Source: Cyclobacterium sp. SYSU L10401
Lineage (GTDB): Bacteria; Bacteroidota; Bacteroidia; Cytophagales; Cyclobacteriaceae
Reading direction: 5' to 3'
Assembly (NCBI RefSeq): GCF_010993705.1
Contig: NZ_WOFO01000001.1
Location: 896,132 to 960,131 of the forward strand
Length of the DNA: 64,000 nucleotides
Positions within the stretch are counted from its first letter, which is position 1, and every line of letters begins with the position of its first letter. The notes beneath the pieces are model-generated. The model saw only the letters and a list, made by a program, of their open reading frames with translations, was not told where the DNA came from and ran no database searches. The position numbers and the translations under genes are program-made. This document shows positions 1 to 64,000 of this stretch, piece by piece.

Positions 1-706
1 GGAGAACCTTTTGATCCAGAATAACCTGATCGATTTTTCTCTTCAGGCCGGTGTGGAGAAGTTTATTTTTTTAGGAAGTTCCTGTATTTACCCTAAGCTT
101 GCACCTCAGCCACTCAGGGAGGATGTGCTGCTTACTGCCGCATTGGAGCCAACCAATCAATGGTATGCATTGGCGAAAATAGCCGGTGTAAAAGCTTGTG
201 AAGCCATCAGGCAGCAATATGGTAAGGACTTTGTGAGCCTGATGCCAACCAATCTTTACGGGCCCTTTGATAATTTTGACTTGGAAACCTCCCATGTTCT
301 TCCGGCCATGATCAGAAAATTTCATGAAGCAAAAATCCATGGACATGAACACGTCAAACTGTGGGGAAGCGGCACTCCGATGAGAGAGTTTTTGCATGTG
401 GACGATATGGCAGAAGCGGTTGTTTTTGCCATGGAGCATACCTTTGAAGACAATTTATATAATGTGGGTACAGGGGAAGACCTTACCATCAGATCCCTTG
501 CTGAATTGATTCAGCGTGTTACCGGCCATCAGGGAGATATCCTCTGGGATAGCAGCAAACCGGATGGAACGCCCAGGAAATTGATGGATGTTAGTAAAAT
601 GACAGCAGCAGGCTGGAAAGCCAAAATTGGATTGGAACAGGGTATTCAAGACACCTACCAGTGGTTCCTGAAAAATATCGATCAAATCAAACAGGTTAAA
701 TTGTAA
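1..706 (+). CDS. fcl: GDP-L-fucose synthase, 5' end cut by window edge
   Basis: The last step of GDP-L-fucose synthesis: epimerisation and NADPH-dependent reduction of GDP-4-keto-6-deoxymannose in the cytoplasm. The visible part is the C-terminal ~234 residues of a short-chain dehydrogenase/reductase (family length about 310), so the N-terminal Rossmann glycine motif lies off the window. The frame is open to the first bases, so no start is visible. The catalytic region shows GSSCIYP followed by a YxxxK motif (YALAKIAG), then PTNLYGP and MREFLHVDD, which are typical of Fcl/WcaG. It lies 32 bases before gmd, which makes its substrate, so the two form one operon. The family assignment is secure. 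Confidence 0.95.
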   Translation, partial: ENLLIQNNLIDFSLQAGVEKFIFLGSSCIYPKLAPQPLREDVLLTAALEPTNQWYALAKIAGVKACEAIRQQYGKDFVSLMPTNLYGPFDNFDLETSHVLPAMIRKFHEAKIHGHEHVKLWGSGTPMREFLHVDDMAEAVVFAMEHTFEDNLYNVGTGEDLTIRSLAELIQRVTGHQGDILWDSSKPDGTPRKLMDVSKMTAAGWKAKIGLEQGIQDTYQWFLKNIDQIKQVKL

Positions 707-738
707 TATATTTTTATCAGCATTAAATTAAATTATCT

Positions 739-1878
739 ATGAAAACGGCGTTAATTACAGGCATTACCGGGCAGGACGGCGCCTATCTTGCAGAACTTTT
801 ATTATCCAAGGGATACATTGTACACGGAATAAAGCGAAGAGCATCCCTTTTTAATACAGACAGGATTGACCACTTGTATCAGGATCCACACGATGATAAC
901 AAGCGTTTGTTTTTGCACTATGGAGACCTGACGGATTCGATGAATTTAACCCGGATCATTCAGGAGACCAAGCCGGATGAGATTTACAACCTGGCAGCCA
1001 TGAGCCATGTAAAGGTGAGTTTTGATACCCCTGAATATACAGCCAATGCCGATGGGGTGGGCACACTCCGAATACTGGAAGCTGTTAGACTTTTGGGAAT
1101 GGAGAAACAAACGAAAATATATCAGGCTTCGACTTCCGAGCTGTACGGTTTGGTACAGGCCGTTCCACAGTCTGAAACCACTCCATTTTATCCCAGATCT
1201 CCTTATGCCGTGGCCAAGCTGTATGGGTATTGGATCACGGTAAACTATCGGGAAGCCTATGGGATGTATGCCTGCAATGGGATTTTATTCAATCACGAAT
1301 CTCCATTAAGAGGGGAAACGTTTGTCACCAGAAAGATCTCAAGAGCGGTGGCCAAAATCGCTTTGGGATTGCAGCAGGACCTGTATATGGGTAACCTGGA
1401 TGCCAAAAGGGATTGGGGACATGCCAAAGATTATGTGGATGCCATGTGGAGGATCTTGCAACAAGAAGTTCCCGAGGATTATGTCATCGCAACCGGCGTC
1501 ACTACCAAGGTCCGGGATTTCATTAAAATGGCCTTTGATGAAGTAGGGTTTAAGTTAAAATTTGAAGGGGAAGGCTTGAATGAAAAAGGTATCCTGGAAG
1601 AAATTGACAGGGAAAAAGCGTTTGATATTCTGGGTACTTCCCATTTTAAAGTCAAAAAGGGGGATGTTTTGGTGAAAATTGACCCGGCTTATTTCAGACC
1701 TACAGAAGTTGACCTTTTGATCGGAGACCCGACCAAGGCCATGACCAAATTGGGATGGAAGCCAAAATATGACCTTAAGATGCTGGTAGAAGACATGGTG
1801 CTTTCAGATGTAGGCTTGTTCAAACGGGATATACATTTGATGAAGGGCGGACATAAGGTACTGAACCAGGCGGAGTAA
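739..1878 (+). CDS. gmd: GDP-mannose 4,6-dehydratase
   Basis: Converts GDP-D-mannose to GDP-4-keto-6-deoxy-D-mannose, the substrate of the upstream fcl product. The 379-residue SDR protein has the N-terminal NADP-binding motif [12 protein letters not shown], the Ser/Thr-containing ASTSELYG segment and the catalytic YxxxK ([10 protein letters not shown]). Length is normal for the family. The ATG start follows an AT-rich leader. The gene ends 30 bases before a strong terminator, so fcl-gmd is probably a transcript separate from the export and assembly genes that follow. It supplies fucose, or a related 6-deoxyhexose, to the surface polysaccharide built by the genes to the right. Confidence 0.96.
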
Positions 1879-1907
1879 TAAGGATTTTGTTTAATAGGTA
1901 AAATTTT

Positions 1908-1950
1908 AAGTTATGCGTAAAATTTAATTATTTTGCGCATAACTTTTTTA
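1908..1950 (+). terminator. rho-independent terminator after gmd
   Basis: Left arm AAGTTATGCG (1908-1917) pairs with CGCATAACTT (1936-1945). The stem extends inward through a U-G pair and AAAA/TTTT to about 15 bp around an 8-base loop. A run of T follows at 1944-1949. It separates the GDP-fucose genes from the export gene. The rest of the 1879-2229 gap is AT-rich and holds only the promoter-like site listed next. Confidence 0.85.
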
Positions 1951-2054
1951 ATTTCAATCAGGCTTTAACTTTTATTCCTAATTTAATTTTGTTTTTTCGT
2001 TTGCCAGGACCGATTCAATAAATAAACATCTTATGTAATTCCGCTGGTATTGCT

Positions 2055-2062
2055 TACTTTTG
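2055..2062 (+). promoter_or_regulatory. Bacteroidota -7 element (TACTTTTG) before the export gene
   Basis: TACTTTTG matches the Bacteroidota sigma-A -7 consensus TAnnTTTG. A possible weak -33 element (TTATG, 2031-2035) lies 19 bases upstream. Transcription from here would leave a leader of about 160 bases before the export-protein ATG at 2230. The inference is from consensus match and position after a terminator. Confidence 0.45.
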
Positions 2063-2229
2063 TGCGGATATTCAATATTTTCCCCTTTTTTGTTGATCAT
2101 AAAGGTTATCTCAATATTTAAAACTCTTTTGCTGAATGTAACTGAGGAGGCGAAGCTTTAATTTTTTGATAAATAAACATCAGAAAGTTTTATTTGATTG
2201 CAGTCTCATCACTATCAACAGGTACTCAA

Positions 2230-4863
2230 ATGCTACTAAAAATTTCAATTCAAAAACTAAGATTTGTTCTTTTAGGTATTCTATTAGGTGTAGGGTTGGT
2301 CTCTTACGGCCAATCCTTGCAGGATATTCAAAACCTTAAAGTGGATGAGCTTTCTGATGCCCAGATAGAACAACTGATCAGGCGTGCAGAGTCATCCGGG
2401 ATGAATGAGGCGCAATTGGAGGCTATGGCCAGGGAAAGAGGCATGCCGCCGGCAGAAATAAGCAAGCTTACCCAGCGCATTCAAATGCTCAAATCAGGCA
2501 ATGTGGAAGGGACAAATGGGAGACAAAATCAGGGGGCTAATCAACGACAGGTCGAAGGTAATGTCAGTGATCAGATCGATGTTTTTGATTCTTTGAGACA
2601 ATCAGACCCCTACTATGACCTGAGCCCGGAGCAAAAGAAGATTTTCGGTTTTACGTTATTTCACAATAAAGAACTTAACTTTAATCCTAATTTAAACCTC
2701 CCTACACCTGACAATTATGTGTTGGGTACCGGAGATCAATTATTAGTGGACGTGTATGGCGCGTCTCAGCAATCCCTGGACTTAACTGTATCTCCTGAAG
2801 GTACAGTTTTTATTCCGGATATTGGCCCGGTCAATGTAGGTGGGGCAACCATTGAAGCGGTGAGATCCCGCTTGAAGAATGCTTTGCAACAGATTTATTC
2901 TGGCCTGGGAGGAGCCAGTCCCAATACTTTTTTCCAGATCAGGGTAGGTAATATCCGAACCATACAGGTGACCATGGCAGGCGAGTTGAGGGTTCCCGGG
3001 AGTTATTCCATGCCTTCTTTTGCGAACGTCTTCAATGCCTTGTATCAGGCAGGGGGGCCAAATGAAAACGGGTCATTTAGAAATATTCAAGTTTACAGGG
3101 ACAGCAAATTGGTAGGAGAAGTAGATATTTATGCCTTTTTGGTTGAAGGAAAACAGGAAGGAAACATTATTTTACAGGACAATGATGTAGTAATTGTCCC
3201 TCCTGTGAGAACGAGGGTAGAATTAGATGGGCCGGTCAGGAGGCCTGGTATTTTTGAAATTAAACCAGGAGAAAGTATCACCGATTTACTTTCCTTTGCC
3301 GGCGGATTTAAAAGTAACGCTTACCGAGAACTGATGACGGTAAGGCGAACGACAGATCAGGAAATGCGGGTGGATAATGTATATAACAACGATTTTGAAA
3401 CCTTCGCCATCAGGGATGGAGATTTTTTTACGGTAGGAACTATCCTGGAGCGGTTTGAAAACAGGGCACAGGTTTCCGGGGCGGTTTTTCGTCCTGGCGA
3501 ATTTGCCATAGAAGATGGCATGAGCTTAGAGGCATTATTGAAAATGGCAGGCGGCCTTCGTGGTGACGCCTTTTCTGAAAGGGTTTCCTTATACCGTACC
3601 AATCCTGATTTTACTATGGAAATCATTACCCTAAACCTGGGTGCGATACTTTCCGGCGAAGGGCCAGACATCAAATTGCAAAGAGAAGATATCCTGCACG
3701 TTCCAAGCATTTATGATCTCAAGGAAGAATACCATGTGCAAATTTCAGGAGAGGTAAACCGTACCGGTGTTTATCAGTTTGCAGACAGCATGACGGTAGG
3801 GGACCTGATTGCCAAAGCCAAAGGTTTCAAGGAGTCTGCTACCAGCTCAAATATAGAAATTGCCAGAAGGATCAAGGGAAATGTCAGTGGTGAAATTGCC
3901 CAAATTATCAATATATCCATAGATCCCAATTTAAAAATTAGCGAGGAAGAAAAAAACATTCTCCTGCAGCCTTTTGATCATGTATTTGTCCGGCAAAGCA
4001 CTGGCTTTCAGCCTGAAACAGTTGTTGAAGTGGAGGGGGAAGTTTTTTATCCCGGGGAATATGCACTTGAAAAAAGAGATGAAAGAATATCTGATGTATT
4101 GAATCGGGCAGGTGGCATGAATCAATTTGCCTACGCCAAAGGAGCGACTTTAATCAGAAGAACCGAGTTTTTCAAGACTAAAGAAGAAGAAGTATTGAAG
4201 CTGGAGCAACTGGAGTCCTTGTTGGAAAATATGGAAAGGGATGAAAAGGTGGAGAATGCAGAGTCTGAAAAAGAGTTGATGAAACGGCTGGAGGAGAGGG
4301 TCGCACTTCTAACGGAAGAAAGGGTAAAAAATAAAACAGGAACAGATGGTCAGGAAATGGAAAGCTTTTCAGAGGACAGGTATCAATTTCTGGAAGGAGC
4401 GGACAGCTCTGTCATGGAAGAAGCTACCCGGGATAAGGAATTAATAGGGATCGAATTGGATAAAATCCTTCAACAACCGGGCTCAAAATATGACCTGATA
4501 TTACAGGAAGGGGATGTCATCAGTATACCTAAGGAGCTACAAACAGTAAGAATGCGGGGGGAGGTTTTGTATCCCACTACGGCAAGATATGATGAAGGCA
4601 GGAGTTTCAGGAATTATATTTCCAGAGCTGGAGGGTTTAGTGAATCAGCGCGGAAATCCCGCTCCTATGTGGTTTATGCCAATGGGGATGTGAAGAGAAC
4701 CAACAGGTTTTTATTTATTTCCTTTTTTCCAAGGTTAGAACCCGGCGCAGAAATAATTGTTCCCCAAAAACCTGAAAGAGAACCCATGTCTGTACAGGCA
4801 TGGATTGGTATGGCCTCAAGCTTAGCCACTTTGGTTATCTTGATTGATAGGGTTAGGAGGTAA
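2230..4863 (+). CDS. SLBB-repeat polysaccharide export protein (Wza-like)
   Basis: Predicted periplasmic/outer-membrane export component of the surface polysaccharide machine. I chose the ATG at 2230 over the upstream TTG at 2194 because it begins directly at a hydrophobic signal sequence (about residues 5-27). A polar helical stretch follows. Next comes a poly-export domain around residues 160-265 (NYVLGTGDQL, TVSPEGTVFIPDIG). After it I count six SLBB-like repeats, each of the form 'v.GEv..PG.y....s..dll..AGG'. Between repeats 5 and 6 there is a Glu/Lys-rich coiled-coil-like insert (about residues 655-740). The C-terminus has one hydrophobic segment and ends DRVRR. At 877 residues it is far longer than E. 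coli Wza (two SLBB repeats), but long multi-SLBB forms are common in Bacteroidota. First gene of the export/assembly operon. Confidence 0.9.
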   Translation: MLLKISIQKLRFVLLGILLGVGLVSYGQSLQDIQNLKVDELSDAQIEQLIRRAESSGMNEAQLEAMARERGMPPAEISKLTQRIQMLKSGNVEGTNGRQNQGANQRQVEGNVSDQIDVFDSLRQSDPYYDLSPEQKKIFGFTLFHNKELNFNPNLNLPTPDNYVLGTGDQLLVDVYGASQQSLDLTVSPEGTVFIPDIGPVNVGGATIEAVRSRLKNALQQIYSGLGGASPNTFFQIRVGNIRTIQVTMAGELRVPGSYSMPSFANVFNALYQAGGPNENGSFRNIQVYRDSKLVGEVDIYAFLVEGKQEGNIILQDNDVVIVPPVRTRVELDGPVRRPGIFEIKPGESITDLLSFAGGFKSNAYRELMTVRRTTDQEMRVDNVYNNDFETFAIRDGDFFTVGTILERFENRAQVSGAVFRPGEFAIEDGMSLEALLKMAGGLRGDAFSERVSLYRTNPDFTMEIITLNLGAILSGEGPDIKLQREDILHVPSIYDLKEEYHVQISGEVNRTGVYQFADSMTVGDLIAKAKGFKESATSSNIEIARRIKGNVSGEIAQIINISIDPNLKISEEEKNILLQPFDHVFVRQSTGFQPETVVEVEGEVFYPGEYALEKRDERISDVLNRAGGMNQFAYAKGATLIRRTEFFKTKEEEVLKLEQLESLLENMERDEKVENAESEKELMKRLEERVALLTEERVKNKTGTDGQEMESFSEDRYQFLEGADSSVMEEATRDKELIGIELDKILQQPGSKYDLILQEGDVISIPKELQTVRMRGEVLYPTTARYDEGRSFRNYISRAGGFSESARKSRSYVVYANGDVKRTNRFLFISFFPRLEPGAEIIVPQKPEREPMSVQAWIGMASSLATLVILIDRVRR

Positions 4864-4921
4864 AAAAGAATGGCCCATTTTATTTCCTTCCAGAATATTC
4901 CAGGCTGATAATATAAGTAGT

Positions 4922-6370
4922 ATGGCTCCGGGTTTAAAAAAAAGTATATTAACAGGGATATTTTGGAACACCATCCAATTGGTCATCAATAGAACTTTTT
5001 CTTTTGTAATCAAACTTATTCTGGCTAAAATTTTATTTCCAGAAGAATTTGGTTTAATCGGGATGGCGGTTGTTTTTACCAGTTTTGTCGAAGTTTTTAA
5101 TGATTTGGGCTTTGGAGCAGCAATTGTTCAGAAAAAAGAAAACTTAATCAATGAAAGTCACTTCCATACAGCTTTCTGGACTGGCATTGTTTGGGCGATA
5201 GTTTTATATGCTTTTATTTACTTTTTTTTAGCAGACCTGGCAGCAAATTTTTATGACGAACCTTTACTCGAAGAAATCATTCCGGTCCTGAGTTTGGGGA
5301 TTTTACTGAACCCCATAAACCTGGTGCATAAAGCTCAATTGACCAGGGCAATGAATTTTAAAAAATTGGCCTACATCAGCAACACAAGTAGTATTATTTC
5401 CGGTTCAATATCTTTAATCTTAGCGCTACTTGGATTTGGAGTTTGGTCATTGGTATTCAATTCCGTAACAGCGTACGTCATTTCCCTTCCACTTTTTTTT
5501 GTAGCGACGGGTTGGAAGCCGAAATTTATTTGGGTAAGAACTGCATTCGATGATATTTTTGGCTTTGGCGTAAACACAATGGGTACCCAGGTTTTCAATA
5601 ACCTGATCAATAAATTTGATTATCTGGTTATCGGCAAACTACTTTCTGTTTCTGCTCTGGGGGTTTATACTTTGGCATTTACGCTCACAGATACCTTTAG
5701 GGGCCAGCTAATGACGGTAATGAACCGGGTCATGTATCCCATATATGGTAAAAAGCAGGATGATAAGGTCTCTTTAGTAAAGTATTACCTAAAAGTGGTG
5801 AAATATAACTCCATGATCATTGACGGGATCATGATGGTTTTGGTAATTTATGCGGAGCCTATTATATTGTTGTTTTTTGGTGATAAGTGGATAGATACAG
5901 TCATTCCCTTACAGATTTTGTCCTTGTCAGTGGTCTTTCACATGATGGTTAGTTCCAACACCTCTCTCATCAGGGGTATGGGAAAACCCGGATTGGAATT
6001 CAGGCTACAGTTGTTTAAATCATTGGTACTTTATGTGCCTTTAATTTATTTTGGCACCAAATTTTTTGGTACCGCTGGGGCAGCTTTTGCGATCCTTATA
6101 AACAAGTTGATCAGTGTTATAATCGCCCAATATTTTCTCAAAAAATTATTGGGGATTAGTCTTATGGCATTGGTTGATTCTACCAAACCTGCATTGATCA
6201 GTTTTATTGCAGGATCTCTTTGGGGCTATGTGAGCTTTAATATATTTTCCCTTCATTGGGTAATTTCGGCCCTTATCGCAGTTGGCATCTATATGGGAGG
6301 CATCTACTTCATCGCAGGTAAGGAAATCAAATCGGAACTATCTGGTTTGAGAAAATTAAAAGCAGCTTAA
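4922..6370 (+). CDS. Wzx-type polysaccharide flippase (MOP superfamily)
   Basis: Integral inner-membrane flippase that moves undecaprenol-linked repeat units to the periplasm. The reading frame extends back to 4844, overlapping the export gene. The ATG at 4922 is the likely start because the family N-terminus (LKKSILTGIFWNTIQLVINR) begins just after it, and the upstream residues are polar and unlike the family. About 12-14 hydrophobic segments span the 482 residues. The pattern resembles the WzxC/RfbX polysaccharide biosynthesis group, including the typical FPEEFGLIGMA and GFGAAIVQKKE segments of TM1-TM3. It stands just downstream of the export gene, in an operon with pyruvyl transferase and glycosyltransferases. 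Confidence 0.93.
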   Translation: MAPGLKKSILTGIFWNTIQLVINRTFSFVIKLILAKILFPEEFGLIGMAVVFTSFVEVFNDLGFGAAIVQKKENLINESHFHTAFWTGIVWAIVLYAFIYFFLADLAANFYDEPLLEEIIPVLSLGILLNPINLVHKAQLTRAMNFKKLAYISNTSSIISGSISLILALLGFGVWSLVFNSVTAYVISLPLFFVATGWKPKFIWVRTAFDDIFGFGVNTMGTQVFNNLINKFDYLVIGKLLSVSALGVYTLAFTLTDTFRGQLMTVMNRVMYPIYGKKQDDKVSLVKYYLKVVKYNSMIIDGIMMVLVIYAEPIILLFFGDKWIDTVIPLQILSLSVVFHMMVSSNTSLIRGMGKPGLEFRLQLFKSLVLYVPLIYFGTKFFGTAGAAFAILINKLISVIIAQYFLKKLLGISLMALVDSTKPALISFIAGSLWGYVSFNIFSLHWVISALIAVGIYMGGIYFIAGKEIKSELSGLRKLKAA

Positions 6371-6372
6371 CA

Positions 6373-7425
6373 ATGATTGAAAAATTAAAGAAAAAAATAT
6401 CCTGGAGATACAGGCGTTGGGTAGAGATGCAGTTGCCATTTCACGTCTATAAAAGTAGGTTTTTAGCTACGCTATATTATTTTTTATTTTCAGATGCTTT
6501 CAGGAGGGAGAATCAAGCAGTACTGGCAGGGAAAGTAAAACATTTAGAGCGCAACCAAAAAGATAAGTCAAACCTATACTTGTTGGTTCGGAACACTCAT
6601 AGAATTGAAAAAGGCTTGCTTATGCGGCCCATGAGGAAAACTTTTGCATTGGACTACATAGGCGAAACGGTGGATGCCTATTCCGGTTTTATCAAAGAAG
6701 AAGCAGGAAATCACGAAGCCCAGCAAAAATGGTTTACCGATGTGATAAGCAGCTACTTTGAATCAGTGGAAGAAAATGAAATAATAGCTGTAGAAAAAGA
6801 GAAGTTTTTTAAGTGTAAAGATTTTTTAAACGGAAAGGAGAGCCCAATTAGGTCTGTGCCCTACATGAGAAATAAGGAAACACTTTCCCCGATCACCTAT
6901 GAGCAATTTTATGAATTGAACAGGCAAAGGAGGTCTGTGAGATGGTTTCAGGACAAACCAGTAGAAAGGGAGAAAGTCGATAAGGCGATTTTAGCGGCGA
7001 TTCAGGCTCCAAGTGCCTGTAATAGACAGCCTTTTGAATACAGGGTGCTGGATAATCCTGATCTGGTGAAAAAAGTGGTTGATTTTCCGATGGGAACCAA
7101 GGGGTATGCCCATTCCATTCAGACGTTTATAGTAGTGGTGGGTAATCTGGATGCCTATTTTAGTGAAAGGGACAGACATTTGATATATGTGGACGCCTCT
7201 CTTGCCAATATGTCGCTAATGCTCGCCTTGGAAACATTGGGCTTGAGTAGTTGCCCGATCAATTGGCCTGATATTGAAAACAGAGAAAGAATGATGGAGG
7301 AATTTTTAAAACTTTCGCCTTATCAGCGTCCAATAATGTGCCTGGGTATTGGTTACCCTGACTTCACAGGTAAAGTTGCTTTTTCAGAAAAAAGAAGTTT
7401 GGATCAAATCAGAAAATACAATTAA
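6373..7425 (+). CDS. nitroreductase-family flavoprotein in the polysaccharide locus
   Basis: The C-terminal half (about residues 175-345) is a nitroreductase fold. It shows the FMN-phosphate binding start RRSVRWFQDKPV, the segment IQAPSACNRQPFEYRV, and a C-terminal GIGYPD. The N-terminal ~170 residues are a basic, mostly helical extension (NTHRIEKGLLMRPMRK) not found in minimal nitroreductases. The substrate cannot be read from the sequence. The gene starts 2 bases after the flippase and abuts the pyruvyl transferase gene, so it is translated as part of the polysaccharide operon. A role in redox modification of a sugar or precursor is inference only. Confidence 0.8.
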   Translation: MIEKLKKKISWRYRRWVEMQLPFHVYKSRFLATLYYFLFSDAFRRENQAVLAGKVKHLERNQKDKSNLYLLVRNTHRIEKGLLMRPMRKTFALDYIGETVDAYSGFIKEEAGNHEAQQKWFTDVISSYFESVEENEIIAVEKEKFFKCKDFLNGKESPIRSVPYMRNKETLSPITYEQFYELNRQRRSVRWFQDKPVEREKVDKAILAAIQAPSACNRQPFEYRVLDNPDLVKKVVDFPMGTKGYAHSIQTFIVVVGNLDAYFSERDRHLIYVDASLANMSLMLALETLGLSSCPINWPDIENRERMMEEFLKLSPYQRPIMCLGIGYPDFTGKVAFSEKRSLDQIRKYN

Positions 7426-8580
7426 ATGATAGTCGAACTAAGAGGTGTGGGATTTGTCAATAAAGGAGCCGAACTTATGCTTCATGCCATGATGGATAAG
7501 GTGAAATCCAATTATCCTGATGTGGTATTTGCCATGGAAGTTAACAAGGCCTCGCCTTTAAAAAAGATTTGGTCCCTGGGAATCAAAGCCAAAACCAATG
7601 TAACCATAAAGAGGGTACCATTAAATGGTATTTTTGGCCTGTTGCCTGCTGAAATAAGAAGCAAACTGGGTTGGGTCATGGAGGACGAAATACAGGTGAT
7701 ACTTGACGGTTCAGGCTTTAATTATGGAGATAAATGGGGAGCAAAAAGGGCAGGAGACAGGCTTGCTGACCACCTGCCAGGGTGGAAGGAAAAGGGTAAA
7801 AAAGTAATTTTATTACCTCAGGCCTTTGGTCCTTTTACAAAAGCAGATTTGATCGAAAGGATGGGAATCATTCTCAATGAATCAGATTTAATTTTTGCCA
7901 GGGATAGGATTTCCCTTGAATTTATCCAACAAATAGCTAAAAACCATCACCAAAATAAAATTCATTTAGCGCCTGATTTCACGAATCTAAAAGCTCCGGT
8001 GTGGCCTGAAAGCAAGAATCAGTATGCCAATATGCTGGCCATTATTCCTAACCAAAAGATGCTGGAAACCGGCAACAATGCCCTAAACCAAAATTATCCG
8101 GAGTTTCTTAAGCACTTAATTGAACTGGCGATAAATAGGGGACAGCGGCCTTTTTTCCTGATTCATGAGAGTAAGCATGACAAAGCAATAGCAGCTATGG
8201 TCAACAGTCAGCTTTCAAAACCGATTCAAATTGTAGAAGAAGAAGACCCCCTGGTAGTAAAAGGTATCATCGGAAGCTGTTTTGCGGTGATCACCTCAAG
8301 ATTTCATGGCCTGGTAAGTGCACTTTCTCAGTCTATCCCCTGTCTGGCCACAGGATGGAGCCATAAGTATGAAATGCTTTTCGAAGATTATGGTTACCCG
8401 GAAGGCCTTTGCCAACTTCAGGAAGAAATGGTTTACTACGAAGGTAAACTTGATTTGATTGTAAAAGAAGATTTAAGGATAGAATTGATAAAAAAGCTGA
8501 ATACTGCTTCAAACAGGCAGAAACAATTGTCTAACGACATGTGGCAACTTGTTTTCAACAATATCAATGAATTGGTTTAG
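7426..8580 (+). CDS. polysaccharide pyruvyl transferase family protein
   Basis: Family that transfers pyruvate from phosphoenolpyruvate to sugars as ketals (CsaB/WcaK-like). The 384 residues show the family's N-terminal start (VELRGVGFVNKGAELMLHAM), the LLPQAFGPF segment near residue 130, DLIFARDRIS, and the C-terminal SRFHGLVSAL motif with its conserved Arg-His. The ATG follows the preceding stop without a gap, which suggests translational coupling. In this locus it probably adds negative charge to the repeat unit; a transferase for another group is possible within the family. Confidence 0.9.
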   Translation: MIVELRGVGFVNKGAELMLHAMMDKVKSNYPDVVFAMEVNKASPLKKIWSLGIKAKTNVTIKRVPLNGIFGLLPAEIRSKLGWVMEDEIQVILDGSGFNYGDKWGAKRAGDRLADHLPGWKEKGKKVILLPQAFGPFTKADLIERMGIILNESDLIFARDRISLEFIQQIAKNHHQNKIHLAPDFTNLKAPVWPESKNQYANMLAIIPNQKMLETGNNALNQNYPEFLKHLIELAINRGQRPFFLIHESKHDKAIAAMVNSQLSKPIQIVEEEDPLVVKGIIGSCFAVITSRFHGLVSALSQSIPCLATGWSHKYEMLFEDYGYPEGLCQLQEEMVYYEGKLDLIVKEDLRIELIKKLNTASNRQKQLSNDMWQLVFNNINELV

Positions 8581-8612
8581 TATTTGACCTTGTCCTTGTA
8601 ATTAAAAGAAAT

Positions 8613-9461
8613 TTGGTATCCATTATTATTCCTGTATTTAACAGAGAAGGGTTATTGGCGGAAACCCTTGATAGTATAATCAGACAAACCTTTTCGGATT
8701 GGGAATGCATTTTGGTGGACGATGGCTCCCAAGATAGAAGTCTTGAGGTGTTACATAATTTTGCGGGCAAAGAGGCAAGATTTAAAGTATATGAGCGACC
8801 TGAATCCTGGCCAAAAGGAGCCCCTTCTTGTAGAAATTTCGGCTTTTTAAAGGCTTCAGGTACTTATATTCAATTTTTTGACTCCGATGATATCATGCTT
8901 CCTGAAATGCTGGCGGAAAAGGTCTCCTTTATACAGGAAAATAAAGGAAATGATTTTGTAGTTTCTAAGATGGCGGAATTTATTACACCGGATGAATGGT
9001 CTCCTCCCAATTACCAGTGTATATCTAGAAATACGGTAGAAGATTTTTTAAAATACAGAATATATTTTCTCACTCCTGGACCTCTTTTTAGAAAATCCTA
9101 TCTCGATAAGCAATCCAAACTTTTTGATGATCAACTAAATAAACATCAGGAATGGGAGTTTTACTCCAGGTTGTTGCTCCAGGGATGCCAATATAAATTA
9201 TTGGATAAAGTTCATTGTCTCAGGAGGATTCATGATGATAGTATTAAGTCGATTTTTTCTACCTCCCAGGAAGTAGAGGCAAAAAATTTAAAATTAAAGG
9301 CTTTAACAAGGTTAAATAGGAATACAGGTAATAACTACCGGGGATTGATGATCAAATTGTTTTGGAAAGATTACATTCGAAGTTCCTTTCTGTTTTTAAA
9401 GTATAGAAAATTTAAATATTTCCAAACATTAAATGAGAGTTTAATGTCTTTTTTAAGATAA
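8613..9461 (+). CDS. family 2 glycosyltransferase
   Basis: GT-A fold transferase of the polysaccharide repeat unit. The N-terminus VSIIIPVFNREGLLAETLDS, the nucleotide-binding CILVDDGSQDRS and the metal-binding DSDD (FFDSDDIM) are clear; RNFGFLKASG lies between them. The C-terminal ~80 residues are basic (KLFWKDYIRSSFLFLKYRK), which suits peripheral membrane contact. No ATG is available near the conserved N-terminus. The TTG at 8613 puts the first residue where the family begins, but the frame is open further upstream, so the start is uncertain. Donor and acceptor sugars cannot be deduced. Confidence 0.88.
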   Translation: MVSIIIPVFNREGLLAETLDSIIRQTFSDWECILVDDGSQDRSLEVLHNFAGKEARFKVYERPESWPKGAPSCRNFGFLKASGTYIQFFDSDDIMLPEMLAEKVSFIQENKGNDFVVSKMAEFITPDEWSPPNYQCISRNTVEDFLKYRIYFLTPGPLFRKSYLDKQSKLFDDQLNKHQEWEFYSRLLLQGCQYKLLDKVHCLRRIHDDSIKSIFSTSQEVEAKNLKLKALTRLNRNTGNNYRGLMIKLFWKDYIRSSFLFLKYRKFKYFQTLNESLMSFLR

Positions 9462-9536
9462 TTTAATACTTCATCAAATATTTATTTTTGAATATAATGA
9501 ATACAATAAGATACGAATCAATAAGTCTAATAGTGG

Positions 9537-10676
9537 ATGAACATGAGTAAAAAAATACAGGTGTTAGATAAATTTATTTCCGATTCTTTTCAAAGTGAGG
9601 AGATAAGTATTAAAGGGCTTGTTGGAACATTTTTAAGCTTTAGGGCTTGGATCGTTTCAGTTACGATTGTGGTATTCTTATTTGGCCTGGTTTTTCTAAT
9701 CACTTCGCCTGATGAATATGTTTCGAATTCTAAGCTTCTTTTGGAACAACAGGAAGGTTTTAGCGGAAAATCCCTGGGAGGCCTTGCCGGAATCTCTGGA
9801 TTAGGAAACCTGGGTTTGGGAAATCAAGACTCTGAGTCTATCCCAGCCGAGCTCATTCCTGATTTGGTGAGGGAAAGTGATTTTCTTAAGGAATTGATTG
9901 ATGAAAAGATTTACATATCAGAGAAACGTGATAGTGTAACTTTAATTCAATTTGTCAATGAATATGAGGAGCACCACTTTTATTATTATCTATTTAGGCT
10001 TCCTGCGATGATCAGGACCAAAGTTTCGTACACCCCGGCTGGGGGCGAAAAAAATATACTTCCATCGATAATGGATTCAGAAAATCAGGATATACTATCT
10101 TTAAATCCTGAAGAAAGAAAGACAATTGAGCGATTAAGGGATAGAATTCAGATTGAAAAAGAGGACCGACTACTCTTGATACAAACAAAAATGCAAAACG
10201 CAGTAGGCAGCGCTCAGCTGAATGGTATTTTAATCAGAAAGTTAAAAAGCTACCTAACGGATTTAATATTAGAAAAGGAAATTCAAAATTTTGAATTTAT
10301 TCAGGAGCGAACGGATGAGGCTAAAAGCAGGGTTGAAAATACCCAGAAAGCGCTTGCCAGATTCAGAGATAGCAACAGAGGTATCAATTCACAACTGGTA
10401 AAAACCGAAGAGGATAGGTTGCAAGCGGATTTTAACCTGGAATTTAATGTCTATACTTCCCTTGCGCAGCAACTGGAGCAAGCGAGAATAAAAGTGCAGG
10501 AGGCGACCCCAATGCTGACTGTTTTTCAAAAACCTCAAGTACCAACTATCAATAGTGAACCAAAATATATTTTACTAGGATTGGTTTTTCTTGTGGTCGG
10601 ATTGGTACTTGCTATCCTTTCTTTTTTTGGATTGCTGGTATTTAGAATGGTTAAATTTCATTTTTCCGATGTTTAG
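9537..10676 (+). CDS. Wzz-like polysaccharide co-polymerase (chain length determinant)
   Basis: Inner-membrane protein that sets polymer length together with Wzy. It has the PCP layout: a short cytoplasmic N-terminus, TM1 at about residues 38-57, a large periplasmic domain with a coiled-coil stretch (about residues 245-320), then a Pro-containing segment (PQVPTINSEPKY) and TM2 at about residues 345-370. It stops at TM2, so no BY-kinase domain is attached. None of the other genes visible here is a stand-alone kinase. Two ATGs (9537, 9543) are possible starts. A TATTTTTG at 9483-9490 upstream is a possible -7 element. The next gene starts inside its last codons. Confidence 0.88.
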   Translation: MNMSKKIQVLDKFISDSFQSEEISIKGLVGTFLSFRAWIVSVTIVVFLFGLVFLITSPDEYVSNSKLLLEQQEGFSGKSLGGLAGISGLGNLGLGNQDSESIPAELIPDLVRESDFLKELIDEKIYISEKRDSVTLIQFVNEYEEHHFYYYLFRLPAMIRTKVSYTPAGGEKNILPSIMDSENQDILSLNPEERKTIERLRDRIQIEKEDRLLLIQTKMQNAVGSAQLNGILIRKLKSYLTDLILEKEIQNFEFIQERTDEAKSRVENTQKALARFRDSNRGINSQLVKTEEDRLQADFNLEFNVYTSLAQQLEQARIKVQEATPMLTVFQKPQVPTINSEPKYILLGLVFLVVGLVLAILSFFGLLVFRMVKFHFSDV

Positions 10677-11625
10677 TGTTATTATTCCCATATTCAATAA
10701 ATTCCCGCACCTGGATCGATCCGTTGATTCGGTACTCCATCAGGATTTTAAAGATTTTGAATTGATACTGGTGGATGACGGATCCACAGATGGGAGTTAT
10801 GAAAAAGCACTTTCTTTTAAGGATGATCGCATAAAGGTATTTCAAAGGGATTCCCCCGGGCCAGGAGGCTATGCTGCCCGGAATTTTGGAATTCAAAAGG
10901 CAAAATACGATTGGGTGGCCTTTTTGGATGCCGATGATGAGTGGCAGGAACACCATCTTTCTACCCTTTCAGGATTACTGGCATTCCAACCAAATGCTCA
11001 AATTCTTTCTACCTGCTGGCTGGATAATTTTGACAGCGAGGATCGTCAGAGGACTTTTCCCAATGCTTATTGCAAGGAAAACCAGGCAAGGGGTATCCAT
11101 GAAATAGGCATCCTTACTTTTTTAAAAAGCAGCAGTAAAGGGGCACCTCCATTTTGGACTGGGGCTTTAGCGATAAAAACGACACTGCTGCGGTCCATCA
11201 AAGGTTTTCCTGAAGGCAGGTGCAAAAGGGGAGGAGATGTGGATACCTGGCTACGAGCCATGTATTTTGGGAAATTAGCTGTATGGTCTCCTTTGCAAAC
11301 GGTGACTTACCATAGGGATTCAATGAATATGGTGACAAAGCAGGAGAAATTTGAATTGGGTTGTGAAGCAGAGACCGTGAAAATCCTTGCTAAAAAGGCC
11401 AATAAATCCGAATTAGAAGCCCACTTGCATGTGTTTTTAAACGCAAGAATCGTCAGCAGGTGGCTTCAAACACTGAGAGTAGGTCAAAGACCAGGATCAC
11501 TTTTGGGAAAAGTATCCTGGAAATACCTTGATTTAAAAGGAAAAATATTAGCTCTAACTTCCATGTTGCCAAATGACTTTGTCTCTCAGGTATATCGGCG
11601 TTTGAAAAAAGGGAAATACGACTAA
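10669..11625 (+). CDS. family 2 glycosyltransferase
   Basis: Second GT2 of the locus. The frame is open upstream to 10591, but the family N-terminus begins at the ATG at 10669 (MFSVIIPIFNKFPHLDRSVD), overlapping the end of the co-polymerase gene by 8 bases. Motifs are ELILVDDGSTDGS, ARNFGIQKAKYDWVAFLDAD and the metal-binding DADDEW. CKRGGDVDTWLRAM probably contains the catalytic acid (D of GGDVD). The C-terminal region is basic and helical. Overlap with the previous gene shows it belongs to the same transcript. Confidence 0.9.
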   Translation: MFSVIIPIFNKFPHLDRSVDSVLHQDFKDFELILVDDGSTDGSYEKALSFKDDRIKVFQRDSPGPGGYAARNFGIQKAKYDWVAFLDADDEWQEHHLSTLSGLLAFQPNAQILSTCWLDNFDSEDRQRTFPNAYCKENQARGIHEIGILTFLKSSSKGAPPFWTGALAIKTTLLRSIKGFPEGRCKRGGDVDTWLRAMYFGKLAVWSPLQTVTYHRDSMNMVTKQEKFELGCEAETVKILAKKANKSELEAHLHVFLNARIVSRWLQTLRVGQRPGSLLGKVSWKYLDLKGKILALTSMLPNDFVSQVYRRLKKGKYD

Positions 11626-11628
11626 GCT

Positions 11629-12813
11629 TTGGGTATTAAATTAAGATTGCCGGAACGCCTGTCCATTGGAAAGATCCTCCAGTGGGATTTCTTTTCTGTT
11701 TTGCTGGTGGTACTCCTTTTTTTCAGGATACTGGTGGACAGATCTGGATTAGGTGCTGCCGTTGGGCTGGCCCTTTTGGGAGGGTTTTTCCTCCTGTTAC
11801 TGTTTAAATTGAGATTGCCAAAGTACCTGCTTTTATACTCGGGTCTGTTTTTTCTGTTGGTCGGTTTCGCTGCTCTTAATGCTGTTTACATCCATAAAGA
11901 ACCCTTTTTTACCATCAGGGGAGTGATTCGCTACTTCTCCTATTTTGCGGTGTTTATCATGGCCTATTACAGCAAGGTGTCCTTTAAGCAAATTTTTATG
12001 CTATACACCCTGGTGGTTCTGCTGGAAGGTATGCTGGCTGTTTTTCAATTTTTGTTTATGGGAATGGAAAGACCAAGCGGTACTTTTATCAATTCAAATC
12101 ACTTCAGCTACTTTTTGGTGCCTTATTTTGCCATTTTACTTATCGTCTACCGGCTTTATTTCTTTTCTTTTCTTGTTTTTCTTTTTTCCGCATTCCTGGG
12201 TGGTATGGGTGGGGTGATCAGTCTTTTGTTGGTGTTGTTTTTATTCATGCTCCGCTATGCCAGGCGATGGCAGAAAATTTCTGCGGTATTAATCTTTCCT
12301 ATTTTCCTGGCAGGGACAGCATTATTGATGCAAAACAGGATTAGGGAGCTGACTGACGTATCTACTATTACGGAGAGACTTGCCGAAGATCAGGCAGGGG
12401 GAGGCAGTTCCCTGGTATGGAGAATAGTGACCTGGAAACTGATGTATGATGAGTTGGTGGAAAAGGATGGCCTGTACACTGGCATGGGTTTGGAATATGC
12501 TTCACTGGTTAGCCCTTACTTTCTGGAAAGCAGCATCAGAGAGCCACACAATGACTACCTGAGGGTATTGCTTGAATTCGGCCTGTTTGGGCTATTGATG
12601 TTTTTATTCGCTTTGTATTACGCCTTGTCCAGGATGAGAAAAGCCTCCATAAAATACAATTCAAAGATTTACTTTGCCATCTATACTGCGCTGGCAGCCA
12701 TTTTTTTAGGAATGATTGTTGGCAACATCATTGTATTGAACACACTTTGGTGGTTATTACTATCGGTGATTGCCATCCTCCATAAAGAAGAAAAGGAAAA
12801 AACAGAAGCTTAA
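11629..12813 (+). CDS. Wzy-type polysaccharide polymerase / O-antigen ligase family
   Basis: Integral membrane protein with about 10-12 hydrophobic segments in 394 residues and a larger periplasmic loop. It carries the Wzy_C/O-antigen ligase motif EPHNDYLRVLLEFGLFG near residue 305. GTFINSNHFSYFL in the middle is also typical. It probably polymerises repeat units in the periplasm together with the co-polymerase. The most likely start is the TTG at 11629, because no ATG lies before the first hydrophobic segment and it is 3 bases after the preceding stop. It ends immediately before the ATG of the next glycosyltransferase. Confidence 0.88.
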   Translation: MGIKLRLPERLSIGKILQWDFFSVLLVVLLFFRILVDRSGLGAAVGLALLGGFFLLLLFKLRLPKYLLLYSGLFFLLVGFAALNAVYIHKEPFFTIRGVIRYFSYFAVFIMAYYSKVSFKQIFMLYTLVVLLEGMLAVFQFLFMGMERPSGTFINSNHFSYFLVPYFAILLIVYRLYFFSFLVFLFSAFLGGMGGVISLLLVLFLFMLRYARRWQKISAVLIFPIFLAGTALLMQNRIRELTDVSTITERLAEDQAGGGSSLVWRIVTWKLMYDELVEKDGLYTGMGLEYASLVSPYFLESSIREPHNDYLRVLLEFGLFGLLMFLFALYYALSRMRKASIKYNSKIYFAIYTALAAIFLGMIVGNIIVLNTLWWLLLSVIAILHKEEKEKTEA

Positions 12814-13686
12814 ATGAGCCATAAACTTGCGATCATAACACCGGCAAAAAATGAGGCAAAAAACATCCCGAATCTGGTTCGAGGGATGGCCAGCCAAACC
12901 CACAAACCGGACTTATGGATTTTTATCAATGACGGGAGTACCGATGATACGGTTCAGGTATTTGAAAAAGAGTTGGAGGGCAAAGCCTCTGCCTTTGAGA
13001 AAACCACTGTGCTGCGGATAGACTATCAGGATGAAGAAAGTGGGTATGCATTAGGGCCAAAGTATAGCAGAATCATCAAGTTTGGGCTGGAGCAAATTTT
13101 CAATCTCGAAAAGAAAAGTAAGGTTGACTATGATTTTTTAGGGATTTTGGACAGCGATGTGGTTCCGGAAGAAAAGTACTACGAAAGCCTGCTGGAAAAT
13201 TTCAACGAGGATCCTAAACTCGGGATTGCTTCTGCAGCCCGCCAATTGGAAGACTATGGAAGCGAAATCATCACCAGCTATGTAAATAGGAGTTTCGCCC
13301 CAAGTGGATTCAGGGTATGGAGGCGAAAATGCCTGAATGAGACAGATTATAAGATATCGGTTTCTCAGGATGCCGTATCTGCTGCCAAAGCCATCATGAT
13401 GGGCTGGAAGGTAAAGTCCTTTGCTGATTTAGAAGTTCGTTTGAGACAAAGAGGAGCTAAATTTGGATACGAGTACTATGGGAAATCTGCCTACATGCGA
13501 CATGTACCCTATTTATATGTATTGGCAGGGGCTGCCAGGATGTTTCTTCGGGGGAAAAAAATGGATGCCAGACAATACATCAATGGCTATAAGGAGGCCG
13601 CCAGACAAAACATCAGCCGGATTGATGATCCTTTGGCAATAAAATACTTCAGGCATCGGTTTTATTATAAATTACTGGGAAAGTAA
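12814..13686 (+). CDS. family 2 glycosyltransferase
   Basis: Third GT2 of the locus. The 290 residues begin KLAIITPAKNEAKNIPNLVRGM, and then show WIFINDGSTDDT and the metal site LDSDVVPEEKYYE. The position of the acidic motif after a long insert resembles processive or 'dolichol-phosphate'-type GT2 enzymes, but there is no C-terminal membrane domain. It starts directly after the polymerase stop. Its stop overlaps the next start by one base (TAATG), so translation is coupled to the Alg14-like gene. Confidence 0.88.
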   Translation: MSHKLAIITPAKNEAKNIPNLVRGMASQTHKPDLWIFINDGSTDDTVQVFEKELEGKASAFEKTTVLRIDYQDEESGYALGPKYSRIIKFGLEQIFNLEKKSKVDYDFLGILDSDVVPEEKYYESLLENFNEDPKLGIASAARQLEDYGSEIITSYVNRSFAPSGFRVWRRKCLNETDYKISVSQDAVSAAKAIMMGWKVKSFADLEVRLRQRGAKFGYEYYGKSAYMRHVPYLYVLAGAARMFLRGKKMDARQYINGYKEAARQNISRIDDPLAIKYFRHRFYYKLLGK

Positions 13687-14183
13687 TGAAACCAAAAGTC
13701 ATTCTGTTAATTTATGGGTCAGGCGGGCATAAAGCCCAAATGGAAAGGTTGCTGGATCGCATGGTAGAGAAAGGTGCAGGGAATGGATTGAAATTTCTAT
13801 CCATTACGGAAAGTGGAGCATCCATTAAACATCCCCTTGTGGTGGAAAATAAAGAACAGCCTGCCTTTAGGAATAAATATTTCTCCCTTGCCAACTTCTT
13901 AAAAATACCACAAAAATACCTTAATTTCTTTCAGTGCTTTTTATCCATCAGAAAAAAATACCAGGTAGTTGCTGTTATTTCTACCGGGCCGGGATTGGCG
14001 ATTCCTTTTTCATTCTTATTTAAGATGGTAAAAGCTAAAATTATCTTCATTGAAACCTGGTCCAGGTTTGAAACCCAATCTTATGCCGGAAAGGTAATGT
14101 ACCGGCTTGCTGATAGGTTTTATATTCAAAACCGCTCCCTGGCCAGGTTTTATCCATCGGCTATTTACTCTGGATTATTATGA
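13686..14183 (+). CDS. Alg14/PssD-like glycosyltransferase subunit
   Basis: N-terminal half of a split GT-B enzyme. In eukaryotic Alg13/Alg14 and bacterial PssD/PssE, Alg14/PssD anchors the complex in the membrane and provides the acceptor side. The 165 residues show the glycine-rich YGSGGHKAQMERLL loop at the N-terminus, a hydrophobic region (AIPFSFLFKMVKAKIIFIE), the conserved IETWSRF, and a C-terminal FYPSAIYSGLL end. The stop overlaps the start of the partner gene as ATGA, so the two subunits are made together. The sugar transferred is not readable; glucuronic acid or GlcNAc-type donors are usual for the family. Confidence 0.88.
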   Translation: MKPKVILLIYGSGGHKAQMERLLDRMVEKGAGNGLKFLSITESGASIKHPLVVENKEQPAFRNKYFSLANFLKIPQKYLNFFQCFLSIRKKYQVVAVISTGPGLAIPFSFLFKMVKAKIIFIETWSRFETQSYAGKVMYRLADRFYIQNRSLARFYPSAIYSGLL

Positions 14184-14635
14184 ATATCTTGGTCACAGTA
14201 GGTACAACCAGGTTTGATTCTTTGATAAAATTCCTTGATCAAATGGTCATACCATCGGATATTACCTTCACTTTCCAAATTGCCGACGGGACGTATAAGC
14301 CACGTAACCATCCATTTTTTTCATTTACAGAAAATATAGATCAATATTACCAAAAGTGTGAGGCAGTTATTTGCCATGCGGGTGCAGGGACCATTTACAA
14401 ACTTCTGGAACTTAGGAAACGAATTATCATAGTACCCAATACAGAAAGAACAGATAACCACCAATTGGATATAGCGGCATTTATGGGCAATAATGGACAT
14501 GCCCTGACGATCATTGATTTTAATGAACTTTTCAATGCCCTGCAGCAAATCAGGGAAATTGATTTGATACCTTTCGAAAAACATGACTTTGATAAAACTG
14601 AGGAAATTCTCAGGTACAGCGTGAGTGGGCGTTAA
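14180..14635 (+). CDS. Alg13/PssE-like glycosyltransferase catalytic subunit
   Basis: C-terminal half of the split GT-B enzyme formed with the preceding gene. The 151-residue protein starts MNILVTVGTTRFDSL and has the nucleotide-sugar binding site CHAGAGTIYKLL followed by IIVPN and DNHQLDIA. This is the glycosyltransferase 28 C-terminal pattern of MurG/Alg13. Size and order are as in PssDE pairs. The ATGA overlap with the Alg14-like gene is direct evidence of coupled synthesis. Confidence 0.9.
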   Translation: MNILVTVGTTRFDSLIKFLDQMVIPSDITFTFQIADGTYKPRNHPFFSFTENIDQYYQKCEAVICHAGAGTIYKLLELRKRIIIVPNTERTDNHQLDIAAFMGNNGHALTIIDFNELFNALQQIREIDLIPFEKHDFDKTEEILRYSVSGR

Positions 14636-14679
14636 GCTTTTCTTTTTTTATTTTGATTCCTATTTTTTATAGCCGTAAC

Positions 14680-16365
14680 ATGTCCGTGATCAAGTTTAGA
14701 AAGGGTTGGTTTATCTCCTTGCTTTTCCTCCTTTTGCATTTTGATGCTTTTTCCCAGCTCCTGGCACCGGGCACTCCGATTTTGGACGAATTTTCCAGAA
14801 GACAGCAGTTAATCAACCCTGGGAAAGCAGCTGACCCAGAGAGGCTAGCCATTCGTCCCATCCTGGCAGATGCGGTCGGCCTGAAGAAAACATCAGATTC
14901 AAAGAAGAAGCTGTTTGAATTTTCTGTCCTCCCATTATTCATTAATCAAACCATAAATACCCAAAGACCTTATGGCTGGGGTGATTTTGGAATCCCACCG
15001 GGACGTGGATTTCAGCATTACCTGAGTGGCGGATTTTTTGCCAGCTTAGGATTTTTAAACCTACAATTTCAACCAGAAGTTGTCTTTGCTCAGGATAAGC
15101 CTTTTCAGGGTTTTTCTGATGGTTTTTCTCCTGCTGTACAGCGCGCTCGGTTCCACTATTGGAACAATGACGATACCCCGGAAACTTTTTCGGATGGAGG
15201 GTATAGCAGGTTTTGGTGGGGCCAATCAAGTTTGACAGCCAGTTTTGGAGCATTTGAAATTGGAGCATCTACACGTTCCATTTGGTGGGGGGCGGGACAA
15301 TGGAGTTCACTCACTTTTTCAAATAATGCCGAAAGTTTTCCACATTTTACCTTAAATACCACCAGGCCGGCAAAAACCCCCATTGGTAATTTTGAAGGGC
15401 AAGTACTGGTAGGAAGGTTGGAAAACTCGGGAAGAGAAGCTTCCCAGATTCCACAGTTAAATGACAGGTATTTCCTCCCTTTCAATGGAGATTGGAGGTA
15501 TTTGAATGCTTTGATGCTGAGTTATCAGCCAAAATGGGTGCCTGGCTTATTCATCGGTTTTCTAAGGACCTTTCAACAGTATGATGAAAATAGAGGCGAT
15601 ACATTCAGGGACTATATGCCCATTTTTGATGCTTTCCAAAAAAAGAACTTTTTTGAAGATGGAAACACGCTTGCCTTTGACAATGAAGCCAGAGATCAGC
15701 AGGCAGTGATCTTTTTACGCCTGGTAAATAAAGAGGCAAAGGCGGAGATATATGGGGAGTACGGTAGAAGGGACCACTCATACGACTGGCGGGAAGCGCT
15801 GATGAACCCGGAACATGCCAGAGCTTATTTGATGGGGTTTCAAAAGCTTTTTTCATTGAAAAAAGAAAACAAGTATTTCCAAATCAGGGGTGAAATGACC
15901 CAACATCAGGAATCTGTGAACCGGTATATCCGGTACGAAGGTTTGGGTGGGAGGACCTCCTGGGCCACACATTACCAGGTAAGGGGGTTTGTCAATAGAG
16001 GGCAACCTTTAGGAACTGGCATAGGTACGGGTAGTAACAGCCAAACCCTTGAATTTTCATTTGTTGAAGAGTTCGACAAATTGGGGATAATAGTGGAGAG
16101 AATCGCCAATCACCAGGATTTTTATTACCGGGCCTTTGGCCAACAAAAGGAGGTGCAGCCCTGGGTGGATCTCAGTGCAGGACTAATTTTTGATAAACGC
16201 TGGAACAATTTTTTGTTGGGGTCAAAACTCCAGTTGGTGAATGGAAGAAATTATCAATGGCAAAGTGCCGACAACAGCAGTCCTGAATTTCCTTCAGGAA
16301 ATCATTTGCTGTCCTTTCATGGTAACCTCCAATTGGTTTACTTATGGGATTATAAGAATAAATAG
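14680..16365 (+). CDS. Wzi-like outer-membrane capsule assembly protein
   Basis: Predicted outer-membrane beta-barrel that attaches or organises the exported polysaccharide at the cell surface. The ATG at 14680 is preferred to an in-frame TTG at 14653 because it starts at a classic signal peptide (FRKGWFISLLFLLLHFDAF, cleavage after SQ near residue 26). The 562 residues alternate aromatic and polar positions as in barrels (RFWWGQSSLTASFGAFEIG, SIWWGAGQWSSL), which fits the capsule assembly Wzi family. It ends in a typical aromatic strand (LQLVYLWDYKNK). Position between the last glycosyltransferase and the epimerase supports the assignment. Confidence 0.85.
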   Translation: MSVIKFRKGWFISLLFLLLHFDAFSQLLAPGTPILDEFSRRQQLINPGKAADPERLAIRPILADAVGLKKTSDSKKKLFEFSVLPLFINQTINTQRPYGWGDFGIPPGRGFQHYLSGGFFASLGFLNLQFQPEVVFAQDKPFQGFSDGFSPAVQRARFHYWNNDDTPETFSDGGYSRFWWGQSSLTASFGAFEIGASTRSIWWGAGQWSSLTFSNNAESFPHFTLNTTRPAKTPIGNFEGQVLVGRLENSGREASQIPQLNDRYFLPFNGDWRYLNALMLSYQPKWVPGLFIGFLRTFQQYDENRGDTFRDYMPIFDAFQKKNFFEDGNTLAFDNEARDQQAVIFLRLVNKEAKAEIYGEYGRRDHSYDWREALMNPEHARAYLMGFQKLFSLKKENKYFQIRGEMTQHQESVNRYIRYEGLGGRTSWATHYQVRGFVNRGQPLGTGIGTGSNSQTLEFSFVEEFDKLGIIVERIANHQDFYYRAFGQQKEVQPWVDLSAGLIFDKRWNNFLLGSKLQLVNGRNYQWQSADNSSPEFPSGNHLLSFHGNLQLVYLWDYKNK

Positions 16366-16410
16366 TTAGTTTAAGGGCTTGTAAATATTCATCTGATAAA
16401 AATAAAGAAA

Positions 16411-17463
16411 ATGAAAATACTGGTAACGGGTACAGCAGGATTTATAGGTATGCATCTGGCTCAAAAGCTTTTGGAAAGGGGTGATGAAGTAATTGGGGTA
16501 GATAGTATCAATGATTATTATGAGGTTCAGCTAAAGTATGATCGCCTGAAACTAACCGGTATTGATCCGGCAAAGATCGATTACGGGAAAATGGTGAGCA
16601 GCACCCGACATCCCCAGTATCAGTTTATTCAGCTTAAATTAGAGGATAAAGAAGGGTTATTTAAACTTTTCAAAGAGCAAAAAATTGATAAAGTGGTGAA
16701 TCTGGCAGCTCAGGCAGGGGTGAGGTATTCCCTGACCAATCCGGAAGCCTACATCCAGGCCAATATAGTTGGTTTCCTGAATATACTGGAGGCCTGCCGT
16801 CATTTTGAGATCAAACATTTGGCTTATGCTTCCTCCAGCTCTGTATATGGCACCAATACCCAAATGCCTTTTTCCACCAGTCAAAATGTGGACCATCCGG
16901 TATCATTGTATGCGGCTTCCAAAAAGTCAAATGAGCTAATGGCCCATACCTACAGCCACCTTTTTGGTCTGCCTACCACTGGTCTAAGATTTTTTACTGT
17001 GTACGGACCCTGGGGTAGACCAGATATGGCACTATTTCTGTTTACAAAAGCCATATTGGAGGACAAACCCATTCAAGTGTTCAATTATGGAGAAATGCAA
17101 AGGGATTTTACCTATGTAGATGATATCGTGGAGGGAGTAATTCGGGTAGTAGATCATCCTCCACTGGAAAATCCGGATTGGGATCCGGCGACCGGGGATG
17201 CCAGCCAATCAAAGGCTCCCTATACCGTATATAATATTGGGAATTCCAATCCCGTACGTTTGATGGACTTTATCAAGGCCATTGAGGGAGCACTGGGAAA
17301 GGAAGCCCAAAAAGACATGTTGCCCCTACAGCCGGGAGATGTTCCGGCTACTTTTGCAGACACCAAACCCCTGGAGAATGAGCTGGGATATAAGCCCGCC
17401 ACCTCCGTGACATTTGGTATTCAAAAGTTTATAGATTGGTACATAAGCTACTATAATGTGTAA
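16411..17463 (+). CDS. UDP-glucuronate 4-epimerase-like NAD-dependent epimerase
   Basis: Extended SDR enzyme expected to interconvert UDP-glucuronate and UDP-galacturonate. The sequence has the Rossmann motif [12 protein letters not shown], the diagnostic [18 protein letters not shown] segment of GlcA 4-epimerases, [17 protein letters not shown] and the catalytic [24 protein letters not shown] and [12 protein letters not shown] follow in the expected order. Length (350) is standard. It predicts a uronic acid in the polymer. A UDP-glucose 6-dehydrogenase, needed to make the substrate, is not in this window. Confidence 0.92.
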
Positions 17464-17524
17464 TTAAATTTCGGTTTTCAGGAAATTTCACGTAAAAACA
17501 CTAATATTGTAAATTCATTATGTT

Positions 17525-17532
17525 TACTTTTG
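17525..17532 (+). promoter_or_regulatory. -7 element (TACTTTTG) before the initiating transferase gene
   Basis: TACTTTTG fits the TAnnTTTG consensus 16 bases before the ATG at 17549. A TTG at 17507-17509 lies 15 bases upstream, shorter than the usual spacing, so the -33 match is weak. It suggests that the WecA-like gene can be transcribed apart from the rest of the locus. Confidence 0.45.
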
Positions 17533-17548
17533 TGAAAACTTTCATAAT

Positions 17549-18715
17549 ATGAATATTTTTCTATCCACAGTTACATCATTTTTCTTTGGTTTTTTAATGA
17601 CTCCTGTATTGATCATGGTATTGAAAAGGATCAATTTCATGGAAGCTCCGGGAGGACGAAAGATACACGCGGGTAGTATTCCATCCATGGGCGGAATCGC
17701 CATTATTTTTGCAGCTTTTTTAGGGCTTTTTGCCTGGTTAAGCTTTGACCAAATCGTGGAAACCAGGTATTTTCTGGTCGCCCTTGGAATCATGTTTTCA
17801 GTTGGCCTACGGGACGACCTGATTGAGTTGAGTGCCACCCAGAAATTAATCGGCCAGTCAATTCCGGCTTTTTTCGTGATTGTGATGGCCGATATCCGTA
17901 TCTCGGGATTGTATGGATTCATGGGGATTTATGAAATCCCTTACCTGATTAGTGTATTGATTACCTTCTTTGCTATTTTGATATTGACCAATTCCTTCAA
18001 CCTTATCGACGGCGCTGACGGCTTGGCTGGGTCACTCAGCCTGGTCACCCTGACGATTCTGGGTTTCTGGTTTTTTAGCCTGGGGATGACGTCCTATAGC
18101 TTGATATCCTTTACGCTGGTTGGCGGTGTTCTTGCATTTTTGGCATTCAACTGGCATCCGGCAAAAATATTTATGGGAGATACCGGTTCTTTAAGTCTGG
18201 GTTTTGCGCTTGTGGTATTGGTTATTTTATTTGTAGATAAGACGGGAACCATGGCCCCCTGGGAAGGCTTAAAGGTAAACGCACCCTTTTCAGCCGGGAT
18301 GGCATTCCTGATTGTCCCCATTTATGATACGGTCAGGATCTTTATCAAACGGAGCCTAAAAGGTAAATCCCCACTTAAACCAGATAAAAGCCATGTCCAC
18401 CACTTTTTACTTCGAATGGGTCTTAAACATGACCAGGTGGCCTTGACGCTGGGAACAGTTAAACTTAGTTTTATTGGCATGGTCTTTTTTGGTTATGCAT
18501 TAAATGATCACATACTCTTTCCTGTGCTGACCCTGGTGGCCGTTTCCTTAGGTATATGGATGGACAAACGAACACTTAAAAACATCAAAAACAACTGTAA
18601 AAAAGCGCCCAGCTTGTCCGAAAAAGGAGCCATCAGAAAGAAGAAGCCCTTTGCCAGGCGCAAACCTGAAATTTCGAAAAGTGTACTTTCGGATAATAAA
18701 ATCAATATGAACTGA
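17549..18715 (+). CDS. WecA/MraY-family undecaprenyl-phosphate sugar-1-phosphate transferase
   Basis: Inner-membrane polyprenyl-phosphate transferase that probably starts repeat-unit synthesis by loading a HexNAc-1-phosphate on undecaprenyl phosphate. About 10-11 hydrophobic segments are visible. Family motifs occur in order: PGGRKIHAGSIPSMGG, the DD pair in LRDDLIELSATQK, NSFNLIDGADGLAGS, KIFMGDTGSLSLGF and the HVHH histidine cluster typical of the WecA group rather than MraY. The C-terminal ~45 residues are Lys/Arg-rich and cytoplasmic. It is the last gene of the locus and ends 40 bases before a bidirectional terminator. Confidence 0.92.
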   Translation: MNIFLSTVTSFFFGFLMTPVLIMVLKRINFMEAPGGRKIHAGSIPSMGGIAIIFAAFLGLFAWLSFDQIVETRYFLVALGIMFSVGLRDDLIELSATQKLIGQSIPAFFVIVMADIRISGLYGFMGIYEIPYLISVLITFFAILILTNSFNLIDGADGLAGSLSLVTLTILGFWFFSLGMTSYSLISFTLVGGVLAFLAFNWHPAKIFMGDTGSLSLGFALVVLVILFVDKTGTMAPWEGLKVNAPFSAGMAFLIVPIYDTVRIFIKRSLKGKSPLKPDKSHVHHFLLRMGLKHDQVALTLGTVKLSFIGMVFFGYALNDHILFPVLTLVAVSLGIWMDKRTLKNIKNNCKKAPSLSEKGAIRKKKPFARRKPEISKSVLSDNKINMN

Positions 18716-18754
18716 ATGCCCTGAGGAAATTTGAATCAGGGTACTATATTATTG

Positions 18755-18790
18755 AAAAAGGCCGCTACCTGAGGGAGCGGCCTTTATTTT
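18755..18790. terminator. bidirectional terminator between convergent genes
   Basis: AAAGGCCGCT (18757-18766) pairs perfectly with AGCGGCCTTT (18776-18785). The hairpin is flanked by an A-run on the left and a T-rich stretch on the right, so it can terminate both the + strand polysaccharide locus and the convergent - strand isomerase gene. Confidence 0.9.
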
Positions 18791-18805
18791 TCCATTCATT
18801 CATTT

Positions 18806-19699
18806 TCACACGTCACAAATTTCCACCCCTTGCTGTAGGGAAGCCAGTTTATCTTCCCGCTTGGGAATAAACTCCTGACCCACATATCCGGTATATCCGG
18901 TATCCAGGATGGCCTTCATAATGGCAGGATAATAGAGTTCCTGTGTTTCGTCTATCTCGTTTCGTCCAGGCACTCCTCCGGTGTGGTAATGGGAAATATA
19001 GGTATGATTTTTTTTGATGGTGGCAATCACATCTCCTTCCATGATCTGCATGTGGTAAATATCATAAAGAAGTTTAATGTTTTCAGATCCCACGGCCTTA
19101 CATACTTCAACGCCCCAGGCGGTATGATCTGCCTGATAATCTTCGTGATTTACCTTGCTATTCAATAATTCCATGCACATGATGACCCCATGTTTTTCTG
19201 CGGTAGGCATGACTTTTTTCAGCCCCATGGCACAATTCTCAATCCCTTTGGTATCATCCAGTCCGTTTCGATTTCCGGAAAAACAGATGATCTGCTTGTA
19301 GCCTGCAGCAGCCACTTTGGGGATTACCTCTTCGTAACTTTTGATCAGTTCTTCATGCAGTTCCGGATTGTTCCAGCCCCTTTCGATTCCCAAACCCGCA
19401 CCCCAGGGCATGGCACAGTCCAGTCCATGTTTTTTGAGAATGGGCCATTCCTCCGGTCCGGCCAATTCTATAGACTTTAGACCGATTTCTACTGCAGCCT
19501 TGCAGAGGTCTTCGAATGCAATATCATTGTAACACCACCTACACACAGAGTGGTTGACATTGCCTTTTAAGTTTTCCGGAAGCTGTGCTTCCGCTGCCAA
19601 AAGCCGGCTGGACAAACCGGGGACCAGCATGCCTGCCAGGCCTGTACCCGCAATTTTCTTCAATGCTTTTCTTCTTGGGTTATTCTTGAAATTTTTCAT
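18806..19699 (-). CDS. Tat-exported hydroxypyruvate isomerase-like TIM-barrel protein
   Basis: Sugar phosphate isomerase/epimerase (xylose isomerase-like TIM barrel) closest in pattern to the Hyi group. The N-terminus has a twin-arginine signal (NPRRKALKKIAGTGLAGML), so the protein is probably exported folded. Barrel and metal-site motifs are KSIELAGPEEWP, ICFSGNRNGLDD, CMELLNSKVNHEDYQ, LLYDIYHMQIMEGD and YVGQEFIPKRE; the Glu, Asp-His and Glu residues are expected metal ligands. It is 15 bases downstream of the large cytochrome gene in the same direction. Together they suggest periplasmic conversion of a sugar or keto-acid; the real substrate is unknown. Confidence 0.85.
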   Translation of the reverse strand: MKNFKNNPRRKALKKIAGTGLAGMLVPGLSSRLLAAEAQLPENLKGNVNHSVCRWCYNDIAFEDLCKAAVEIGLKSIELAGPEEWPILKKHGLDCAMPWGAGLGIERGWNNPELHEELIKSYEEVIPKVAAAGYKQIICFSGNRNGLDDTKGIENCAMGLKKVMPTAEKHGVIMCMELLNSKVNHEDYQADHTAWGVEVCKAVGSENIKLLYDIYHMQIMEGDVIATIKKNHTYISHYHTGGVPGRNEIDETQELYYPAIMKAILDTGYTGYVGQEFIPKREDKLASLQQGVEICDV

Positions 19700-19714
19700 G
19701 AAATAATAAGTTAA

Positions 19715-22700
19715 TTAAGATTCTTTTTTTAAGGACATCAGGTAAGCTACCAGGTCCACCAATTCCTGGGTACTCATCGCCTTCTCCAGTCCGGAAGGCA
19801 TCATGGAGTTTTCCATTTGTTCCATACTGTTCATGTCTGCCGTTTTAATGGGTACAGTATTGCCCCCCGGCATTTTTAATTCTATATCGGTCTCGGTTTG
19901 GCTGGCTATTATTCCACCCAGGGTACTGCCATCTTTCATTTGAAGGACATAACCTTCATACCCGAAGCTGATTCCCGCATCCGGGTGAAGGATGGAAATG
20001 TACTGGGCCTCTTTAGAAAGCTTGCTACCTATTTCAGTAAGCTTTGGCCCGAAATCCATCCCAACATCACCTGCTTGATGGCAAAGGGCACAATGGTTTT
20101 TGAATACCACCAGACCTTTCTCTTCACTTCCCTCCATGGCCAGCAATTCGTTCATTGGGGGGAGGGGATTTTCATCGTCGGTAGAACTATCCAGGTAACT
20201 CGCAGCTTCGGCACGTACACTTTTTCTCCAGGCACGGCTTACTCCGGTGACAGCTGCAGGGATGAGGTTGTCAGGAAGCCTTTGAGACTTCAAAAGTTCC
20301 AATATTTTTTCTTCTCCTCCATAACTACCGCCGATAGCTGAAGTGGCCTCCCTCCGAGTATTGAGGGGTAAAGAACTGTCAAAGGCCATGTCTTCGAGCA
20401 TTTGCAGGGACTCCTGTGTACCGATGCCTCTTAGTACCAAAAGCATGGGGTACACTTTTTCTTCCTCGCCACTATAAAGCACCTCTTTGATGCGATTGAT
20501 TCCATCCAGCCTCAAAAGCAGGCTGGCGGCGGTCCTCCCCAGGTTGTTATCACTTTGATTCAAAGCCATCTCCAGTAGCCTTGGATTTTCTGACTGTACT
20601 TCAAATTTTTGTATCAATTCCAGATAAGGTTCGGTCCCCACACTTTCATCCAGGGCTTTTCTTAGGGCTTCCTGGGCAATTTCCGATCGATTCAAATAAT
20701 CCGGATCCAAATGAGTAAGCACCAGTTTATGGATGCTGTTGCTTTCCTCCTGATTTTCCTGACGCAAAGACCCCTCTTCGAGCATTTTTACCAGTGCAGC
20801 AGATTTCCCTTCCTTATCCGGATTAAAGTCAAATGCCCTGAAATACCGCAGGCGATCCTCCAGAGGTTGGCTTTGATCTGAGGCCAGGTCAGCCAGGTGC
20901 GGCACAGCATTTCCTGTCCGTGATCTCCAAATGATGTCCTGGTTCTTTTTGCTGGTCATCAGCTCGTCACCGGTTTTTGCAAGCCATGCATTGTAAAAGC
21001 TATCCCACTGCCCGGCGGCCCCAATTCCCAGGGCTTCCAGGTACCAACGGTCCTCCCCATCATGCTGGGTAGCCAGGGTGGCCCACAGTTCCGGGGCATT
21101 CGGGAGACGTGAATTTCTTATAGCAATGGCCGCTTCTCTTCTTACCTGAGGGTCAGTGTCGCTGACCAATTCTTTGAGATATGGAGTCAGATCCAGTTTT
21201 GCCTGTCTGGCAGCCCTCAATCCGGCTATCCTTAAATCCGGATTTTCATGATTGATGGCCGCTTGGATATATTGATCACTTTCCTTATCTATTTTCGCAA
21301 GGGCCCAAAAGGCACGTGCCTGAAACCTGGGATTGGCATCTTCATAGAAAATCCGTTCCAGAGCTGGGGCAGCATCCTTACCCATGGCTTTAATGTTTTT
21401 CCAGGCCAGGTAGCGGGTGGAAAGATTAGGATTCAATAATGCTTCCAGTGTGCCATCGAGCGTATTGAACAAGATTTCTGGTTGCTCGTGAGTAGGCGCT
21501 GAATTGGTGATCCTGAATATCCTACCCCTGTTTAGGTCTCCGACCTGGTGCCCGCCAACGCCAGGATCATACCAGTCGGAAACCATTAAAGAACCGTCCG
21601 GCGCAACACAAACATCCGAAGGCCTGAACCACTGGTCCTTGTCCCCTTCCATGATATTTACGATGGAAGCCTTGTAGCCTGCACCATCCTTTTCAACAGG
21701 GTATGCACGAACTACATTCGGACCCGCATCGGTATGGATCATCTGATCCCAGAAAATTTCCGGCAAAGCCCTGCCTTCATATACCACCATCCCTGTGGGG
21801 GAACCTGCTCCAGTTTGCAACAGGTTTGGGACGACGCCCGGGTCATTCAGATGCCAGTGTTGTTCCGGGATTTCTTTTTCCTTGTTGGTCCTGTTGGCTC
21901 TCCAGCCTGCACCTGTCATTTCATCCTTGTAGCCGAAATTGCCATACTCCATCACATAATTGATACGGACACCTTTGTTGCCATCATCATCATTATCAGA
22001 TTGCCACATGGTGCCGTAAGAATCTACCGCTACTTCATAATTGTTGCGGAAATTTTGTCCCAAAACTTCAATTTCAGTAAAATCAGGGTTACATCTGAAT
22101 ATCAGCCCTTCTTTGTAATGCTCTGGGAGAATGGGGTCTCCGTTGGTATCTTTCAATACCTCTCCGTTGCGATCTTCAATAGAACCACCAGAATTTCCGA
22201 AATTAAAGTAAAATTTGCCGTCCGGCCCGAATACAAAGGCATGCATGCCGTGATCGTGCTGTTCGCCACCTATCCCTTTAAAAATGACTTCCTTTTTGTC
22301 TGCCTGATCATCCCCATCGGTATCGGTCAGCAGCCATACATAGGGACTTTGGGAAACGATTGCCTGATTACCCATAACCCAGATCCCCAGGGGGGCATTG
22401 AGTTCAGGATCCTGGTAAAACACTGTACTTTTATCCGCAGTACCGTCACCATCGGTGTCCTCCAGTATCAGGATTCGGTCTCCCTCAGCTTTGGTCTCAT
22501 TTCCGGTGATGGCAGGGCGGTAGTTGTAGGCCTCACAAACCCAAACCCTGCCCTTGTGATCAATGTCAATATTGGTAGGATTGGTGAGCATGGGTTCTGA
22601 AGCGAAAAGGTTGACTTGAACGGATTCATTCACCTTGATGCCCAAGAGCGCATTTTCAGGCATCCTTTTTTCTTCTTCAGTCAATTGATCAAAGGGGTGT

Positions 22701-22795
22701 TGGGTTACCTCTTTCGTATCTGATGTACAGGATACGCTGATTACCAAAAACAGCAATGATATCCATAAAGGCATTCGGTAAAATAAATGAGGCAT
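19715..22795 (-). CDS. PVC-type cytochrome c lipoprotein with beta-propeller and HEAT repeats
   Basis: A 1026-residue periplasmic lipoprotein; the lipobox cysteine is C23 in LVISVSC. The order is: an N-terminal beta-propeller of the 'membrane-bound dehydrogenase' type (ALLGIKVNESVQVNLFASEP; Asp-rich DTDGDGTADKS calcium-like loops; GHQVGDLNRGRIFRI), then HEAT-like repeats (DPQVRREAAIAIRNSRLPNA), then a C-terminal c-type cytochrome domain with one heme motif CALCH near residue 905. It ends MENSMMPSGLEKAMS...DLVAYLMSLKK, the pattern of heme-binding domains first described in Pirellula and Verrucomicrobium. Such proteins are thought to oxidise sugars or polyols and pass electrons to the respiratory chain. 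First gene of a - strand pair with the isomerase. Confidence 0.9.
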   Translation of the reverse strand: MPHLFYRMPLWISLLFLVISVSCTSDTKEVTQHPFDQLTEEEKRMPENALLGIKVNESVQVNLFASEPMLTNPTNIDIDHKGRVWVCEAYNYRPAITGNETKAEGDRILILEDTDGDGTADKSTVFYQDPELNAPLGIWVMGNQAIVSQSPYVWLLTDTDGDDQADKKEVIFKGIGGEQHDHGMHAFVFGPDGKFYFNFGNSGGSIEDRNGEVLKDTNGDPILPEHYKEGLIFRCNPDFTEIEVLGQNFRNNYEVAVDSYGTMWQSDNDDDGNKGVRINYVMEYGNFGYKDEMTGAGWRANRTNKEKEIPEQHWHLNDPGVVPNLLQTGAGSPTGMVVYEGRALPEIFWDQMIHTDAGPNVVRAYPVEKDGAGYKASIVNIMEGDKDQWFRPSDVCVAPDGSLMVSDWYDPGVGGHQVGDLNRGRIFRITNSAPTHEQPEILFNTLDGTLEALLNPNLSTRYLAWKNIKAMGKDAAPALERIFYEDANPRFQARAFWALAKIDKESDQYIQAAINHENPDLRIAGLRAARQAKLDLTPYLKELVSDTDPQVRREAAIAIRNSRLPNAPELWATLATQHDGEDRWYLEALGIGAAGQWDSFYNAWLAKTGDELMTSKKNQDIIWRSRTGNAVPHLADLASDQSQPLEDRLRYFRAFDFNPDKEGKSAALVKMLEEGSLRQENQEESNSIHKLVLTHLDPDYLNRSEIAQEALRKALDESVGTEPYLELIQKFEVQSENPRLLEMALNQSDNNLGRTAASLLLRLDGINRIKEVLYSGEEEKVYPMLLVLRGIGTQESLQMLEDMAFDSSLPLNTRREATSAIGGSYGGEEKILELLKSQRLPDNLIPAAVTGVSRAWRKSVRAEAASYLDSSTDDENPLPPMNELLAMEGSEEKGLVVFKNHCALCHQAGDVGMDFGPKLTEIGSKLSKEAQYISILHPDAGISFGYEGYVLQMKDGSTLGGIIASQTETDIELKMPGGNTVPIKTADMNSMEQMENSMMPSGLEKAMSTQELVDLVAYLMSLKKES

Positions 22796-22877
22796 GATGG
22801 GGTAGAAGTTATTGTTAATGATGCTAAGAAATCAGGCGTTAATAAACGGAAATTTACCTGATTAAACCAATTATTTT

Positions 22878-22896
22878 AACTGTTTTTTTGACAGTT
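22878..22896. other. small hairpin in divergent intergenic region
   Basis: AACTGT (22878-22883) and ACAGTT (22891-22896) form a perfect 6-bp inverted repeat around TTTTTTG. It lies in the 236-base gap between divergently transcribed genes and could be an operator or a chance structure. No convincing TAnnTTTG element was seen for either gene. Confidence 0.3.
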
Positions 22897-23031
22897 ATCC
22901 CCGGGTTATTATTTAAGGAAAGGGAGTTTTCTTCACCCGTTGAAAATTACAGGTAGTACCTCAGGAGCGAAAGTGAGTATTCATTCAGGATGTTTTTTTA
23001 TCTTCACTTACCATTATAAAACCCGATCAAA

Positions 23032-24240
23032 ATGAAATTAAACAGAAGAAAATTTATTGTAAGCAGTTCTGTATTGGCTGGATCTCTGAGTATGGGAGCA
23101 TTCCCCTCCTGGAGCTTACCTTCGAAAACCAACCAAAAAGTGCGAATAGGTATCGTAGGGGGGAGGTTTGGTGCTACTTTTCAATTTCATGAACATCCGG
23201 ACTGTGTGGTGGAGGCGGTAAGCGATCTGCGTCAAGACCGCCGGGATCATTTGATGAAAACCTATGGTTGTTCGAAGAGTTATCCCTCTTTGGAAAAGCT
23301 TTTGGAAGACCCCGGGGTAGATGCGGTTTTTCTGGCGACTCCTGCCCCGGACCATGCGGCACATACCCTTGCCAGCCTTAAAGCAGGGAAGCATGTACTT
23401 TGCGCTGTACCCCTGGCCATGAATTTGGAAGAATGCGAGCAGGTGAAGGAGGCGGTTTTATCCTCTGGCAAAACCTATATGATGGCAGAGACCACCACCT
23501 ACATGCAGGGAACCATTTCTGCCAAAAAATTCTATAAAGAAGGTAAGTTTGGTGAAATATTTAGTGCAGCGGCGGAATACAACCACCCAGGTCTGGAGGT
23601 GCTTTGGTTTGAAAACGGGGCCCCAACCTGGAGACATGGATTGCCTCCCATGCATTACCCTACCCATTGTACAGCGTTTTTGATCAGTGTTACAGGGGAA
23701 AGGTTAAAGAAAGTGAGTTGCATGGGTTGGGGGAATGGTGACGGTCTGTTAAAGGACAATCCTTATGAAAATCCGTTTTGGAATGAAACAGCTTTTTTTC
23801 AAACCAACAGAAACCATCCATTTAGGGTGGAGGTGAATTGGAAAGGTGCCTTAAGAAATGCAGAAAGGGGAGAATGGAGGGGAGAGAAAATGAGCCTTTA
23901 CCTGCCGTCCGGACATGCAAACCTGGCCACCATGGTCACCGCAGCAGAACAGTTGGGGAAAGATGATGCAGGGTTTGAACATACTGATAATAAGGTGACG
24001 GCCTATGAGTTTCCTCAATGGTGGAAAACAGATATGCTCCCTGAAAAAATGCGGCACAACAGCGGGCACGATGGCTCTCATACCTTCATTACACATGAAT
24101 TTATCAGATCAATACTGGAAGAGAGATTGCCAGAGGTGAATATATACGAAGCACTGGCCTATACGGTACCTGGGATAGTTGCGCACCAATCGGCCCTGAA
24201 GGGTGGAGAATTACTCAGCATTCCGGATTATGATGATTGA
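23032..24240 (+). CDS. Tat-exported Gfo/Idh/MocA family oxidoreductase
   Basis: NAD(P)-dependent oxidoreductase of the glucose-fructose oxidoreductase/inositol dehydrogenase family. It has a twin-arginine signal (NRRKFIVSSSVLAGSLSM), then the Rossmann start VRIGIVGGRFGATFQ, VDAVFLATPAPDHAAH and a C-terminal substrate-binding domain. The usual EKP motif is replaced by a segment around CAVPLAMNLEEC: the catalytic Lys-Pro is not obvious, so the reaction may differ from classical members. It is transcribed divergently from the cytochrome/isomerase pair, which suggests shared regulation. Its 3' end overlaps the convergent gluQ gene by 26 bases. Confidence 0.87.
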   Translation: MKLNRRKFIVSSSVLAGSLSMGAFPSWSLPSKTNQKVRIGIVGGRFGATFQFHEHPDCVVEAVSDLRQDRRDHLMKTYGCSKSYPSLEKLLEDPGVDAVFLATPAPDHAAHTLASLKAGKHVLCAVPLAMNLEECEQVKEAVLSSGKTYMMAETTTYMQGTISAKKFYKEGKFGEIFSAAAEYNHPGLEVLWFENGAPTWRHGLPPMHYPTHCTAFLISVTGERLKKVSCMGWGNGDGLLKDNPYENPFWNETAFFQTNRNHPFRVEVNWKGALRNAERGEWRGEKMSLYLPSGHANLATMVTAAEQLGKDDAGFEHTDNKVTAYEFPQWWKTDMLPEKMRHNSGHDGSHTFITHEFIRSILEERLPEVNIYEALAYTVPGIVAHQSALKGGELLSIPDYDD

Positions 24241-25138
24241 AATGGTTTCCCTTCAGCTTGTCCATAAATGATGCTTGGAAGGCCGTCAGCGAATGTATTG
24301 GACCTTTCAGGCCGAGCTGACGGGCAGCCAGCAGGTATACCTCCTCTTTGCTCAATCCATTTTCCCTTAAGGTTTTTATGGCCAGGGCACCCTCCGACTT
24401 GGATAGTTTCTGCTCCCCGTCTTTGACCAAAGGATGGTGAAAAAAAGTAACCTGAGACAAGGGGTCTCCCCCTAGATGTGCGGAGAGATGGATCTGCGCA
24501 CAGGAGGAGTCCCATAAATCCTCCCCCCTGACAACCAGATCCACACCAAAATAGCTGTCATCTGCTACCGAGGTCAATTGGTAGGCAGGATCACTATCTT
24601 TTTTCCTGACCACAAAATAATTCATGGACTGTGGTAAATGGCAGGGCTTTATTGAATCAGGGTAAGTTCTGAGCTGACGTAAACCTCGTGTCCGGGTGTC
24701 CAGCCTCCAGGAAATATTCTTTCCTTGTAAATCAAGGTGTCGCTGCAGACAGTTTCCGGTATACCAGCCTTTTGGATGATTTTGTCGCAAGTTTTTTCTG
24801 GAACAATCACAGCCAAAAGCCTGGTCGTTTTCTTTTAAATGTTGAAGTAGTTCTTCATATTGATCCATCCGGTGTCTTTGGGAAAATTGTTGCTGATGCT
24901 CTGCGACAGTTCGGGGGCCTTCATCGTAGGGGATTTCCAAAAATTCCAGCGTATCAAAGATATCCTGTATGAATTTTACCCGGGTTCTTCTTTCATCCAA
25001 ATCATCAATTCTTAACAAAATCCTGGCACCATGATTCCGGGCCAGGCTGGAAGTAATGAGAAAAGATACCACATTTCCAATATGGAGGTACCCACTGGGG
25101 GTAGGAGCCAGCCTGGTTTTTTGGAATGGGGGATTCAT
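24215..25138 (-). CDS. gluQ: glutamyl-Q tRNA(Asp) synthetase-like enzyme
   Basis: Paralog of the catalytic core of glutamyl-tRNA synthetase that in E. coli glutamylates queuosine in tRNA-Asp. The 307-residue length means the anticodon-binding domain is absent, as in GluQ. The class I signatures are PTPSGYLHIGN (HIGH motif) and KLSKSEG (KMSKS motif). The zinc site CDC ... YTGNC has the C-x-C...Y-x3-C spacing known for GluQ. It is translationally coupled to the upstream CrtA-like gene (4-base overlap) and its stop lies inside the convergent oxidoreductase gene. Confidence 0.88.
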   Translation of the reverse strand: MNPPFQKTRLAPTPSGYLHIGNVVSFLITSSLARNHGARILLRIDDLDERRTRVKFIQDIFDTLEFLEIPYDEGPRTVAEHQQQFSQRHRMDQYEELLQHLKENDQAFGCDCSRKNLRQNHPKGWYTGNCLQRHLDLQGKNISWRLDTRTRGLRQLRTYPDSIKPCHLPQSMNYFVVRKKDSDPAYQLTSVADDSYFGVDLVVRGEDLWDSSCAQIHLSAHLGGDPLSQVTFFHHPLVKDGEQKLSKSEGALAIKTLRENGLSKEEVYLLAARQLGLKGPIHSLTAFQASFMDKLKGNHFNHHNPEC

Positions 25139-25824
25139 GTTGTCGGGTTATCAGCCACATGCCCGGCCAGGCTGACGGGAATAAAGCGGGCGAAGAGCTC
25201 CTCTTTGTACCACCTTTCCTGTTTTACTTTTCTTACAATTTCTCTGTGGCCGGACTGGTAGGCAAAAGTTTCCATGTGCTGCTGGCTTTTCCAATAACTG
25301 AAGGTTGCCTGCTCTATGGCTGGCCATTCGCCTATCCCTTTGGTATAAATCAAACCATCAGCTTTGGCAGCCGCCCGACTACTTGCGGGAACCTGGGTTA
25401 AGAACCTCAAAATTTTATTCCACCTTAACCGCGCTCTGGTGATAACCATGATCGGGCCAGTTGCCTTTTGCTCCTTAACGGTAAAGGGTTGCCGGCCATG
25501 CCATGTGCCATGACTCTGTATGCACTGCATCCAATAGGTGAAATTGCTTTTGCACTGCTGGTTAAACCGCAGGTAGGCTTCCGAATCGGTAAAGTTTTCC
25601 GCAAATGCCAGGTTGTTCCAAACCATCAGCAGGGCATAGGTTTTGAGGTCCGGCTTAAGGGAAAATCCAAATCCTCCACCTGTCCCCATTAGTTTAAAAA
25701 ACTTTACTCCCTTGGCTTTTTTTAATGGTGCTATAGCCAGTTGCATCTGATTAAAGGCCCACCAACGGTTTCGTCTGGGGTACTCAAAAAAAGTGATGGA
25801 TACGATTTCTTCTTTGGAACTCAT
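25135..25824 (-). CDS. CrtA-like (spheroidene monooxygenase family) protein
   Basis: The 229 residues match the spheroidene monooxygenase (CrtA) family pattern: SITFFEYPRRNRWWAFNQMQ near the N-terminus, FFKLMGTGGGFGFSL, ITRARLRWNKILRF, GIGEWPAIEQATFSYWKS and the C-terminal KEELFARFIP. CrtA enzymes hydroxylate carotenoids with a heme-dependent mechanism. Whether this protein acts on a carotenoid is unknown, since no other carotenoid gene is in the window. It overlaps gluQ by 4 bases, an association with no obvious pathway logic. No signal peptide is present. Confidence 0.82.
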   Translation of the reverse strand: MSSKEEIVSITFFEYPRRNRWWAFNQMQLAIAPLKKAKGVKFFKLMGTGGGFGFSLKPDLKTYALLMVWNNLAFAENFTDSEAYLRFNQQCKSNFTYWMQCIQSHGTWHGRQPFTVKEQKATGPIMVITRARLRWNKILRFLTQVPASSRAAAKADGLIYTKGIGEWPAIEQATFSYWKSQQHMETFAYQSGHREIVRKVKQERWYKEELFARFIPVSLAGHVADNPTT

Positions 25825-25910
25825 GGCAGGTGCTCACAACGTTTCATCCTCCAGGATGCTTTGTAAAATTAGTAAAGCAAAAGTAGATTACACAGGTCTT
25901 TTGCCTAAAA

Positions 25911-25991
25911 TCAATCAAAAACCCGCTTAATGATTACTCTGATCAATAAAATAGCCAATGCGATGGTGGTACCGGCAATTACAAATTCCAT
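25911..25991 (-). CDS. possible 26-residue single-pass membrane peptide
   Basis: An ATG-started frame encodes 26 residues, nearly all hydrophobic (EFVIAGTTIALAILLIRVII), with an Arg inside the helix and KRVFD at the end. The composition fits one short transmembrane helix with a basic cytoplasmic end, reminiscent in size of KdpF or other micro-proteins, but no kdp gene is adjacent. The 382-base gap between the CrtA-like gene and the MFS gene contains nothing else coding. Function unknown; it could be a chance frame. Confidence 0.35.
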   Translation of the reverse strand: MEFVIAGTTIALAILLIRVIIKRVFD

Positions 25992-26180
25992 ATTTCAGCG
26001 GGTTAAAATATTTTATAGATTAGATGAGCATACCCAACAAATTATTGATAGTGAATCAGGAGGGTTCACACATACCAAAAGTTTTGTTTCAAAGTGATTA
26101 ACCTTTTTATACCGGATAAAGTTTGCCTGGTCTCTCTGAAAAGTAGGAGGAAGTAATGAAAATACTATGGTTTTCTCCCT

Positions 26181-26188
26181 TACCTTTG
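26181..26188 (+). promoter_or_regulatory. -7 element (TACCTTTG) before the MFS gene
   Basis: TACCTTTG matches TAnnTTTG and ends 18 bases before the ATG at 26207. No clear -33 TTTG was found at the expected distance, so this rests on the -7 match and position. Confidence 0.45.
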
Positions 26189-26206
26189 TAGCTTGTTTAG
26201 TATTTT

Positions 26207-27364
26207 ATGGAACCATTAAAAATCCGTAGACTTTCTGCAGGTGTCTTTTTTTTCCTTACGGGGTTGTGTTTTTCTTCCTGGGCGTCCAGGATTCCTGATT
26301 TTCAGGAGCGGTTCCGCCTGAGTGAAGGACAGCTGGGCTCAGTGCTTTTGGGTATGCCCTTGGGATCTCTCCTGGCCTTACCATTGGCGGCATGGGCTGT
26401 TTTTAGATTTGGGAGCAAGGCAGTAGTGCTGATAGGCATGTCATGCTATATCCTGGCATTATTGGGGATCGGCTTGTCGCCTGACGCTTTGGTTTTGGCC
26501 ATAATGGTGTTTGTATTTGGGATAATGGGTAACATGATGAATATTTCTCTGAATACCCAGGCTCTTGGAATTGAGAAAGATTATGGTAGGAACATCCTGA
26601 GCTCCTTTCATGGTTTATGGAGTTTGGCTGGTTTTTTTGGTGCCGGAATTGGTGCCATTATGGTGTATTTTGAATTTTCTCCCGGGGAGCACTACCTGTT
26701 CATTTTGCTTGCCGGTGCCTTATTGATTGGATTATTTCAGAAAGGGATCGTTTCAGAGTCAGGAAATCGGGAAACTGCAGGAGGAGGGTTTCATTGGAAA
26801 AAGCCGGACACTGTGATTATCCAATTGGGTATGGTTGGTTTTTGTGGCATGATGTGCGAAGGCTGCATGTTTGACTGGTCCGGTGTGTATATGGCCAAAG
26901 TGGTCGACGCCCCATCAGGTTTAATTCCAACCGGATATGTGGCCTACATGGGTGCCATGGCGATGGGCAGGTTTGCAGCCGATAAGCTGGCTAATAAGTT
27001 CGGGAAAATTAAGGTGCTGAAATTCTCTGGCTTAACTGTTTTTGCAGGACTGATGCTTGCCGTATTATTGCCTACCATTTGGGCTGTCATTCCGGGGTTT
27101 TTGATGGTGGGTTTTGGAACCGCAGCAGTGGTGCCGCTTACCTATAGTCTGGCTGGGAAATCTTCCAGTTATTCTCCGGGGATCGCTTTAGCCATGGTGT
27201 CTACCGTTTCTTTTTTTGGTTTTCTTTTAGGGCCGCCGCTGATTGGCTTTATCGCAGAGTGGGTAGGTTTGAAAGGATCTTTTGCTTTGATTTCTTTGGT
27301 AGGATTGATGATTACTTTTTGGGTTTGGGTAGGAGAAAAGAACTTTTCTCCGGCTGCAGTCTGA
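26207..27364 (+). CDS. MFS transporter (YbjJ/fucose-permease-like)
   Basis: Twelve-helix major facilitator of 385 residues. The start FFLTGLCFSSWASRIPDFQERFRLSEGQLGSVLLGMPLG is the characteristic N-terminus of the YbjJ-type group. AAWAVFRFGSKAVV marks the loop 2-3 region, and MNISLNTQALGIEKDYGR lies after TM4. The second half contains the acidic-cysteine segment GFCGMMCEGCMFDWSGVY common to this group. The substrate is unknown; sugars or drugs are typical for the family. It is preceded by a promoter-like site and followed by a regulatory-looking gap before cysH. Confidence 0.88.
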   Translation: MEPLKIRRLSAGVFFFLTGLCFSSWASRIPDFQERFRLSEGQLGSVLLGMPLGSLLALPLAAWAVFRFGSKAVVLIGMSCYILALLGIGLSPDALVLAIMVFVFGIMGNMMNISLNTQALGIEKDYGRNILSSFHGLWSLAGFFGAGIGAIMVYFEFSPGEHYLFILLAGALLIGLFQKGIVSESGNRETAGGGFHWKKPDTVIIQLGMVGFCGMMCEGCMFDWSGVYMAKVVDAPSGLIPTGYVAYMGAMAMGRFAADKLANKFGKIKVLKFSGLTVFAGLMLAVLLPTIWAVIPGFLMVGFGTAAVVPLTYSLAGKSSSYSPGIALAMVSTVSFFGFLLGPPLIGFIAEWVGLKGSFALISLVGLMITFWVWVGEKNFSPAAV

Positions 27365-27444
27365 AAATCAGGGCTTTTTATATAAAAATACAGCCTTATT
27401 GGTTTTTAAATTTTTATGCTTATTTTTACAAAAATTTAATACCC

Positions 27445-27461
27445 AACCAAGTCGGTAGGTT
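27445..27461 (+). promoter_or_regulatory. possible Rrf2/CymR-type operator upstream of cysH
   Basis: AACCAAGTCGGTAGGTT is an imperfect palindrome (AACC ... GGTT) lying 25-41 bases before the cysH ATG. CC(n)A...TnGG half-sites are typical of Rrf2-family sulfur regulators. An additional inverted repeat AAATTTTT/AAAAATTT lies just upstream (27408-27437). Regulator identity is inference; no Rrf2 gene is in the window. Confidence 0.35.
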
Positions 27462-27485
27462 TTATAGAATAAACAAAAAAATAGC

Positions 27486-28178
27486 ATGCAGGAGTCATTG
27501 GTCTCAAAGAAAATATATTCAAAAGAAGAGATAAAGGAATTGAATGACAAGTACCACAAATTGACTGTGGAAGAACGGGTTCATCAGTTATACCTTGATT
27601 TTGATGAGCGGGAAGTGATGCTCACCAGCTCTTTTGCCGCTACATCAGCCTTGTTATTGAGTGTTTTCTCCAAATGCAATCCCAAGCAAAAGATCTATTT
27701 TATTGATACAGGATATCATTTTCCGGAAACCCTGGCATATAAGAAAAAACTTACCGAACTCTACGGCCTGAACGTCGCCTCAGTCAGCGCAGGAAAAGAG
27801 GATCATGAATACACCAGTACCAACCAAACCTGGAAGACTGACCCTGAGCTTTGCTGCTCCATTAATAAAGTAAAGCCCTTGGAGCTCATTAAGAGCAGAT
27901 TTTCGGTCTGGGTGTCCGGATTGATGAGCTGGCAGAGTGACCATCGCGCCAGCCTGGATATTTTTGAGGAAAGGGGAGGGATTTTGAAATTCTACCCCCT
28001 TCTGGATGTGACAGAAAAAGAACGGGACCAATACATCGAAGAGCACCAACTTCCCTTTCATCCCCTGATTGCTTTTGGCTACCACTCCATTGGCTGTAAA
28101 CATTGTACCATACCGGGAGAGGACAGAAGTGGCAGGTGGAACAATAGTCCTAAAACTGAATGTGGCTTGCATTTATAA
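27486..28178 (+). CDS. cysH: phosphoadenylyl/adenylyl-sulfate reductase
   Basis: Reduces activated sulfate to sulfite in assimilation. The 230-residue PAPS-reductase fold protein has the P-loop-like TSSFAATSALLL, IYFIDTGYHFPETL and the C-terminal ECGLH with the catalytic cysteine. Two additional Cys pairs (ELCCSINK and GCKHCTIPGEDRSGRW) are the 4Fe-4S ligands that mark APS-type reductases, so APS is the likely substrate. The gene stands alone between an operator-like palindrome and a terminator. Its sulfate-activation partners are elsewhere. Confidence 0.93.
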   Translation: MQESLVSKKIYSKEEIKELNDKYHKLTVEERVHQLYLDFDEREVMLTSSFAATSALLLSVFSKCNPKQKIYFIDTGYHFPETLAYKKKLTELYGLNVASVSAGKEDHEYTSTNQTWKTDPELCCSINKVKPLELIKSRFSVWVSGLMSWQSDHRASLDIFEERGGILKFYPLLDVTEKERDQYIEEHQLPFHPLIAFGYHSIGCKHCTIPGEDRSGRWNNSPKTECGLHL

Positions 28179-28225
28179 AACCAACCTTTTACCTGCTGTA
28201 AAATTTTAAGCGTAAATTTGACACA

Positions 28226-28262
28226 AAACCTATCCAATTGTTGGATGGGTTTTTCTTTTTCG
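28226..28262 (+). terminator. rho-independent terminator after cysH
   Basis: AACCTATCCAA (from 28227) pairs with TTGGATGGGTT through one G-U pair around TTG, giving an 11-bp stem followed by a T-rich tail. A TAAATTTG element (28213-28220) just upstream could be the -7 box of a promoter for the next gene. Confidence 0.8.
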
Positions 28263-28293
28263 ATAATTTTCATCCGCAAAAAATCAGAATTTT

Positions 28294-30942
28294 ATGAGAG
28301 GGACCTTTATTCTATTTTCTTTTATACTTGTTTTTTTGGCTTGTAAGCCGGAAAGACCGGTAGAAATCATCGAATCCACCACTTCCGAATCCTTAGATTC
28401 CCTGAGCAAGGCACTTGCCTGGCCGGAAGAGTTGGCCGTACAGGCTTTTTCGGGTCCTGAGCTGACTCCCAGCCCTGCTTGTCTGGCAGTCTCCCCTTAC
28501 GGAGAGGTGTATGTAGGGGTGGATGCGATCGGGTCCCTGGGAAAAACGCCGGGAAAAGGGAGAATCGTCAAACTCCTCGATCTGGATAATGATGGTGCAG
28601 CTGACGAACATACGGTATTTGCAGAAGTGGACAATCCCAGGGGGATCATCCCTTTGGGAGATCAATTATTTGTCTTGCATACGGTATTTTCTCAGGATGA
28701 TAGCCTGGCGACCGGTATGAACCTGGTGGTCTTCGAAGACAAGGATAATGACGGCATAGCGGATGGACCTTCAAGGCCTCTGATTGAACACATCAGTTCA
28801 CCCAAGTTTTTGCAGGGGAGAGGGACAGACCACGCTACCAATGGTATAAGAATGGGAATAGACGGATGGATCTACATTGCCGTAGGAGATTTTGGATTTC
28901 ATGGAGCCATTGACAGGGAAGGCAATGAAATGACCATGCTTGGGGGAGGCGTCCTGAGGGTACGTCCAGACGGCACTGAAATGGAAGTGTACACCCATGG
29001 CCTTAGAAATATTTATGATGTAGCGATTGATCCTTACATGAACCTTTTTACCAGGGGAAATACCAATGATGGGGGCGGATGGAATATCCGTTTCATCCAT
29101 CAGGTTCAAACCGGTGAATATGGCTATCCCGTGTTGTTTAAGCATTTTACTGAAGAAATTATCCCTGCCCTGGTAGATGTAGGGGGAGGCTCCGGAACCG
29201 GCGCTTTGTTTATGGATGACCACCGCTGGCCGGAAGCCTACGATAAAGTCCCCATGATGGCCGACTGGGGAAGGAGCCAGCTGTACATTCACCGCGTGAC
29301 AGCCGATGGCCCTTCCTACACCCAGGAGGAGGAAGAGTTTTTCAAGTTACCTCAGATCACAGATCTGGATATCGATGGTTCAGGCAGGATGTATATGGCT
29401 GCCTGGGATGGGGCTGGTTATTCCGGAAGTGAAGACAAAGGTTTTGTGGTAAGGGTGGTTCCAAAGGTTCTGGAATACAGCGAGATGCCTGACCTGACTT
29501 CAGCAGACGAGGATGACCTGGCCGAAATGCTTATGGAAGGAAGTGCCACCATCAGACTTTATGCCCAGCAGGAATTGGTAACTAGAGGCACGGATGATGC
29601 GGCTTCAGAGGCCTGGGAGGTAGCAACAGACAGGCAGGCTCCGGATTATGCCAGGGTTGCGGCCATGTATGCCTACTCCCAGATCAGGGGCACTTCCGGT
29701 TTGGAAGACATGAAAGCATTACTGGAAGATCCCGACATGAAGGAATATGCCATCAGAGCGATTACAGATAGGAAAGCCTTTGTAGAAGAAATGTCAATCG
29801 AGCCATTTGTAGAAGCTTTGAGAGACGCTTCTCCCAGGGTTAGAGCAGCAGCAATTATTGCCCTGGGTAGGATAGGGGATAAAGCGGCTATTCCGCATTT
29901 GATGGAGATTGAGGTACCTGATTCGTTTCAGGCTCCCGAATTTGGAGAAGAGGGACCCCATGCCCGGCCCAATTCGGAAATTATTTTGCCCCATCTGGCT
30001 GTCAGGGCTTTGGTCAATCTTGGTGCAGATGAAGAAATTTTGGAGCAAGTGGGTTCAGGTAATTCGGACCTCGCCCTTTGGGCATTGCGCTACATGCATA
30101 CTCCTGAGGTAGTTGCCGGGTTGATTGCCAGGTACAATGGAGCAGGAACAGAGCAAATAGAATTGAAAAATGGTATCCTTACCGTTCTGGCCAGGCTCTA
30201 TACCAAGGAGGCGCCTTACGATGGTTCCTGGTGGTGGGGTACCCGCCCGGACACGCATGGGCCCTACTATAAATCGGTACTTTGGTCAGCTTCTTCCCAA
30301 ATCAAATCCTTGTTTGAGCAGCTTTGGGACAATGGCTCCCAAAATGACAAGGATTTTATTGCCATGTTGAATCAGAAAAACCGCATGGGAATAACCGAAT
30401 TTGGTGGGGATTATACGGTAACTGAAGTCCTGGAAGAGCCTGATGTAGATTTGGAAAAGATCAAAAATCAAAAGGGTCAAATAGGGGAGTCTTCCATTGA
30501 AGACATCCTGCTGGCCATGCAGGAGATTGAGGGTGAAGCGGTGCAAGGGAAAGCCATATTTGAACAACAGGGCTGTAAGGCCTGCCACAGTATAGAGAAA
30601 GGGGAACAAATGAAGGGACCCTTTATGGGTCAGATCGGTAGCATCATGACCAGGGAACAGATTGCCGAATCCATATTGAAACCGGATGCTTCCATCTCCC
30701 AGGGATTTGCTACGGTGATGATCAATACCCATGATGAAAAAACTTACGTGGGATTTGTTACCGAGGAAAGTGCGGACCGCCTGGTGATCCGTAATATCGC
30801 CGGACAGGCCTTTACCTTACCGGTGGAAAATATCAAGGACCGAACAGAAATGGAAAACTCCATGATGCCGGCAGGACTGGCCAATTCCTTATCCTACGAA
30901 GAATTTGCCTCACTGATTACATATCTTTCCGAACAAAAATAA
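28294..30942 (+). CDS. second PVC-type cytochrome c lipoprotein with beta-propeller and HEAT repeats
   Basis: An 882-residue lipoprotein (lipobox LVFLAC near residue 17). The N-terminal half is a PQQ-dehydrogenase-like beta-propeller (GKGRIVKLLDLDNDGAADEH, FLQGRGTDHATNGIRMGIDG, HGLRNIYDVAIDPYMNLFTR). Residues ~390-660 are HEAT-like helical repeats (DASPRVRAAAIIALGRIGD). The C-terminus is a c-type cytochrome domain with the heme motif CKACHS near residue 766 and the end MENSMMPAGLANSLSYEEF. The architecture and last 30 residues parallel the protein at 19715-22795, so the two are distant paralogs. It probably oxidises a sugar or alcohol in the periplasm. A bidirectional terminator follows. Confidence 0.88.
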   Translation: MRGTFILFSFILVFLACKPERPVEIIESTTSESLDSLSKALAWPEELAVQAFSGPELTPSPACLAVSPYGEVYVGVDAIGSLGKTPGKGRIVKLLDLDNDGAADEHTVFAEVDNPRGIIPLGDQLFVLHTVFSQDDSLATGMNLVVFEDKDNDGIADGPSRPLIEHISSPKFLQGRGTDHATNGIRMGIDGWIYIAVGDFGFHGAIDREGNEMTMLGGGVLRVRPDGTEMEVYTHGLRNIYDVAIDPYMNLFTRGNTNDGGGWNIRFIHQVQTGEYGYPVLFKHFTEEIIPALVDVGGGSGTGALFMDDHRWPEAYDKVPMMADWGRSQLYIHRVTADGPSYTQEEEEFFKLPQITDLDIDGSGRMYMAAWDGAGYSGSEDKGFVVRVVPKVLEYSEMPDLTSADEDDLAEMLMEGSATIRLYAQQELVTRGTDDAASEAWEVATDRQAPDYARVAAMYAYSQIRGTSGLEDMKALLEDPDMKEYAIRAITDRKAFVEEMSIEPFVEALRDASPRVRAAAIIALGRIGDKAAIPHLMEIEVPDSFQAPEFGEEGPHARPNSEIILPHLAVRALVNLGADEEILEQVGSGNSDLALWALRYMHTPEVVAGLIARYNGAGTEQIELKNGILTVLARLYTKEAPYDGSWWWGTRPDTHGPYYKSVLWSASSQIKSLFEQLWDNGSQNDKDFIAMLNQKNRMGITEFGGDYTVTEVLEEPDVDLEKIKNQKGQIGESSIEDILLAMQEIEGEAVQGKAIFEQQGCKACHSIEKGEQMKGPFMGQIGSIMTREQIAESILKPDASISQGFATVMINTHDEKTYVGFVTEESADRLVIRNIAGQAFTLPVENIKDRTEMENSMMPAGLANSLSYEEFASLITYLSEQK

Positions 30943-30963
30943 GTGGCATAAAAAAATACCAGA

Positions 30964-30996
30964 AAAGGCTTGTAAAATGTTTTACAGGCCTTTTTT
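30964..30996. terminator. bidirectional terminator
   Basis: AAAGGCTTGTAAAA (30964-30977) pairs with TTTTACAGGCCTTT (30980-30993) through one G-U pair, followed by T residues. The reverse strand also ends in a T-rich tract. It separates the cytochrome gene from the convergent AI-2E gene. Confidence 0.9.
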
Positions 30997-30997
30997 G

Positions 30998-32107
30998 TTA
31001 GCCCATGACCTTTTTTTTGATTTTCTTGAAGAAAGAGGGACCATCATTGCTTTGCTGGCTCTTATTGAATTGGTCATCTCCTATCAGCAGGGCCAGGGGT
31101 TGGAGTGGGATGTAGTTTTCACAGATGACTTTGAGCATGGCTGCAAAAGGCAAAAACAATACCATCCCTGCCACACCCCATACCGATGCGCCGATGATCA
31201 GGCTTAATATGGCGGCAAATGCGTTGACGTTTACACTGCTGCCTACTACCTTAGGACTCAGGAAGTTGCTTTCGATGACCTGAATCAGCCAAAACATCCC
31301 AGCCACCGCTATGGGAACCCAGAGCTCATCTTTGGACATAAACGCATACAATACTGGGATAGTAGCACCCAAGGTGGTGCCTATATAAGGGATAATGGAA
31401 AGCGTAGCCGCCAGAAAGCCGAATAAAAATGGGCTATCCAGTCCGATAATCCATAAACCGGTACTATTGGCCAGGCCCAGAATCAGAATTAAGGTCAGCA
31501 TGCCGGAAAGGTATTTTTGACCCACTTTTTGGATTTTCATTAACATTTTAAGGTATTGGGTCTCCTTTTCCTCTGGTGCAAATCGCATGAATGCACTGAC
31601 GAGCCCTTCTTTGTAGATCAGGAATAAAAAAGTATAGATGATTACCGTGAACAGCCCGGTGAGGATGCTGGCCGTATTGCTGAAGGTTTTTCCCAGCAGA
31701 CCGGCTGCCCCATCCTTGATCCACGCTTTTCCGTCTTCCAATAACTGATCTTTATCGAAATTACCCAGAAAACTTAAGTTTTCATTAATAAACACTACCG
31801 TATCGGTAAATACACGCATCAATTTTTCTCCGAAATCAGTCAATTGGTCCGATAGGGAAATGATTTCTGCAGAGAAAAAAGTCAGGACACCTATTAAGAT
31901 CAGGAAAAAGGAAAGCAAAACTGTAATCGCAGCTCCGATGTTTCCTATCTTCTTTCTTTTTAACCTTTTGTGCAAAGGATGTAAAATAAATGCCAGTAAC
32001 AGGGCCAGTCCCAAAGGAATGAGAATGGATTTGGCCACCACCATTATGGCGATGACCAACACGCCAAAGGCCAGGGTAAAGAACAAATGTTGAAAGGATA
32101 GTTGCAT
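30998..32107 (-). CDS. AI-2E family transporter
   Basis: Integral inner-membrane protein of the AI-2E/PerM family, 369 residues with about 8 hydrophobic segments. The pattern is an N-terminal pair of helices (LAFGVLVIAIMVVAKSILIPLGLALLLAFILHP region), a central amphipathic portion (DQLTDFGEKLMRVFTDTV), then IPYIGTTLGATIPVLYAF and SPKVVGSSVNVNAFAAILSLIIG, the family's most conserved stretch. Members export diverse small molecules or ions; the name does not prove autoinducer transport. Convergent with the cytochrome gene and followed by the shared terminator. Confidence 0.9.
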   Translation of the reverse strand: MQLSFQHLFFTLAFGVLVIAIMVVAKSILIPLGLALLLAFILHPLHKRLKRKKIGNIGAAITVLLSFFLILIGVLTFFSAEIISLSDQLTDFGEKLMRVFTDTVVFINENLSFLGNFDKDQLLEDGKAWIKDGAAGLLGKTFSNTASILTGLFTVIIYTFLFLIYKEGLVSAFMRFAPEEKETQYLKMLMKIQKVGQKYLSGMLTLILILGLANSTGLWIIGLDSPFLFGFLAATLSIIPYIGTTLGATIPVLYAFMSKDELWVPIAVAGMFWLIQVIESNFLSPKVVGSSVNVNAFAAILSLIIGASVWGVAGMVLFLPFAAMLKVICENYIPLQPLALLIGDDQFNKSQQSNDGPSFFKKIKKKVMG

Positions 32108-32403
32108 AGGGCTGAATTAATAATGACAATTTTCAAATGGTCAATAGATTACATTTGTCGCTTCGGAAGAGAAACGTGCAGTCAGGCGTTATATGAGTTG
32201 TTTCCAGACAGATATCCTGTAGTGAATCAAACAGGGTATTTCCTGAAATTTTACCTTAAGTTAGAGAAAATTTATCGTAAATGATTCGAAAGGGAATTTT
32301 TAACTTTGAGTTCGGGCGGGCTATCCATAAAGGTGGGTTTTTTCAAGGGGAGTTAAATTGAAAAATGAGGCTTTTTTTGGTTTTGGATCTGATTATTATT
32401 GGT

Positions 32404-32438
32404 TTTGGGTCAAAAAAATTGAAACATGTGTATCTTTG
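32404..32438 (+). promoter_or_regulatory. promoter for the MBOAT gene (TTTG-N23-TATCTTTG)
   Basis: TTTG at 32404-32407 and TATCTTTG at 32431-32438 match the Bacteroidota -33/-7 pair, with spacing at the long end of the usual range. The predicted transcript begins about 15 bases before the ATG at 32461, which supports that start over the in-frame ATG at 32365. The rest of the 32108-32403 gap shows no credible gene. Confidence 0.6.
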
Positions 32439-32460
32439 GATTTTTAAAGCATTTTTGGTC

Positions 32461-33843
32461 ATGCTCTTCAATTCTTTTCTATTCCTTTTTGTTTTTTTAC
32501 CAATTGTTCTATTGGGATTCTATGGACTAGGCTCCAAAATGAAGCTTTCTGTTATTGTACGATGGTTGTTTCTTTGTTCCCTGCTGTTTTATGGATGGTG
32601 GAAGCCCATATACTTGATGCTCATAGGTCTATCCATCGTTTTTAATTTCCTCATCAGCAAGGAGGTAGCAAAAGGGAAGCAACCATTTTTGGTGGTCGGA
32701 ATAGGCTTCAATCTTCTGATCCTCTTTTTTTACAAATATGTAGATTTCTTAATTTTTAACGTCAATGTTATTGCAGATGCCTCTATTGCTTATCTTGACT
32801 GGGCACTGCCATTAGGGATTTCTTTCTATACTTTTCAGCAAATTGCCTATTTGGTGGATTTGAATAGGGGCATCGCTTCGAAAACCAATTTCTTCTCCTA
32901 CGGTTTATTCGTTTCTTTTTTTCCCCAACTAATTGCTGGTCCCATCGTGCATCACAAGGAAATGATGCCCCAGATCAGGAATCCGTTACTAACCCAAGTT
33001 AATTACCAGAATCTTTCCAAAGGTTTTTTTATTTTAATGATGGGGCTTGCAAAAAAAATCATCCTGGCGGATACTTTCGGGATAATCGCAAATAACGGGT
33101 ATGCCAACATTGAATTGCTGGGGAGCCAGGAAGCATGGATCACTTCCCTGGCTTATTCCCTGCAATTGTATTTTGATTTTAGTGGGTATTCTTCTATGGC
33201 CATAGGATTGGGATTGCTTTTTAATATCCAATTGCCTCAAAACTTTAACTCCCCTTACCGATCTGTCACCATTCAGGAATTCTGGAGGAACTGGCACATT
33301 ACCCTAAGCAGGTTTCTTCGGGATTACATATACATTCCTTTGGGAGGAAATAAAATGGGTCCGGGAAGAACGAATGTCAATTTGATGGTAACCTTTCTTC
33401 TGGGAGGGATTTGGCACGGGGCAGGATGGACTTTTGTTATCTGGGGTTTTTTGCATGGAGGAGCCCTGGTCATTCACCGGTATTGGAAAAACTCAGGGAA
33501 GGCATTACCAAAAATACCCTCCATTCTGATTACCTTTTTATTTGTAAACATTACCTGGGTCTTTTTCAGGGCTGATAATCTTCAGGATGCTACTGACCTG
33601 CTGGTGGCCATGTTCGATTTTTCAAAAACTGCTCCCCGGGATTTCTACCTGGTCAGCAACCTCTATAATTCACCCATTTGGGCTGCAGGGGTGTTACTAC
33701 TGTTTTTACCAAATGACATGCAACTCGGCAATCAGATTCAACCAACCCTCAAATACGGGGTAATGACAGTCCTATTATTTGTACTGAACCTGATATTCCT
33801 GAACTCTATTGTTCAAAATGATTTTCTGTATTTCGATTTCTAA
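32461..33843 (+). CDS. MBOAT family O-acyltransferase (AlgI-like)
   Basis: Membrane-bound O-acyltransferase that passes acetyl groups across the membrane for O-acetylation of an extracellular polymer. The frame extends to 32365, but the promoter and family N-terminus (MLFNSFLFLFVFLPIVLLGF) favour 32461. There are about 10-12 hydrophobic segments. Family motifs are YTFQQIAYLVDLNRG, FFPQLIAGPIVHHKEMMPQ, FWRNWHITLSRFLRDYIYIPLGGNKMG and the invariant active-site His in GGIWHGAGWTF. The next gene, 6 bases on, encodes a secreted partner. Together they resemble alginate or peptidoglycan O-acetylation pairs. The target could be the surface polysaccharide made by the first 18 kb. Confidence 0.92.
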   Translation: MLFNSFLFLFVFLPIVLLGFYGLGSKMKLSVIVRWLFLCSLLFYGWWKPIYLMLIGLSIVFNFLISKEVAKGKQPFLVVGIGFNLLILFFYKYVDFLIFNVNVIADASIAYLDWALPLGISFYTFQQIAYLVDLNRGIASKTNFFSYGLFVSFFPQLIAGPIVHHKEMMPQIRNPLLTQVNYQNLSKGFFILMMGLAKKIILADTFGIIANNGYANIELLGSQEAWITSLAYSLQLYFDFSGYSSMAIGLGLLFNIQLPQNFNSPYRSVTIQEFWRNWHITLSRFLRDYIYIPLGGNKMGPGRTNVNLMVTFLLGGIWHGAGWTFVIWGFLHGGALVIHRYWKNSGKALPKIPSILITFLFVNITWVFFRADNLQDATDLLVAMFDFSKTAPRDFYLVSNLYNSPIWAAGVLLLFLPNDMQLGNQIQPTLKYGVMTVLLFVLNLIFLNSIVQNDFLYFDF

Positions 33844-33849
33844 TTGGTT

Positions 33850-34782
33850 ATGAGTAAGGAATTTAATCGGTATTTTAAACGTGTTCTTTCCACTTGCTTT
33901 TTGGCCGCAGTTGGTTTGGTTTTATTTAATATCTGGCTGGATATTTTTGGCGTTTTTGGGATCGAAAAACACACGCGCGTTTACGGAGAAGAGCGGATAT
34001 CCAAATACCTGATGGCATATAGGTACATTCCGGAGAATTTCGAAGGCCTTATTCTGGGCCCCTCCCTTTCGGCGAATATTAACCCCGAATCCGCAAAAGA
34101 GATCCGTTATTTCAATACCAGCCTTATGGGAGCGAGGATTCAAACCATGATTCCCTTACTTGAAAACGTGCTGGCATCAGCGCATCAAATCAAGCGAGCC
34201 TGGATATGCATTCATCCCTACATGACGCAAAGCAGTGAAAAAGAGGTAGACTTAATAATGACTCCCAGGGCTTATTGGGCTGCCTTTGGGTCGATTCATT
34301 TGCTACGGGTGTATGGCTTTTCCTTGATTAGGTGGATGAATCTGGCACCCAATAAATACCCAACGGGCCAATACCTGGAGAATGGGACGAATAAATTTGA
34401 ATCGCTATTCAGAGTTACCGATGTAGCTGCTAAAATCGAAGAAGAAAAAGCCTTACTTCATGCGGAAGATTTTGAGATCACCCCCATTTCCGAAGCTTCC
34501 CTGAAGGAGTTGTGGCGATTGTTGGAAGTCAACCAAATACAAACACGGGTTTACTTTCACCCGGTCCCTTTACCCATCTATGAGGAGCACAAGAACGCTT
34601 TCGCACAATATTGGGAGCAGGTAAAGTCGACTTATACTCAAAAAAGCCCCCTGGTTACTTTTAAGAATTTTAACGATGGTGATTTTTCTTCTTTTACCGG
34701 CGACTTCTCCAATTACATTGATCATGGGCACCTGAGCGAGAAAGGGCAGGAATTATTTCTTAAAGAACTGATGCAGGAATGA
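33850..34782 (+). CDS. membrane-anchored SGNH-like partner of the MBOAT acyltransferase
   Basis: I start at the ATG at 33850; a TTG two codons earlier is less likely. One N-terminal hydrophobic helix (TCFLAAVGLVLFNIWLDIFG) precedes a periplasmic domain. GLILGPSLSANINPES resembles the first block of SGNH hydrolases, with Ser in a GxSxS context, and a possible Asp/His end (NYIDHGHLSEKGQELF) resembles the DxxH block. This matches the role of AlgJ/AlgX-type proteins, which move the acetyl group from the MBOAT protein to the polymer. The assignment rests on these two motifs and tandem position. No close named family recognised. Confidence 0.65.
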   Translation: MSKEFNRYFKRVLSTCFLAAVGLVLFNIWLDIFGVFGIEKHTRVYGEERISKYLMAYRYIPENFEGLILGPSLSANINPESAKEIRYFNTSLMGARIQTMIPLLENVLASAHQIKRAWICIHPYMTQSSEKEVDLIMTPRAYWAAFGSIHLLRVYGFSLIRWMNLAPNKYPTGQYLENGTNKFESLFRVTDVAAKIEEEKALLHAEDFEITPISEASLKELWRLLEVNQIQTRVYFHPVPLPIYEEHKNAFAQYWEQVKSTYTQKSPLVTFKNFNDGDFSSFTGDFSNYIDHGHLSEKGQELFLKELMQE

Positions 34783-34887
34783 ATTTTTGTAACATGGCTC
34801 AATGATTGTGTGTTAAGCATGAGGGCAGTGGTACATACGCAGGAACAATGCCAGCAGTAGTTTATTGAAAATGAAAAAATAAATCAA

Positions 34888-35607
34888 ATGAAGATATTGA
34901 AGGTACAGGCCATTTTATGGACAATTATTTTAATGGCCGGGTGCACTGCCTCCGAAGTCAACCGTTTTATCCAGGGAGCCACGGAGGCGACTTTGACAGA
35001 ACAGGATGTAAGCAATGGCCTGAAGGAAGCCCTTATCAAGGGTATTTCCACAGGTGCAGATCAGGCATCAAAAGAGGACGGCTTTTTTAAAAATGATTTG
35101 ATCCGTATAGCACTCCCGGCCGATGTGCAGCGGGTAGAAGGAACCCTGCGAAGGCTTGGTTTGGGAGCGGAAGTAGACCGGGTTATCCTTACCATCAATA
35201 GGGGAGCGGAGAACGCAGCCAAAGAGGCCAAGCCCATATTTATTGACGCCATAAAGCAACTCACGGTTCAGGACGCCTGGAATATTCTAAAGGGAGAGCA
35301 GGATGCTGCCACGCAATATTTGCAAAGGACTTCTACCGATAGGTTAAAGGTTTTGTTTGCCCCTCATGTGCAGGAAGCCCTGGATCAGGTAGGTGCGACC
35401 CGGTATTACGGAGATCTGGTAAACAGCTACAATAGCCTGCCCACCACGGCCAGGAAGCTGGATCCCGATCTCAACGCTTACGTCACCAATATGGCCATTT
35501 CAGGGCTTTTTGAATTGATAGCCAGGGAGGAAAAGGCCATCCGGGAGAACCCTGCGGAAAGGACTACAGCCCTCCTGCGAAGGGTTTTTGCGGCACAGGA
35601 TAATTGA
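34888..35607 (+). CDS. DUF4197 lipoprotein
   Basis: A 239-residue lipoprotein with lipobox IILMAGC (C19). The mature part is mostly helical: LTEQDVSNGLKEALIKGISTGADQ, ALPADVQRVEGTLRRLGLG, IFIDAIKQLTVQDAWNILKG and RTSTDRLKVLFAPHVQEALD are the recurrent blocks of DUF4197. The function of the family is not known. It stands about 100 bases downstream of the SGNH-like gene and before a 500-base gap that opens the accessory region. Confidence 0.85.
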   Translation: MKILKVQAILWTIILMAGCTASEVNRFIQGATEATLTEQDVSNGLKEALIKGISTGADQASKEDGFFKNDLIRIALPADVQRVEGTLRRLGLGAEVDRVILTINRGAENAAKEAKPIFIDAIKQLTVQDAWNILKGEQDAATQYLQRTSTDRLKVLFAPHVQEALDQVGATRYYGDLVNSYNSLPTTARKLDPDLNAYVTNMAISGLFELIAREEKAIRENPAERTTALLRRVFAAQDN

Positions 35608-36110
35608 TTTTTTCCCGGAATTTATTAACCTCAACTCAAAAATTCAGTGCCTGCTAAATTGGCATAATAACAAGGGGAAGGACGAATATAAAATTCATCC
35701 CGAAAGTAGTAATTCGATAACACTTAATGGCAGTCTGTCAATAAAAAATGTTAAAATTAATTTGGTGGTTTCTATTTTTTTACTAATTTAAATGTTGAAA
35801 AATGATTTTCTTACCTTTAGGTAGGAAACCGATTAGTCATATGATGCATCAGGTCTTTTTTGATCCGTGGAGGTTGAACCAGGGTTAAGAAAGTTTTTCA
35901 ATTTCTTTTAAATTACGATTTGAGTACCCCAAATCCGGAGAATTAAAACCAACTATTCCGGTTTATTGCCGATAGGTGAAGTTTTTCATCTGATTCCTAC
36001 TGATATTTCAGTATTGCTTATCGGTTGTCGTTTCCTGTTTCAGGTATTGCGTGCAGGCGGGTAATGTGTCTGCATTAACCAATTTATTCTTTTACTTAAA
36101 ACGATCAACT
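35608..36110. other. 500-base non-coding gap before the Rhs operon
   Basis: No credible gene. At 35807-35828 there is a hairpin (TTTCTTACC, loop TTTA, GGTAGGAAA, one G-U pair). It is not followed by a T-run, so it may be an operator or leader structure rather than a terminator. No convincing TAnnTTTG element was found, though regulation of the 9-kb Rhs operon probably sits here. Confidence 0.5.
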
Positions 36111-39100
36111 ATGAAAAGTCATTCATGGGGAATGGTGATTTTTTGTGTCGCCATCTGTTGCCAGCTCAGGGCGCAGGGACCTGTAGAGGTCATGCAACAG
36201 TTAAACCCTAAATTCTGGCAAAAAACCCCTAACATAGCCGCTATGGAAAAATACGGAGATTACCCCGTTAACCTGTACACAGGGTTGCCGGACATATCCA
36301 TACCCATTTTTGAAATCAATAGTGGCCCATTAAAGGTGCCTATAAGGTTGAGCTATCATGCTTCAGGGATCAAATACACAGAGCAGGCCAGTTGGGTAGG
36401 GCTGGGTTGGTCACTTTTGGGTGGAGGCTTTATTTCCCGTAATGTCAATAATAAACCGGATGAAAATAGTTTTCTCCGCAATATCAATGATTACACGATC
36501 CCTAACACCCCGGACTGCAATGATTACGAGTATAAAAAGATGTCAGTCGATATTCTGGACCGGGAGGCAGATTTGTTTTTTTATCAGTTTCCCGGGCAAA
36601 GCGGAAGGTTCTACCTCAGGCAGGCTGCGGCAGAACCCTTTTTATTTCCAAATTTACCTTTGAAAATATTCCATACCAGAAATCTGGACCAATTCGAAAT
36701 TTTGGATGAGAACGGCATGGTGTATCTTTTTGGTAAAAGCAGCAACGATGACCGGGCAACAGAATACATCACTTCAGGTGGTACGGAAGGACATGTGGCC
36801 ACCTGGTACCTGATGGAAATGAGATCACCCGACACGGACGATTTCATCACTTTTTCTTACCAGAATGTGGGCAAATCCTATCAACAGGGAGTCCAAAATA
36901 TCATGACAGTATTGGATGACTGTACCTTTTTGCCCAACAATGAATTGGATTGTCCCCAGCTAGATACGAATATAGCTACCAGGTACACCAGTACTTCATC
37001 TATTCAGCTGGGGCTATCCGAAATCAGGTTCAAAACAGGGATGGTTAAATTTATTTTGGGCTCCAAACGACTGGATCAACCAGGTCTCAATCACCTGTCC
37101 CGAATTGAAGTTTATGAAAAAACCGGTGGAACCTATCAGTTGATAAAACAATTCGAATTTGACCTTGACCAATATTTTCAGGACCGTAATCACAGCCAAA
37201 ATTACAGGTTGAAGCTGGATGCGCTTCGGGTAAAAGACGGGGTAAATACGCTGATAGGCAGCCATACATTTGATTACTTTACAGATTACTTTTCCTGGGA
37301 TAAGCCCAATAGCAGCTACAGGATTGATGATTTTGGCTATTTCAACAATAAACCCAACGCTGACCTTATACCCCCAACCGAGGTGGATTTGACCACCGGA
37401 TATACCATTAGTTTTGGAACAGCGGATAGAAGTACGGATACCACCTACCTGAAGGAAGGAGTCTTGAAAAGAATCACCTATCCTACCGGGGGCTATGCGG
37501 AGTTTGAGTTTGAACCGCATCAATACCGAATTCTGGATAAAGCCCACTTTACCGGAGGGCTCAGGGTAAAAAAAATCAGGAGAAATACCGGATCCCAAAC
37601 CCTGGTCAAAAACTTTGTTTATGGAGGAAATGGTCCTGGGGCGGGCTTCAGGAATTTTATTTTGGATGAGTTTCTCTATTCAAACACCAGGTACTTAAAA
37701 ACGGGGACACAAACATCCTCCCTGCGCTACAGGAGCCGGATGTATTATTCCAGTGCCGTAACAGGCAGGGGCTATGATGAATGTCCTGTAGTGTATCCCA
37801 TTGTAACAGAATATGAAACCGAAAACGGTAAAAATGGCAGGACGGTTTATGAATTTGATGACAAATTACACATTCCAGATATAGTAATAGGTTATCCTTT
37901 TGGTACTTCCACCAAGCCATTCATCAATTCCATGGCCTGGGCAAGAGGTAAATTGACCCGCAAAACGGTTTACAACAGCCATGATGAAATTTTGGCGCAA
38001 ACCTCGATTCACTATGAAAACTTCAGGGAAGATGAGCAACCGGTGGGGCAAGGCGTTTTTCAGTATGTTTATCAAAATGGAAGTTTAGGATACCCCTATT
38101 TTGAGATGTGTAAGGAAAACAATATACTTTACGATGCCTATGAATACATTGTAACAGAACAGAAGCAAGCCACAGGGATTTACAGGCAGACCAAAATAGA
38201 GGAAAGGTTGCTTACTCCGGGATTAAAGGATTTTACCAGGCTTACCAAAATAGAATACCATCCTGAATTTTTGCAGGAAACCAGAGCGGAAAGCCGCATA
38301 GTAGGTGACAATTCCCGTTCGACTATCAAGGTAAACCGGTACGTTACCGATTTCCTTAATAGAGACAAAAACTCAACTGAACAGGCCTTTATTTGTGATC
38401 AAATTTACAAGCAAAATAGATTGCATGTCCCCCTTGAAACATATACCATTATCAAAGGCGGAGATCAGGTAAGTGAACGAATTGTCTCCGGACGGATCAA
38501 TACCTACAAAGAAACATATCCCGGATCGGGCAAATACAAAAAAAGTCTTGTCCACTTTTTGGATACAGCCAGCCCGCTGGAATTGGCTACCTATAAACCA
38601 GGACATTTTGATGCCTCAGGAAACTTGGTCATGGATGAGCACTACCGGCCTGGATTGAGTTTGGATCAATACGATGAATCCGGAAACCTGGTTCAGATGA
38701 CCAGGACTGCAGGGCATCCCGTTACCTTTCTATATGGTTATGACGGTGCTTTACCGGTAGCGATGGTAGACAATGCACCATGGACAAAGGTTGCTTTCAC
38801 CTCCTTTGAAAGCAAGGAAAAGGGAGCATGGACCTATTCAGGAGATGGCCTGGTGCTGGAAGCAGGCGCTGCGAAAGCAGGAAAAAAGGCTTATTTGCTG
38901 TCCAGTGGACAGGTATCTGCTACTGCAGTCGGAGCCGATGAAAACAATGCCTTTAAATTGAGTTTTTGGGCAAAAGCCACATCAGGAACCCGGACATGGA
39001 CATTTATGGGGCAGACAGAGACCCTTAACAGCCAATGGAAGCTGATAGAAAGATCTGTTACCCAGCCCGCTGTTACCATAAAGGGTGGTGGTATCTACAT

Positions 39101-39299
39101 TGATGAACTCAGACTTCATCCGGTAGAAGCGCAGATGACCACTTTTACTCATGCGCCTTTAAGAGGCCTGACCTGCGTAATGGATATCAGGAATGCGGCC
39201 AAATATTATGAGTATGATGGTTTTGGCAGGCTGGAAGCTGTCCGGGATCAGGATGGGTTATTGACAACACTCCATGAATATGCTTACATGATACCCTGA
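36111..39299 (+). CDS. large secreted YD/Rhs-type protein, first gene of Rhs operon
   Basis: A 1062-residue exported protein. The ATG at 36111 is chosen because a signal peptide follows (SHSWGMVIFCVAICCQLRA, cleavage near AQ). The N-terminal region (KYGDYPVNLYTGLPDISIPI, LSYHASGIKYTEQASWVGLG, GGGFISRNVNNKPDENS) is the SpvB-like/Rhs N-terminal pattern common in Bacteroidota. Near residues 885-1000 there is a jelly-roll, carbohydrate-binding-like segment (FTSFESKEKGAWTYSGDG). The end is a single YD repeat (YYEYDGFGRLEAVRDQDG), with no toxin tip. It probably builds part of an Rhs shell with the downstream protein. The next gene starts 6 bases later. Confidence 0.8.
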   Translation: MKSHSWGMVIFCVAICCQLRAQGPVEVMQQLNPKFWQKTPNIAAMEKYGDYPVNLYTGLPDISIPIFEINSGPLKVPIRLSYHASGIKYTEQASWVGLGWSLLGGGFISRNVNNKPDENSFLRNINDYTIPNTPDCNDYEYKKMSVDILDREADLFFYQFPGQSGRFYLRQAAAEPFLFPNLPLKIFHTRNLDQFEILDENGMVYLFGKSSNDDRATEYITSGGTEGHVATWYLMEMRSPDTDDFITFSYQNVGKSYQQGVQNIMTVLDDCTFLPNNELDCPQLDTNIATRYTSTSSIQLGLSEIRFKTGMVKFILGSKRLDQPGLNHLSRIEVYEKTGGTYQLIKQFEFDLDQYFQDRNHSQNYRLKLDALRVKDGVNTLIGSHTFDYFTDYFSWDKPNSSYRIDDFGYFNNKPNADLIPPTEVDLTTGYTISFGTADRSTDTTYLKEGVLKRITYPTGGYAEFEFEPHQYRILDKAHFTGGLRVKKIRRNTGSQTLVKNFVYGGNGPGAGFRNFILDEFLYSNTRYLKTGTQTSSLRYRSRMYYSSAVTGRGYDECPVVYPIVTEYETENGKNGRTVYEFDDKLHIPDIVIGYPFGTSTKPFINSMAWARGKLTRKTVYNSHDEILAQTSIHYENFREDEQPVGQGVFQYVYQNGSLGYPYFEMCKENNILYDAYEYIVTEQKQATGIYRQTKIEERLLTPGLKDFTRLTKIEYHPEFLQETRAESRIVGDNSRSTIKVNRYVTDFLNRDKNSTEQAFICDQIYKQNRLHVPLETYTIIKGGDQVSERIVSGRINTYKETYPGSGKYKKSLVHFLDTASPLELATYKPGHFDASGNLVMDEHYRPGLSLDQYDESGNLVQMTRTAGHPVTFLYGYDGALPVAMVDNAPWTKVAFTSFESKEKGAWTYSGDGLVLEAGAAKAGKKAYLLSSGQVSATAVGADENNAFKLSFWAKATSGTRTWTFMGQTETLNSQWKLIERSVTQPAVTIKGGGIYIDELRLHPVEAQMTTFTHAPLRGLTCVMDIRNAAKYYEYDGFGRLEAVRDQDGLLTTLHEYAYMIP

Positions 39300-39305
39300 A
39301 AGGCT

Positions 39306-39746
39306 ATGAAACCAATATACCTATTGCTTTTGTTTCTGTCTCCAATTTTTGGTTTTGCCCAGGAAATGGAAAGCCAGGTGGCTCTTACAGGTGTATGGGA
39401 GCTTGACCTTGAGCAGCAAATGCAGGAAGTCCAGGAAAATCAGGATAGCAAATTTACCACCATGCCTGGCCCTGTTAAGGAAATGTTTCTGGCATCACTG
39501 AAAACAAGGAAATATATTTTTTATCCCGATGGTGTATTTGAGGCCTTTTGGCTATTGGGAGGCAAATCCCATGTGCTGGGAGGAACCTGGGAATTTGAGT
39601 TTCCGGGTAATTTGAGTCTATCTCCTGAGAACGGGCAGGAAAAAATTTATGCGGTTTCATTTCATAAGGAGACCCTGAAGTTGGCTTCCCGGGAAAATAC
39701 AGAAAATGTATTGCATACCCTTTACCTCAAAAGAGAAGTGCCATGA
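39306..39746 (+). CDS. small secreted lipocalin-like protein in Rhs operon
   Basis: 146 residues with an N-terminal signal peptide (PIYLLLLFLSPIFGFAQ). The mature part starts LTGVWELDLEQQMQ and continues with alternating strands (RKYIFYPDGVFEAFWLL, GGTWEFEFPGNLSL), which resembles lipocalin-like 'copper/META-type' small beta-barrels. Its stop overlaps the Rhs start as ATGA, so it is made together with the Rhs protein. A chaperone or shell-accessory role is inference. I do not recognise a named family. Confidence 0.6.
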   Translation: MKPIYLLLLFLSPIFGFAQEMESQVALTGVWELDLEQQMQEVQENQDSKFTTMPGPVKEMFLASLKTRKYIFYPDGVFEAFWLLGGKSHVLGGTWEFEFPGNLSLSPENGQEKIYAVSFHKETLKLASRENTENVLHTLYLKREVP

Positions 39747-42700
39747 AAATAATTTTTCACGTATTGCTTTCCTTTTTCGCTGGTACCCTTTATGCGCAGG
39801 TAAATACCACCAATGTGAAGATTTCCGGCCCTACTTCAGTAGAAATCGGTGAAGTGGTAGTTTTCCCGGTAGCCTTTTATGGTAATGGCTACCGACTGAG
39901 TGTGCCGGTAAATGGCAGTTATAATTGGATGCATAGCGGCGGACAATTGGTACATTCCGATATTTCCGGTCTCCGGTTGACCTTTGAAACAGCGGGAGAC
40001 TATGAAATTTTTTATGGCTATAGTGAATTTGATAGTTATTTTTACGACAGCAGGATCATAACGGTCAAAAGCAAGCGAAACTGTCCTCAGATCAGCCCCT
40101 CGGCCCCTGAGGTTACACTTATCCAAAAAGGCAGGGCCAGGTTGGAAGCCAATCCTGCCCCGGATGGCTTTGCTTACCGCTGGTATGATGCTGACCAGAC
40201 AAGCCAACTTTCAGCTAGCAGGAAGTTTCGGACACCCTTGCTGACCAAAAGCAAAACCTATTACCTGGCCTACCAACATACCACTACCGGCTGTCTGACC
40301 CAAAAGGTCCCGGTCAAGGTAAAGGTGCTCCCCGAAAACAGAAACCGAATAAGTACCTATCAAGCAAGGGTACCCATTACCTCGGCGGCTGACTTGCTGG
40401 AAGGTCCAGCGGAATTGGTCTACCAAACCAATACCTATTATGACGGTATTGGCAGGACCCAACAGCTGGTAAACGTAGTATCTAATTCAAAAGGTCAGGA
40501 CATAGTAATTCCCATGGTTTATGATGAGGTGGGAAGGCAGGCACTTAAATTCCTTCCCTTCCCGGATGGGGGACAGCAAACGGGGCTTTTCAGGGAAAAT
40601 GCGATTGACCTCCATAGGGATTTTTACCAGCAGGCTTTTGGAGACCCCTTCCCTTTCCAGAAAACTGCATTTGAAGCTGCTCCTCTGAATAGAGTGGCTA
40701 AAATAGCACCATCTGGAAAGGACTGGAAGATGGGAAGTGGCAAGGAGTTAAAGTTCAGCCGAAGGACCAATACGGAACAAGATGAAGTGAAGAGGTTTGA
40801 CTTGAACGAACAGGGTCTTCCGGAACACCATGGAGAATGGCCAGCCGGCAGTTTGTGGGTGGAGATCAACGACAACGAAGACAACCTGCGCACGTTGAGC
40901 TTTATGGATGAGCAGGGCAGGGAGATTTTAAAGAAAACCCAACTGACAGCCAATCCATCGTCGGGAGGCCACCAGGGCTGGTTGTGTACTTATTCAATAT
41001 ATGATGATTTTGGGAATCTCCGGCTGGTAATTCCCCCCAAGGCCGTAGAGATCCTGCATACAAAAGGTTGGGAATTGTCCACTGACCCAAACTTGTCGGA
41101 GGCGCAATATTTTAGCTACCGGTACGATGGTAGGAGGCGACTGATGGCGAAGAAGCTTCCCGGAAAAGTCATTGAGTACCTGTTGTATGACCGACTGGAC
41201 AGGCAGGTGGGCTTTCAGGATGGGGAGCTCAGGAAAAAAGGTACCTGGCAGTATATACTGTACGATGCATTTGACCGGCCGGTGAAAACCGGACTGACCA
41301 CCGACAGCAGAAGTCAGGCTGTGATACAGCAGGAACTCGACAAGCAGCTCAAGGTACTACCTGTAAAAAATAGCAGGGAAACAGGCAGCATAAAAACCGG
41401 CAAGCACCTGATTTCCTCCAGATACGCTGGCCATGAGGTGTTCATGGCCTCTGAAAGCATTGTCCTGCGCCCTGGTTTCCATTTTAAAGCCACTGAAAAT
41501 AGCAGTTTTTCCGGCAGGATAGCTGAAGTGGAAAAAGCCGAAAGTAATATTTTCCCAAGAGAAGAAGGTGAAATCCTTACTTTGAATTATTATGACAAAT
41601 ATGAAAATGCGCCTGCGGGAGAATACAAACAGGCTCCGGGATATCCCCTTTCCCCTAGTTTCCGCACCACAGGGTTGTTGACGGTAAAGAAAATCAAAGA
41701 CCTGGAAAGTGGCAGGTATACTACCAGTACCTATTTTTATGACGAAAAAGGTCGGGAAATACAATCCCTGGAAGAGCATCCTTTGGGGGCTACCATCAGG
41801 CGCTCCAGCCGGTACAATTTTGAAGATCAGGTGACGGAAACGTTTACGGAATTGATTCATCCGGTTAATATGACGATACGGAAGATGTATTACTATAACC
41901 GGGCCGGTCTGCTTTCCAGTATTAGCCAGCAGATCGATAATGGTGCTACGGTTACCCTCGCAAGTTATCGCTACGATGAATTAGGGAGAAAATCAGGAGT
42001 TCATTTCCCTGCCATTCCTGATGCCGGTCAGGATTACAGATACACTATTCGGGGCTGGTTAGCAGAAATAGGAAGTTCTTCTCCGGGACTTTTTTCCCAA
42101 AACCTGCAGTACCAAGAGAGCGGAAAGCGTTGGGATGGTAACATTACCGCTGCCGGGTGGAAGGGAATGGACGGGACGGTCCGGCAGTATAGCTACAGCT
42201 ACGATAAACCAGGCAGGCTGCTCCAAGCTGCCTATAAGGTAGCCACCTCGGCCGGGGAAAATAACCGGTATTCCATGGACCAGATCAGCTATGATGCCAA
42301 CGGAAACATCAAAAGCCTGCGAAGGAGAGGAGCGAGAACAGAAAAAGAATATGCGGTGGTGGATAACCTGAAATACGAATACGATAGCAATGTGATGCTG
42401 GGCGAATATGGTAACCAACTGACCCGGGTAAAGGATAGCCAATACAAAAAGACCTATATATCCTCCGATTTCAAGCCAAACCAAGCCAACGGTTTGTACA
42501 GGTATGATGCCAATGGAAACCAACAGACCAACCAGGACAAAGGCCTCACGGCTATCTCGTACAATCACCTGAACCTGCCACAGGAGTTTGCCTTTGAGGA
42601 TGGACAAAAGCTGAAATACGCTTATGATGCAGCAGGAACCAAGCGCCGGCAGGCTTCCTACCGAAATGGAACGCTGACAAAAGAAACCCATTATGTCGGT

Positions 42701-44401
42701 GATTTTGTATTCGTTGATGGCCGGCTGGACTACGTTCTTCATGAAGCGGGCAGGGTGGTGTTTGAGTCGGGAAAGGCCATCTATGAATTTTTTCTTCGGG
42801 ACCATCTGGGCAACGTGCGCCAGGTAATCCGGAAACCCTTAACCGAGCGGGTAGTTGCCACCATGGAAATAACAAATGCAAAAAGGGAAGCGGTAGACTT
42901 TGGTCAAATTGCGGCCAGCAGGCAGTTGGGTCCGGAGCACAATACGACGCCCGGAGGAACACAGGTTGCCTGGCTGAATGCCGGGCGGGGACGGCTGCTG
43001 GGTCCCTCACGCAGACAGGCGGTGGGTGCGGGCAGCCGACTCATGCTGTCTGTGCAGGCGAAATACGAAGCCCCGGGCAAGACCAGTATCCATCCGGATG
43101 ATTTTATCAAAGCCGGAATCAGGGAAGGATTGGTCGCTGATGTGCGGGAAATAGGCATTTCCAATTCGGTGCCAACGGGTTTGGGGATTTTACAATTGGT
43201 CGATTTGGTGATCAGGGACTTGCAACAAAAAGCTGCCCCTGAGGCCTATATGATGTATGCTTTGTACGATAAGCAGGGAAAACTTTATGAAAGCGGCAAG
43301 GAGCTGCTCAGTAAAAAAGCAGCCAACGGTCATGAAAAACTGGAAAAAGAGCTGTATATTAGTCAGGAAGGTTATATGGAAGCCTTTCTGGTGAACGAAA
43401 CGGCAGAAAATGTCTGGTTTGATGATTTCACCGTTGAGACGACCCTTTCTCCCGTCATTCAGGAAACCCACTATGACCCCTGGGGTTTGGAGTTGACCGG
43501 TCTGGGATATCAGCGCGAGGGGGTGAAGGAGAACAGGTATTTGTATAATGGGAAGGAGCTTCTCGATGGCCATAATCTTAATCTATATGATTTTGGAGCT
43601 AGACACTATGATCCTGTGTTGGGAAGATGGATGACCGTGGATCCCATGGCCAGCGAGAGAGATTGGCTTTCTCCCTACAACTATGTGCAGAACAATCCGC
43701 TGAACAGGATCGATCCTGATGGGATGTTGGACGAATGGAGATTAAATACAAATACTGGTGAGCTGGATTGGATAAGTGATTTAGGAGGCGAATCAATGCA
43801 AACTGTACATATTGGGAATAGAAAAACTGTAATAGAAGGTTCAAAAAATAATATTCATGTTGGAGCTGCGGCCGTTCCCGGTGGTAGGCTTGGAGATTTT
43901 GCATATACTGTAAGTAAAGTTGATTTATGGTCTGATCTCCCTCATGAATATCAAGGGCATTATAATGCATTCGATCTTGTTGAGAGATATAATGCAGCGC
44001 AAAAAGGAGGGATTAAAATCAGAAGTATTAGAGAAATGGAAAGTCAGGGGCTATCCAGAAGCGATATGGTTTGGAACAGGTCGGATTATGGTAGGCATCT
44101 TGTCAGAAAATACGGAAGTAAGGATTCTTTTTATATGGCAGCTGATTTAGGGATGATTCCTTTGCCAGCTCCAGCAGGCGTTGACGATTTTACATTTGCA
44201 GGAAGTGGGGTGTCGGCGATAAATACGTTCTCAAAAAACCGAAATATGCTGAAAGCTCCATCTCAGTTGAATATTACTGCCAAAGGTGTCAAGTTGTCAA
44301 ATAATCCATGGATCAGATTTCTTCAGGAAAATAAAGGAAGTTGGAGTGGCAGTGATTGGTTAAATCAAGCCAGACAGGCCTATAATGTGTTAAAAAAATG
44401 A
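39743..44401 (+). CDS. DUF6443/Rhs repeat protein with variable C-terminal tip (candidate polymorphic toxin)
   Basis: 1552 residues with a signal peptide (MKIIFHVLLSFFAGTLYAQ). Next come two Ig/PKD-like domains (about 20-210; the second, CPQISPSAPEVTLIQKGRAR, is Ig_7-like), then a DUF6443-like region (about 215-380; YYDGIGRTQQLVNVV, YDEVGRQALKFLPFP). YD/Rhs repeats run from about 440 to 1230 (YRYDGRRRLMAKKLPGK, YRYDELGRKSGVHF, YDANGNIKSLRRRG). The Rhs core covers about 1260-1331 and ends at DPDGMLDE. The last 221 residues are a tip of no family I recognise: it begins with GELDWISDLGGE and ends WIRFLQENKGSWSGSDW. The tip DNA is more AT-rich than the shell. By analogy with Rhs/WapA proteins the tip is probably a toxin released inside the shell. 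The stop overlaps (ATGA) a candidate immunity gene. Confidence 0.85.
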   Translation: MKIIFHVLLSFFAGTLYAQVNTTNVKISGPTSVEIGEVVVFPVAFYGNGYRLSVPVNGSYNWMHSGGQLVHSDISGLRLTFETAGDYEIFYGYSEFDSYFYDSRIITVKSKRNCPQISPSAPEVTLIQKGRARLEANPAPDGFAYRWYDADQTSQLSASRKFRTPLLTKSKTYYLAYQHTTTGCLTQKVPVKVKVLPENRNRISTYQARVPITSAADLLEGPAELVYQTNTYYDGIGRTQQLVNVVSNSKGQDIVIPMVYDEVGRQALKFLPFPDGGQQTGLFRENAIDLHRDFYQQAFGDPFPFQKTAFEAAPLNRVAKIAPSGKDWKMGSGKELKFSRRTNTEQDEVKRFDLNEQGLPEHHGEWPAGSLWVEINDNEDNLRTLSFMDEQGREILKKTQLTANPSSGGHQGWLCTYSIYDDFGNLRLVIPPKAVEILHTKGWELSTDPNLSEAQYFSYRYDGRRRLMAKKLPGKVIEYLLYDRLDRQVGFQDGELRKKGTWQYILYDAFDRPVKTGLTTDSRSQAVIQQELDKQLKVLPVKNSRETGSIKTGKHLISSRYAGHEVFMASESIVLRPGFHFKATENSSFSGRIAEVEKAESNIFPREEGEILTLNYYDKYENAPAGEYKQAPGYPLSPSFRTTGLLTVKKIKDLESGRYTTSTYFYDEKGREIQSLEEHPLGATIRRSSRYNFEDQVTETFTELIHPVNMTIRKMYYYNRAGLLSSISQQIDNGATVTLASYRYDELGRKSGVHFPAIPDAGQDYRYTIRGWLAEIGSSSPGLFSQNLQYQESGKRWDGNITAAGWKGMDGTVRQYSYSYDKPGRLLQAAYKVATSAGENNRYSMDQISYDANGNIKSLRRRGARTEKEYAVVDNLKYEYDSNVMLGEYGNQLTRVKDSQYKKTYISSDFKPNQANGLYRYDANGNQQTNQDKGLTAISYNHLNLPQEFAFEDGQKLKYAYDAAGTKRRQASYRNGTLTKETHYVGDFVFVDGRLDYVLHEAGRVVFESGKAIYEFFLRDHLGNVRQVIRKPLTERVVATMEITNAKREAVDFGQIAASRQLGPEHNTTPGGTQVAWLNAGRGRLLGPSRRQAVGAGSRLMLSVQAKYEAPGKTSIHPDDFIKAGIREGLVADVREIGISNSVPTGLGILQLVDLVIRDLQQKAAPEAYMMYALYDKQGKLYESGKELLSKKAANGHEKLEKELYISQEGYMEAFLVNETAENVWFDDFTVETTLSPVIQETHYDPWGLELTGLGYQREGVKENRYLYNGKELLDGHNLNLYDFGARHYDPVLGRWMTVDPMASERDWLSPYNYVQNNPLNRIDPDGMLDEWRLNTNTGELDWISDLGGESMQTVHIGNRKTVIEGSKNNIHVGAAAVPGGRLGDFAYTVSKVDLWSDLPHEYQGHYNAFDLVERYNAAQKGGIKIRSIREMESQGLSRSDMVWNRSDYGRHLVRKYGSKDSFYMAADLGMIPLPAPAGVDDFTFAGSGVSAINTFSKNRNMLKAPSQLNITAKGVKLSNNPWIRFLQENKGSWSGSDWLNQARQAYNVLKK
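43289..43734 (+). repeat. Rhs core segment, copy 1 of a direct repeat
   Basis: This stretch of the intact Rhs gene recurs at 45740-46188. Counted by eye, the first ~275 bases differ at about 14 positions plus one inserted A, while the remaining ~170 bases, coding for the core end, differ much more. The repeat ends where the two tips diverge. Confidence 0.9.
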
Positions 44402-44796
44402 ATTACATGTTGGAGTTGGTTTATACATGCAGAAAGTGTGGTAAAACCAACTCTTTATTTTCTTTTAAAGAGGATCGTTATAAACTTTCACAGAAAGTAG
44501 GGAGTGAATTTGATGTGGAATGTCGGTATTGTAGAAAATCAGATAAGATAAAATTGAATAAAGTTTATGCCAGGATCAAACCTGTGTATTCTTTTATTGT
44601 TTTTAGCTTATTATTCCTTTTAGCTTGTTTAACCTGTTATTTTCTATTGAAGGGATATTGGAGAGATAATATTTTAATACAGAGTAAATCCATCCAAGTT
44701 GCGTTCATTGGTTTCTGTATTCCAATATCGGTATTGGCGGTATTATCTATCTCTTTGAAGGAGAAAATCAGAACGTTTAATAATTACCGACTATAG
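44398..44796 (+). CDS. candidate immunity protein: zinc-ribbon plus two membrane helices
   Basis: 132 residues. The start codon overlaps the Rhs stop as ATGA, the usual arrangement of toxin and immunity genes. The N-terminal domain has two Cys pairs (YTCRKCGKT and VECRYCRKS) that would bind zinc. Residues ~65-85 (YSFIVFSLLFLLACLTCYFLL) and ~100-120 (VAFIGFCIPISVLAVLSISL) are membrane helices. The coding sequence is AT-rich like the Rhs tip and unlike the shell. No known immunity family recognised. A membrane protein would fit a tip that acts at or enters through the membrane; this is inference. Confidence 0.6.
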   Translation: MNYMLELVYTCRKCGKTNSLFSFKEDRYKLSQKVGSEFDVECRYCRKSDKIKLNKVYARIKPVYSFIVFSLLFLLACLTCYFLLKGYWRDNILIQSKSIQVAFIGFCIPISVLAVLSISLKEKIRTFNNYRL

Positions 44797-45267
44797 GAGA
44801 ATGTCGGTTGTATCACTTGAGTTTTGTCTTTCTCGAAATTCTCGCCAGTATTTTTGAATCTCTTCTTGATGGCCTTGGCCAATTAAATTGATATCAGATT
44901 TTACAGCTATAGATTTTAGTTCTAGTTTTTCAAACCCATTAAAAATAATGAAGTGGTCTAGTCTAGGGTTTGAAATTTGATATTTAATACTTTTATGGTC
45001 CTCAGTAGAAATGGTAAAAAAATCATCATTTATATGAAGAATTTTTGATATTGATGTTCCCATCAAATCATTATGAATGATAAAAAAATTATTATTAATT
45101 AGAACCTCGTTATACATACCACTTAAATCCGTGAACATCCAAGATCCAATAATTTCTTGGTTATTTTGACTATTTGGAGAACATTGAGCAAATAAAACGG
45201 ACATTATTAAATATTTGCAAGAATGGATTATTGTTTTTTTAAACAAAATCATAGACTGGTTTTTCAT
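44791..45267 (-). CDS. hypothetical lipoprotein inside the Rhs module region
   Basis: 158 residues with a hydrophobic N-terminus and lipobox-like end (YLIMSVLFAQC, C29). The mature part has alternating short strands (GSWMFTDLSGMYNEVL, FFTISTEDHKSIKYQI), perhaps a small lipocalin-like barrel, and a charged helical end. Its ATG overlaps by one base the stop of the broken XRE regulator on the same strand, and its 3' end overlaps the convergent immunity candidate by 6 bases. Very AT-rich. It may be a stray immunity or accessory gene; function unknown. Confidence 0.55.
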   Translation of the reverse strand: MKNQSMILFKKTIIHSCKYLIMSVLFAQCSPNSQNNQEIIGSWMFTDLSGMYNEVLINNNFFIIHNDLMGTSISKILHINDDFFTISTEDHKSIKYQISNPRLDHFIIFNGFEKLELKSIAVKSDINLIGQGHQEEIQKYWREFRERQNSSDTTDILL

Positions 45268-45640
45268 TAAAGTAAAAGCTTGGTTAATCTAAAATAATAC
45301 AACAAGTCCTTAATACTGTTGAGTTTGGCCGTTTTGATGAAAGCATCGATGGTGGAGATGACGTGCGACTTGTTTTCCGGATCCAGGTTTTGGATCTCCT
45401 TCAGTTTTTTGAGTGTTTCGTTGTCGATCTGTTCGCATACCCTATCCTTGACCAGGTAATCCATGGTATAGCCAAGGACATCGGTGATCTTGGCGGTCCA
45501 GGTCAATTAAATGGAAGTTTTCGCTCCCTTCGTACTTGCCAAAGATATCACTGGAAGTTCCGATGAGGTTTACTTGGTTTTTCTGCTTGGGGACATCCAT
45601 CTGCCTGTAAATCCATAAGGACGCTTTTTTCAGAGTTATA
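45267..45640 (-). pseudogene. broken XRE-family transcriptional regulator
   Basis: The 3' part in one frame reads VLGYTMDYLVKDRVCEQIDN then ETLKKLKEIQNLDPENKSHV, the usual C-terminal half of small Bacteroidota HTH_XRE regulators. The 5' part is in another frame: KQKNQVNLIGTSSDIFGKYE, which is the recognition-helix region. A frameshift near 45500-45510 separates the halves, and no proper HTH start is present. It lies between the intact Rhs unit and the orphan tip, so it is probably debris from rearrangement. Confidence 0.6.
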
Positions 45641-45739
45641 TAATAGTGAACAATAAAAATACATCAGTACTATGTAAAATACAATTAATTTATTGCTTGT
45701 ATGCAAAAATTAAAAGAGTTAGTACGGGGAAATTTGTAG

Positions 45740-46188
45740 GAAAGCGGCAAAGAGCTGCTCAGTAAAAAAGCAGCCAACGGTCATGAAAAAACTGGAAAAA
45801 GAGCTGTATATTAGTAAGGAAGGTTATATGGAAGCCTTTCTGGTGAACGAAACGGCAGAAAATGTCTGGTTTGATGATTTCACGGTGGAGACGACCCTTT
45901 CTCCCGTCATTCAGGAAACCCACTATGACCCCTGGGGTTTGGAGTTGACTGGTCTGGGGTACCAAAGAGAGGGGGTGAAGGAGAATCGGTATTTGTATAA
46001 TGGGAAGGAGCTGCTGGATGATCTGAACCTAGGGTTGTACGATTACGGGGCACGTTATTACGATCCGGTGATAGGGCGATGGACCAGCGTGGATCCCATG
46101 GCAAGTGAAAGGGAATGGCTTTCTCCCTATAATTATGTGCAGAACAATCCGATGAATAGGATTGATCCTGATGGGATGTTGGATGAGT
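45740..46188 (+). repeat. Rhs core segment, copy 2 of a direct repeat
   Basis: Copy of 43289-43734. The left junction is abrupt at 45740 (GAAAGCGGC), preceded by unrelated AT-rich sequence. An extra A in the poly-A run at 45784-45789 shifts the frame relative to the intact gene. Confidence 0.9.
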
Positions 46189-46832
46189 ATAATTACGATA
46201 TTGATTCGGGGGAATTTGAATGGATTAGTGATTATGGAGGAGAAGAACGTCAGTAGGTGAACGTTGTAAATAATGAGGGGGATGTGTTAATAAAGGGAAG
46301 TGTTCCGGGCAATAAAGTGCATGCGTACAAGCTTAGAGATGGTGTAGGCATAACAAATTATGACGCTATCCTGGATGATAGAACATATAATAGAAATAGT
46401 GGCTATGAGTATACATTTGCCGAATTTAAGTTCAGAAATAAAGTCAGAGGGTCAGATGATGTAATTGGTAGATTTTTAACTAAAACCGAAAGAGAAGGCA
46501 AGGCGATTCCCCTGATTTATCCGGAGGAATAAAAGTTATACGGTCATGTGGTTATGAGATTGAAAATGACAATCTTAGCGATAGATCAAAGCTTTGATGT
46601 AATGCCTTCTTTTTTCACAGGAGGAGCTTCCCTTAGAAAATTTGGGACGTCTATTAATGGGATAGGAAATGTTAGTAGTTCTCCGTTAAAAGGGAGCAGT
46701 GGTGTATCTGCCCTGACTAATTCGAGTGGATGGAATAGATTTTTACAGGCAAACAATGGTGTTTATTCTGGACAAGGGTGGCAAAAGAAAGCGGCAGCAG
46801 ATTATTACAAATCAAACTTTTACAAGAAATGA
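45740..46832 (+). pseudogene. orphan Rhs core plus second C-terminal tip, broken
   Basis: After the duplicated core, the frame continues from DPDGMLDE into a different tip. From ATG 45783 one reading frame runs to 46832 but is cut by TAG at 46254-46256 and TAA at 46530-46532. The +1 A described for the repeat also breaks it from the upstream core. The tip starts GEFEWISDYGGEE (compare GELDWISDLGGE in the intact gene), has its own middle (KVHAYKLRDGVGITNYDAIL), and ends WNRFLQANNGVYSGQGW, like the intact tip's end. It has no shell and no promoter, so it resembles the orphan 'spare tips' seen beside other rhs genes. The lesions mean it is silent as read here. Confidence 0.75.
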
Positions 46833-47455
46833 GAAAGGTAAAATGTCTTGTGGTAGCAGTTTTTGGTTTAATGATTGCGACCTGCTGTACAAATAATCAT
46901 GTAATAGAAACAATTGGAATTGACAGGATTGATACCAATGGTATCTATTTTTCGTATGAGTATCTGGATAAAAAACATATGGGTTCTTTTCCATTGGACC
47001 TTATTGATGAGAATTTTTACTCAACAGATAGCTTAAAAATCAAGATTGATAAGAATAATCCGGATGAGTTCGAGTTTGTCTCAGTAATAAGAAGAAAATG
47101 GCCAAAAGAAGAGGTATACATCCCGATAGACCCTTCAAAGGAAAAAATATCCCAATATCATTCGATTGATAAAAAACCATTGTTTGAAGGAGTAACAGAC
47201 GATGCAAGTAACAATAGTGTAGTACAGGAATTTTTAAAAAAAGAGCTATTACAAATCCAACGGGAAATTTCCGGTCGCAAGGCAATTTACCTCATAATTG
47301 ATGAGCAGGGCAAAGCATTTGTGGAAGAGATAGTAATGGCTGATGACACAACTGAAAATAATTTAAGAAAGATAGTTGAAAACATGCCGTTATTTGAACC
47401 TGGAGAGCATAAAGGGAAGAAAGTCAAGGTTTCCTACTTGGTAGAAATAAAATAA
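46829..47455 (+). CDS. candidate immunity lipoprotein of the orphan Rhs tip
   Basis: The ATG at 46829 overlaps the tip's TGA (ATGA), as for the intact pair; an upstream in-frame ATG at 46778 lies inside the tip. The 208-residue protein has a signal peptide ending at a lipobox-like GLMIATCC. The middle is rich in charged residues. The C-terminal ~75 residues (AIYLIIDEQGKAFVEEIVMA, VENMPLFEPGEHKGKKVKVS) resemble the TonB C-terminal fold (Gx..V..MP.W.PG...GK.V). It is intact although the toxin tip is broken. The immunity role is inferred from position only. Confidence 0.55.
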   Translation: MRKVKCLVVAVFGLMIATCCTNNHVIETIGIDRIDTNGIYFSYEYLDKKHMGSFPLDLIDENFYSTDSLKIKIDKNNPDEFEFVSVIRRKWPKEEVYIPIDPSKEKISQYHSIDKKPLFEGVTDDASNNSVVQEFLKKELLQIQREISGRKAIYLIIDEQGKAFVEEIVMADDTTENNLRKIVENMPLFEPGEHKGKKVKVSYLVEIK

Positions 47456-47457
47456 AG

Positions 47458-47479
47458 AAGACCATTTGGTGGTTTTTTT
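47458..47479 (+). terminator. likely terminator after the orphan immunity gene
   Basis: AAGACCA (47458-47464) pairs with TGGTTTT (47470-47476) through one G-U pair around TTTGG and runs into seven T residues. It starts directly after the lipoprotein stop codon. Confidence 0.6.
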
Positions 47480-48109
47480 ATCTACAGAGAACCATTAGGC
47501 TGTCCATTCTAATTTTTGCAAAGAAGGCTTTCATAAATGACGGATACTATGATATTGTACTGGAGGCACGTTTTTTTAGATAATTCTTTGTCTAACCAAA
47601 GTAAACGATCAATAACTATCTTCTGTGGGTTACATCAAAAAATGCCTTCAATAGGAATGTGGCTTTAGCCCATTCCTTGAAATTGCATTTAAGATCCCCC
47701 GGCTTTAGCCAAAATTTACGCGCATTATAAATGAATGACTGATATTCAATGCCTAATAGCCTAATAGTTTGGCTGAAACCAATAGCTCTGGATTATCCCA
47801 TTGCCTGGAGCTATATGGCAATTGAGTCCAATAGATACAACTTTCTCCGCAATACTTGCTGATTTCTGCTATCAATAAAGTGTCTGGTTTATCGATTTTT
47901 TATTGCTTTTCTAAGCGCCGAAACGGTTCAGAACCTCCTAATTTGTACAGGCCTACGTTCAACGTGCGGATATAAGTTCATTGCCCTATGGCGGTACTAT
48001 TTCTACCTCAGGCCGGGAAAATTTGAAAGGTTTTTTAGATAAACTCTGTTGGCACCCTAGCCGAACAGTAAATACGGGAAATTACGCAAGGCCTGCCCTG
48101 TTTTTCCGA
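47480..48109. other. 630-base gap with REP-like hairpins
   Basis: No credible gene. Two hairpins share the core GGCTTTAGCC: 47653-47677 (AGGAATGTGGC / GCCCATTCCT around TTTA) and 47701-47710. A related core, GGGCTTTAGCT, is at 50491-50501. Such palindromes resemble REP sequences mobilised by IS200-type (RAYT) transposases, though no transposase is in the window. The rest looks like decayed sequence. Confidence 0.45.
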
Positions 48110-48496
48110 TCAGGAAAGCACCAGGGATGTTTTCAGCAAGCGGTAAGCCAACTCTTTTAGGGCATTTTCTATCCTTTCGGCCTCTTCCGGACTGGGTTTT
48201 TCCCTGCCGGAAGAGAAGGCATCGAAACGGTCTGTTCCAATACCTGCGTAGGCAGCCAATTGCTCCTTATTCAGGATGGCGAATTCGCTAAAAAAAGCGG
48301 GACATTGGTAGTAATGGTTGAACTCGACGGTTTCCGGGTCCAGGCTTTCAAATTCCCAGAGCAATTTTTTCAATTGAGTTTCCAGCCCCGGAATGCTTGG
48401 GGCAGATTGGGTCAGTGGATTGTTCTTGTAGGTGAGGCTGCCTTTATAGGTATTATTTTCTTTGGTAATTAACAGGTCGAGTTTAAGCGTGTTCAT
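48110..48496 (-). CDS. HicB-like protein with C-terminal helix-turn-helix
   Basis: 128 residues from the ATG at 48496 (the frame is open further upstream without family similarity). The N-terminus (MNTLKLDLLITKENNTYKGS) has the strand pattern of a degenerate HicB fold. The C-terminal part FAILNKEQLAAYAGIGTDRF followed by DAFSSGREKPSPEEAERIEN is a HTH_XRE-like DNA-binding region. No HicA toxin gene is adjacent, so this is an orphan antitoxin or regulator. A second, truncated copy of the same gene lies at 50781-51288, with very similar DNA over at least 110 bases. Confidence 0.6.
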   Translation of the reverse strand: MNTLKLDLLITKENNTYKGSLTYKNNPLTQSAPSIPGLETQLKKLLWEFESLDPETVEFNHYYQCPAFFSEFAILNKEQLAAYAGIGTDRFDAFSSGREKPSPEEAERIENALKELAYRLLKTSLVLS

Positions 48497-48921
48497 TGCA
48501 GTCTTTTTTTGGTTGATGGGATATTTGTTTTCGTACTCCCTTATTCGACCCTTTAAGGTAGGCAAAAAGTACAACAAGATCAGTAGGGGATACGATACGC
48601 TCAGCGTTTTTTTTTAAAATCCATGAATCGCTTCCCATGCCTGCAGGCGGTGTTTTGCGTTTATAGGGGTTTTGTTTTAATTTTCGACCCGCCGAATTAA
48701 ATGATTGAGATCCAAACCTTCACTTTTCATTCTCTCTGCGAATCCATTTTGAGAGAGCTATCATCATTTGCAAAAAAAACTTTATGCCCATTCAGCTGTT
48801 AACACTATTCAGGTAATTATTCCGATACCCGGATAAATTCAATTGAGGCATTGGGGCTCATTGATTTTGTTCCCAAGCCGGTCAGTTATGCCATTACATT
48901 TGTTAAGCAATAATAAAATTC
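48497..48921. other. 425-base gap, no gene seen
   Basis: Sequence between the HicB-like gene and the small membrane protein pair. It holds no open frame with recognisable features and no clear promoter match. Several homopolymer runs (poly-A/T near 48607-48616 and 48772-48780) are the only notable feature. Confidence 0.5.
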
Positions 48922-49092
48922 ATGAAGAAGTTTAAAAAGTCCGAGATTGTACTTATGGTTCTGGTGGTAATTCTGATCGGGGTATCAGAATACTACTTTC
49001 TCATCGCAAATGAACCCCTCAAAGCCATTTTCATTGGTTTATGGTGCCCGACCATACTGGGCTTTTTGATCATATTTAACATGAAAAGGTAA
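48922..49092 (+). CDS. small two-helix membrane protein (56 residues)
   Basis: ATG-started frame with a basic N-terminus (MKKFKKSE) and two hydrophobic segments (IVLMVLVVILIGVSEYYFLI and AIFIGLWCPTILGFLIIFN), ending in NMKR. The stop is one base before the ATG of the next membrane protein gene, so the two are likely co-translated. No family recognised. The arrangement suggests subunits of one small membrane complex. Confidence 0.6.
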   Translation: MKKFKKSEIVLMVLVVILIGVSEYYFLIANEPLKAIFIGLWCPTILGFLIIFNMKR

Positions 49093-49093
49093 A

Positions 49094-49435
49094 ATGGAAA
49101 ACTTAGACGTAATCATATTGACAATGGTAGTGGTAGTATCCTTTGTGGTATTTATTGTCACCTCTGTGCAGGAATTTGGCAAAATGGAGGAAGAACCCTG
49201 GGAATATGAAAAGGCCACCGGCCCCAGCAGGGCTGCCTTGTTCAACGTGTTGAGTTCCCTATTTGAAGATGATAAAATTCCGAGGAAAAACAGGGAGGAA
49301 CTAAGGAAGACCATACAACGCAGCATCTCCGATATGGAAACGGATGGGGTCTATTTCGATAAAACCAAAAAGAAATCCGGTAAAAAGAAGAAATTCAAAA
49401 AAGAAGGGAAAAATGGTGAGAATAAGGCCAAATAA
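49094..49435 (+). CDS. small membrane-anchored protein with Lys-rich tail
   Basis: 113 residues. One N-terminal membrane helix (VIILTMVVVVSFVVFIVTSV) precedes a soluble part (GPSRAALFNVLSSLFEDDKI, NREELRKTIQRSISDMETDG), which looks helical. A strongly basic tail (KKKSGKKKKFKKEGKNGENK) may bind nucleic acid or acidic lipid. It follows the 56-residue membrane protein by one base. Function unknown. Confidence 0.6.
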   Translation: MENLDVIILTMVVVVSFVVFIVTSVQEFGKMEEEPWEYEKATGPSRAALFNVLSSLFEDDKIPRKNREELRKTIQRSISDMETDGVYFDKTKKKSGKKKKFKKEGKNGENKAK

Positions 49436-49803
49436 TACATCTAGATAAATTTTTAGTTTGTCAAATCGAGTTTGATCATATACATTGAAGCATTTATTTT
49501 TTAAGAGTGGCTATTCTTTGAGCACTATAGAAAATGAGAAAAAATGATGATCGATTACTTTCGCTGCAAGCCCCTGCGCTGCTCCATTTATCTAGCCATA
49601 ACCAATAAGTGCAGGGACCGAGACCGGAACATCTCGCCAAAGACAAAACCCCCGAAAAGCTACCCATCCACCGGCTACCACTAGAAAGTACCAACCCATC
49701 TGACAGCTTCGACTACCTCATTATGCACAAGGCCTGGCACCGGCATGTTAGAAGTGCCAGGAAACCGGAGGTGGGTGATGAGAGGGTGAGGGGGTAAAAA
49801 TTA
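49436..49803. other. 370-base gap with a decayed coding fragment
   Basis: Around 49590-49797 the sequence can be read as a 62-codon frame (SFDYLIMHKAWHRHVRSARK), with no recognisable family and no plausible start context. It looks like a remnant of a gene rather than a functional one. I see no regulatory site. Confidence 0.4.
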
Positions 49804-50199
49804 TTATCTTGAGAATCTTAATTTTGGGACTATACGGTCACTGTAAAAAGGGGTATGGTCCATGTCAATTACAGTCAGTCTAATGGAATTTTTAGAAGAC
49901 TTTAAAACTTCCAAATAACTTTTTTCCCAATAAAAAGCTATCATATCATCAATTGGGAGATCATCAGGCTTTGTGGTTTTCTCTTTTGGAATTGATTTGT
50001 TTCGTAGCTTGTATAAGCTTTTTCCGGATTCATCAATTATATCTAATTGAAATTTTTCAATATATATTGTTCGTTGGCATTCATTTATAATTTTAACTTT
50101 AATATACAGGTTGGGCGAATGGTTACGGAGATCATATTCCGCTGGGTGTTGGTCTATTTTAATCTTTAAATCCTTTTTTTGTTGTTTGATTTTTTTCAT
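49804..50199 (-). CDS. hypothetical protein, probably missing its N-terminal membrane part
   Basis: 131 residues starting MKKIKQQKKDLKIKIDQHPA. The body alternates strands (SPNLYIKVKIINECQRTIYI, FQLDIIDESGKSLYKLRN, SIRLTVIDMDHTPFYSDRIV) like a small Ig-like beta-sandwich. Upstream on the same strand, 50231-50290 encodes MDSLGIAIVGAVTGVTSLI in another frame. That is the typical single-helix N-terminus of proteins with this layout, so the real gene may be frameshifted at about 50200-50235. Function unknown. AT-rich. Confidence 0.5.
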   Translation of the reverse strand: MKKIKQQKKDLKIKIDQHPAEYDLRNHSPNLYIKVKIINECQRTIYIEKFQLDIIDESGKSLYKLRNKSIPKEKTTKPDDLPIDDMIAFYWEKSYLEVLKSSKNSIRLTVIDMDHTPFYSDRIVPKLRFSR

Positions 50200-50780
50200 C
50201 CAGATGTTTGTAAACTGAAAAACCGATATGTCAAATCAGGGAGGTTACTCCGGTGACTGCTCCAACAATTGCAATACCTAACGAGTCCATTCCCAAATAT
50301 ACCAATAATTCCCTGTCCTTTTCCCCCACCTAATCCCTTGCGAAATTAGTCGCATGGGTCAACTAACCGTTTGCGAAGCCATTTCTGAGATGCCGACGCA
50401 CTCTGCCAGGACACAGGAGGCTTCTTTTCCCTAATTTCGTAATCTGAATCCAAACAGGAAATGGGAGGCATTGTGGAATTTTGACTAGCCGGGCTTTAGC
50501 TAGATGCGAATTTGTGGACCTTTTGTATGTTGATTTGCTGTAACTCCATACCGAGCTGCATGCACTGGAGCATCGTGGCTTCTTTATGCCGATTTTGATG
50601 TCCTTATACGCGAAAAAAAATTCAATCAAATCGATTCGGAAAAAAGCAAATCCCGTGTGGTCGATGTTGTTGTCAATGGAAATGATTTCGTTAGTTTTCT
50701 GATGAATTTGGAGAGTTTTCCCGGGCCGTGGATTGGGTAGCTTTTCTATACAGTATTCCCAGGCAGTATCATTAATTTAT
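50200..50780. other. 580-base gap with decayed fragments
   Basis: It contains the possible frameshifted N-terminus of the preceding gene (50231-50290, - strand), an inverted repeat TGCGA...TCGCA around 50339-50354, and a REP-like core TAGCCGGGCTTTAGCTA near 50487-50503. No intact gene was found on either strand. The remainder looks like degraded coding sequence. Confidence 0.4.
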
Positions 50781-51288
50781 TCACGAAATTATCAGCGAGG
50801 TTTTTATTAGCCTGGCGGCAAGCTCCTGAAGGGCTTTTTCCAATCTTTTTGCTTCTTCCTCCGTAGGTTTTTCCTTACCTGATGAAAAAGCCTCAAGCCT
50901 TGCTGTCTCTATTTGTGCGCTCATAGCCAATTCTGCTCGATTAAGAATAGCAAATTCACTGAAAAAAGCAGGACATTGGTAGTAGTGGTTGAATTCGACG
51001 GTTTCCGGGTCCAGGCTTTCAAATTCCCGGAGCAATTTTTTCAATTGTGTTTCCAGCCCCGGAATGCTTGGCGATATGGGTTTCCACCAAAAAGCGACGG
51101 TTCGTCCATTGCAAGCAGAGCCAAAACTCAGGAAAAGCCATTCTTTTATTGGCTTTCCCAGGAGCGTACCCTTCCAAAGACAGCTTTTGCTACATAAATT
51201 ATCCGTAATGTCTGGCGTCGAGATGCAGGTGGTGCCCGCCAGAGGGAATAGGGATGCGGTCGTGAGAAATTCCCTGCGCTGGTTTGAC
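50781..51288 (-). pseudogene. truncated second copy of the HicB-like/HTH gene, fused to a foreign 5' part
   Basis: The 3' part encodes SIPGLETQLKKLLREFESLD through EFAILNRAELAMSAQIETAR to the end KTSLIIS, clearly paralogous to 48110-48496. The HicB N-terminus is missing. Instead, the frame stays open upstream with no ATG, GTG or TTG and reads SNQRREFLTTASLFPLAGTT, which resembles a twin-arginine signal start. The copy seems to be a fusion of the 3' half of the HTH gene to an unrelated fragment. A short product could start at the TTG at 51044, but this seems unlikely to be functional. Confidence 0.5.
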
Positions 51289-51552
51289 AGGCATATAGTC
51301 GCTTCCCTGCGGTTGTTGCCTCAATTGGGATTTGCCACGAAGCGGTATTCGCTCGGAGGCAGGAGATTCGTATAAGTACCGGGTTAGCTCAGGTACCGGT
51401 ACCGTCAGGCTTTAGGCAAAATAAGGGATCCCGACACTCCGAAGCTGACAGGATCCAAGTTGGATGGATGCAGGTGGTGGTTTCTTGTACCGAATGCAGG
51501 GTGTTTTGAATGCGGGCCGCATTCAGCGGAAAGCGTGCTATCGGGTTGAGAA

Positions 51553-53256
51553 TCATTGCTTATTTACGATGGTGCTGACCATTAGGGCTGTTGCGATCAA
51601 TGACAATTGACCCAAACTATAGTTATTGATCTTTTTTCGAACCACTTTCATGTCAACCGGTACCTCATTTGATTCCCATTCCAGGATGAGGTTTTTGTAG
51701 AGAGAGACGGTTTTCGAGGCCTTTCTTCCTTCAAATAAGGCTTTGAGTTGTTCCTTGCGCTTTCTACTTAGCAGCGAGTTGGCCTTATTTTTCACAAAGC
51801 GGTAGAAATTTTTACTTACGGAAACGTTTCCACTGGAATAATTTTCGTCCCGGATTTCTGCTACTTGTTCGTTAAGCTTCGCAATAAAGCGCCTGTAGAA
51901 GTCGTCGTTTATCTTTACTTCCCGGTCGATTTTGCTCATTATACCGAAAAAAGGCCTACTTAAAAAGGGCGTGGTTGCCCAGAAAAAACGCCTGTTTCTA
52001 TCTTCTCCCTCAAAGATATACCGCTTCATCCGGCAGGTTAGCAGAAAATACGCGTGTTTGTCCCCGCTGTTTTTTCCTGGAAAATCTGACAAGGTTTGGT
52101 AGATGTAATCCGAAAGTTTTTTTACATCAATACCCGTTAGTTTGGCCGCTTCAGGCAGGGAAAACTCGTAATTCTCCCGAAGAATCAAGTCAACCAACTT
52201 TTTGTTGTCCGAATACCTGATGTTGTTTGTTAAATCGGGAAACACTTTATCCCCTCCGTCGCCGGTAAAAAAGGTAATGTTCCCACCGTATCGATCAAAG
52301 ACTTTTCGGCAAAATTGGTTCAAATAATAGTACCGCGTAGGTTGGATTCCCATTTTAAACCGGATGGTTTCGGCAATGTCCTCACTGAAATTGGCGGTAC
52401 TCAAACCGATTTTTTGCCAGTCTAGCTGCAAGCTAGCTGCAATTTCCTGGGCAATCACCACATCGGTGGTGGCCGATTTTTCCTCATCTTCAAACGTAAC
52501 TCCCGTAACCCGCGCTCCTCCCTTGTGCAGTCCGGCGGCTACCGATCGAGAATCCATACCGCCACTGAGTGAGAGGATATTTTGTGCCGTAGCTCGTTGC
52601 TTGCATGCGGTAAGGAATACCGAGGCCATGCCATCCAAAGCAACTTCATCTACCTGGGAAATTGATTTGGCGGAAAAATCATAGGAATAACTCCTTTCAG
52701 TGGCGGTGATCTTGCCTGCCTTGACGTCCAAAAGCAGTTTTTCGGAGAGTTGGAGGTGGAAGACCTGATCAAAAAGCGTATGGGTGGACAGGTTGTAGTC
52801 AAAAACGAGGAATTCGGCGAGATGTAGCGGATTTATTGGAGCCTGTAAATACCCTTGCACAAATCGAATATCCCGCGATACAATCCATCTTCCGTTGCGG
52901 CTGCCGTAGTAAAGGGGCAGGCGATTCAGGTGGTCCCCAAACACTTTTACGGTATGGGATTGGAGATCTATTACATACAGGTAAAACTCCCCATCCACAT
53001 CAAAAAGGTATTTCTCAAGTTCATCCTCAGAGCTGAGAAGTTGCTGAATACCGTCGAAAAGCGCCGAAGTGGGCCGATCGTAGACTTTACCCTCCAAAAC
53101 CAGGACCGTATCCGTTGCCGTCCTACGAATGCTGTAGGGATATTCGTACGTGCTGTTTACCGTTACGGCCAATTGTTCATTGGAAAACAAAACAGTATGT
53201 GTAGAAGCGGAATTTTCCCATCCGTCTTCGTGTGAAAATAAAGATAATCCGAGCAT
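51553..53256 (-). CDS. asparagine synthetase-like amidotransferase without N-terminal catalytic Cys
   Basis: 567 residues from the ATG at 53256; upstream in-frame codons look unlike the family. Residues ~1-200 are an Ntn/GATase-II-like domain (LVLEGKVYDRPTS, DGEFYLYVIDLQSHTVKVFG, LNRLPLYYGSRNGRWIVSRD). The Cys expected at position 2 of glutamine-hydrolysing enzymes is absent (MLGLSLFSH). Residues ~210-560 form the synthetase domain with the PP-motif LSGGMDSRSVAAGL (S231-R237), TGDGGDKVFPDLTN and FEGEDRNRRFFWATTPFLSR. It therefore probably adenylates a carboxylate and uses ammonia or another amine. Relatives act in surface polysaccharide modification, beta-lactam synthesis and lasso-peptide cyclisation. 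No partner gene for any of these is adjacent. Confidence 0.75.
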   Translation of the reverse strand: MLGLSLFSHEDGWENSASTHTVLFSNEQLAVTVNSTYEYPYSIRRTATDTVLVLEGKVYDRPTSALFDGIQQLLSSEDELEKYLFDVDGEFYLYVIDLQSHTVKVFGDHLNRLPLYYGSRNGRWIVSRDIRFVQGYLQAPINPLHLAEFLVFDYNLSTHTLFDQVFHLQLSEKLLLDVKAGKITATERSYSYDFSAKSISQVDEVALDGMASVFLTACKQRATAQNILSLSGGMDSRSVAAGLHKGGARVTGVTFEDEEKSATTDVVIAQEIAASLQLDWQKIGLSTANFSEDIAETIRFKMGIQPTRYYYLNQFCRKVFDRYGGNITFFTGDGGDKVFPDLTNNIRYSDNKKLVDLILRENYEFSLPEAAKLTGIDVKKLSDYIYQTLSDFPGKNSGDKHAYFLLTCRMKRYIFEGEDRNRRFFWATTPFLSRPFFGIMSKIDREVKINDDFYRRFIAKLNEQVAEIRDENYSSGNVSVSKNFYRFVKNKANSLLSRKRKEQLKALFEGRKASKTVSLYKNLILEWESNEVPVDMKVVRKKINNYSLGQLSLIATALMVSTIVNKQ

Positions 53257-53946
53257 AATTGGAAAAAGGTGAACCAGTAGCGGTGCTAGAAAATTTAATT
53301 TGATTCGGTTGAAAATGTTTTTAAAGGTATAAAAATGTATTTTAAATTCCAAAAAAAGAATGTAAAACGATTTTTTTTAAGTTAAAGACAGCAGACCTTC
53401 CGGAGAAATGGCATGCATTGCGTTTTGAATCAAGGTAGGTTTTTTTCTCTATGCATAAACTATTGAAGAGGGTTCACCCGTACGTTTTACGTGTTCCTAA
53501 TAATCCAGCGTTTCGACAGGTTCAAGCTGATTATTGATCCCATCGGTGAAAATGGCCGCATGGGATTTTTTGTGGGGAAGGATTTGAACTTAGTTTTCTC
53601 CGTTTGGTATCTGTTTCGGTGTATCTCCAAAAGCCAGGTGTACGGTGATCTTTTTTTTCGAAAACGGTTTGCCATTCATTGGAATACCGGCAAGGGGGGT
53701 ACAAGTGATTCTGGGTAATCGAATCGATTTGGAAGAAAGCGAGATGACGAGTACGGCCAGGATGTCTGGGAATATTGACAGGTTGTTGCGGCCTTTTTGC
53801 TCTGAATTTTTCCATGCCGGTCGGAAACAGACATAGGCCTGCTGGAGAGCAAAAGTAAGGCATAAATTATTAACCTGTCTGTGGTTGTCTGGCCTTAGAA
53901 TACTACCGATGCAACCTCCTCCCATCGATCGGATCTTCCCCGTTCC
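53257..53946. other. 690-base gap, degraded sequence
   Basis: Several overlapping frames of 60-110 codons occur on both strands, but none has a recognisable family, clear start or consistent codon use. Frames on the - strand look like shifted parts of one decayed gene (TPLAGIPMNGKPF, NPMRPFSPMGSIIS). I cannot identify it. No terminator after the synthetase-like gene is obvious. Confidence 0.4.
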
Positions 53947-54141
53947 TTGCAGCGTGGCATTTCCGTGGGTATTGTCAAAAGGGATGAAGCGGATCCTTTA
54001 CGCCTTTTCGCAGAAGCGATGACCAAACGTAAGAAAGCCCAGAAAGAGAAGCATCCATTCGGTTTGATTTGGTTGTTTTTTGACCAGGACAATTGGTCGC
54101 AGCTTTCGGAGACTTTGGACAAAATGGAAAAGGAGGGTTAA
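53947..54141 (+). pseudogene. possible RloB-like fragment
   Basis: 64 codons reading ISVGIVKRDEADPLRLFAEA and HPFGLIWLFFDQDNWSQLSE before a stop. The order 'dP..lv..A' then 'd.vWl.FD.D' matches the middle of RloB-family proteins (partners of RloA in phage defence). The rest of the protein is missing on both sides. The match is short, so it could be something else; if correct, it is a relic of a defence locus. Confidence 0.35.
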
Positions 54142-54222
54142 ATTAGCGTATAACGTATGGTACTTAAAGCAGTTAGGAACCTGAGCTATTGCGCATTACA
54201 CAAAATCAATGTATCTTGAACC

Positions 54223-54684
54223 ATGCATCCTTACATCCCCCATCTGCTGGAAGATATCGCCAGGGCCCACCGAGACCGGGATTCCCTGCAAAAAGAACCT
54301 GTTCTAAGCATCGAGGAGGAATTTGAAGCAATGGAACGCTGGCTTTCCGAGGTGCCGACCACTACTTTTGGCCATTATTGTGGGTTGAAAGCCGCTGAAT
54401 TCCCTCTTGCCGAACAGCTATCGGAAGCGGATATGACATTGGTCCTGGAAGCATTCAAAAAAATGATGTTTTCCTGGAACCTGGATATTGATCTTCCGAA
54501 AGCGCTTCCCCTGTCCATTGCCTATACCATGACGATAGACACCCTTAATCAAAAAACCGCCATCGTTAGCGAGGGTTTTATGTCCTTTGATTACTGCTCC
54601 GGTTCTCCGGAGGAATGCGTTTTTAAGGAATATTGTTCCTGCCTAAAATACATAGACGATTTCGCTGCGGACAATGATGCGTAG
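54223..54684 (+). CDS. conserved-looking hypothetical protein (153 residues)
   Basis: Acidic soluble protein starting MHPYIPHLLEDIARAHRDRD, mostly helical to residue ~95, then strands (LSIAYTMTIDTLNQKTAIVS, GFMSFDYCSGSPEECVFKEY). Three cysteines cluster near the C-terminus (YCSGSPEEC, EYCSC) and could bind a metal. No signal peptide. Its codon use looks coherent, unlike the decayed neighbours, so it is probably a real gene. I do not recognise the family. Confidence 0.6.
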   Translation: MHPYIPHLLEDIARAHRDRDSLQKEPVLSIEEEFEAMERWLSEVPTTTFGHYCGLKAAEFPLAEQLSEADMTLVLEAFKKMMFSWNLDIDLPKALPLSIAYTMTIDTLNQKTAIVSEGFMSFDYCSGSPEECVFKEYCSCLKYIDDFAADNDA

Positions 54685-54719
54685 CTTTCTATTGGAGGAT
54701 TTTTGGCTTCGTTCCACAC

Positions 54720-54731
54720 TTTGCGTCTCAT
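54720..54731. repeat. 12-mer repeat TTTGCGTCTCAT upstream of the Fic gene
   Basis: One of four copies of TTTG(T/C)GTCTCA(T/C) that flank the Fic gene; this one lies 55 bases before its ATG. The others are at 55882-55893, 55912-55923 and 55952-55963. An upstream copy in the promoter region suits an operator. Confidence 0.6.
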
Positions 54732-54785
54732 ATCTTGGTAATTATAAGATGAAAAGCTATCTTGTAGTGCATAGATGAGATAAAA

Positions 54786-55877
54786 ATGAAACCTTATAAA
54801 CCCGAAGAACTTCCCTTGACCAATTTAGATTGGTCTTCTTTGGTTGATTTACTCAGTACTGCAAATCGGCAACTTACCCGATATGACGGCTTACTTCAAT
54901 CGATCATAAATCCTGAGGTATTGCTATCTCTGCTTCGGACACAAGAAGCGGTATTGTCTTCAAAAATAGAAGGTACTCAGGCGACATTAAAAGAAGTATT
55001 AGAGTACGAGGCAGATAAGGCACAGTCTTCTGAAAAACAAGGTGATATTAGAGAAATTATAAATTACCGAAAGGCACTCTTTACAGCCAAATCCAGATTA
55101 GAGGTGCTTCCTTTGTCTCTTAGATTGATTCGTGAGATGCATGCGGTATTGATGCAAGATGTCCGTGGCGAAAATAAAGCTCCTGGAGAATTCCGGAGAA
55201 TCCAAAATTGGATTGGAGCCCCTGGCAGCACGATTGAGACAGCACGATTTGTTCCCCCAACAGTCCAAGATATGCTCAATGGTTTGGGTAATTGGGAGAA
55301 GTACATCCACTTCGAAGAAAAAGACCCTCTGGTACAGTTGGCAATTATCCATGCCCAATTTGAAATACTACATCCATTTTTGGATGGAAATGGAAGGATT
55401 GGAAGGATTCTAATTCCTCTTTTTTTGTTTGATAAAAATATTATCCGGGAACCCGTATTTTATCTTTCAGATTATTTAGAGAATCATCGAAGGGATTATT
55501 ACGATGCGCTGAAAGATATCACAGATTCAGGAAGCTGGACTAATTGGATAAGATTTTTTCTTGGAGCGATTATTAGCCAATCTAAGAAGAATAACGATCA
55601 AATCCGGCAAATAGTGGCACTTTATGAGTCAATGAAGGAGAAAATTGTAATTGCAACCCATTCGCAATTTGCAGTAAATTGTCTTGACTTTATTTTCAAT
55701 CGCCCAGTATTCAACAGTGGGAGATTTTACGAAGAGTCAGGAGTTCCGAGAGCATCTGCTTCCAGGCTGCTTGTTGCTATGGAGGCAAATAATTTGATCA
55801 AATGCATTGAAAAAGGAGCGGGAAGGCGTCCCTCTTTATATGTTTTCGAACCTTTGCTGGAAATTGTCAACCAGTAG
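54786..55877 (+). CDS. Fic family protein with winged-helix C-terminus
   Basis: 363-residue Fic enzyme, expected to AMPylate (or de-AMPylate) target proteins with ATP. The N-terminal helical part carries the auto-inhibitory motif S58-S-K-I-E62-G63, the (S/T)xxxE(G/N) pattern of class II Fic proteins. The catalytic motif HPFLDGNGRIGR starts at His196. The flap region is PGEFRRIQNWIGAPGSTIE. Residues ~290-360 (FNSGRFYEESGVPRASASRL, LIKCIEKGAGRRPSLYVFEP) look like a winged helix. It is flanked by a four-copy 12-mer that may be its operator. Complete, with no antitoxin gene next to it, as expected when inhibition is built in. Confidence 0.92.
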   Translation: MKPYKPEELPLTNLDWSSLVDLLSTANRQLTRYDGLLQSIINPEVLLSLLRTQEAVLSSKIEGTQATLKEVLEYEADKAQSSEKQGDIREIINYRKALFTAKSRLEVLPLSLRLIREMHAVLMQDVRGENKAPGEFRRIQNWIGAPGSTIETARFVPPTVQDMLNGLGNWEKYIHFEEKDPLVQLAIIHAQFEILHPFLDGNGRIGRILIPLFLFDKNIIREPVFYLSDYLENHRRDYYDALKDITDSGSWTNWIRFFLGAIISQSKKNNDQIRQIVALYESMKEKIVIATHSQFAVNCLDFIFNRPVFNSGRFYEESGVPRASASRLLVAMEANNLIKCIEKGAGRRPSLYVFEPLLEIVNQ

Positions 55878-55881
55878 TGAT

Positions 55882-55963
55882 TTTGTGTCTCATCAAATAG
55901 CTATAAAGTATTTTGCGTCTCATATTTTCGCTTCTATGAGATGCTACAGCATTTGTGTCTCAC
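55882..55963. repeat. three 12-mer repeats downstream of the Fic gene
   Basis: TTTGTGTCTCAT (55882-55893), TTTGCGTCTCAT (55912-55923) and TTTGTGTCTCAC (55952-55963), spaced 30 and 40 bases apart. Together with the copy at 54720 they bracket the Fic gene. The remaining sequence to the tRNA terminator shows no gene. Confidence 0.6.
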
Positions 55964-56095
55964 GGATGAGTTACAAAAGAACGCATCTGATTTGCTAGAA
56001 AAAAGTCTGCTATCAATCAGACTTTTGAAACCAGAGCCGAAATTTCCGATTCCGCTCCGCTACATCAGAATAAACTTTCCCCCCAGCGTCTAAAA

Positions 56096-56133
56096 TCAAA
56101 AAAAGCCCCGTCTTTTCCAAGAAGGAGCCTTTA
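56096..56133 (-). terminator. probable terminator of the tRNA-Leu transcript
   Basis: Read on the - strand, AAAGGCTCC pairs with GGGGCTTT (one bulged G, one G-U pair) and runs into a T tract of seven. It begins about 6 bases after the tRNA 3' end. Confidence 0.6.
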
Positions 56134-56138
56134 AATTG

Positions 56139-56222
56139 TACCTTGGGCCGGAGTCGAACCGGCACGAGTGTTACCTCATTGGTGTTTGAGACCAACGCGT
56201 CTACCAATTCCGCCACCAAGGC
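56139..56222 (-). tRNA. tRNA-Leu (anticodon CAA)
   Basis: 84 bases on the - strand. The acceptor stem GCCTTGG/CCAAGGT has a G-U first pair. The D-arm is GGCGGAATTGGTAGACGC, the anticodon stem is TTGGT...ACCAA with loop CTCAAAC giving CAA, and the long class II variable arm is TGAGGTAACACTC. The T-arm is GCCGGTTCGACTCCGGC. CCA is not encoded. It lies at the right-hand edge of the accessory region, and tRNA genes are common island attachment sites, but no repeat of its 3' end was found in the window. Confidence 0.95.
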
Positions 56223-56233
56223 ATTTCAAACTA

Positions 56234-56286
56234 ATCCCGTTCCTCGCCGAACGGGATGCAAATATGGGCAAAGAATTTTTCTCAAA
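56234..56286 (-). promoter_or_regulatory. tRNA promoter region with perfect leader hairpin
   Basis: On the - strand, TTTG (56283-56286) and CATATTTG (56259-56266) approximate -33/-7 elements with 16-base spacing. ATCCCGTTC (56234-56242) and GAACGGGAT (56249-56257) form a perfect 9-bp hairpin with a 6-base loop between the -7 element and the tRNA. It would lie in the pre-tRNA leader, or could end transcription from the SAM-hydrolase gene, although no T-run follows. Confidence 0.45.
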
Positions 56287-56381
56287 CAAAATTTTTACCG
56301 CCTTAAAACCTGAATATTTTATTTTTTACCTACCAGCAAATCCAGCCCATCGCCACAGATGGCTTCCATTGGTCAGGCAGG

Positions 56382-57158
56382 CTATTCCTGACTTTCAAAA
56401 TTAATGAAAATCGGGCTGTCGTATTTTAAACCCAATAAATCCGCCCCGTGGCCATGGTTGATGCCTATCTCCAATAACCCCAGACTGTTGAAAAAAGCCC
56501 AGCAGTCTCCGGGCTCTACCTCATCGTAATTCTTTTGGATACTTTCCAGGGTTTCACGGCCAAAGGCAATCTGAAAATTGCCCGGATTGAGTTTATCAAA
56601 AACCTCCTTCGGGATGTTGGTGATCAGGTTGCCGTAATGGTCTATGCGTACCACATAGCCTACGATCTGCTTTTTGCTGGCTTTAAATTGCCTGCTCATC
56701 ATTTTTTTGATGTTCTGAAGCGGCCCGCCAAAATCATGAATGGCTGCTCCACTGGCTACCTTGGCAGCAATAGGTGCAAGGATATCCTTGGCGGGAAAGC
56801 TGCTGTTCCTGATATGGATATCTGAAAATTTCACTACGATTCCCGGATCCTGATCGGCCAGCATGCTCAGTACCCCATTGTTTGGACCTATAAAGATGTG
56901 TTCGTTTAATTTGATCCCAATATAACCATCCGTGATGCTGCTGGTGGTATTCAGGGCCACCAAATGAACAGTCCCCTTGGGAAATTCGTTATAACTTGCA
57001 CGGAGTACAAAGGCAGCATGGGCAATGTCATAGAGGGCAATGTCATGACTGATGTCCACAATAGAGAGTTGTGGATTGATGGATAACATTTTGGCCTTTA
57101 CCACTGGTACGTAGTAATCTGCGTTTCCAAAATCTGATATGAATGTTACCAATGCCAT
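56382..57158 (-). CDS. SAM hydrolase (adenosyl-hydroxide transferase, DUF62)
   Basis: 258-residue member of the S-adenosyl-L-methionine hydroxide adenosyltransferase family, which hydrolyses SAM to adenosine and methionine in the cytoplasm and is related to fluorinases. Motifs are TFISDFGNADYYVPVVKAKM at the N-terminus (conserved Asp residues), DISHDIALYDIAHAAFVL, IGPNNGVLSM, and the C-terminal barrel start VVRIDHYGNLITNIPKE with its conserved Asp-x-x-Gly-Asn. Length is standard. It is transcribed divergently from phoH with a 100-base gap. Confidence 0.92.
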   Translation of the reverse strand: MALVTFISDFGNADYYVPVVKAKMLSINPQLSIVDISHDIALYDIAHAAFVLRASYNEFPKGTVHLVALNTTSSITDGYIGIKLNEHIFIGPNNGVLSMLADQDPGIVVKFSDIHIRNSSFPAKDILAPIAAKVASGAAIHDFGGPLQNIKKMMSRQFKASKKQIVGYVVRIDHYGNLITNIPKEVFDKLNPGNFQIAFGRETLESIQKNYDEVEPGDCWAFFNSLGLLEIGINHGHGADLLGLKYDSPIFINFESQE

Positions 57159-57182
57159 ACAAGCAAGTCAATTAAAAATTCG

Positions 57183-57190
57183 TACTTTTG
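57183..57190 (+). promoter_or_regulatory. -7 element (TACTTTTG) before phoH
   Basis: TACTTTTG matches TAnnTTTG and lies 69 bases before the phoH start, inside the 100-base divergent gap. No -33 TTTG was seen at the normal spacing. Confidence 0.5.
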
Positions 57191-57258
57191 TATAATTAAT
57201 AAACAAAAATAAGCATTTTAAATTTGTTTTTAGAATCAGGTAAACAGAAGAAAATATA

Positions 57259-58221
57259 TTGGTAGAAAAAGTCATTACATTGGAAAACATTTCCCTCCTG
57301 GACTTCCTTGGATCGGAAAATGAAAACATACGGCAGATATCGGCTGCCTTTCCCCAGAGCAAAATTGTTTCCAGGGGCAATGAGATCAGGATCAAGGGCC
57401 AGGCCCCGGAAATTCTAAAAATCAATGATATTCTCAACATGCTATTGGAGCATTTTAACCGGTTTGGCCAGGTCACTCCGGACAATGTGAAAGAATATAT
57501 AGCCCTGGAAGGCACCCCTCCCAGCCAGGTGGAAACCAAAAATGATATCATACTTTTTGGCAACAAAGGTCTGGTAGTCCGGCCCAAGTCGCCAAATCAG
57601 AAAAAACTGGTAGATGCTTCTTATAAAAATGACCTGGTTTTTGCGCTGGGGCCTGCTGGTACGGGCAAAACCTATATTGCCGTGGCCCTTGCTGTCCGGG
57701 CATTGAAAAACAGGGAGGTGAAAAGAATCATCATTACCCGTCCGGCAGTGGAGGCGGGAGAAAACCTGGGATTTCTTCCCGGTGACTTGCAGGAAAAACT
57801 GGATCCCTACCTCAGGCCCATCTATGATGCCCTGGGGGATATGGTCCCTGCAGAAAAGTTGCGCTTTTATCAGGAAAACAGGGTGATAGAAATTGCCCCG
57901 CTGGCCTATATGCGGGGCCGAACCCTGCACGACGCCTTTGTGCTCCTGGATGAAGCCCAGAATACCACCAGTGAACAGATCAAAATGTTTTTGACCCGGA
58001 TGGGGCCCAATTCCAAAGTGATCATCAATGGAGACCAGTCCCAGGTAGACCTCCCACTAAAACAGAAATCTGGATTAAGGGAGTCTTTGCGCATACTCAA
58101 TGGCGTAAAGGGAATTGGGGTGGTCAATCTTTCGGGTAGGGATGTAGTCCGGCACCGACTGGTGAAATCCATTATTGAAGCCTACGAAAAGAGTGAATTG
58201 GAAGAAAAACAGGTTAAATGA
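57259..58221 (+). CDS. phoH: PhoH-family ATPase
   Basis: 320-residue cytoplasmic P-loop ATPase, RNA-linked (PhoH/YbeZ group). An N-terminal KH-like region (IVSRGNEIRIKGQAPEILKI) precedes the ATPase domain. It has Walker A GPAGTGKTY, Walker B FVLLDEAQN and the strongly conserved IITRPAVEAGENLGFLPGDL and APLAYMRGRTL. The start is a TTG at 57259, the first start codon before the family N-terminus. Its stop overlaps the next gene's ATG (ATGA), which couples it to a GNAT acetyltransferase. In many bacteria phoH sits with ybeY; that gene is not here. Confidence 0.93.
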   Translation: MVEKVITLENISLLDFLGSENENIRQISAAFPQSKIVSRGNEIRIKGQAPEILKINDILNMLLEHFNRFGQVTPDNVKEYIALEGTPPSQVETKNDIILFGNKGLVVRPKSPNQKKLVDASYKNDLVFALGPAGTGKTYIAVALAVRALKNREVKRIIITRPAVEAGENLGFLPGDLQEKLDPYLRPIYDALGDMVPAEKLRFYQENRVIEIAPLAYMRGRTLHDAFVLLDEAQNTTSEQIKMFLTRMGPNSKVIINGDQSQVDLPLKQKSGLRESLRILNGVKGIGVVNLSGRDVVRHRLVKSIIEAYEKSELEEKQVK

Positions 58222-58667
58222 GTATTTCCATAAAGAAAATCACAGACCAGGCCAGTCTGGAAAAAGCCTTCAGGATAAGAGAGCAGGTATTTGTAATAGA
58301 GCAGCAAGTGGCTCCTGATGAAGAATATGATGAATTTGAGCAGGATGCCTTCCAGTTTCTGGCCTATCAGGGACAGCAGGAAGCAGGGACGGCAAGGTGG
58401 AGATTTACAGACCATGGCATTAAGCTGGAGCGTTTTGCTGTCCTGAAGCCATTCCGGGGAAAAGGCATTGGTGATGCCCTGGTAAAAGCTGTGCTAGCCG
58501 ATATCAGGAAACATCCCCTTAGCCAGGGAAAGACCATTTACCTGCATGGTCAGGTACAAGCCATGGGGCTGTATGAAAAATCCGGCTTTCAAAAATCCGG
58601 TGAGCTGTTTGTGGAATGCAATATCGATCACTACCTGATGAAACTTTTGCCCGAAAATAAAGTATAA
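58218..58667 (+). CDS. GNAT family N-acetyltransferase
   Basis: 149-residue GNAT enzyme of the ElaA/YjcF type. FRIREQVFVIEQQVAPDEEY at the N-terminus and DEFEQDAFQFLAYQ are typical. The acetyl-CoA binding motif A is LERFAVLKPFRGKGIGDALV (R/Q-x-x-G-x-G/A), and LHGQVQAMGLYEKSGFQKSG is motif B. The acceptor is unknown. Translation is coupled to phoH through the ATGA overlap. Confidence 0.9.
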   Translation: MSISIKKITDQASLEKAFRIREQVFVIEQQVAPDEEYDEFEQDAFQFLAYQGQQEAGTARWRFTDHGIKLERFAVLKPFRGKGIGDALVKAVLADIRKHPLSQGKTIYLHGQVQAMGLYEKSGFQKSGELFVECNIDHYLMKLLPENKV

Positions 58668-58710
58668 TTAACAAGTTATTCAATTACACCTTTTAATCGT
58701 TACTTTTATA

Positions 58711-59277
58711 ATGAGACATGTAAAGCTTACTTTGGTTTTTATCGCAATGATTGGAATGGCTTGTCAGCCTGCTTTTTCCCAGAACCTGACAGACCCCACC
58801 CTGCCGGAAAATGAAATCAAAATCAATATCGTCAACACCATTGTTATCGGGTCACTTGAATTGGGCTATGAGCGTTTCTTGGATCAGAATCAATCCCTGG
58901 GCCTGGAGTTGATGTTTATGGACAGGTTTTCCTACGTTTCTGACAGCGGGGAGGGGGAGGAATTCAATGCCACCAGTTTTATGCTCTCCTATAACTATTA
59001 TTTTGTCACAGCTTCCGATCCCTCAGGATTCTATGTATTGCCATTTTTGAAATACCGGAATGGTACCTTTTCAGAGACTGGGGAAAACAATCAATTGATT
59101 GAAACCAACCTGAATAGCTTTATGATTGGCTTTGGCGCCGGCTACAAATGGGTACACAACGATAAATTTGCCCTGGGTCCCTATGTAAATATTGCCCGTG
59201 GATTCAATAGTGATGTGAGCGACCGTTTTGATCCTGTAGAATTCAATGCCGGCTTTAGCATAGGGTTCAGGTTTTGA
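58711..59277 (+). CDS. small outer-membrane beta-barrel (DUF3575-like)
   Basis: 188 residues with a signal peptide (LTLVFIAMIGMACQPAFS, cleavage before QNL). The mature part starts KINIVNTIVIGSLELGYERF and alternates strands up to the aromatic C-terminus FNAGFSIGFRF, which ends in Phe as barrels do. The pattern fits the DUF3575 group of 8-stranded barrels. A TACTTTTA near 58700 may be its -7 element. Function unknown. Confidence 0.75.
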   Translation: MRHVKLTLVFIAMIGMACQPAFSQNLTDPTLPENEIKINIVNTIVIGSLELGYERFLDQNQSLGLELMFMDRFSYVSDSGEGEEFNATSFMLSYNYYFVTASDPSGFYVLPFLKYRNGTFSETGENNQLIETNLNSFMIGFGAGYKWVHNDKFALGPYVNIARGFNSDVSDRFDPVEFNAGFSIGFRF

Positions 59278-59289
59278 TTATACCTCAAT

Positions 59290-59312
59290 ACTGAATTGAA
59301 CTTCAGTGTTTT
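59290..59312 (+). terminator. weak terminator after the beta-barrel gene
   Basis: ACTGAA (59290-59295) and TTCAGT (59302-59307) form a 6-bp hairpin followed by GTTTT. It is short but sits 13 bases after the stop codon. Confidence 0.4.
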
Positions 59313-59434
59313 ACATTGATTTTTTTAATTATTTTCCTTAACTTTTTCGGAAGTTATGGAGGGTGTCCATGGTTCCGAAAAGGCTGTTGGAAGCTTCGGG
59401 GAACAAGTGCCTAGGTTTTATTTTCACTTTTTTT

Positions 59435-61411
59435 ATGAAGTTCAATGAATTTCCGTTCGTCAGGTACACGGTGTTCTTTGTTTTAGGAGTGCTGGTGTAC
59501 CCGTATTGGGGTCCATTTCAGCCCGAATCATTTTTTATTTACCTGTTGATTTTTTGGGCAATTTTTACGGCTTTGTCCCTGGTATATCGGCCAGCACTCA
59601 GAAAAGCCTATTATTTCGCCATGCCTGTTTTGGCATATGGCTGTCTTTTTTTGGCCGGTATAAGTGTGGCGGCAATGCATGATGCCAACAATGACCCCCG
59701 GCACCTCATCCATCAGGAAAACATATCCGGCTACCTGGCCAAAGTATTGGAGCCAGATCAGAAAAAGGCAAATAGTTTTGGGAATTTGGTGGAAGTGGCA
59801 GCCGTAAAGACCCCTGCCGGATGGGAAGCGGTAAAGGGAACCGTACAAATTTACCATCGCTCAACAGCTGCTTTGGAACCTGGGGCTGTCCTGATGATAG
59901 CCGGTGCCCCGCAAAGAATTGCCCCTCCCAAAAATCCGGCAACGTTTGATTATGCCACTTTTATGGCCAGGAAAGGAATTTACCATACTCACTTCATTGA
60001 TACAGACTTCAACCTGATCGCCAGAGAAGAATTGTCCTTTTGGCGGGGAGGGATATTGGCTTTGCGGCAACACCTGGAACAGAAAGTACAGGAATATGTC
60101 GGAGATGCGGCAGCCGTACAGATTGGCAAAGCGCTGCTTTTAGGGCAAAAAGAAGACCTGGATGAGGATATAGGTGACGCTTACGCAACTGCAGGTGCCA
60201 TGCACATTCTGGCGGTTTCGGGATTGCATGTAGGCATCATCTATGGTTTTTTCTATCTTTTCTTTAAACCCCAGCGGATGAAGGGCTACAAGAGAGCCGT
60301 TTTTTTGGGTATGATCGTGATCCTGATTTGGGTTTATGCCGCCATTACGGGCCTGTCACCATCCGTTTTGCGTGCCGCTACCATGTTTACCTTTATTTCC
60401 ATGGCGCAAATAAAATCCCGAAGCCCCTCTATTTTTAACCCCCTGGCCCTTTCCGCTTTGGTGCTACTGGTCTACGATCCCTTTTTGGTTTATGCGGTAG
60501 GCTTTCAGTTGAGTTATGCGGCCTTATTGGGGATACTTCTTTTTCAGCCCTTTATTGCCAGGCTTTGGTATCCGGAATCTAAATGGCTCAGTTATTTCTG
60601 GGATATACTCACGGTGGGCCTGGCCGCCCAATTGGCCACTTTCCCTTTGGCCATTCATTATTTTCATGTTTTTCCTACCTATTTTATGCTGTCCAACCTT
60701 ATGGCCATCCCCGGAGCTTTTCTGGTCATGTCATTGGGTATTCCTTTTTTGTTATTGTCCTCCTTTCCCCTACTGGCTGCTGTGATGGGATATTTGCTGG
60801 ACCTTACGCTGCAACTGCTAAACCTTGGAATTTTTAGCCTGCAGCATTTGCCTTTCTCTAAAATCGACCATTTGTATTTTCAACTTCCGGAAATGATTTT
60901 GATCTGGTCCTTGTTATTTTTTATCTACATGCTGGTTGAGACCAGGAAGAAGCAGGCACTTGTCCTGGTTTTTATCAGTCTGTTTTTGTTTTCAGGATAC
61001 CGGATATATACCAGCTTCCAAAGGATGAATCAACAGTACCTGGTCATTTACCAACTGCAGCAGGGCATGGCAGTGGATTATTTTTATCAGGGACAGTTGT
61101 ATGCCCTGGCATGGCAGGTCAATCCCGGAGATTTTAATTATCAAATCCTTCCCCACAGGATCAAAATCACAGGTGTTTCCCGGCATTTTTTGCTCGTCAG
61201 GGATAAAGGCAGGGAACTTCACCTGGACTTGCCCTGTGGGCGGCACCTTGCATTGGACAAGGAAACCCACCTGCCCATAGATAGGAGGGGAATGGAACTT
61301 CACCGTTGGGAAGCAGGAAACTGGCGCAGGTATGAACCAGCAAAGTTCCCTGAACCACTGCCAAAGGCAGCCCTGAAAATAAGTCTTAACAATAGGCGGG
61401 CATCCTTGTGA
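59435..61411 (+). CDS. comEC: ComEC/Rec2-family DNA uptake channel
   Basis: Inner-membrane channel for transforming DNA. I choose the ATG at 59435 because the first membrane helix (YTVFFVLGVLVYPYW) begins there; the frame is open to 59363. The order is: DUF4131 region with 3 helices and a soluble OB-like domain (about 95-215; VKGTVQIYHRSTAALEPGAV, NPATFDYATFMARKGIYHTH), then the Competence domain of about 8 helices (AGAMHILAVSGLHVGIIYGF, ITGLSPSVLRAATMFTFISM). At 658 residues it ends after the channel without the metallo-beta-lactamase domain of longer ComEC forms, which is usual in Bacteroidota. Confidence 0.9.
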   Translation: MKFNEFPFVRYTVFFVLGVLVYPYWGPFQPESFFIYLLIFWAIFTALSLVYRPALRKAYYFAMPVLAYGCLFLAGISVAAMHDANNDPRHLIHQENISGYLAKVLEPDQKKANSFGNLVEVAAVKTPAGWEAVKGTVQIYHRSTAALEPGAVLMIAGAPQRIAPPKNPATFDYATFMARKGIYHTHFIDTDFNLIAREELSFWRGGILALRQHLEQKVQEYVGDAAAVQIGKALLLGQKEDLDEDIGDAYATAGAMHILAVSGLHVGIIYGFFYLFFKPQRMKGYKRAVFLGMIVILIWVYAAITGLSPSVLRAATMFTFISMAQIKSRSPSIFNPLALSALVLLVYDPFLVYAVGFQLSYAALLGILLFQPFIARLWYPESKWLSYFWDILTVGLAAQLATFPLAIHYFHVFPTYFMLSNLMAIPGAFLVMSLGIPFLLLSSFPLLAAVMGYLLDLTLQLLNLGIFSLQHLPFSKIDHLYFQLPEMILIWSLLFFIYMLVETRKKQALVLVFISLFLFSGYRIYTSFQRMNQQYLVIYQLQQGMAVDYFYQGQLYALAWQVNPGDFNYQILPHRIKITGVSRHFLLVRDKGRELHLDLPCGRHLALDKETHLPIDRRGMELHRWEAGNWRRYEPAKFPEPLPKAALKISLNNRRASL

Positions 61412-61479
61412 TTGGCAGGGAAGGGAATTAATTTAAAGGAAATTTTAACATCAACGGGAAAATCCCTTTGTTTACAGGA

Positions 61480-63402
61480 ATGGATCAATTGAAGACTTTG
61501 GCAATTGCCACGCTGAAAAAGCATTTCGGCTACCAGGATTTCAGGCCTTTGCAGGAAGAGATCGTGCTGTCCGCTGCCCGGGGGCAGGATACCCTGGCCC
61601 TGATGCCCACCGGTGGAGGTAAATCCATTTGTTTTCAGGTGCCGGGCCTGATGAATCCAGGTATCTGCCTGGTGATCAGTCCTTTGATCGCCTTGATGAA
61701 GGATCAGGTAGATCAATTGCGTAAAAGAGGCATCAAGGCCATGGCGATCCATTCCGGTATGAGAAAGCGGGAAATCGACACCCTGCTGGACAATTGTGTC
61801 TATGGGGATTATAAATTCCTTTATGTTTCTCCAGAGCGCCTCAAGACAGAAATATTTATAGAGCGGTTCAAAAAAATGGAGGTCAACCTGATAGCAGTGG
61901 ATGAGGCCCATTGCATTTCACAGTGGGGCTACGATTTCCGGCCGGCGTACCTGGAAATCGTAAAAATCAGGGAACTTGCCCCGAAGGTATCGGTCATTGC
62001 GCTAACTGCTTCCGCCACTTTAACGGTAAGGAAAGATATTTTAGAAAAACTCAACCTGAAAAATCCCGGAGTTTTTGTCCAGTCTTTTGCGCGATCCAAT
62101 CTATCCTATGTGGTCCGCTGGGCAGAAAACAAACTGGAGCAGGCCGTGGCTATTTTGCAGAAGGTTCCGGGGAGTGCCATTGTTTACCTCAGAAGCAGAA
62201 AAGGAACCAAGGAGACCGCTGGACATTTGCAGCAATTGGGTATATCGGCCACCTACTACCATGCCGGGCTGGAGCAAAGTGTCCGGAACCAAAGGCAAAT
62301 GGATTGGATACAGGGGAAGACCCGGGTGATGGTGGCTACCAATGCCTTTGGAATGGGAATAGATAAACCCGACGTACGGGTAGTTTTACACCTTGATCTA
62401 CCTGAAAATCTTGAAAATTATTATCAGGAGGCAGGAAGGGCTGGAAGAGATGGAATCAAGGCTTACGCAGTGTTGATGGTTCGTGAACAAGATTGCCTGG
62501 GGCTTACAGAGATGGCAGAAAATGCCTACCCACCCGAGGAATTGATCAAGCGGGTGTACCAATGCCTGGCAAATTATTACCGCATTGCCGTGGGAAGTGC
62601 CCAAATGAGTAGTTTCGATTTTGACTTTCTGGATTTTGCCAATACCTATGATTTAGATGTCAAGCTGGCTTACAATGCCATAAAGGTTTTGCAGGAAGAG
62701 GCTTTACTCTTATTTTCTGAAAGTGTCTTTTTGCCCTCTTCGCTGCATTTTCTGGTCTCTCAGACGAAGATCTATGAAGCCCAGATAGCCTACGCTTCCC
62801 TTGACCCTTTGATCAAATTGTTGCTCAGGCTTTACGGAGGAGAGTTGTTTGTCAATTACATCCGCATTCAGGAGAATAAGATTGCCCAGCTGCTTCAGAT
62901 CCCTGAAAAGGAGGTGGGTAAAATGTTGCAAAAATTGGAGGACCTTGGTTTGGCTGCCTACTCCGGTAAGAAGGACCAGCCGCAGGTGACCTTTCTTACT
63001 CCCAGACTGGATGCAGGATCCCTGCCCCTGGACAAAAAAAGGATAGGCCTGAGGAGAGCAAGAGCCAAGGAAAAGGCAGAGAAAATGGTTGCTTATGCAA
63101 AAAATGATAAAATTTGCCGAACAGCCTTTATCTTGAATTATTTTGGGGAAAAGAGTGATTTAACTTGTGGAATTTGTGACACCTGTATCCAAAAGAAGAA
63201 AGAAAAGGAAGCGGATAAGCTGAATAAGAGACTGGGAGAAAAAATACTTAAAACTTTAGCGGAGGGAGAAGCGTTTTCTTTAGAGGAATTGTTTGATCTT
63301 GCCGGAGAAAGGCTGGACGAGCATGCCGTGGGTTTAATCAGAGAGATGGAGGATGAAGGCTTAATTGCCACTGGAGAAAATGGTAAAATCAGAATTAAAT
63401 GA
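61480..63402 (+). CDS. recQ: RecQ-family ATP-dependent DNA helicase
   Basis: 3'-5' DNA helicase in recombination and repair. The ATG at 61480 is preferred to a TTG at 61468, as the family start (LKTLAIATLKKHFGYQDFRP) follows it. Motifs: QEEIVLSAARGQDTLALM, Walker A PTGGGKSICFQVPG, DEAH box AVDEAHCISQWGYDFRPAYL, and helicase-C NAFGMGIDKPDVRVVLHLDL with EAGRAGRDG. A zinc site (C-terminal CGICDTC) is followed by a winged-helix-like end. At 641 residues the HRDC domain of long RecQ proteins appears to be missing or reduced. Its stop overlaps the next ATG (ATGA). Confidence 0.93.
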   Translation: MDQLKTLAIATLKKHFGYQDFRPLQEEIVLSAARGQDTLALMPTGGGKSICFQVPGLMNPGICLVISPLIALMKDQVDQLRKRGIKAMAIHSGMRKREIDTLLDNCVYGDYKFLYVSPERLKTEIFIERFKKMEVNLIAVDEAHCISQWGYDFRPAYLEIVKIRELAPKVSVIALTASATLTVRKDILEKLNLKNPGVFVQSFARSNLSYVVRWAENKLEQAVAILQKVPGSAIVYLRSRKGTKETAGHLQQLGISATYYHAGLEQSVRNQRQMDWIQGKTRVMVATNAFGMGIDKPDVRVVLHLDLPENLENYYQEAGRAGRDGIKAYAVLMVREQDCLGLTEMAENAYPPEELIKRVYQCLANYYRIAVGSAQMSSFDFDFLDFANTYDLDVKLAYNAIKVLQEEALLLFSESVFLPSSLHFLVSQTKIYEAQIAYASLDPLIKLLLRLYGGELFVNYIRIQENKIAQLLQIPEKEVGKMLQKLEDLGLAAYSGKKDQPQVTFLTPRLDAGSLPLDKKRIGLRRARAKEKAEKMVAYAKNDKICRTAFILNYFGEKSDLTCGICDTCIQKKKEKEADKLNKRLGEKILKTLAEGEAFSLEELFDLAGERLDEHAVGLIREMEDEGLIATGENGKIRIK

Positions 63403-63986
63403 AATTTATTGAAGATTTGTTGGGCGGTCTGTTTCCCGGAAAAAACAGTAAGGTGGCCATCAGGGAGAATTTCTCCATTCCCAAAGAAGAGGAAGACAAG
63501 GCCTTGGGCTGGATGAATTCTTCGGAAGGAAAAGCCGCCTTAAAAAGTATTTATGACAATTACCATTTAAAAAAAGCCGGCGTCAATAAAGCCCCTGAGG
63601 TACATGTGCTCCAGTCCCCTTATGCCAATGGTTTTGCGGTGAGTTTCCAGGCACCCCTGAGCAAAGCTGATTTTTCCAGGATATTTATTGGTTTGGGTCA
63701 GGAAATCCTGGGGATGGGTTATAGGAGAGTAAGCCTGGACCGGAAAATAGAGGAAGTACATGACCTGGTAAGGGTGACAGAAAAATATTATTTTAAACCA
63801 CCTCTATCAGCAGCAGACCTGGACAACAAAATAGATCAGTTATTTGGTAATATTAGTTTAGAAAAAATTTACCTCAACAATAAACCCAATTTCCTGAAAG
63901 TGTTGGTAACGGTTTATGCAGACAGGTTATACCTCAAAGCAGCACCTTTTGACCGGTTTATGGATCAATTATTCAAAGCAGACTAA
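63399..63986 (+). CDS. conserved-looking hypothetical protein coupled to recQ
   Basis: 195 residues without signal or membrane segment. It starts MKFIEDLLGGLFPGKNSKVA and has a mixed alpha/beta body (APEVHVLQSPYANGFAVSFQ, GLGQEILGMGYRRVSLDRKI). The ATGA overlap with recQ indicates joint translation and suggests a DNA-related or regulatory role. I do not recognise the family. Confidence 0.65.
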   Translation: MKFIEDLLGGLFPGKNSKVAIRENFSIPKEEEDKALGWMNSSEGKAALKSIYDNYHLKKAGVNKAPEVHVLQSPYANGFAVSFQAPLSKADFSRIFIGLGQEILGMGYRRVSLDRKIEEVHDLVRVTEKYYFKPPLSAADLDNKIDQLFGNISLEKIYLNNKPNFLKVLVTVYADRLYLKAAPFDRFMDQLFKAD

Positions 63987-64000
63987 AAATATATGGATAG

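What the first reader, a model, noticed from the sequence alone, without database searches (positions are those of the whole stretch)
54720..55963. Fic gene bracketed by four copies of TTTG(T/C)GTCTCA(T/C)
One copy lies 55 bases upstream of the ATG and three lie just downstream, 30 and 40 bases apart. The Fic protein ends in a winged-helix-like domain, so an autoregulatory operator is plausible. Copies after the gene would be unusual for simple repression and may mark looping, or sites for a neighbouring gene lost by decay.
Basis: partly seen in the sequence, partly recalled or inferred. Interest (0 to 1): 0.55.

Follow-up and report, generated by a model that had tools for sequence, protein, structure and literature searches.

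The report
Fic toxin gene with operator array
A gene for a Fic enzyme, from a family known for anti-phage toxins, sits against an array of up to six inverted DNA half-sites that is probably the landing pad for the enzyme's own DNA-binding tail, and the same layout recurs with different letters in distant bacteria.

Summary
In detail: four exact 12-mers lie at 54720, 55882, 55912 and 55952, and only two others occur in the 5.9-Mb genome. They are the best-preserved members of two inverted-repeat arrays abutting a fic gene that encodes Fic_N, Fic and a C-terminal winged helix. In relatives the half-sites sit on a fixed grid: + 0, - 14, + 30, - 54, + 70, - 84, a 96-bp palindromic array. A grid test that uses no motif letters gave scores that no shuffle reached in 38 of 60 loci. 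With the grid frozen it did so in 20 of 45 newly fetched loci. The half-site letters drift (TTTGTGTCTCAT, TTTGTGTACGAT, TTTGTATAAAGT and others) while the geometry stays. In 36 loci measured the array lies within 35 bp of fic, upstream in 18 and downstream in 18. Best reading: a cooperative binding array for the Fic protein's own winged helix, keeping a SoFic-type AMPylating toxin off. Precedent: CccR represses itself through an inverted repeat. No binding was measured, the protein-DNA covariation is weak, and downstream arrays are not explained by simple repression. My nine literature searches found no description of the array.

The parts
54786..55877 (+). fic gene, 363 aa: Fic_N (21-100), Fic core with HPFLDGNGRIGR, inhibitory motif SSKIEG, winged helix about 296-361
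55882..55977 (.). downstream palindromic array, six half-sites on the 0/14/30/54/70/84 grid
   Evidence: best grid score in the whole window, 0.69; next unrelated place 0.46
55882..55893 (+). half-site A, TTTGTGTCTCAT
55896..55907 (-). half-site A', degenerate
55912..55923 (+). half-site B, TTTGCGTCTCAT
55936..55947 (-). half-site B', degenerate
55952..55963 (+). half-site C, TTTGTGTCTCAC
55966..55977 (-). half-site C', TTTGTAACTCAT when read on the - strand
54720..54786 (.). upstream array, truncated: half-sites B, B', C, C' only; runs into the fic start codon
   Evidence: the first palindrome, present in L037, is absent
54720..54731 (+). half-site B of the upstream array, TTTGCGTCTCAT
54744..54755 (-). 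half-site B' of the upstream array, degenerate
54761..54772 (+). half-site C of the upstream array, degenerate
54775..54786 (-). half-site C' of the upstream array, TTTTTATCTCAT when read on the - strand

Best explanation
The repeats are the cognate binding array of the Fic protein itself. Its C-terminal winged helix (recognition helix about 322-334) reads the 12-bp half-site. Several dimers are inferred to bind cooperatively to three palindromes (P1 and P3 with a 2-bp centre, P2 with a 12-bp centre). Where the array is upstream it reaches close to the start codon, so an occupied array should block transcription: negative autoregulation of an AMPylating toxin of the SoFic anti-phage type. Where fic adjoins type I restriction genes, as in some relatives, the same protein may also control them. 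Shown: the arrays, their geometry, their adjacency to fic, purifying selection on fic; the winged-helix fold is a confident model. Inferred: binding, dimer use, repression, anti-phage role.
For: Array tied to fic both ways: 38 of 60 loci gave grid scores that none of 60 shuffles reached; in 50 larger loci the score 0.55 was reached by 30 of 50 fic flanks and at 1 of 669,686 positions elsewhere; a search of 395 genomes with palindrome P2 gave 3 places, all at fic or its remnant. Replication with the frozen grid: 20 of 45 loci, and 7 of 80 windows at 0.55 or more against a mean of 0.085 (largest 3) for 200 random alternative grids. Half-sites agree within a locus and drift between loci, as expected for a protein read-out. 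Winged helix. The top residue-base pair by MI-APC is R327, in the recognition helix, with half-site position 11. Purifying selection: dN/dS 0.06 (window against L037). Precedent: CccR binds an inverted repeat in its own promoter and represses itself (PMC9755527, abstract and part of one section). Sofic proper has half-site arrays upstream: 2 of 3 loci beat 200 shuffles. Wild-type Sofic is toxic (PMC12249575), so tight repression makes sense.
Against: No binding or expression data. Half-site distances do not follow the C-terminal domain beyond the rest of the protein (partial Mantel 0.013, p 0.45); they follow the N-terminal and Fic part given the C-terminal domain (0.418, p 0.0002), which points to plain descent. 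R327 and base C10 change only once and twice on the tree, so their link is close to one event. 22 of 60 loci fail the fixed-grid test, 25 of 45 in the replication. Half of the arrays measured lie downstream of fic, where autorepression from a promoter is not obvious; in the 38 loci scanned with a locus-specific half-site no other cluster was listed away from fic. The window's upstream array lacks its first palindrome.
Confidence: 0.6

Rival explanations
1. Control array of a defence locus: the Fic protein acts like a controller protein of restriction-modification systems; the downstream array is the operator of a following restriction gene, lost in the window.
For: Arrays lie between fic and hsdM (L061/L130), fic and a type I R subunit (L097/L142), or between divergent fic and hsdR (L040, L041).
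Against: Most relatives show no restriction gene nearby: 12 of 50 loci do in a neighbour scan with seeds taken from these loci. The array hugs fic (median 2 bp after the stop) and not the next gene (median 201 bp). No hsd gene was recognised around the window's fic.
Confidence: 0.15
2. DNA as off-switch: the array holds the Fic toxin in an inactive oligomer; release from it, for instance on phage attack, activates it. Repression is secondary.
For: The array stays beside fic on either side, with at least 6 side changes on the best tree, which a promoter operator would not need. In CbFic2, DNA induces dimers, stimulates deAMPylation and stops auto-AMPylation (PMC10628234, part of the Discussion read).
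Against: CbFic2 was tested with random DNA; CccR's toxic and regulatory activities were reported independent. Arrays or pieces outlive fic in related genomes, which may be slow decay.
Confidence: 0.12
3. Ends of a mobile cassette: arrays are recombination or transposition sites, and the fic unit moves by them.
For: Direct repeats of local sequence bracket fic in 9 of 54 loci against 3 of 215 control ORFs; a Balneola relative shows one copy and no fic at the site. Both-sided arrays were seen in the window, L037, L038, L044 and L052.
Against: The bracketing repeats are copies of the surroundings, not the array; no recombinase was noticed in the unit (array plus fic only); most arrays scanned are one-sided; the winged helix already offers a reader for the array. 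Three of the 9 loci (L049-L051) are close relatives.
Confidence: 0.06
4. Chance or low-complexity repeats.
For: Shuffles reach the observed scores in 22 of 60 loci and 25 of 45.
Confidence: 0.01

Closest known systems
CccR of Yersinia pseudotuberculosis (PMC9755527; abstract and part of the regulator section read)
   Same: Fic domain plus C-terminal DNA-binding domain; binds inverted repeats in its own promoter and represses itself; AMPylating toxin.
   Different: One pair of 10-bp repeats with a 26-bp spacer, against a grid of up to six half-sites with 2- and 12-bp centres; CccR is a secreted effector; no array after the gene is mentioned in what I read.
SoFic / Sofic (PDB 3zcn, 3eqx; EcSofic, PMC12249575)
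   Same: Same full-length fold, Z 38.9, rmsd 2.4, 348 aligned residues; same domain order; Sofic is described as an anti-phage toxin.
   Different: 25-26% identity; below the NCBIfam SoFic cut-off (183 against 550 bits). PMC10628234 states that DNA binding by SoFic had not been shown. The Sofic upstream arrays seen here use other half-sites and spacing.
CbFic2 of Coxiella burnetii (PMC10628234; passages and part of the Discussion read)
   Same: Fic with winged helix that binds DNA, which changes its (de)AMPylation.
   Different: Studied with random DNA; no specific site was defined.
Controller (C) proteins of restriction-modification systems
   Same: Regulators with operator sites near restriction genes (recalled, and seen in the listing).
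   Different: C proteins have no enzyme domain (recalled); no restriction gene was recognised near the window's fic.

Membership tests
SoFic-type class II Fic proteins | Fic_N and Fic domains | tested here: met
   PF13784 90.1 bits, PF02661 74.2 bits
SoFic-type class II Fic proteins | Catalytic HPFx(D/E)GN(G/K)R motif and N-terminal inhibitory (S/T)xxxE(G/N) motif | tested here: met
   H196 to R204 (except 199) and S58, E62, G63 invariant in 49 sequences; the inhibitory motif's definition is recalled
SoFic-type class II Fic proteins | C-terminal winged helix | tested here: met
   models with mean pLDDT 93.8 and 95.0; MarR/ArsR-type regulators and SoFic's own domain (TM 0.82) among the matches, though none under E 0.001
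SoFic-type class II Fic proteins | Score over the NCBIfam SoFic equivalog cut-off (NF046030) | tested here: not met
   183.2 against 550 bits
SoFic-type class II Fic proteins | PADLOC SoFic model | tested here: inconclusive
   392 bits, but no cut-off is given for this library
SoFic-type class II Fic proteins | Anti-phage activity by AMPylation | not testable with these tools
   needs an experiment
CccR-like self-repressing Fic | Inverted repeats just upstream of or in the own promoter region | tested here: met
   the promoter itself was not mapped, and in half of the relatives measured the array is downstream
CccR-like self-repressing Fic | 10-bp repeats with a 26-bp spacer | tested here: not met
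   centres of 2 and 12 bp; 12 bp best in 34 of 40 loci when 8-14 were allowed
CccR-like self-repressing Fic | Binding and repression | not testable with these tools
   no wet data
Controller protein of a restriction-modification system | Restriction-modification genes in the same locus | tested here: not met
   none recognised among the neighbouring ORFs of L157; relatives with a PF02384 match within 10 kb: at least 11 of 50
Two-gene Fic toxin-antitoxin (FicT-FicA type) | Separate small antitoxin gene carrying the inhibitory helix | tested here: not met
   the inhibitory motif lies in the protein itself; the 153-aa ORF upstream has no Pfam match at E 0.001

The most novel reading that the evidence does not exclude
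The array is a DNA antitoxin carried in cis: a fixed-geometry, six-half-site scaffold, inherited as one unit with the gene on either side of it, that parks the Fic toxin in its dimeric, deAMPylating state. Each lineage has its own private half-site, so several units could coexist in one cell. Loss, modification or takeover of the chromosome during phage attack would free the toxin. The array would then be both operator and sensor.
Probability: 0.1. Interest if true: 0.9.

Novelty: new variant of a known kind. Interest (0 to 1): 0.6.

Why it matters
SoFic-type Fic toxins are listed among anti-phage systems, yet what keeps them off is open; one of the papers read states that DNA binding by SoFic had not been demonstrated. 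A DNA array that abuts such genes, with fixed spacing and lineage-specific letters, gives a concrete site to test, predicts self-repression across a wide set of these toxins, and offers a way to find the sites and their linked restriction genes in new genomes. If the array also controls enzyme activity, it would be a DNA-based antitoxin.

Tried and rejected
Recognition-code test: the partial Mantel test gave no support for the C-terminal domain beyond shared descent, and the R327/C10 link rests on one or two changes on the tree; I therefore do not claim a shown code. In the list of binary tests a residue outside the domain, G77, scores exactly as well as R327, and E102, L243 and H175 nearly so.

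A decayed gene after the window's downstream array: a 60-aa frame of L107 matches G008 at 86%, but in G003, G005, G006 and G008 the matching sequence is the flank of the tRNA-Leu gene and looks non-coding (judged by eye); its only Pfam hit is at E 0.15; dropped.

Array as structured RNA: not tested. All half-sites of a locus drift together, which fits protein reading better than pairing. Rfam at gathering thresholds found only the tRNA in the window.

Downstream small antitoxin like EcSofic's AS1 (47 aa, PMC12249575): apart from the frame above I did not look further.

A first loop in the Mantel script computed nothing; the reported values come from the second loop. The shuffles permute two-base blocks and are not strict dinucleotide shuffles; those are. 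The score limits 0.52 and 0.55 were chosen. Of the 70 loci, 59 were analysed with the window; 11 were left out (L083, L086, L092, L098, L099, L101-L106: truncated, partial, or in the case of L104 only 32% identical). Arrays were sought only within 260 bp before and 320 bp after the matched gene, so the closeness is measured inside that span. In one search I dropped L054, L070, L085 and L093 of the 40 loci (weak or odd register; L054 and L085 lie about 160-180 bp off). In some searches L057, L070, L081, L085 and L093 were dropped first and near-identical proteins collapsed (30 kept). In one search I scored 45 of the 80 fetched loci, hand-picked from the listing as near-full-length before scoring, not every such locus; several are near-copies (for example L205/L206, L240/L242, L219-L227), so 20 positives are not 20 independent cases, and four of them score only 0.42-0.46. 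In one search the window for all 80 loci was taken at the usual match position, which is not upstream of fic for the few loci whose match starts elsewhere. The genome search is insensitive: even the window's own arrays are too degenerate to match it.

Papers: PMC9755527 abstract and part 1 of one section; PMC12249575 abstract, Results section and passages; PMC10628234 passages and part 1 of the Discussion; the others only as search listings.

Full report
What is there. The fic gene (54786-55877) encodes 363 aa with Fic_N and Fic domains. The four 12-mers are real; the genome holds only two more, single ones. Downstream of fic they are members of a 96-bp array at 55882-55977, the best-scoring place for the grid in the whole window (0.69; next unrelated place 0.46). 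Upstream a truncated array (54720-54786) runs into the start codon. The relative L037, with a 95% identical Fic, still has the first palindrome upstream; the window lacks about 2.3 kb that L037's locus carries between the positions of 54703 and 54716, and with it that palindrome.

The family. A scan of genome contigs gave 70 related loci, from Bacteroidota, Balneolota, Pseudomonadota and many metagenome bins of other phyla; bin names may be wrong for some contigs. I analysed 60 loci: the window and 59 with near-full-length genes. Flanks often carry inverted arrays whose half-site is shared within a locus but differs between loci. In 38 loci scanned with locus-specific half-sites constant offsets showed up: + 0, - 14, + 30, - 54, + 70, - 84. 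That is a 96-bp array, symmetrical about its centre, of three palindromes: P1 and P3 with 2-bp centres, P2 with a 12-bp centre. Not every half-site is well preserved in every locus.

Tests. A score that compares only the six grid positions with each other, with no motif given, exceeded all 60 shuffles in 38 of 60 loci, where about 1 is expected. Letting the centre of P2 vary from 8 to 14 bp, 40 of 60 loci reached 0.52, and 12 bp was best in 34 of the 40. Outside fic flanks the score 0.55 was reached at 1 of 669,686 positions in 50 loci, against 30 of 50 fic flanks. Searching 395 genomes of the phylum with P2 of the TCTCAT type (3 mismatches allowed) found 3 places in 2 genomes: L168 lies against an intact fic; L169 too, but it is the locus L052 already in my set; L170 lies against the end of a decayed fic (86% identical to L169 over 170 bp across the fic end and array; protein match of 18 residues at E 0.002). 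With the grid frozen, I scored 45 of 80 newly fetched loci from viral contigs: 20 of 45 beat all 60 shuffles, 17 of them with only 33-42% identical Fic proteins. The true grid gave 0.55 or more in 7 of the 80 windows, 200 random alternative grids a mean of 0.085 and at most 3. The more distant Sofic proper has other half-site arrays upstream; 2 of 3 such loci beat 200 shuffles (the third was reached by 15 of 200). Of 8 other plasmid or phage relatives 4 were at 0 or 1 of 200 upstream, and none of these 11 downstream.

Position. In 36 loci (4 of 40 dropped) the array lies within 35 bp of fic: upstream in 18 (median 7.5 bp from the matched start, eight at 1 bp or less) and downstream in 18 (median 2 bp after the stop). 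The next ORF of 100 aa or more on the other side is at a median of 156 or 201 bp. The side changes at least 6 times on the best tree. In 7 of 9 upstream arrays that end at the start codon the last half-site has T at position 10 where the locus consensus has C; the seven form one group of Bacteroidota. So members of the array are not interchangeable.

The model of the protein (mean pLDDT 93.8) is closest to SoFic over its whole length (Z 38.9, rmsd 2.4, 348 residues). The C-terminal domain alone (pLDDT 95.0) is a winged helix that resembles MarR and ArsR type regulators and SoFic's own C-terminal domain, though no match falls under E 0.001. The strongest residue-base association after correction joins R327 of the recognition helix to half-site position 11; R327 and C at position 10 agree in 29 of 30 loci, but so does G77 outside the domain. 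This is weak evidence: the tree needs one change of R327 and two of C10, and in a distance test the half-sites follow the rest of the protein and not the C-terminal domain. Selection has kept the gene: dN/dS 0.06 against L037.

Context. PF02384 methylase matches lie within 10 kb of fic in at least 11 of 50 genomes, 10 of them strong, with about 1.2 expected. Pfam confirmed type I restriction subunits in 9 of 13 neighbour proteins sampled; the neighbour scan recognised hsd genes in 12 of 50 loci. PADLOC's SoFic model matches at 392 bits, so the window gene may well belong to a phage-defence family, though it fails the NCBIfam SoFic cut-off. Beside the window's fic lie a 153-aa ORF without Pfam match and a tRNA-Leu gene, and no recognised restriction gene.

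Reading. The simplest account is that the Fic protein binds its array cooperatively and represses its own gene, as CccR does with one inverted repeat. The unusual points are the size and constancy of the array, the turnover of its letters, and its freedom to lie behind the gene. The last point is not explained by repression of fic. It may serve the following gene (hsdM or hsdR in some relatives), or it may act on the protein: CbFic2 is switched towards deAMPylation by DNA. I rank self-repression first and keep the off-switch idea as the boldest reading not excluded.

Decay. In related Cyclobacterium genomes the fic gene is broken or gone while the downstream array survives: a C-terminal remnant in G004, the last codons in G008, a 52-bp piece of the array alone in G003. 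This may be slow decay and not function.

Literature. Nine searches of open-access papers found CccR, CbFic2 and Sofic but, in the listings and the parts read, no description of this array; subscription papers and preprints were not held.

Noticed in passing
L049, L050, L051 (L198, L199) against L197: At the 3' end of a gene in Balneola relatives, single-gene units (a RhuM gene in G073, the fic unit) stand between copies of about 88 bp of that gene's end; a relative (G501) has one copy and no fic, as an uninterrupted site.
   Followed up: partly
L042, L044, L045, L049-L052, L054, L070, flanks of fic: Direct repeats of at least 50 bp of local sequence bracket fic in 9 of 54 loci against 3 of 215 control ORFs in the same 20-kb loci (p 4e-5); in L045 the repeat is the end of an hsdS-like ORF. 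L053 has a shorter one at the end of hsdM.
   Followed up: partly
L181, L182 (less clear in L183), upstream of the Sofic gene: Sofic proper has its own ATGTTTA / TATGTCGA half-site arrays, with a 70-bp period, running up to the ATG.
   Followed up: partly
L120 (G072), around fic: Fic unit next to a DUF3427/ResIII/PLD protein and a RhuM gene, a likely defence island.
   Followed up: no
L107, 7138-9416 of its reverse complement: Segment absent from the window, holding a 344-aa frame that looks like a lipoprotein and a transposase-like piece (names by eye).
   Followed up: no
L172, L176 (G008, G003): The array or a piece of it persists beside tRNA-Leu after loss of fic.
   Followed up: partly
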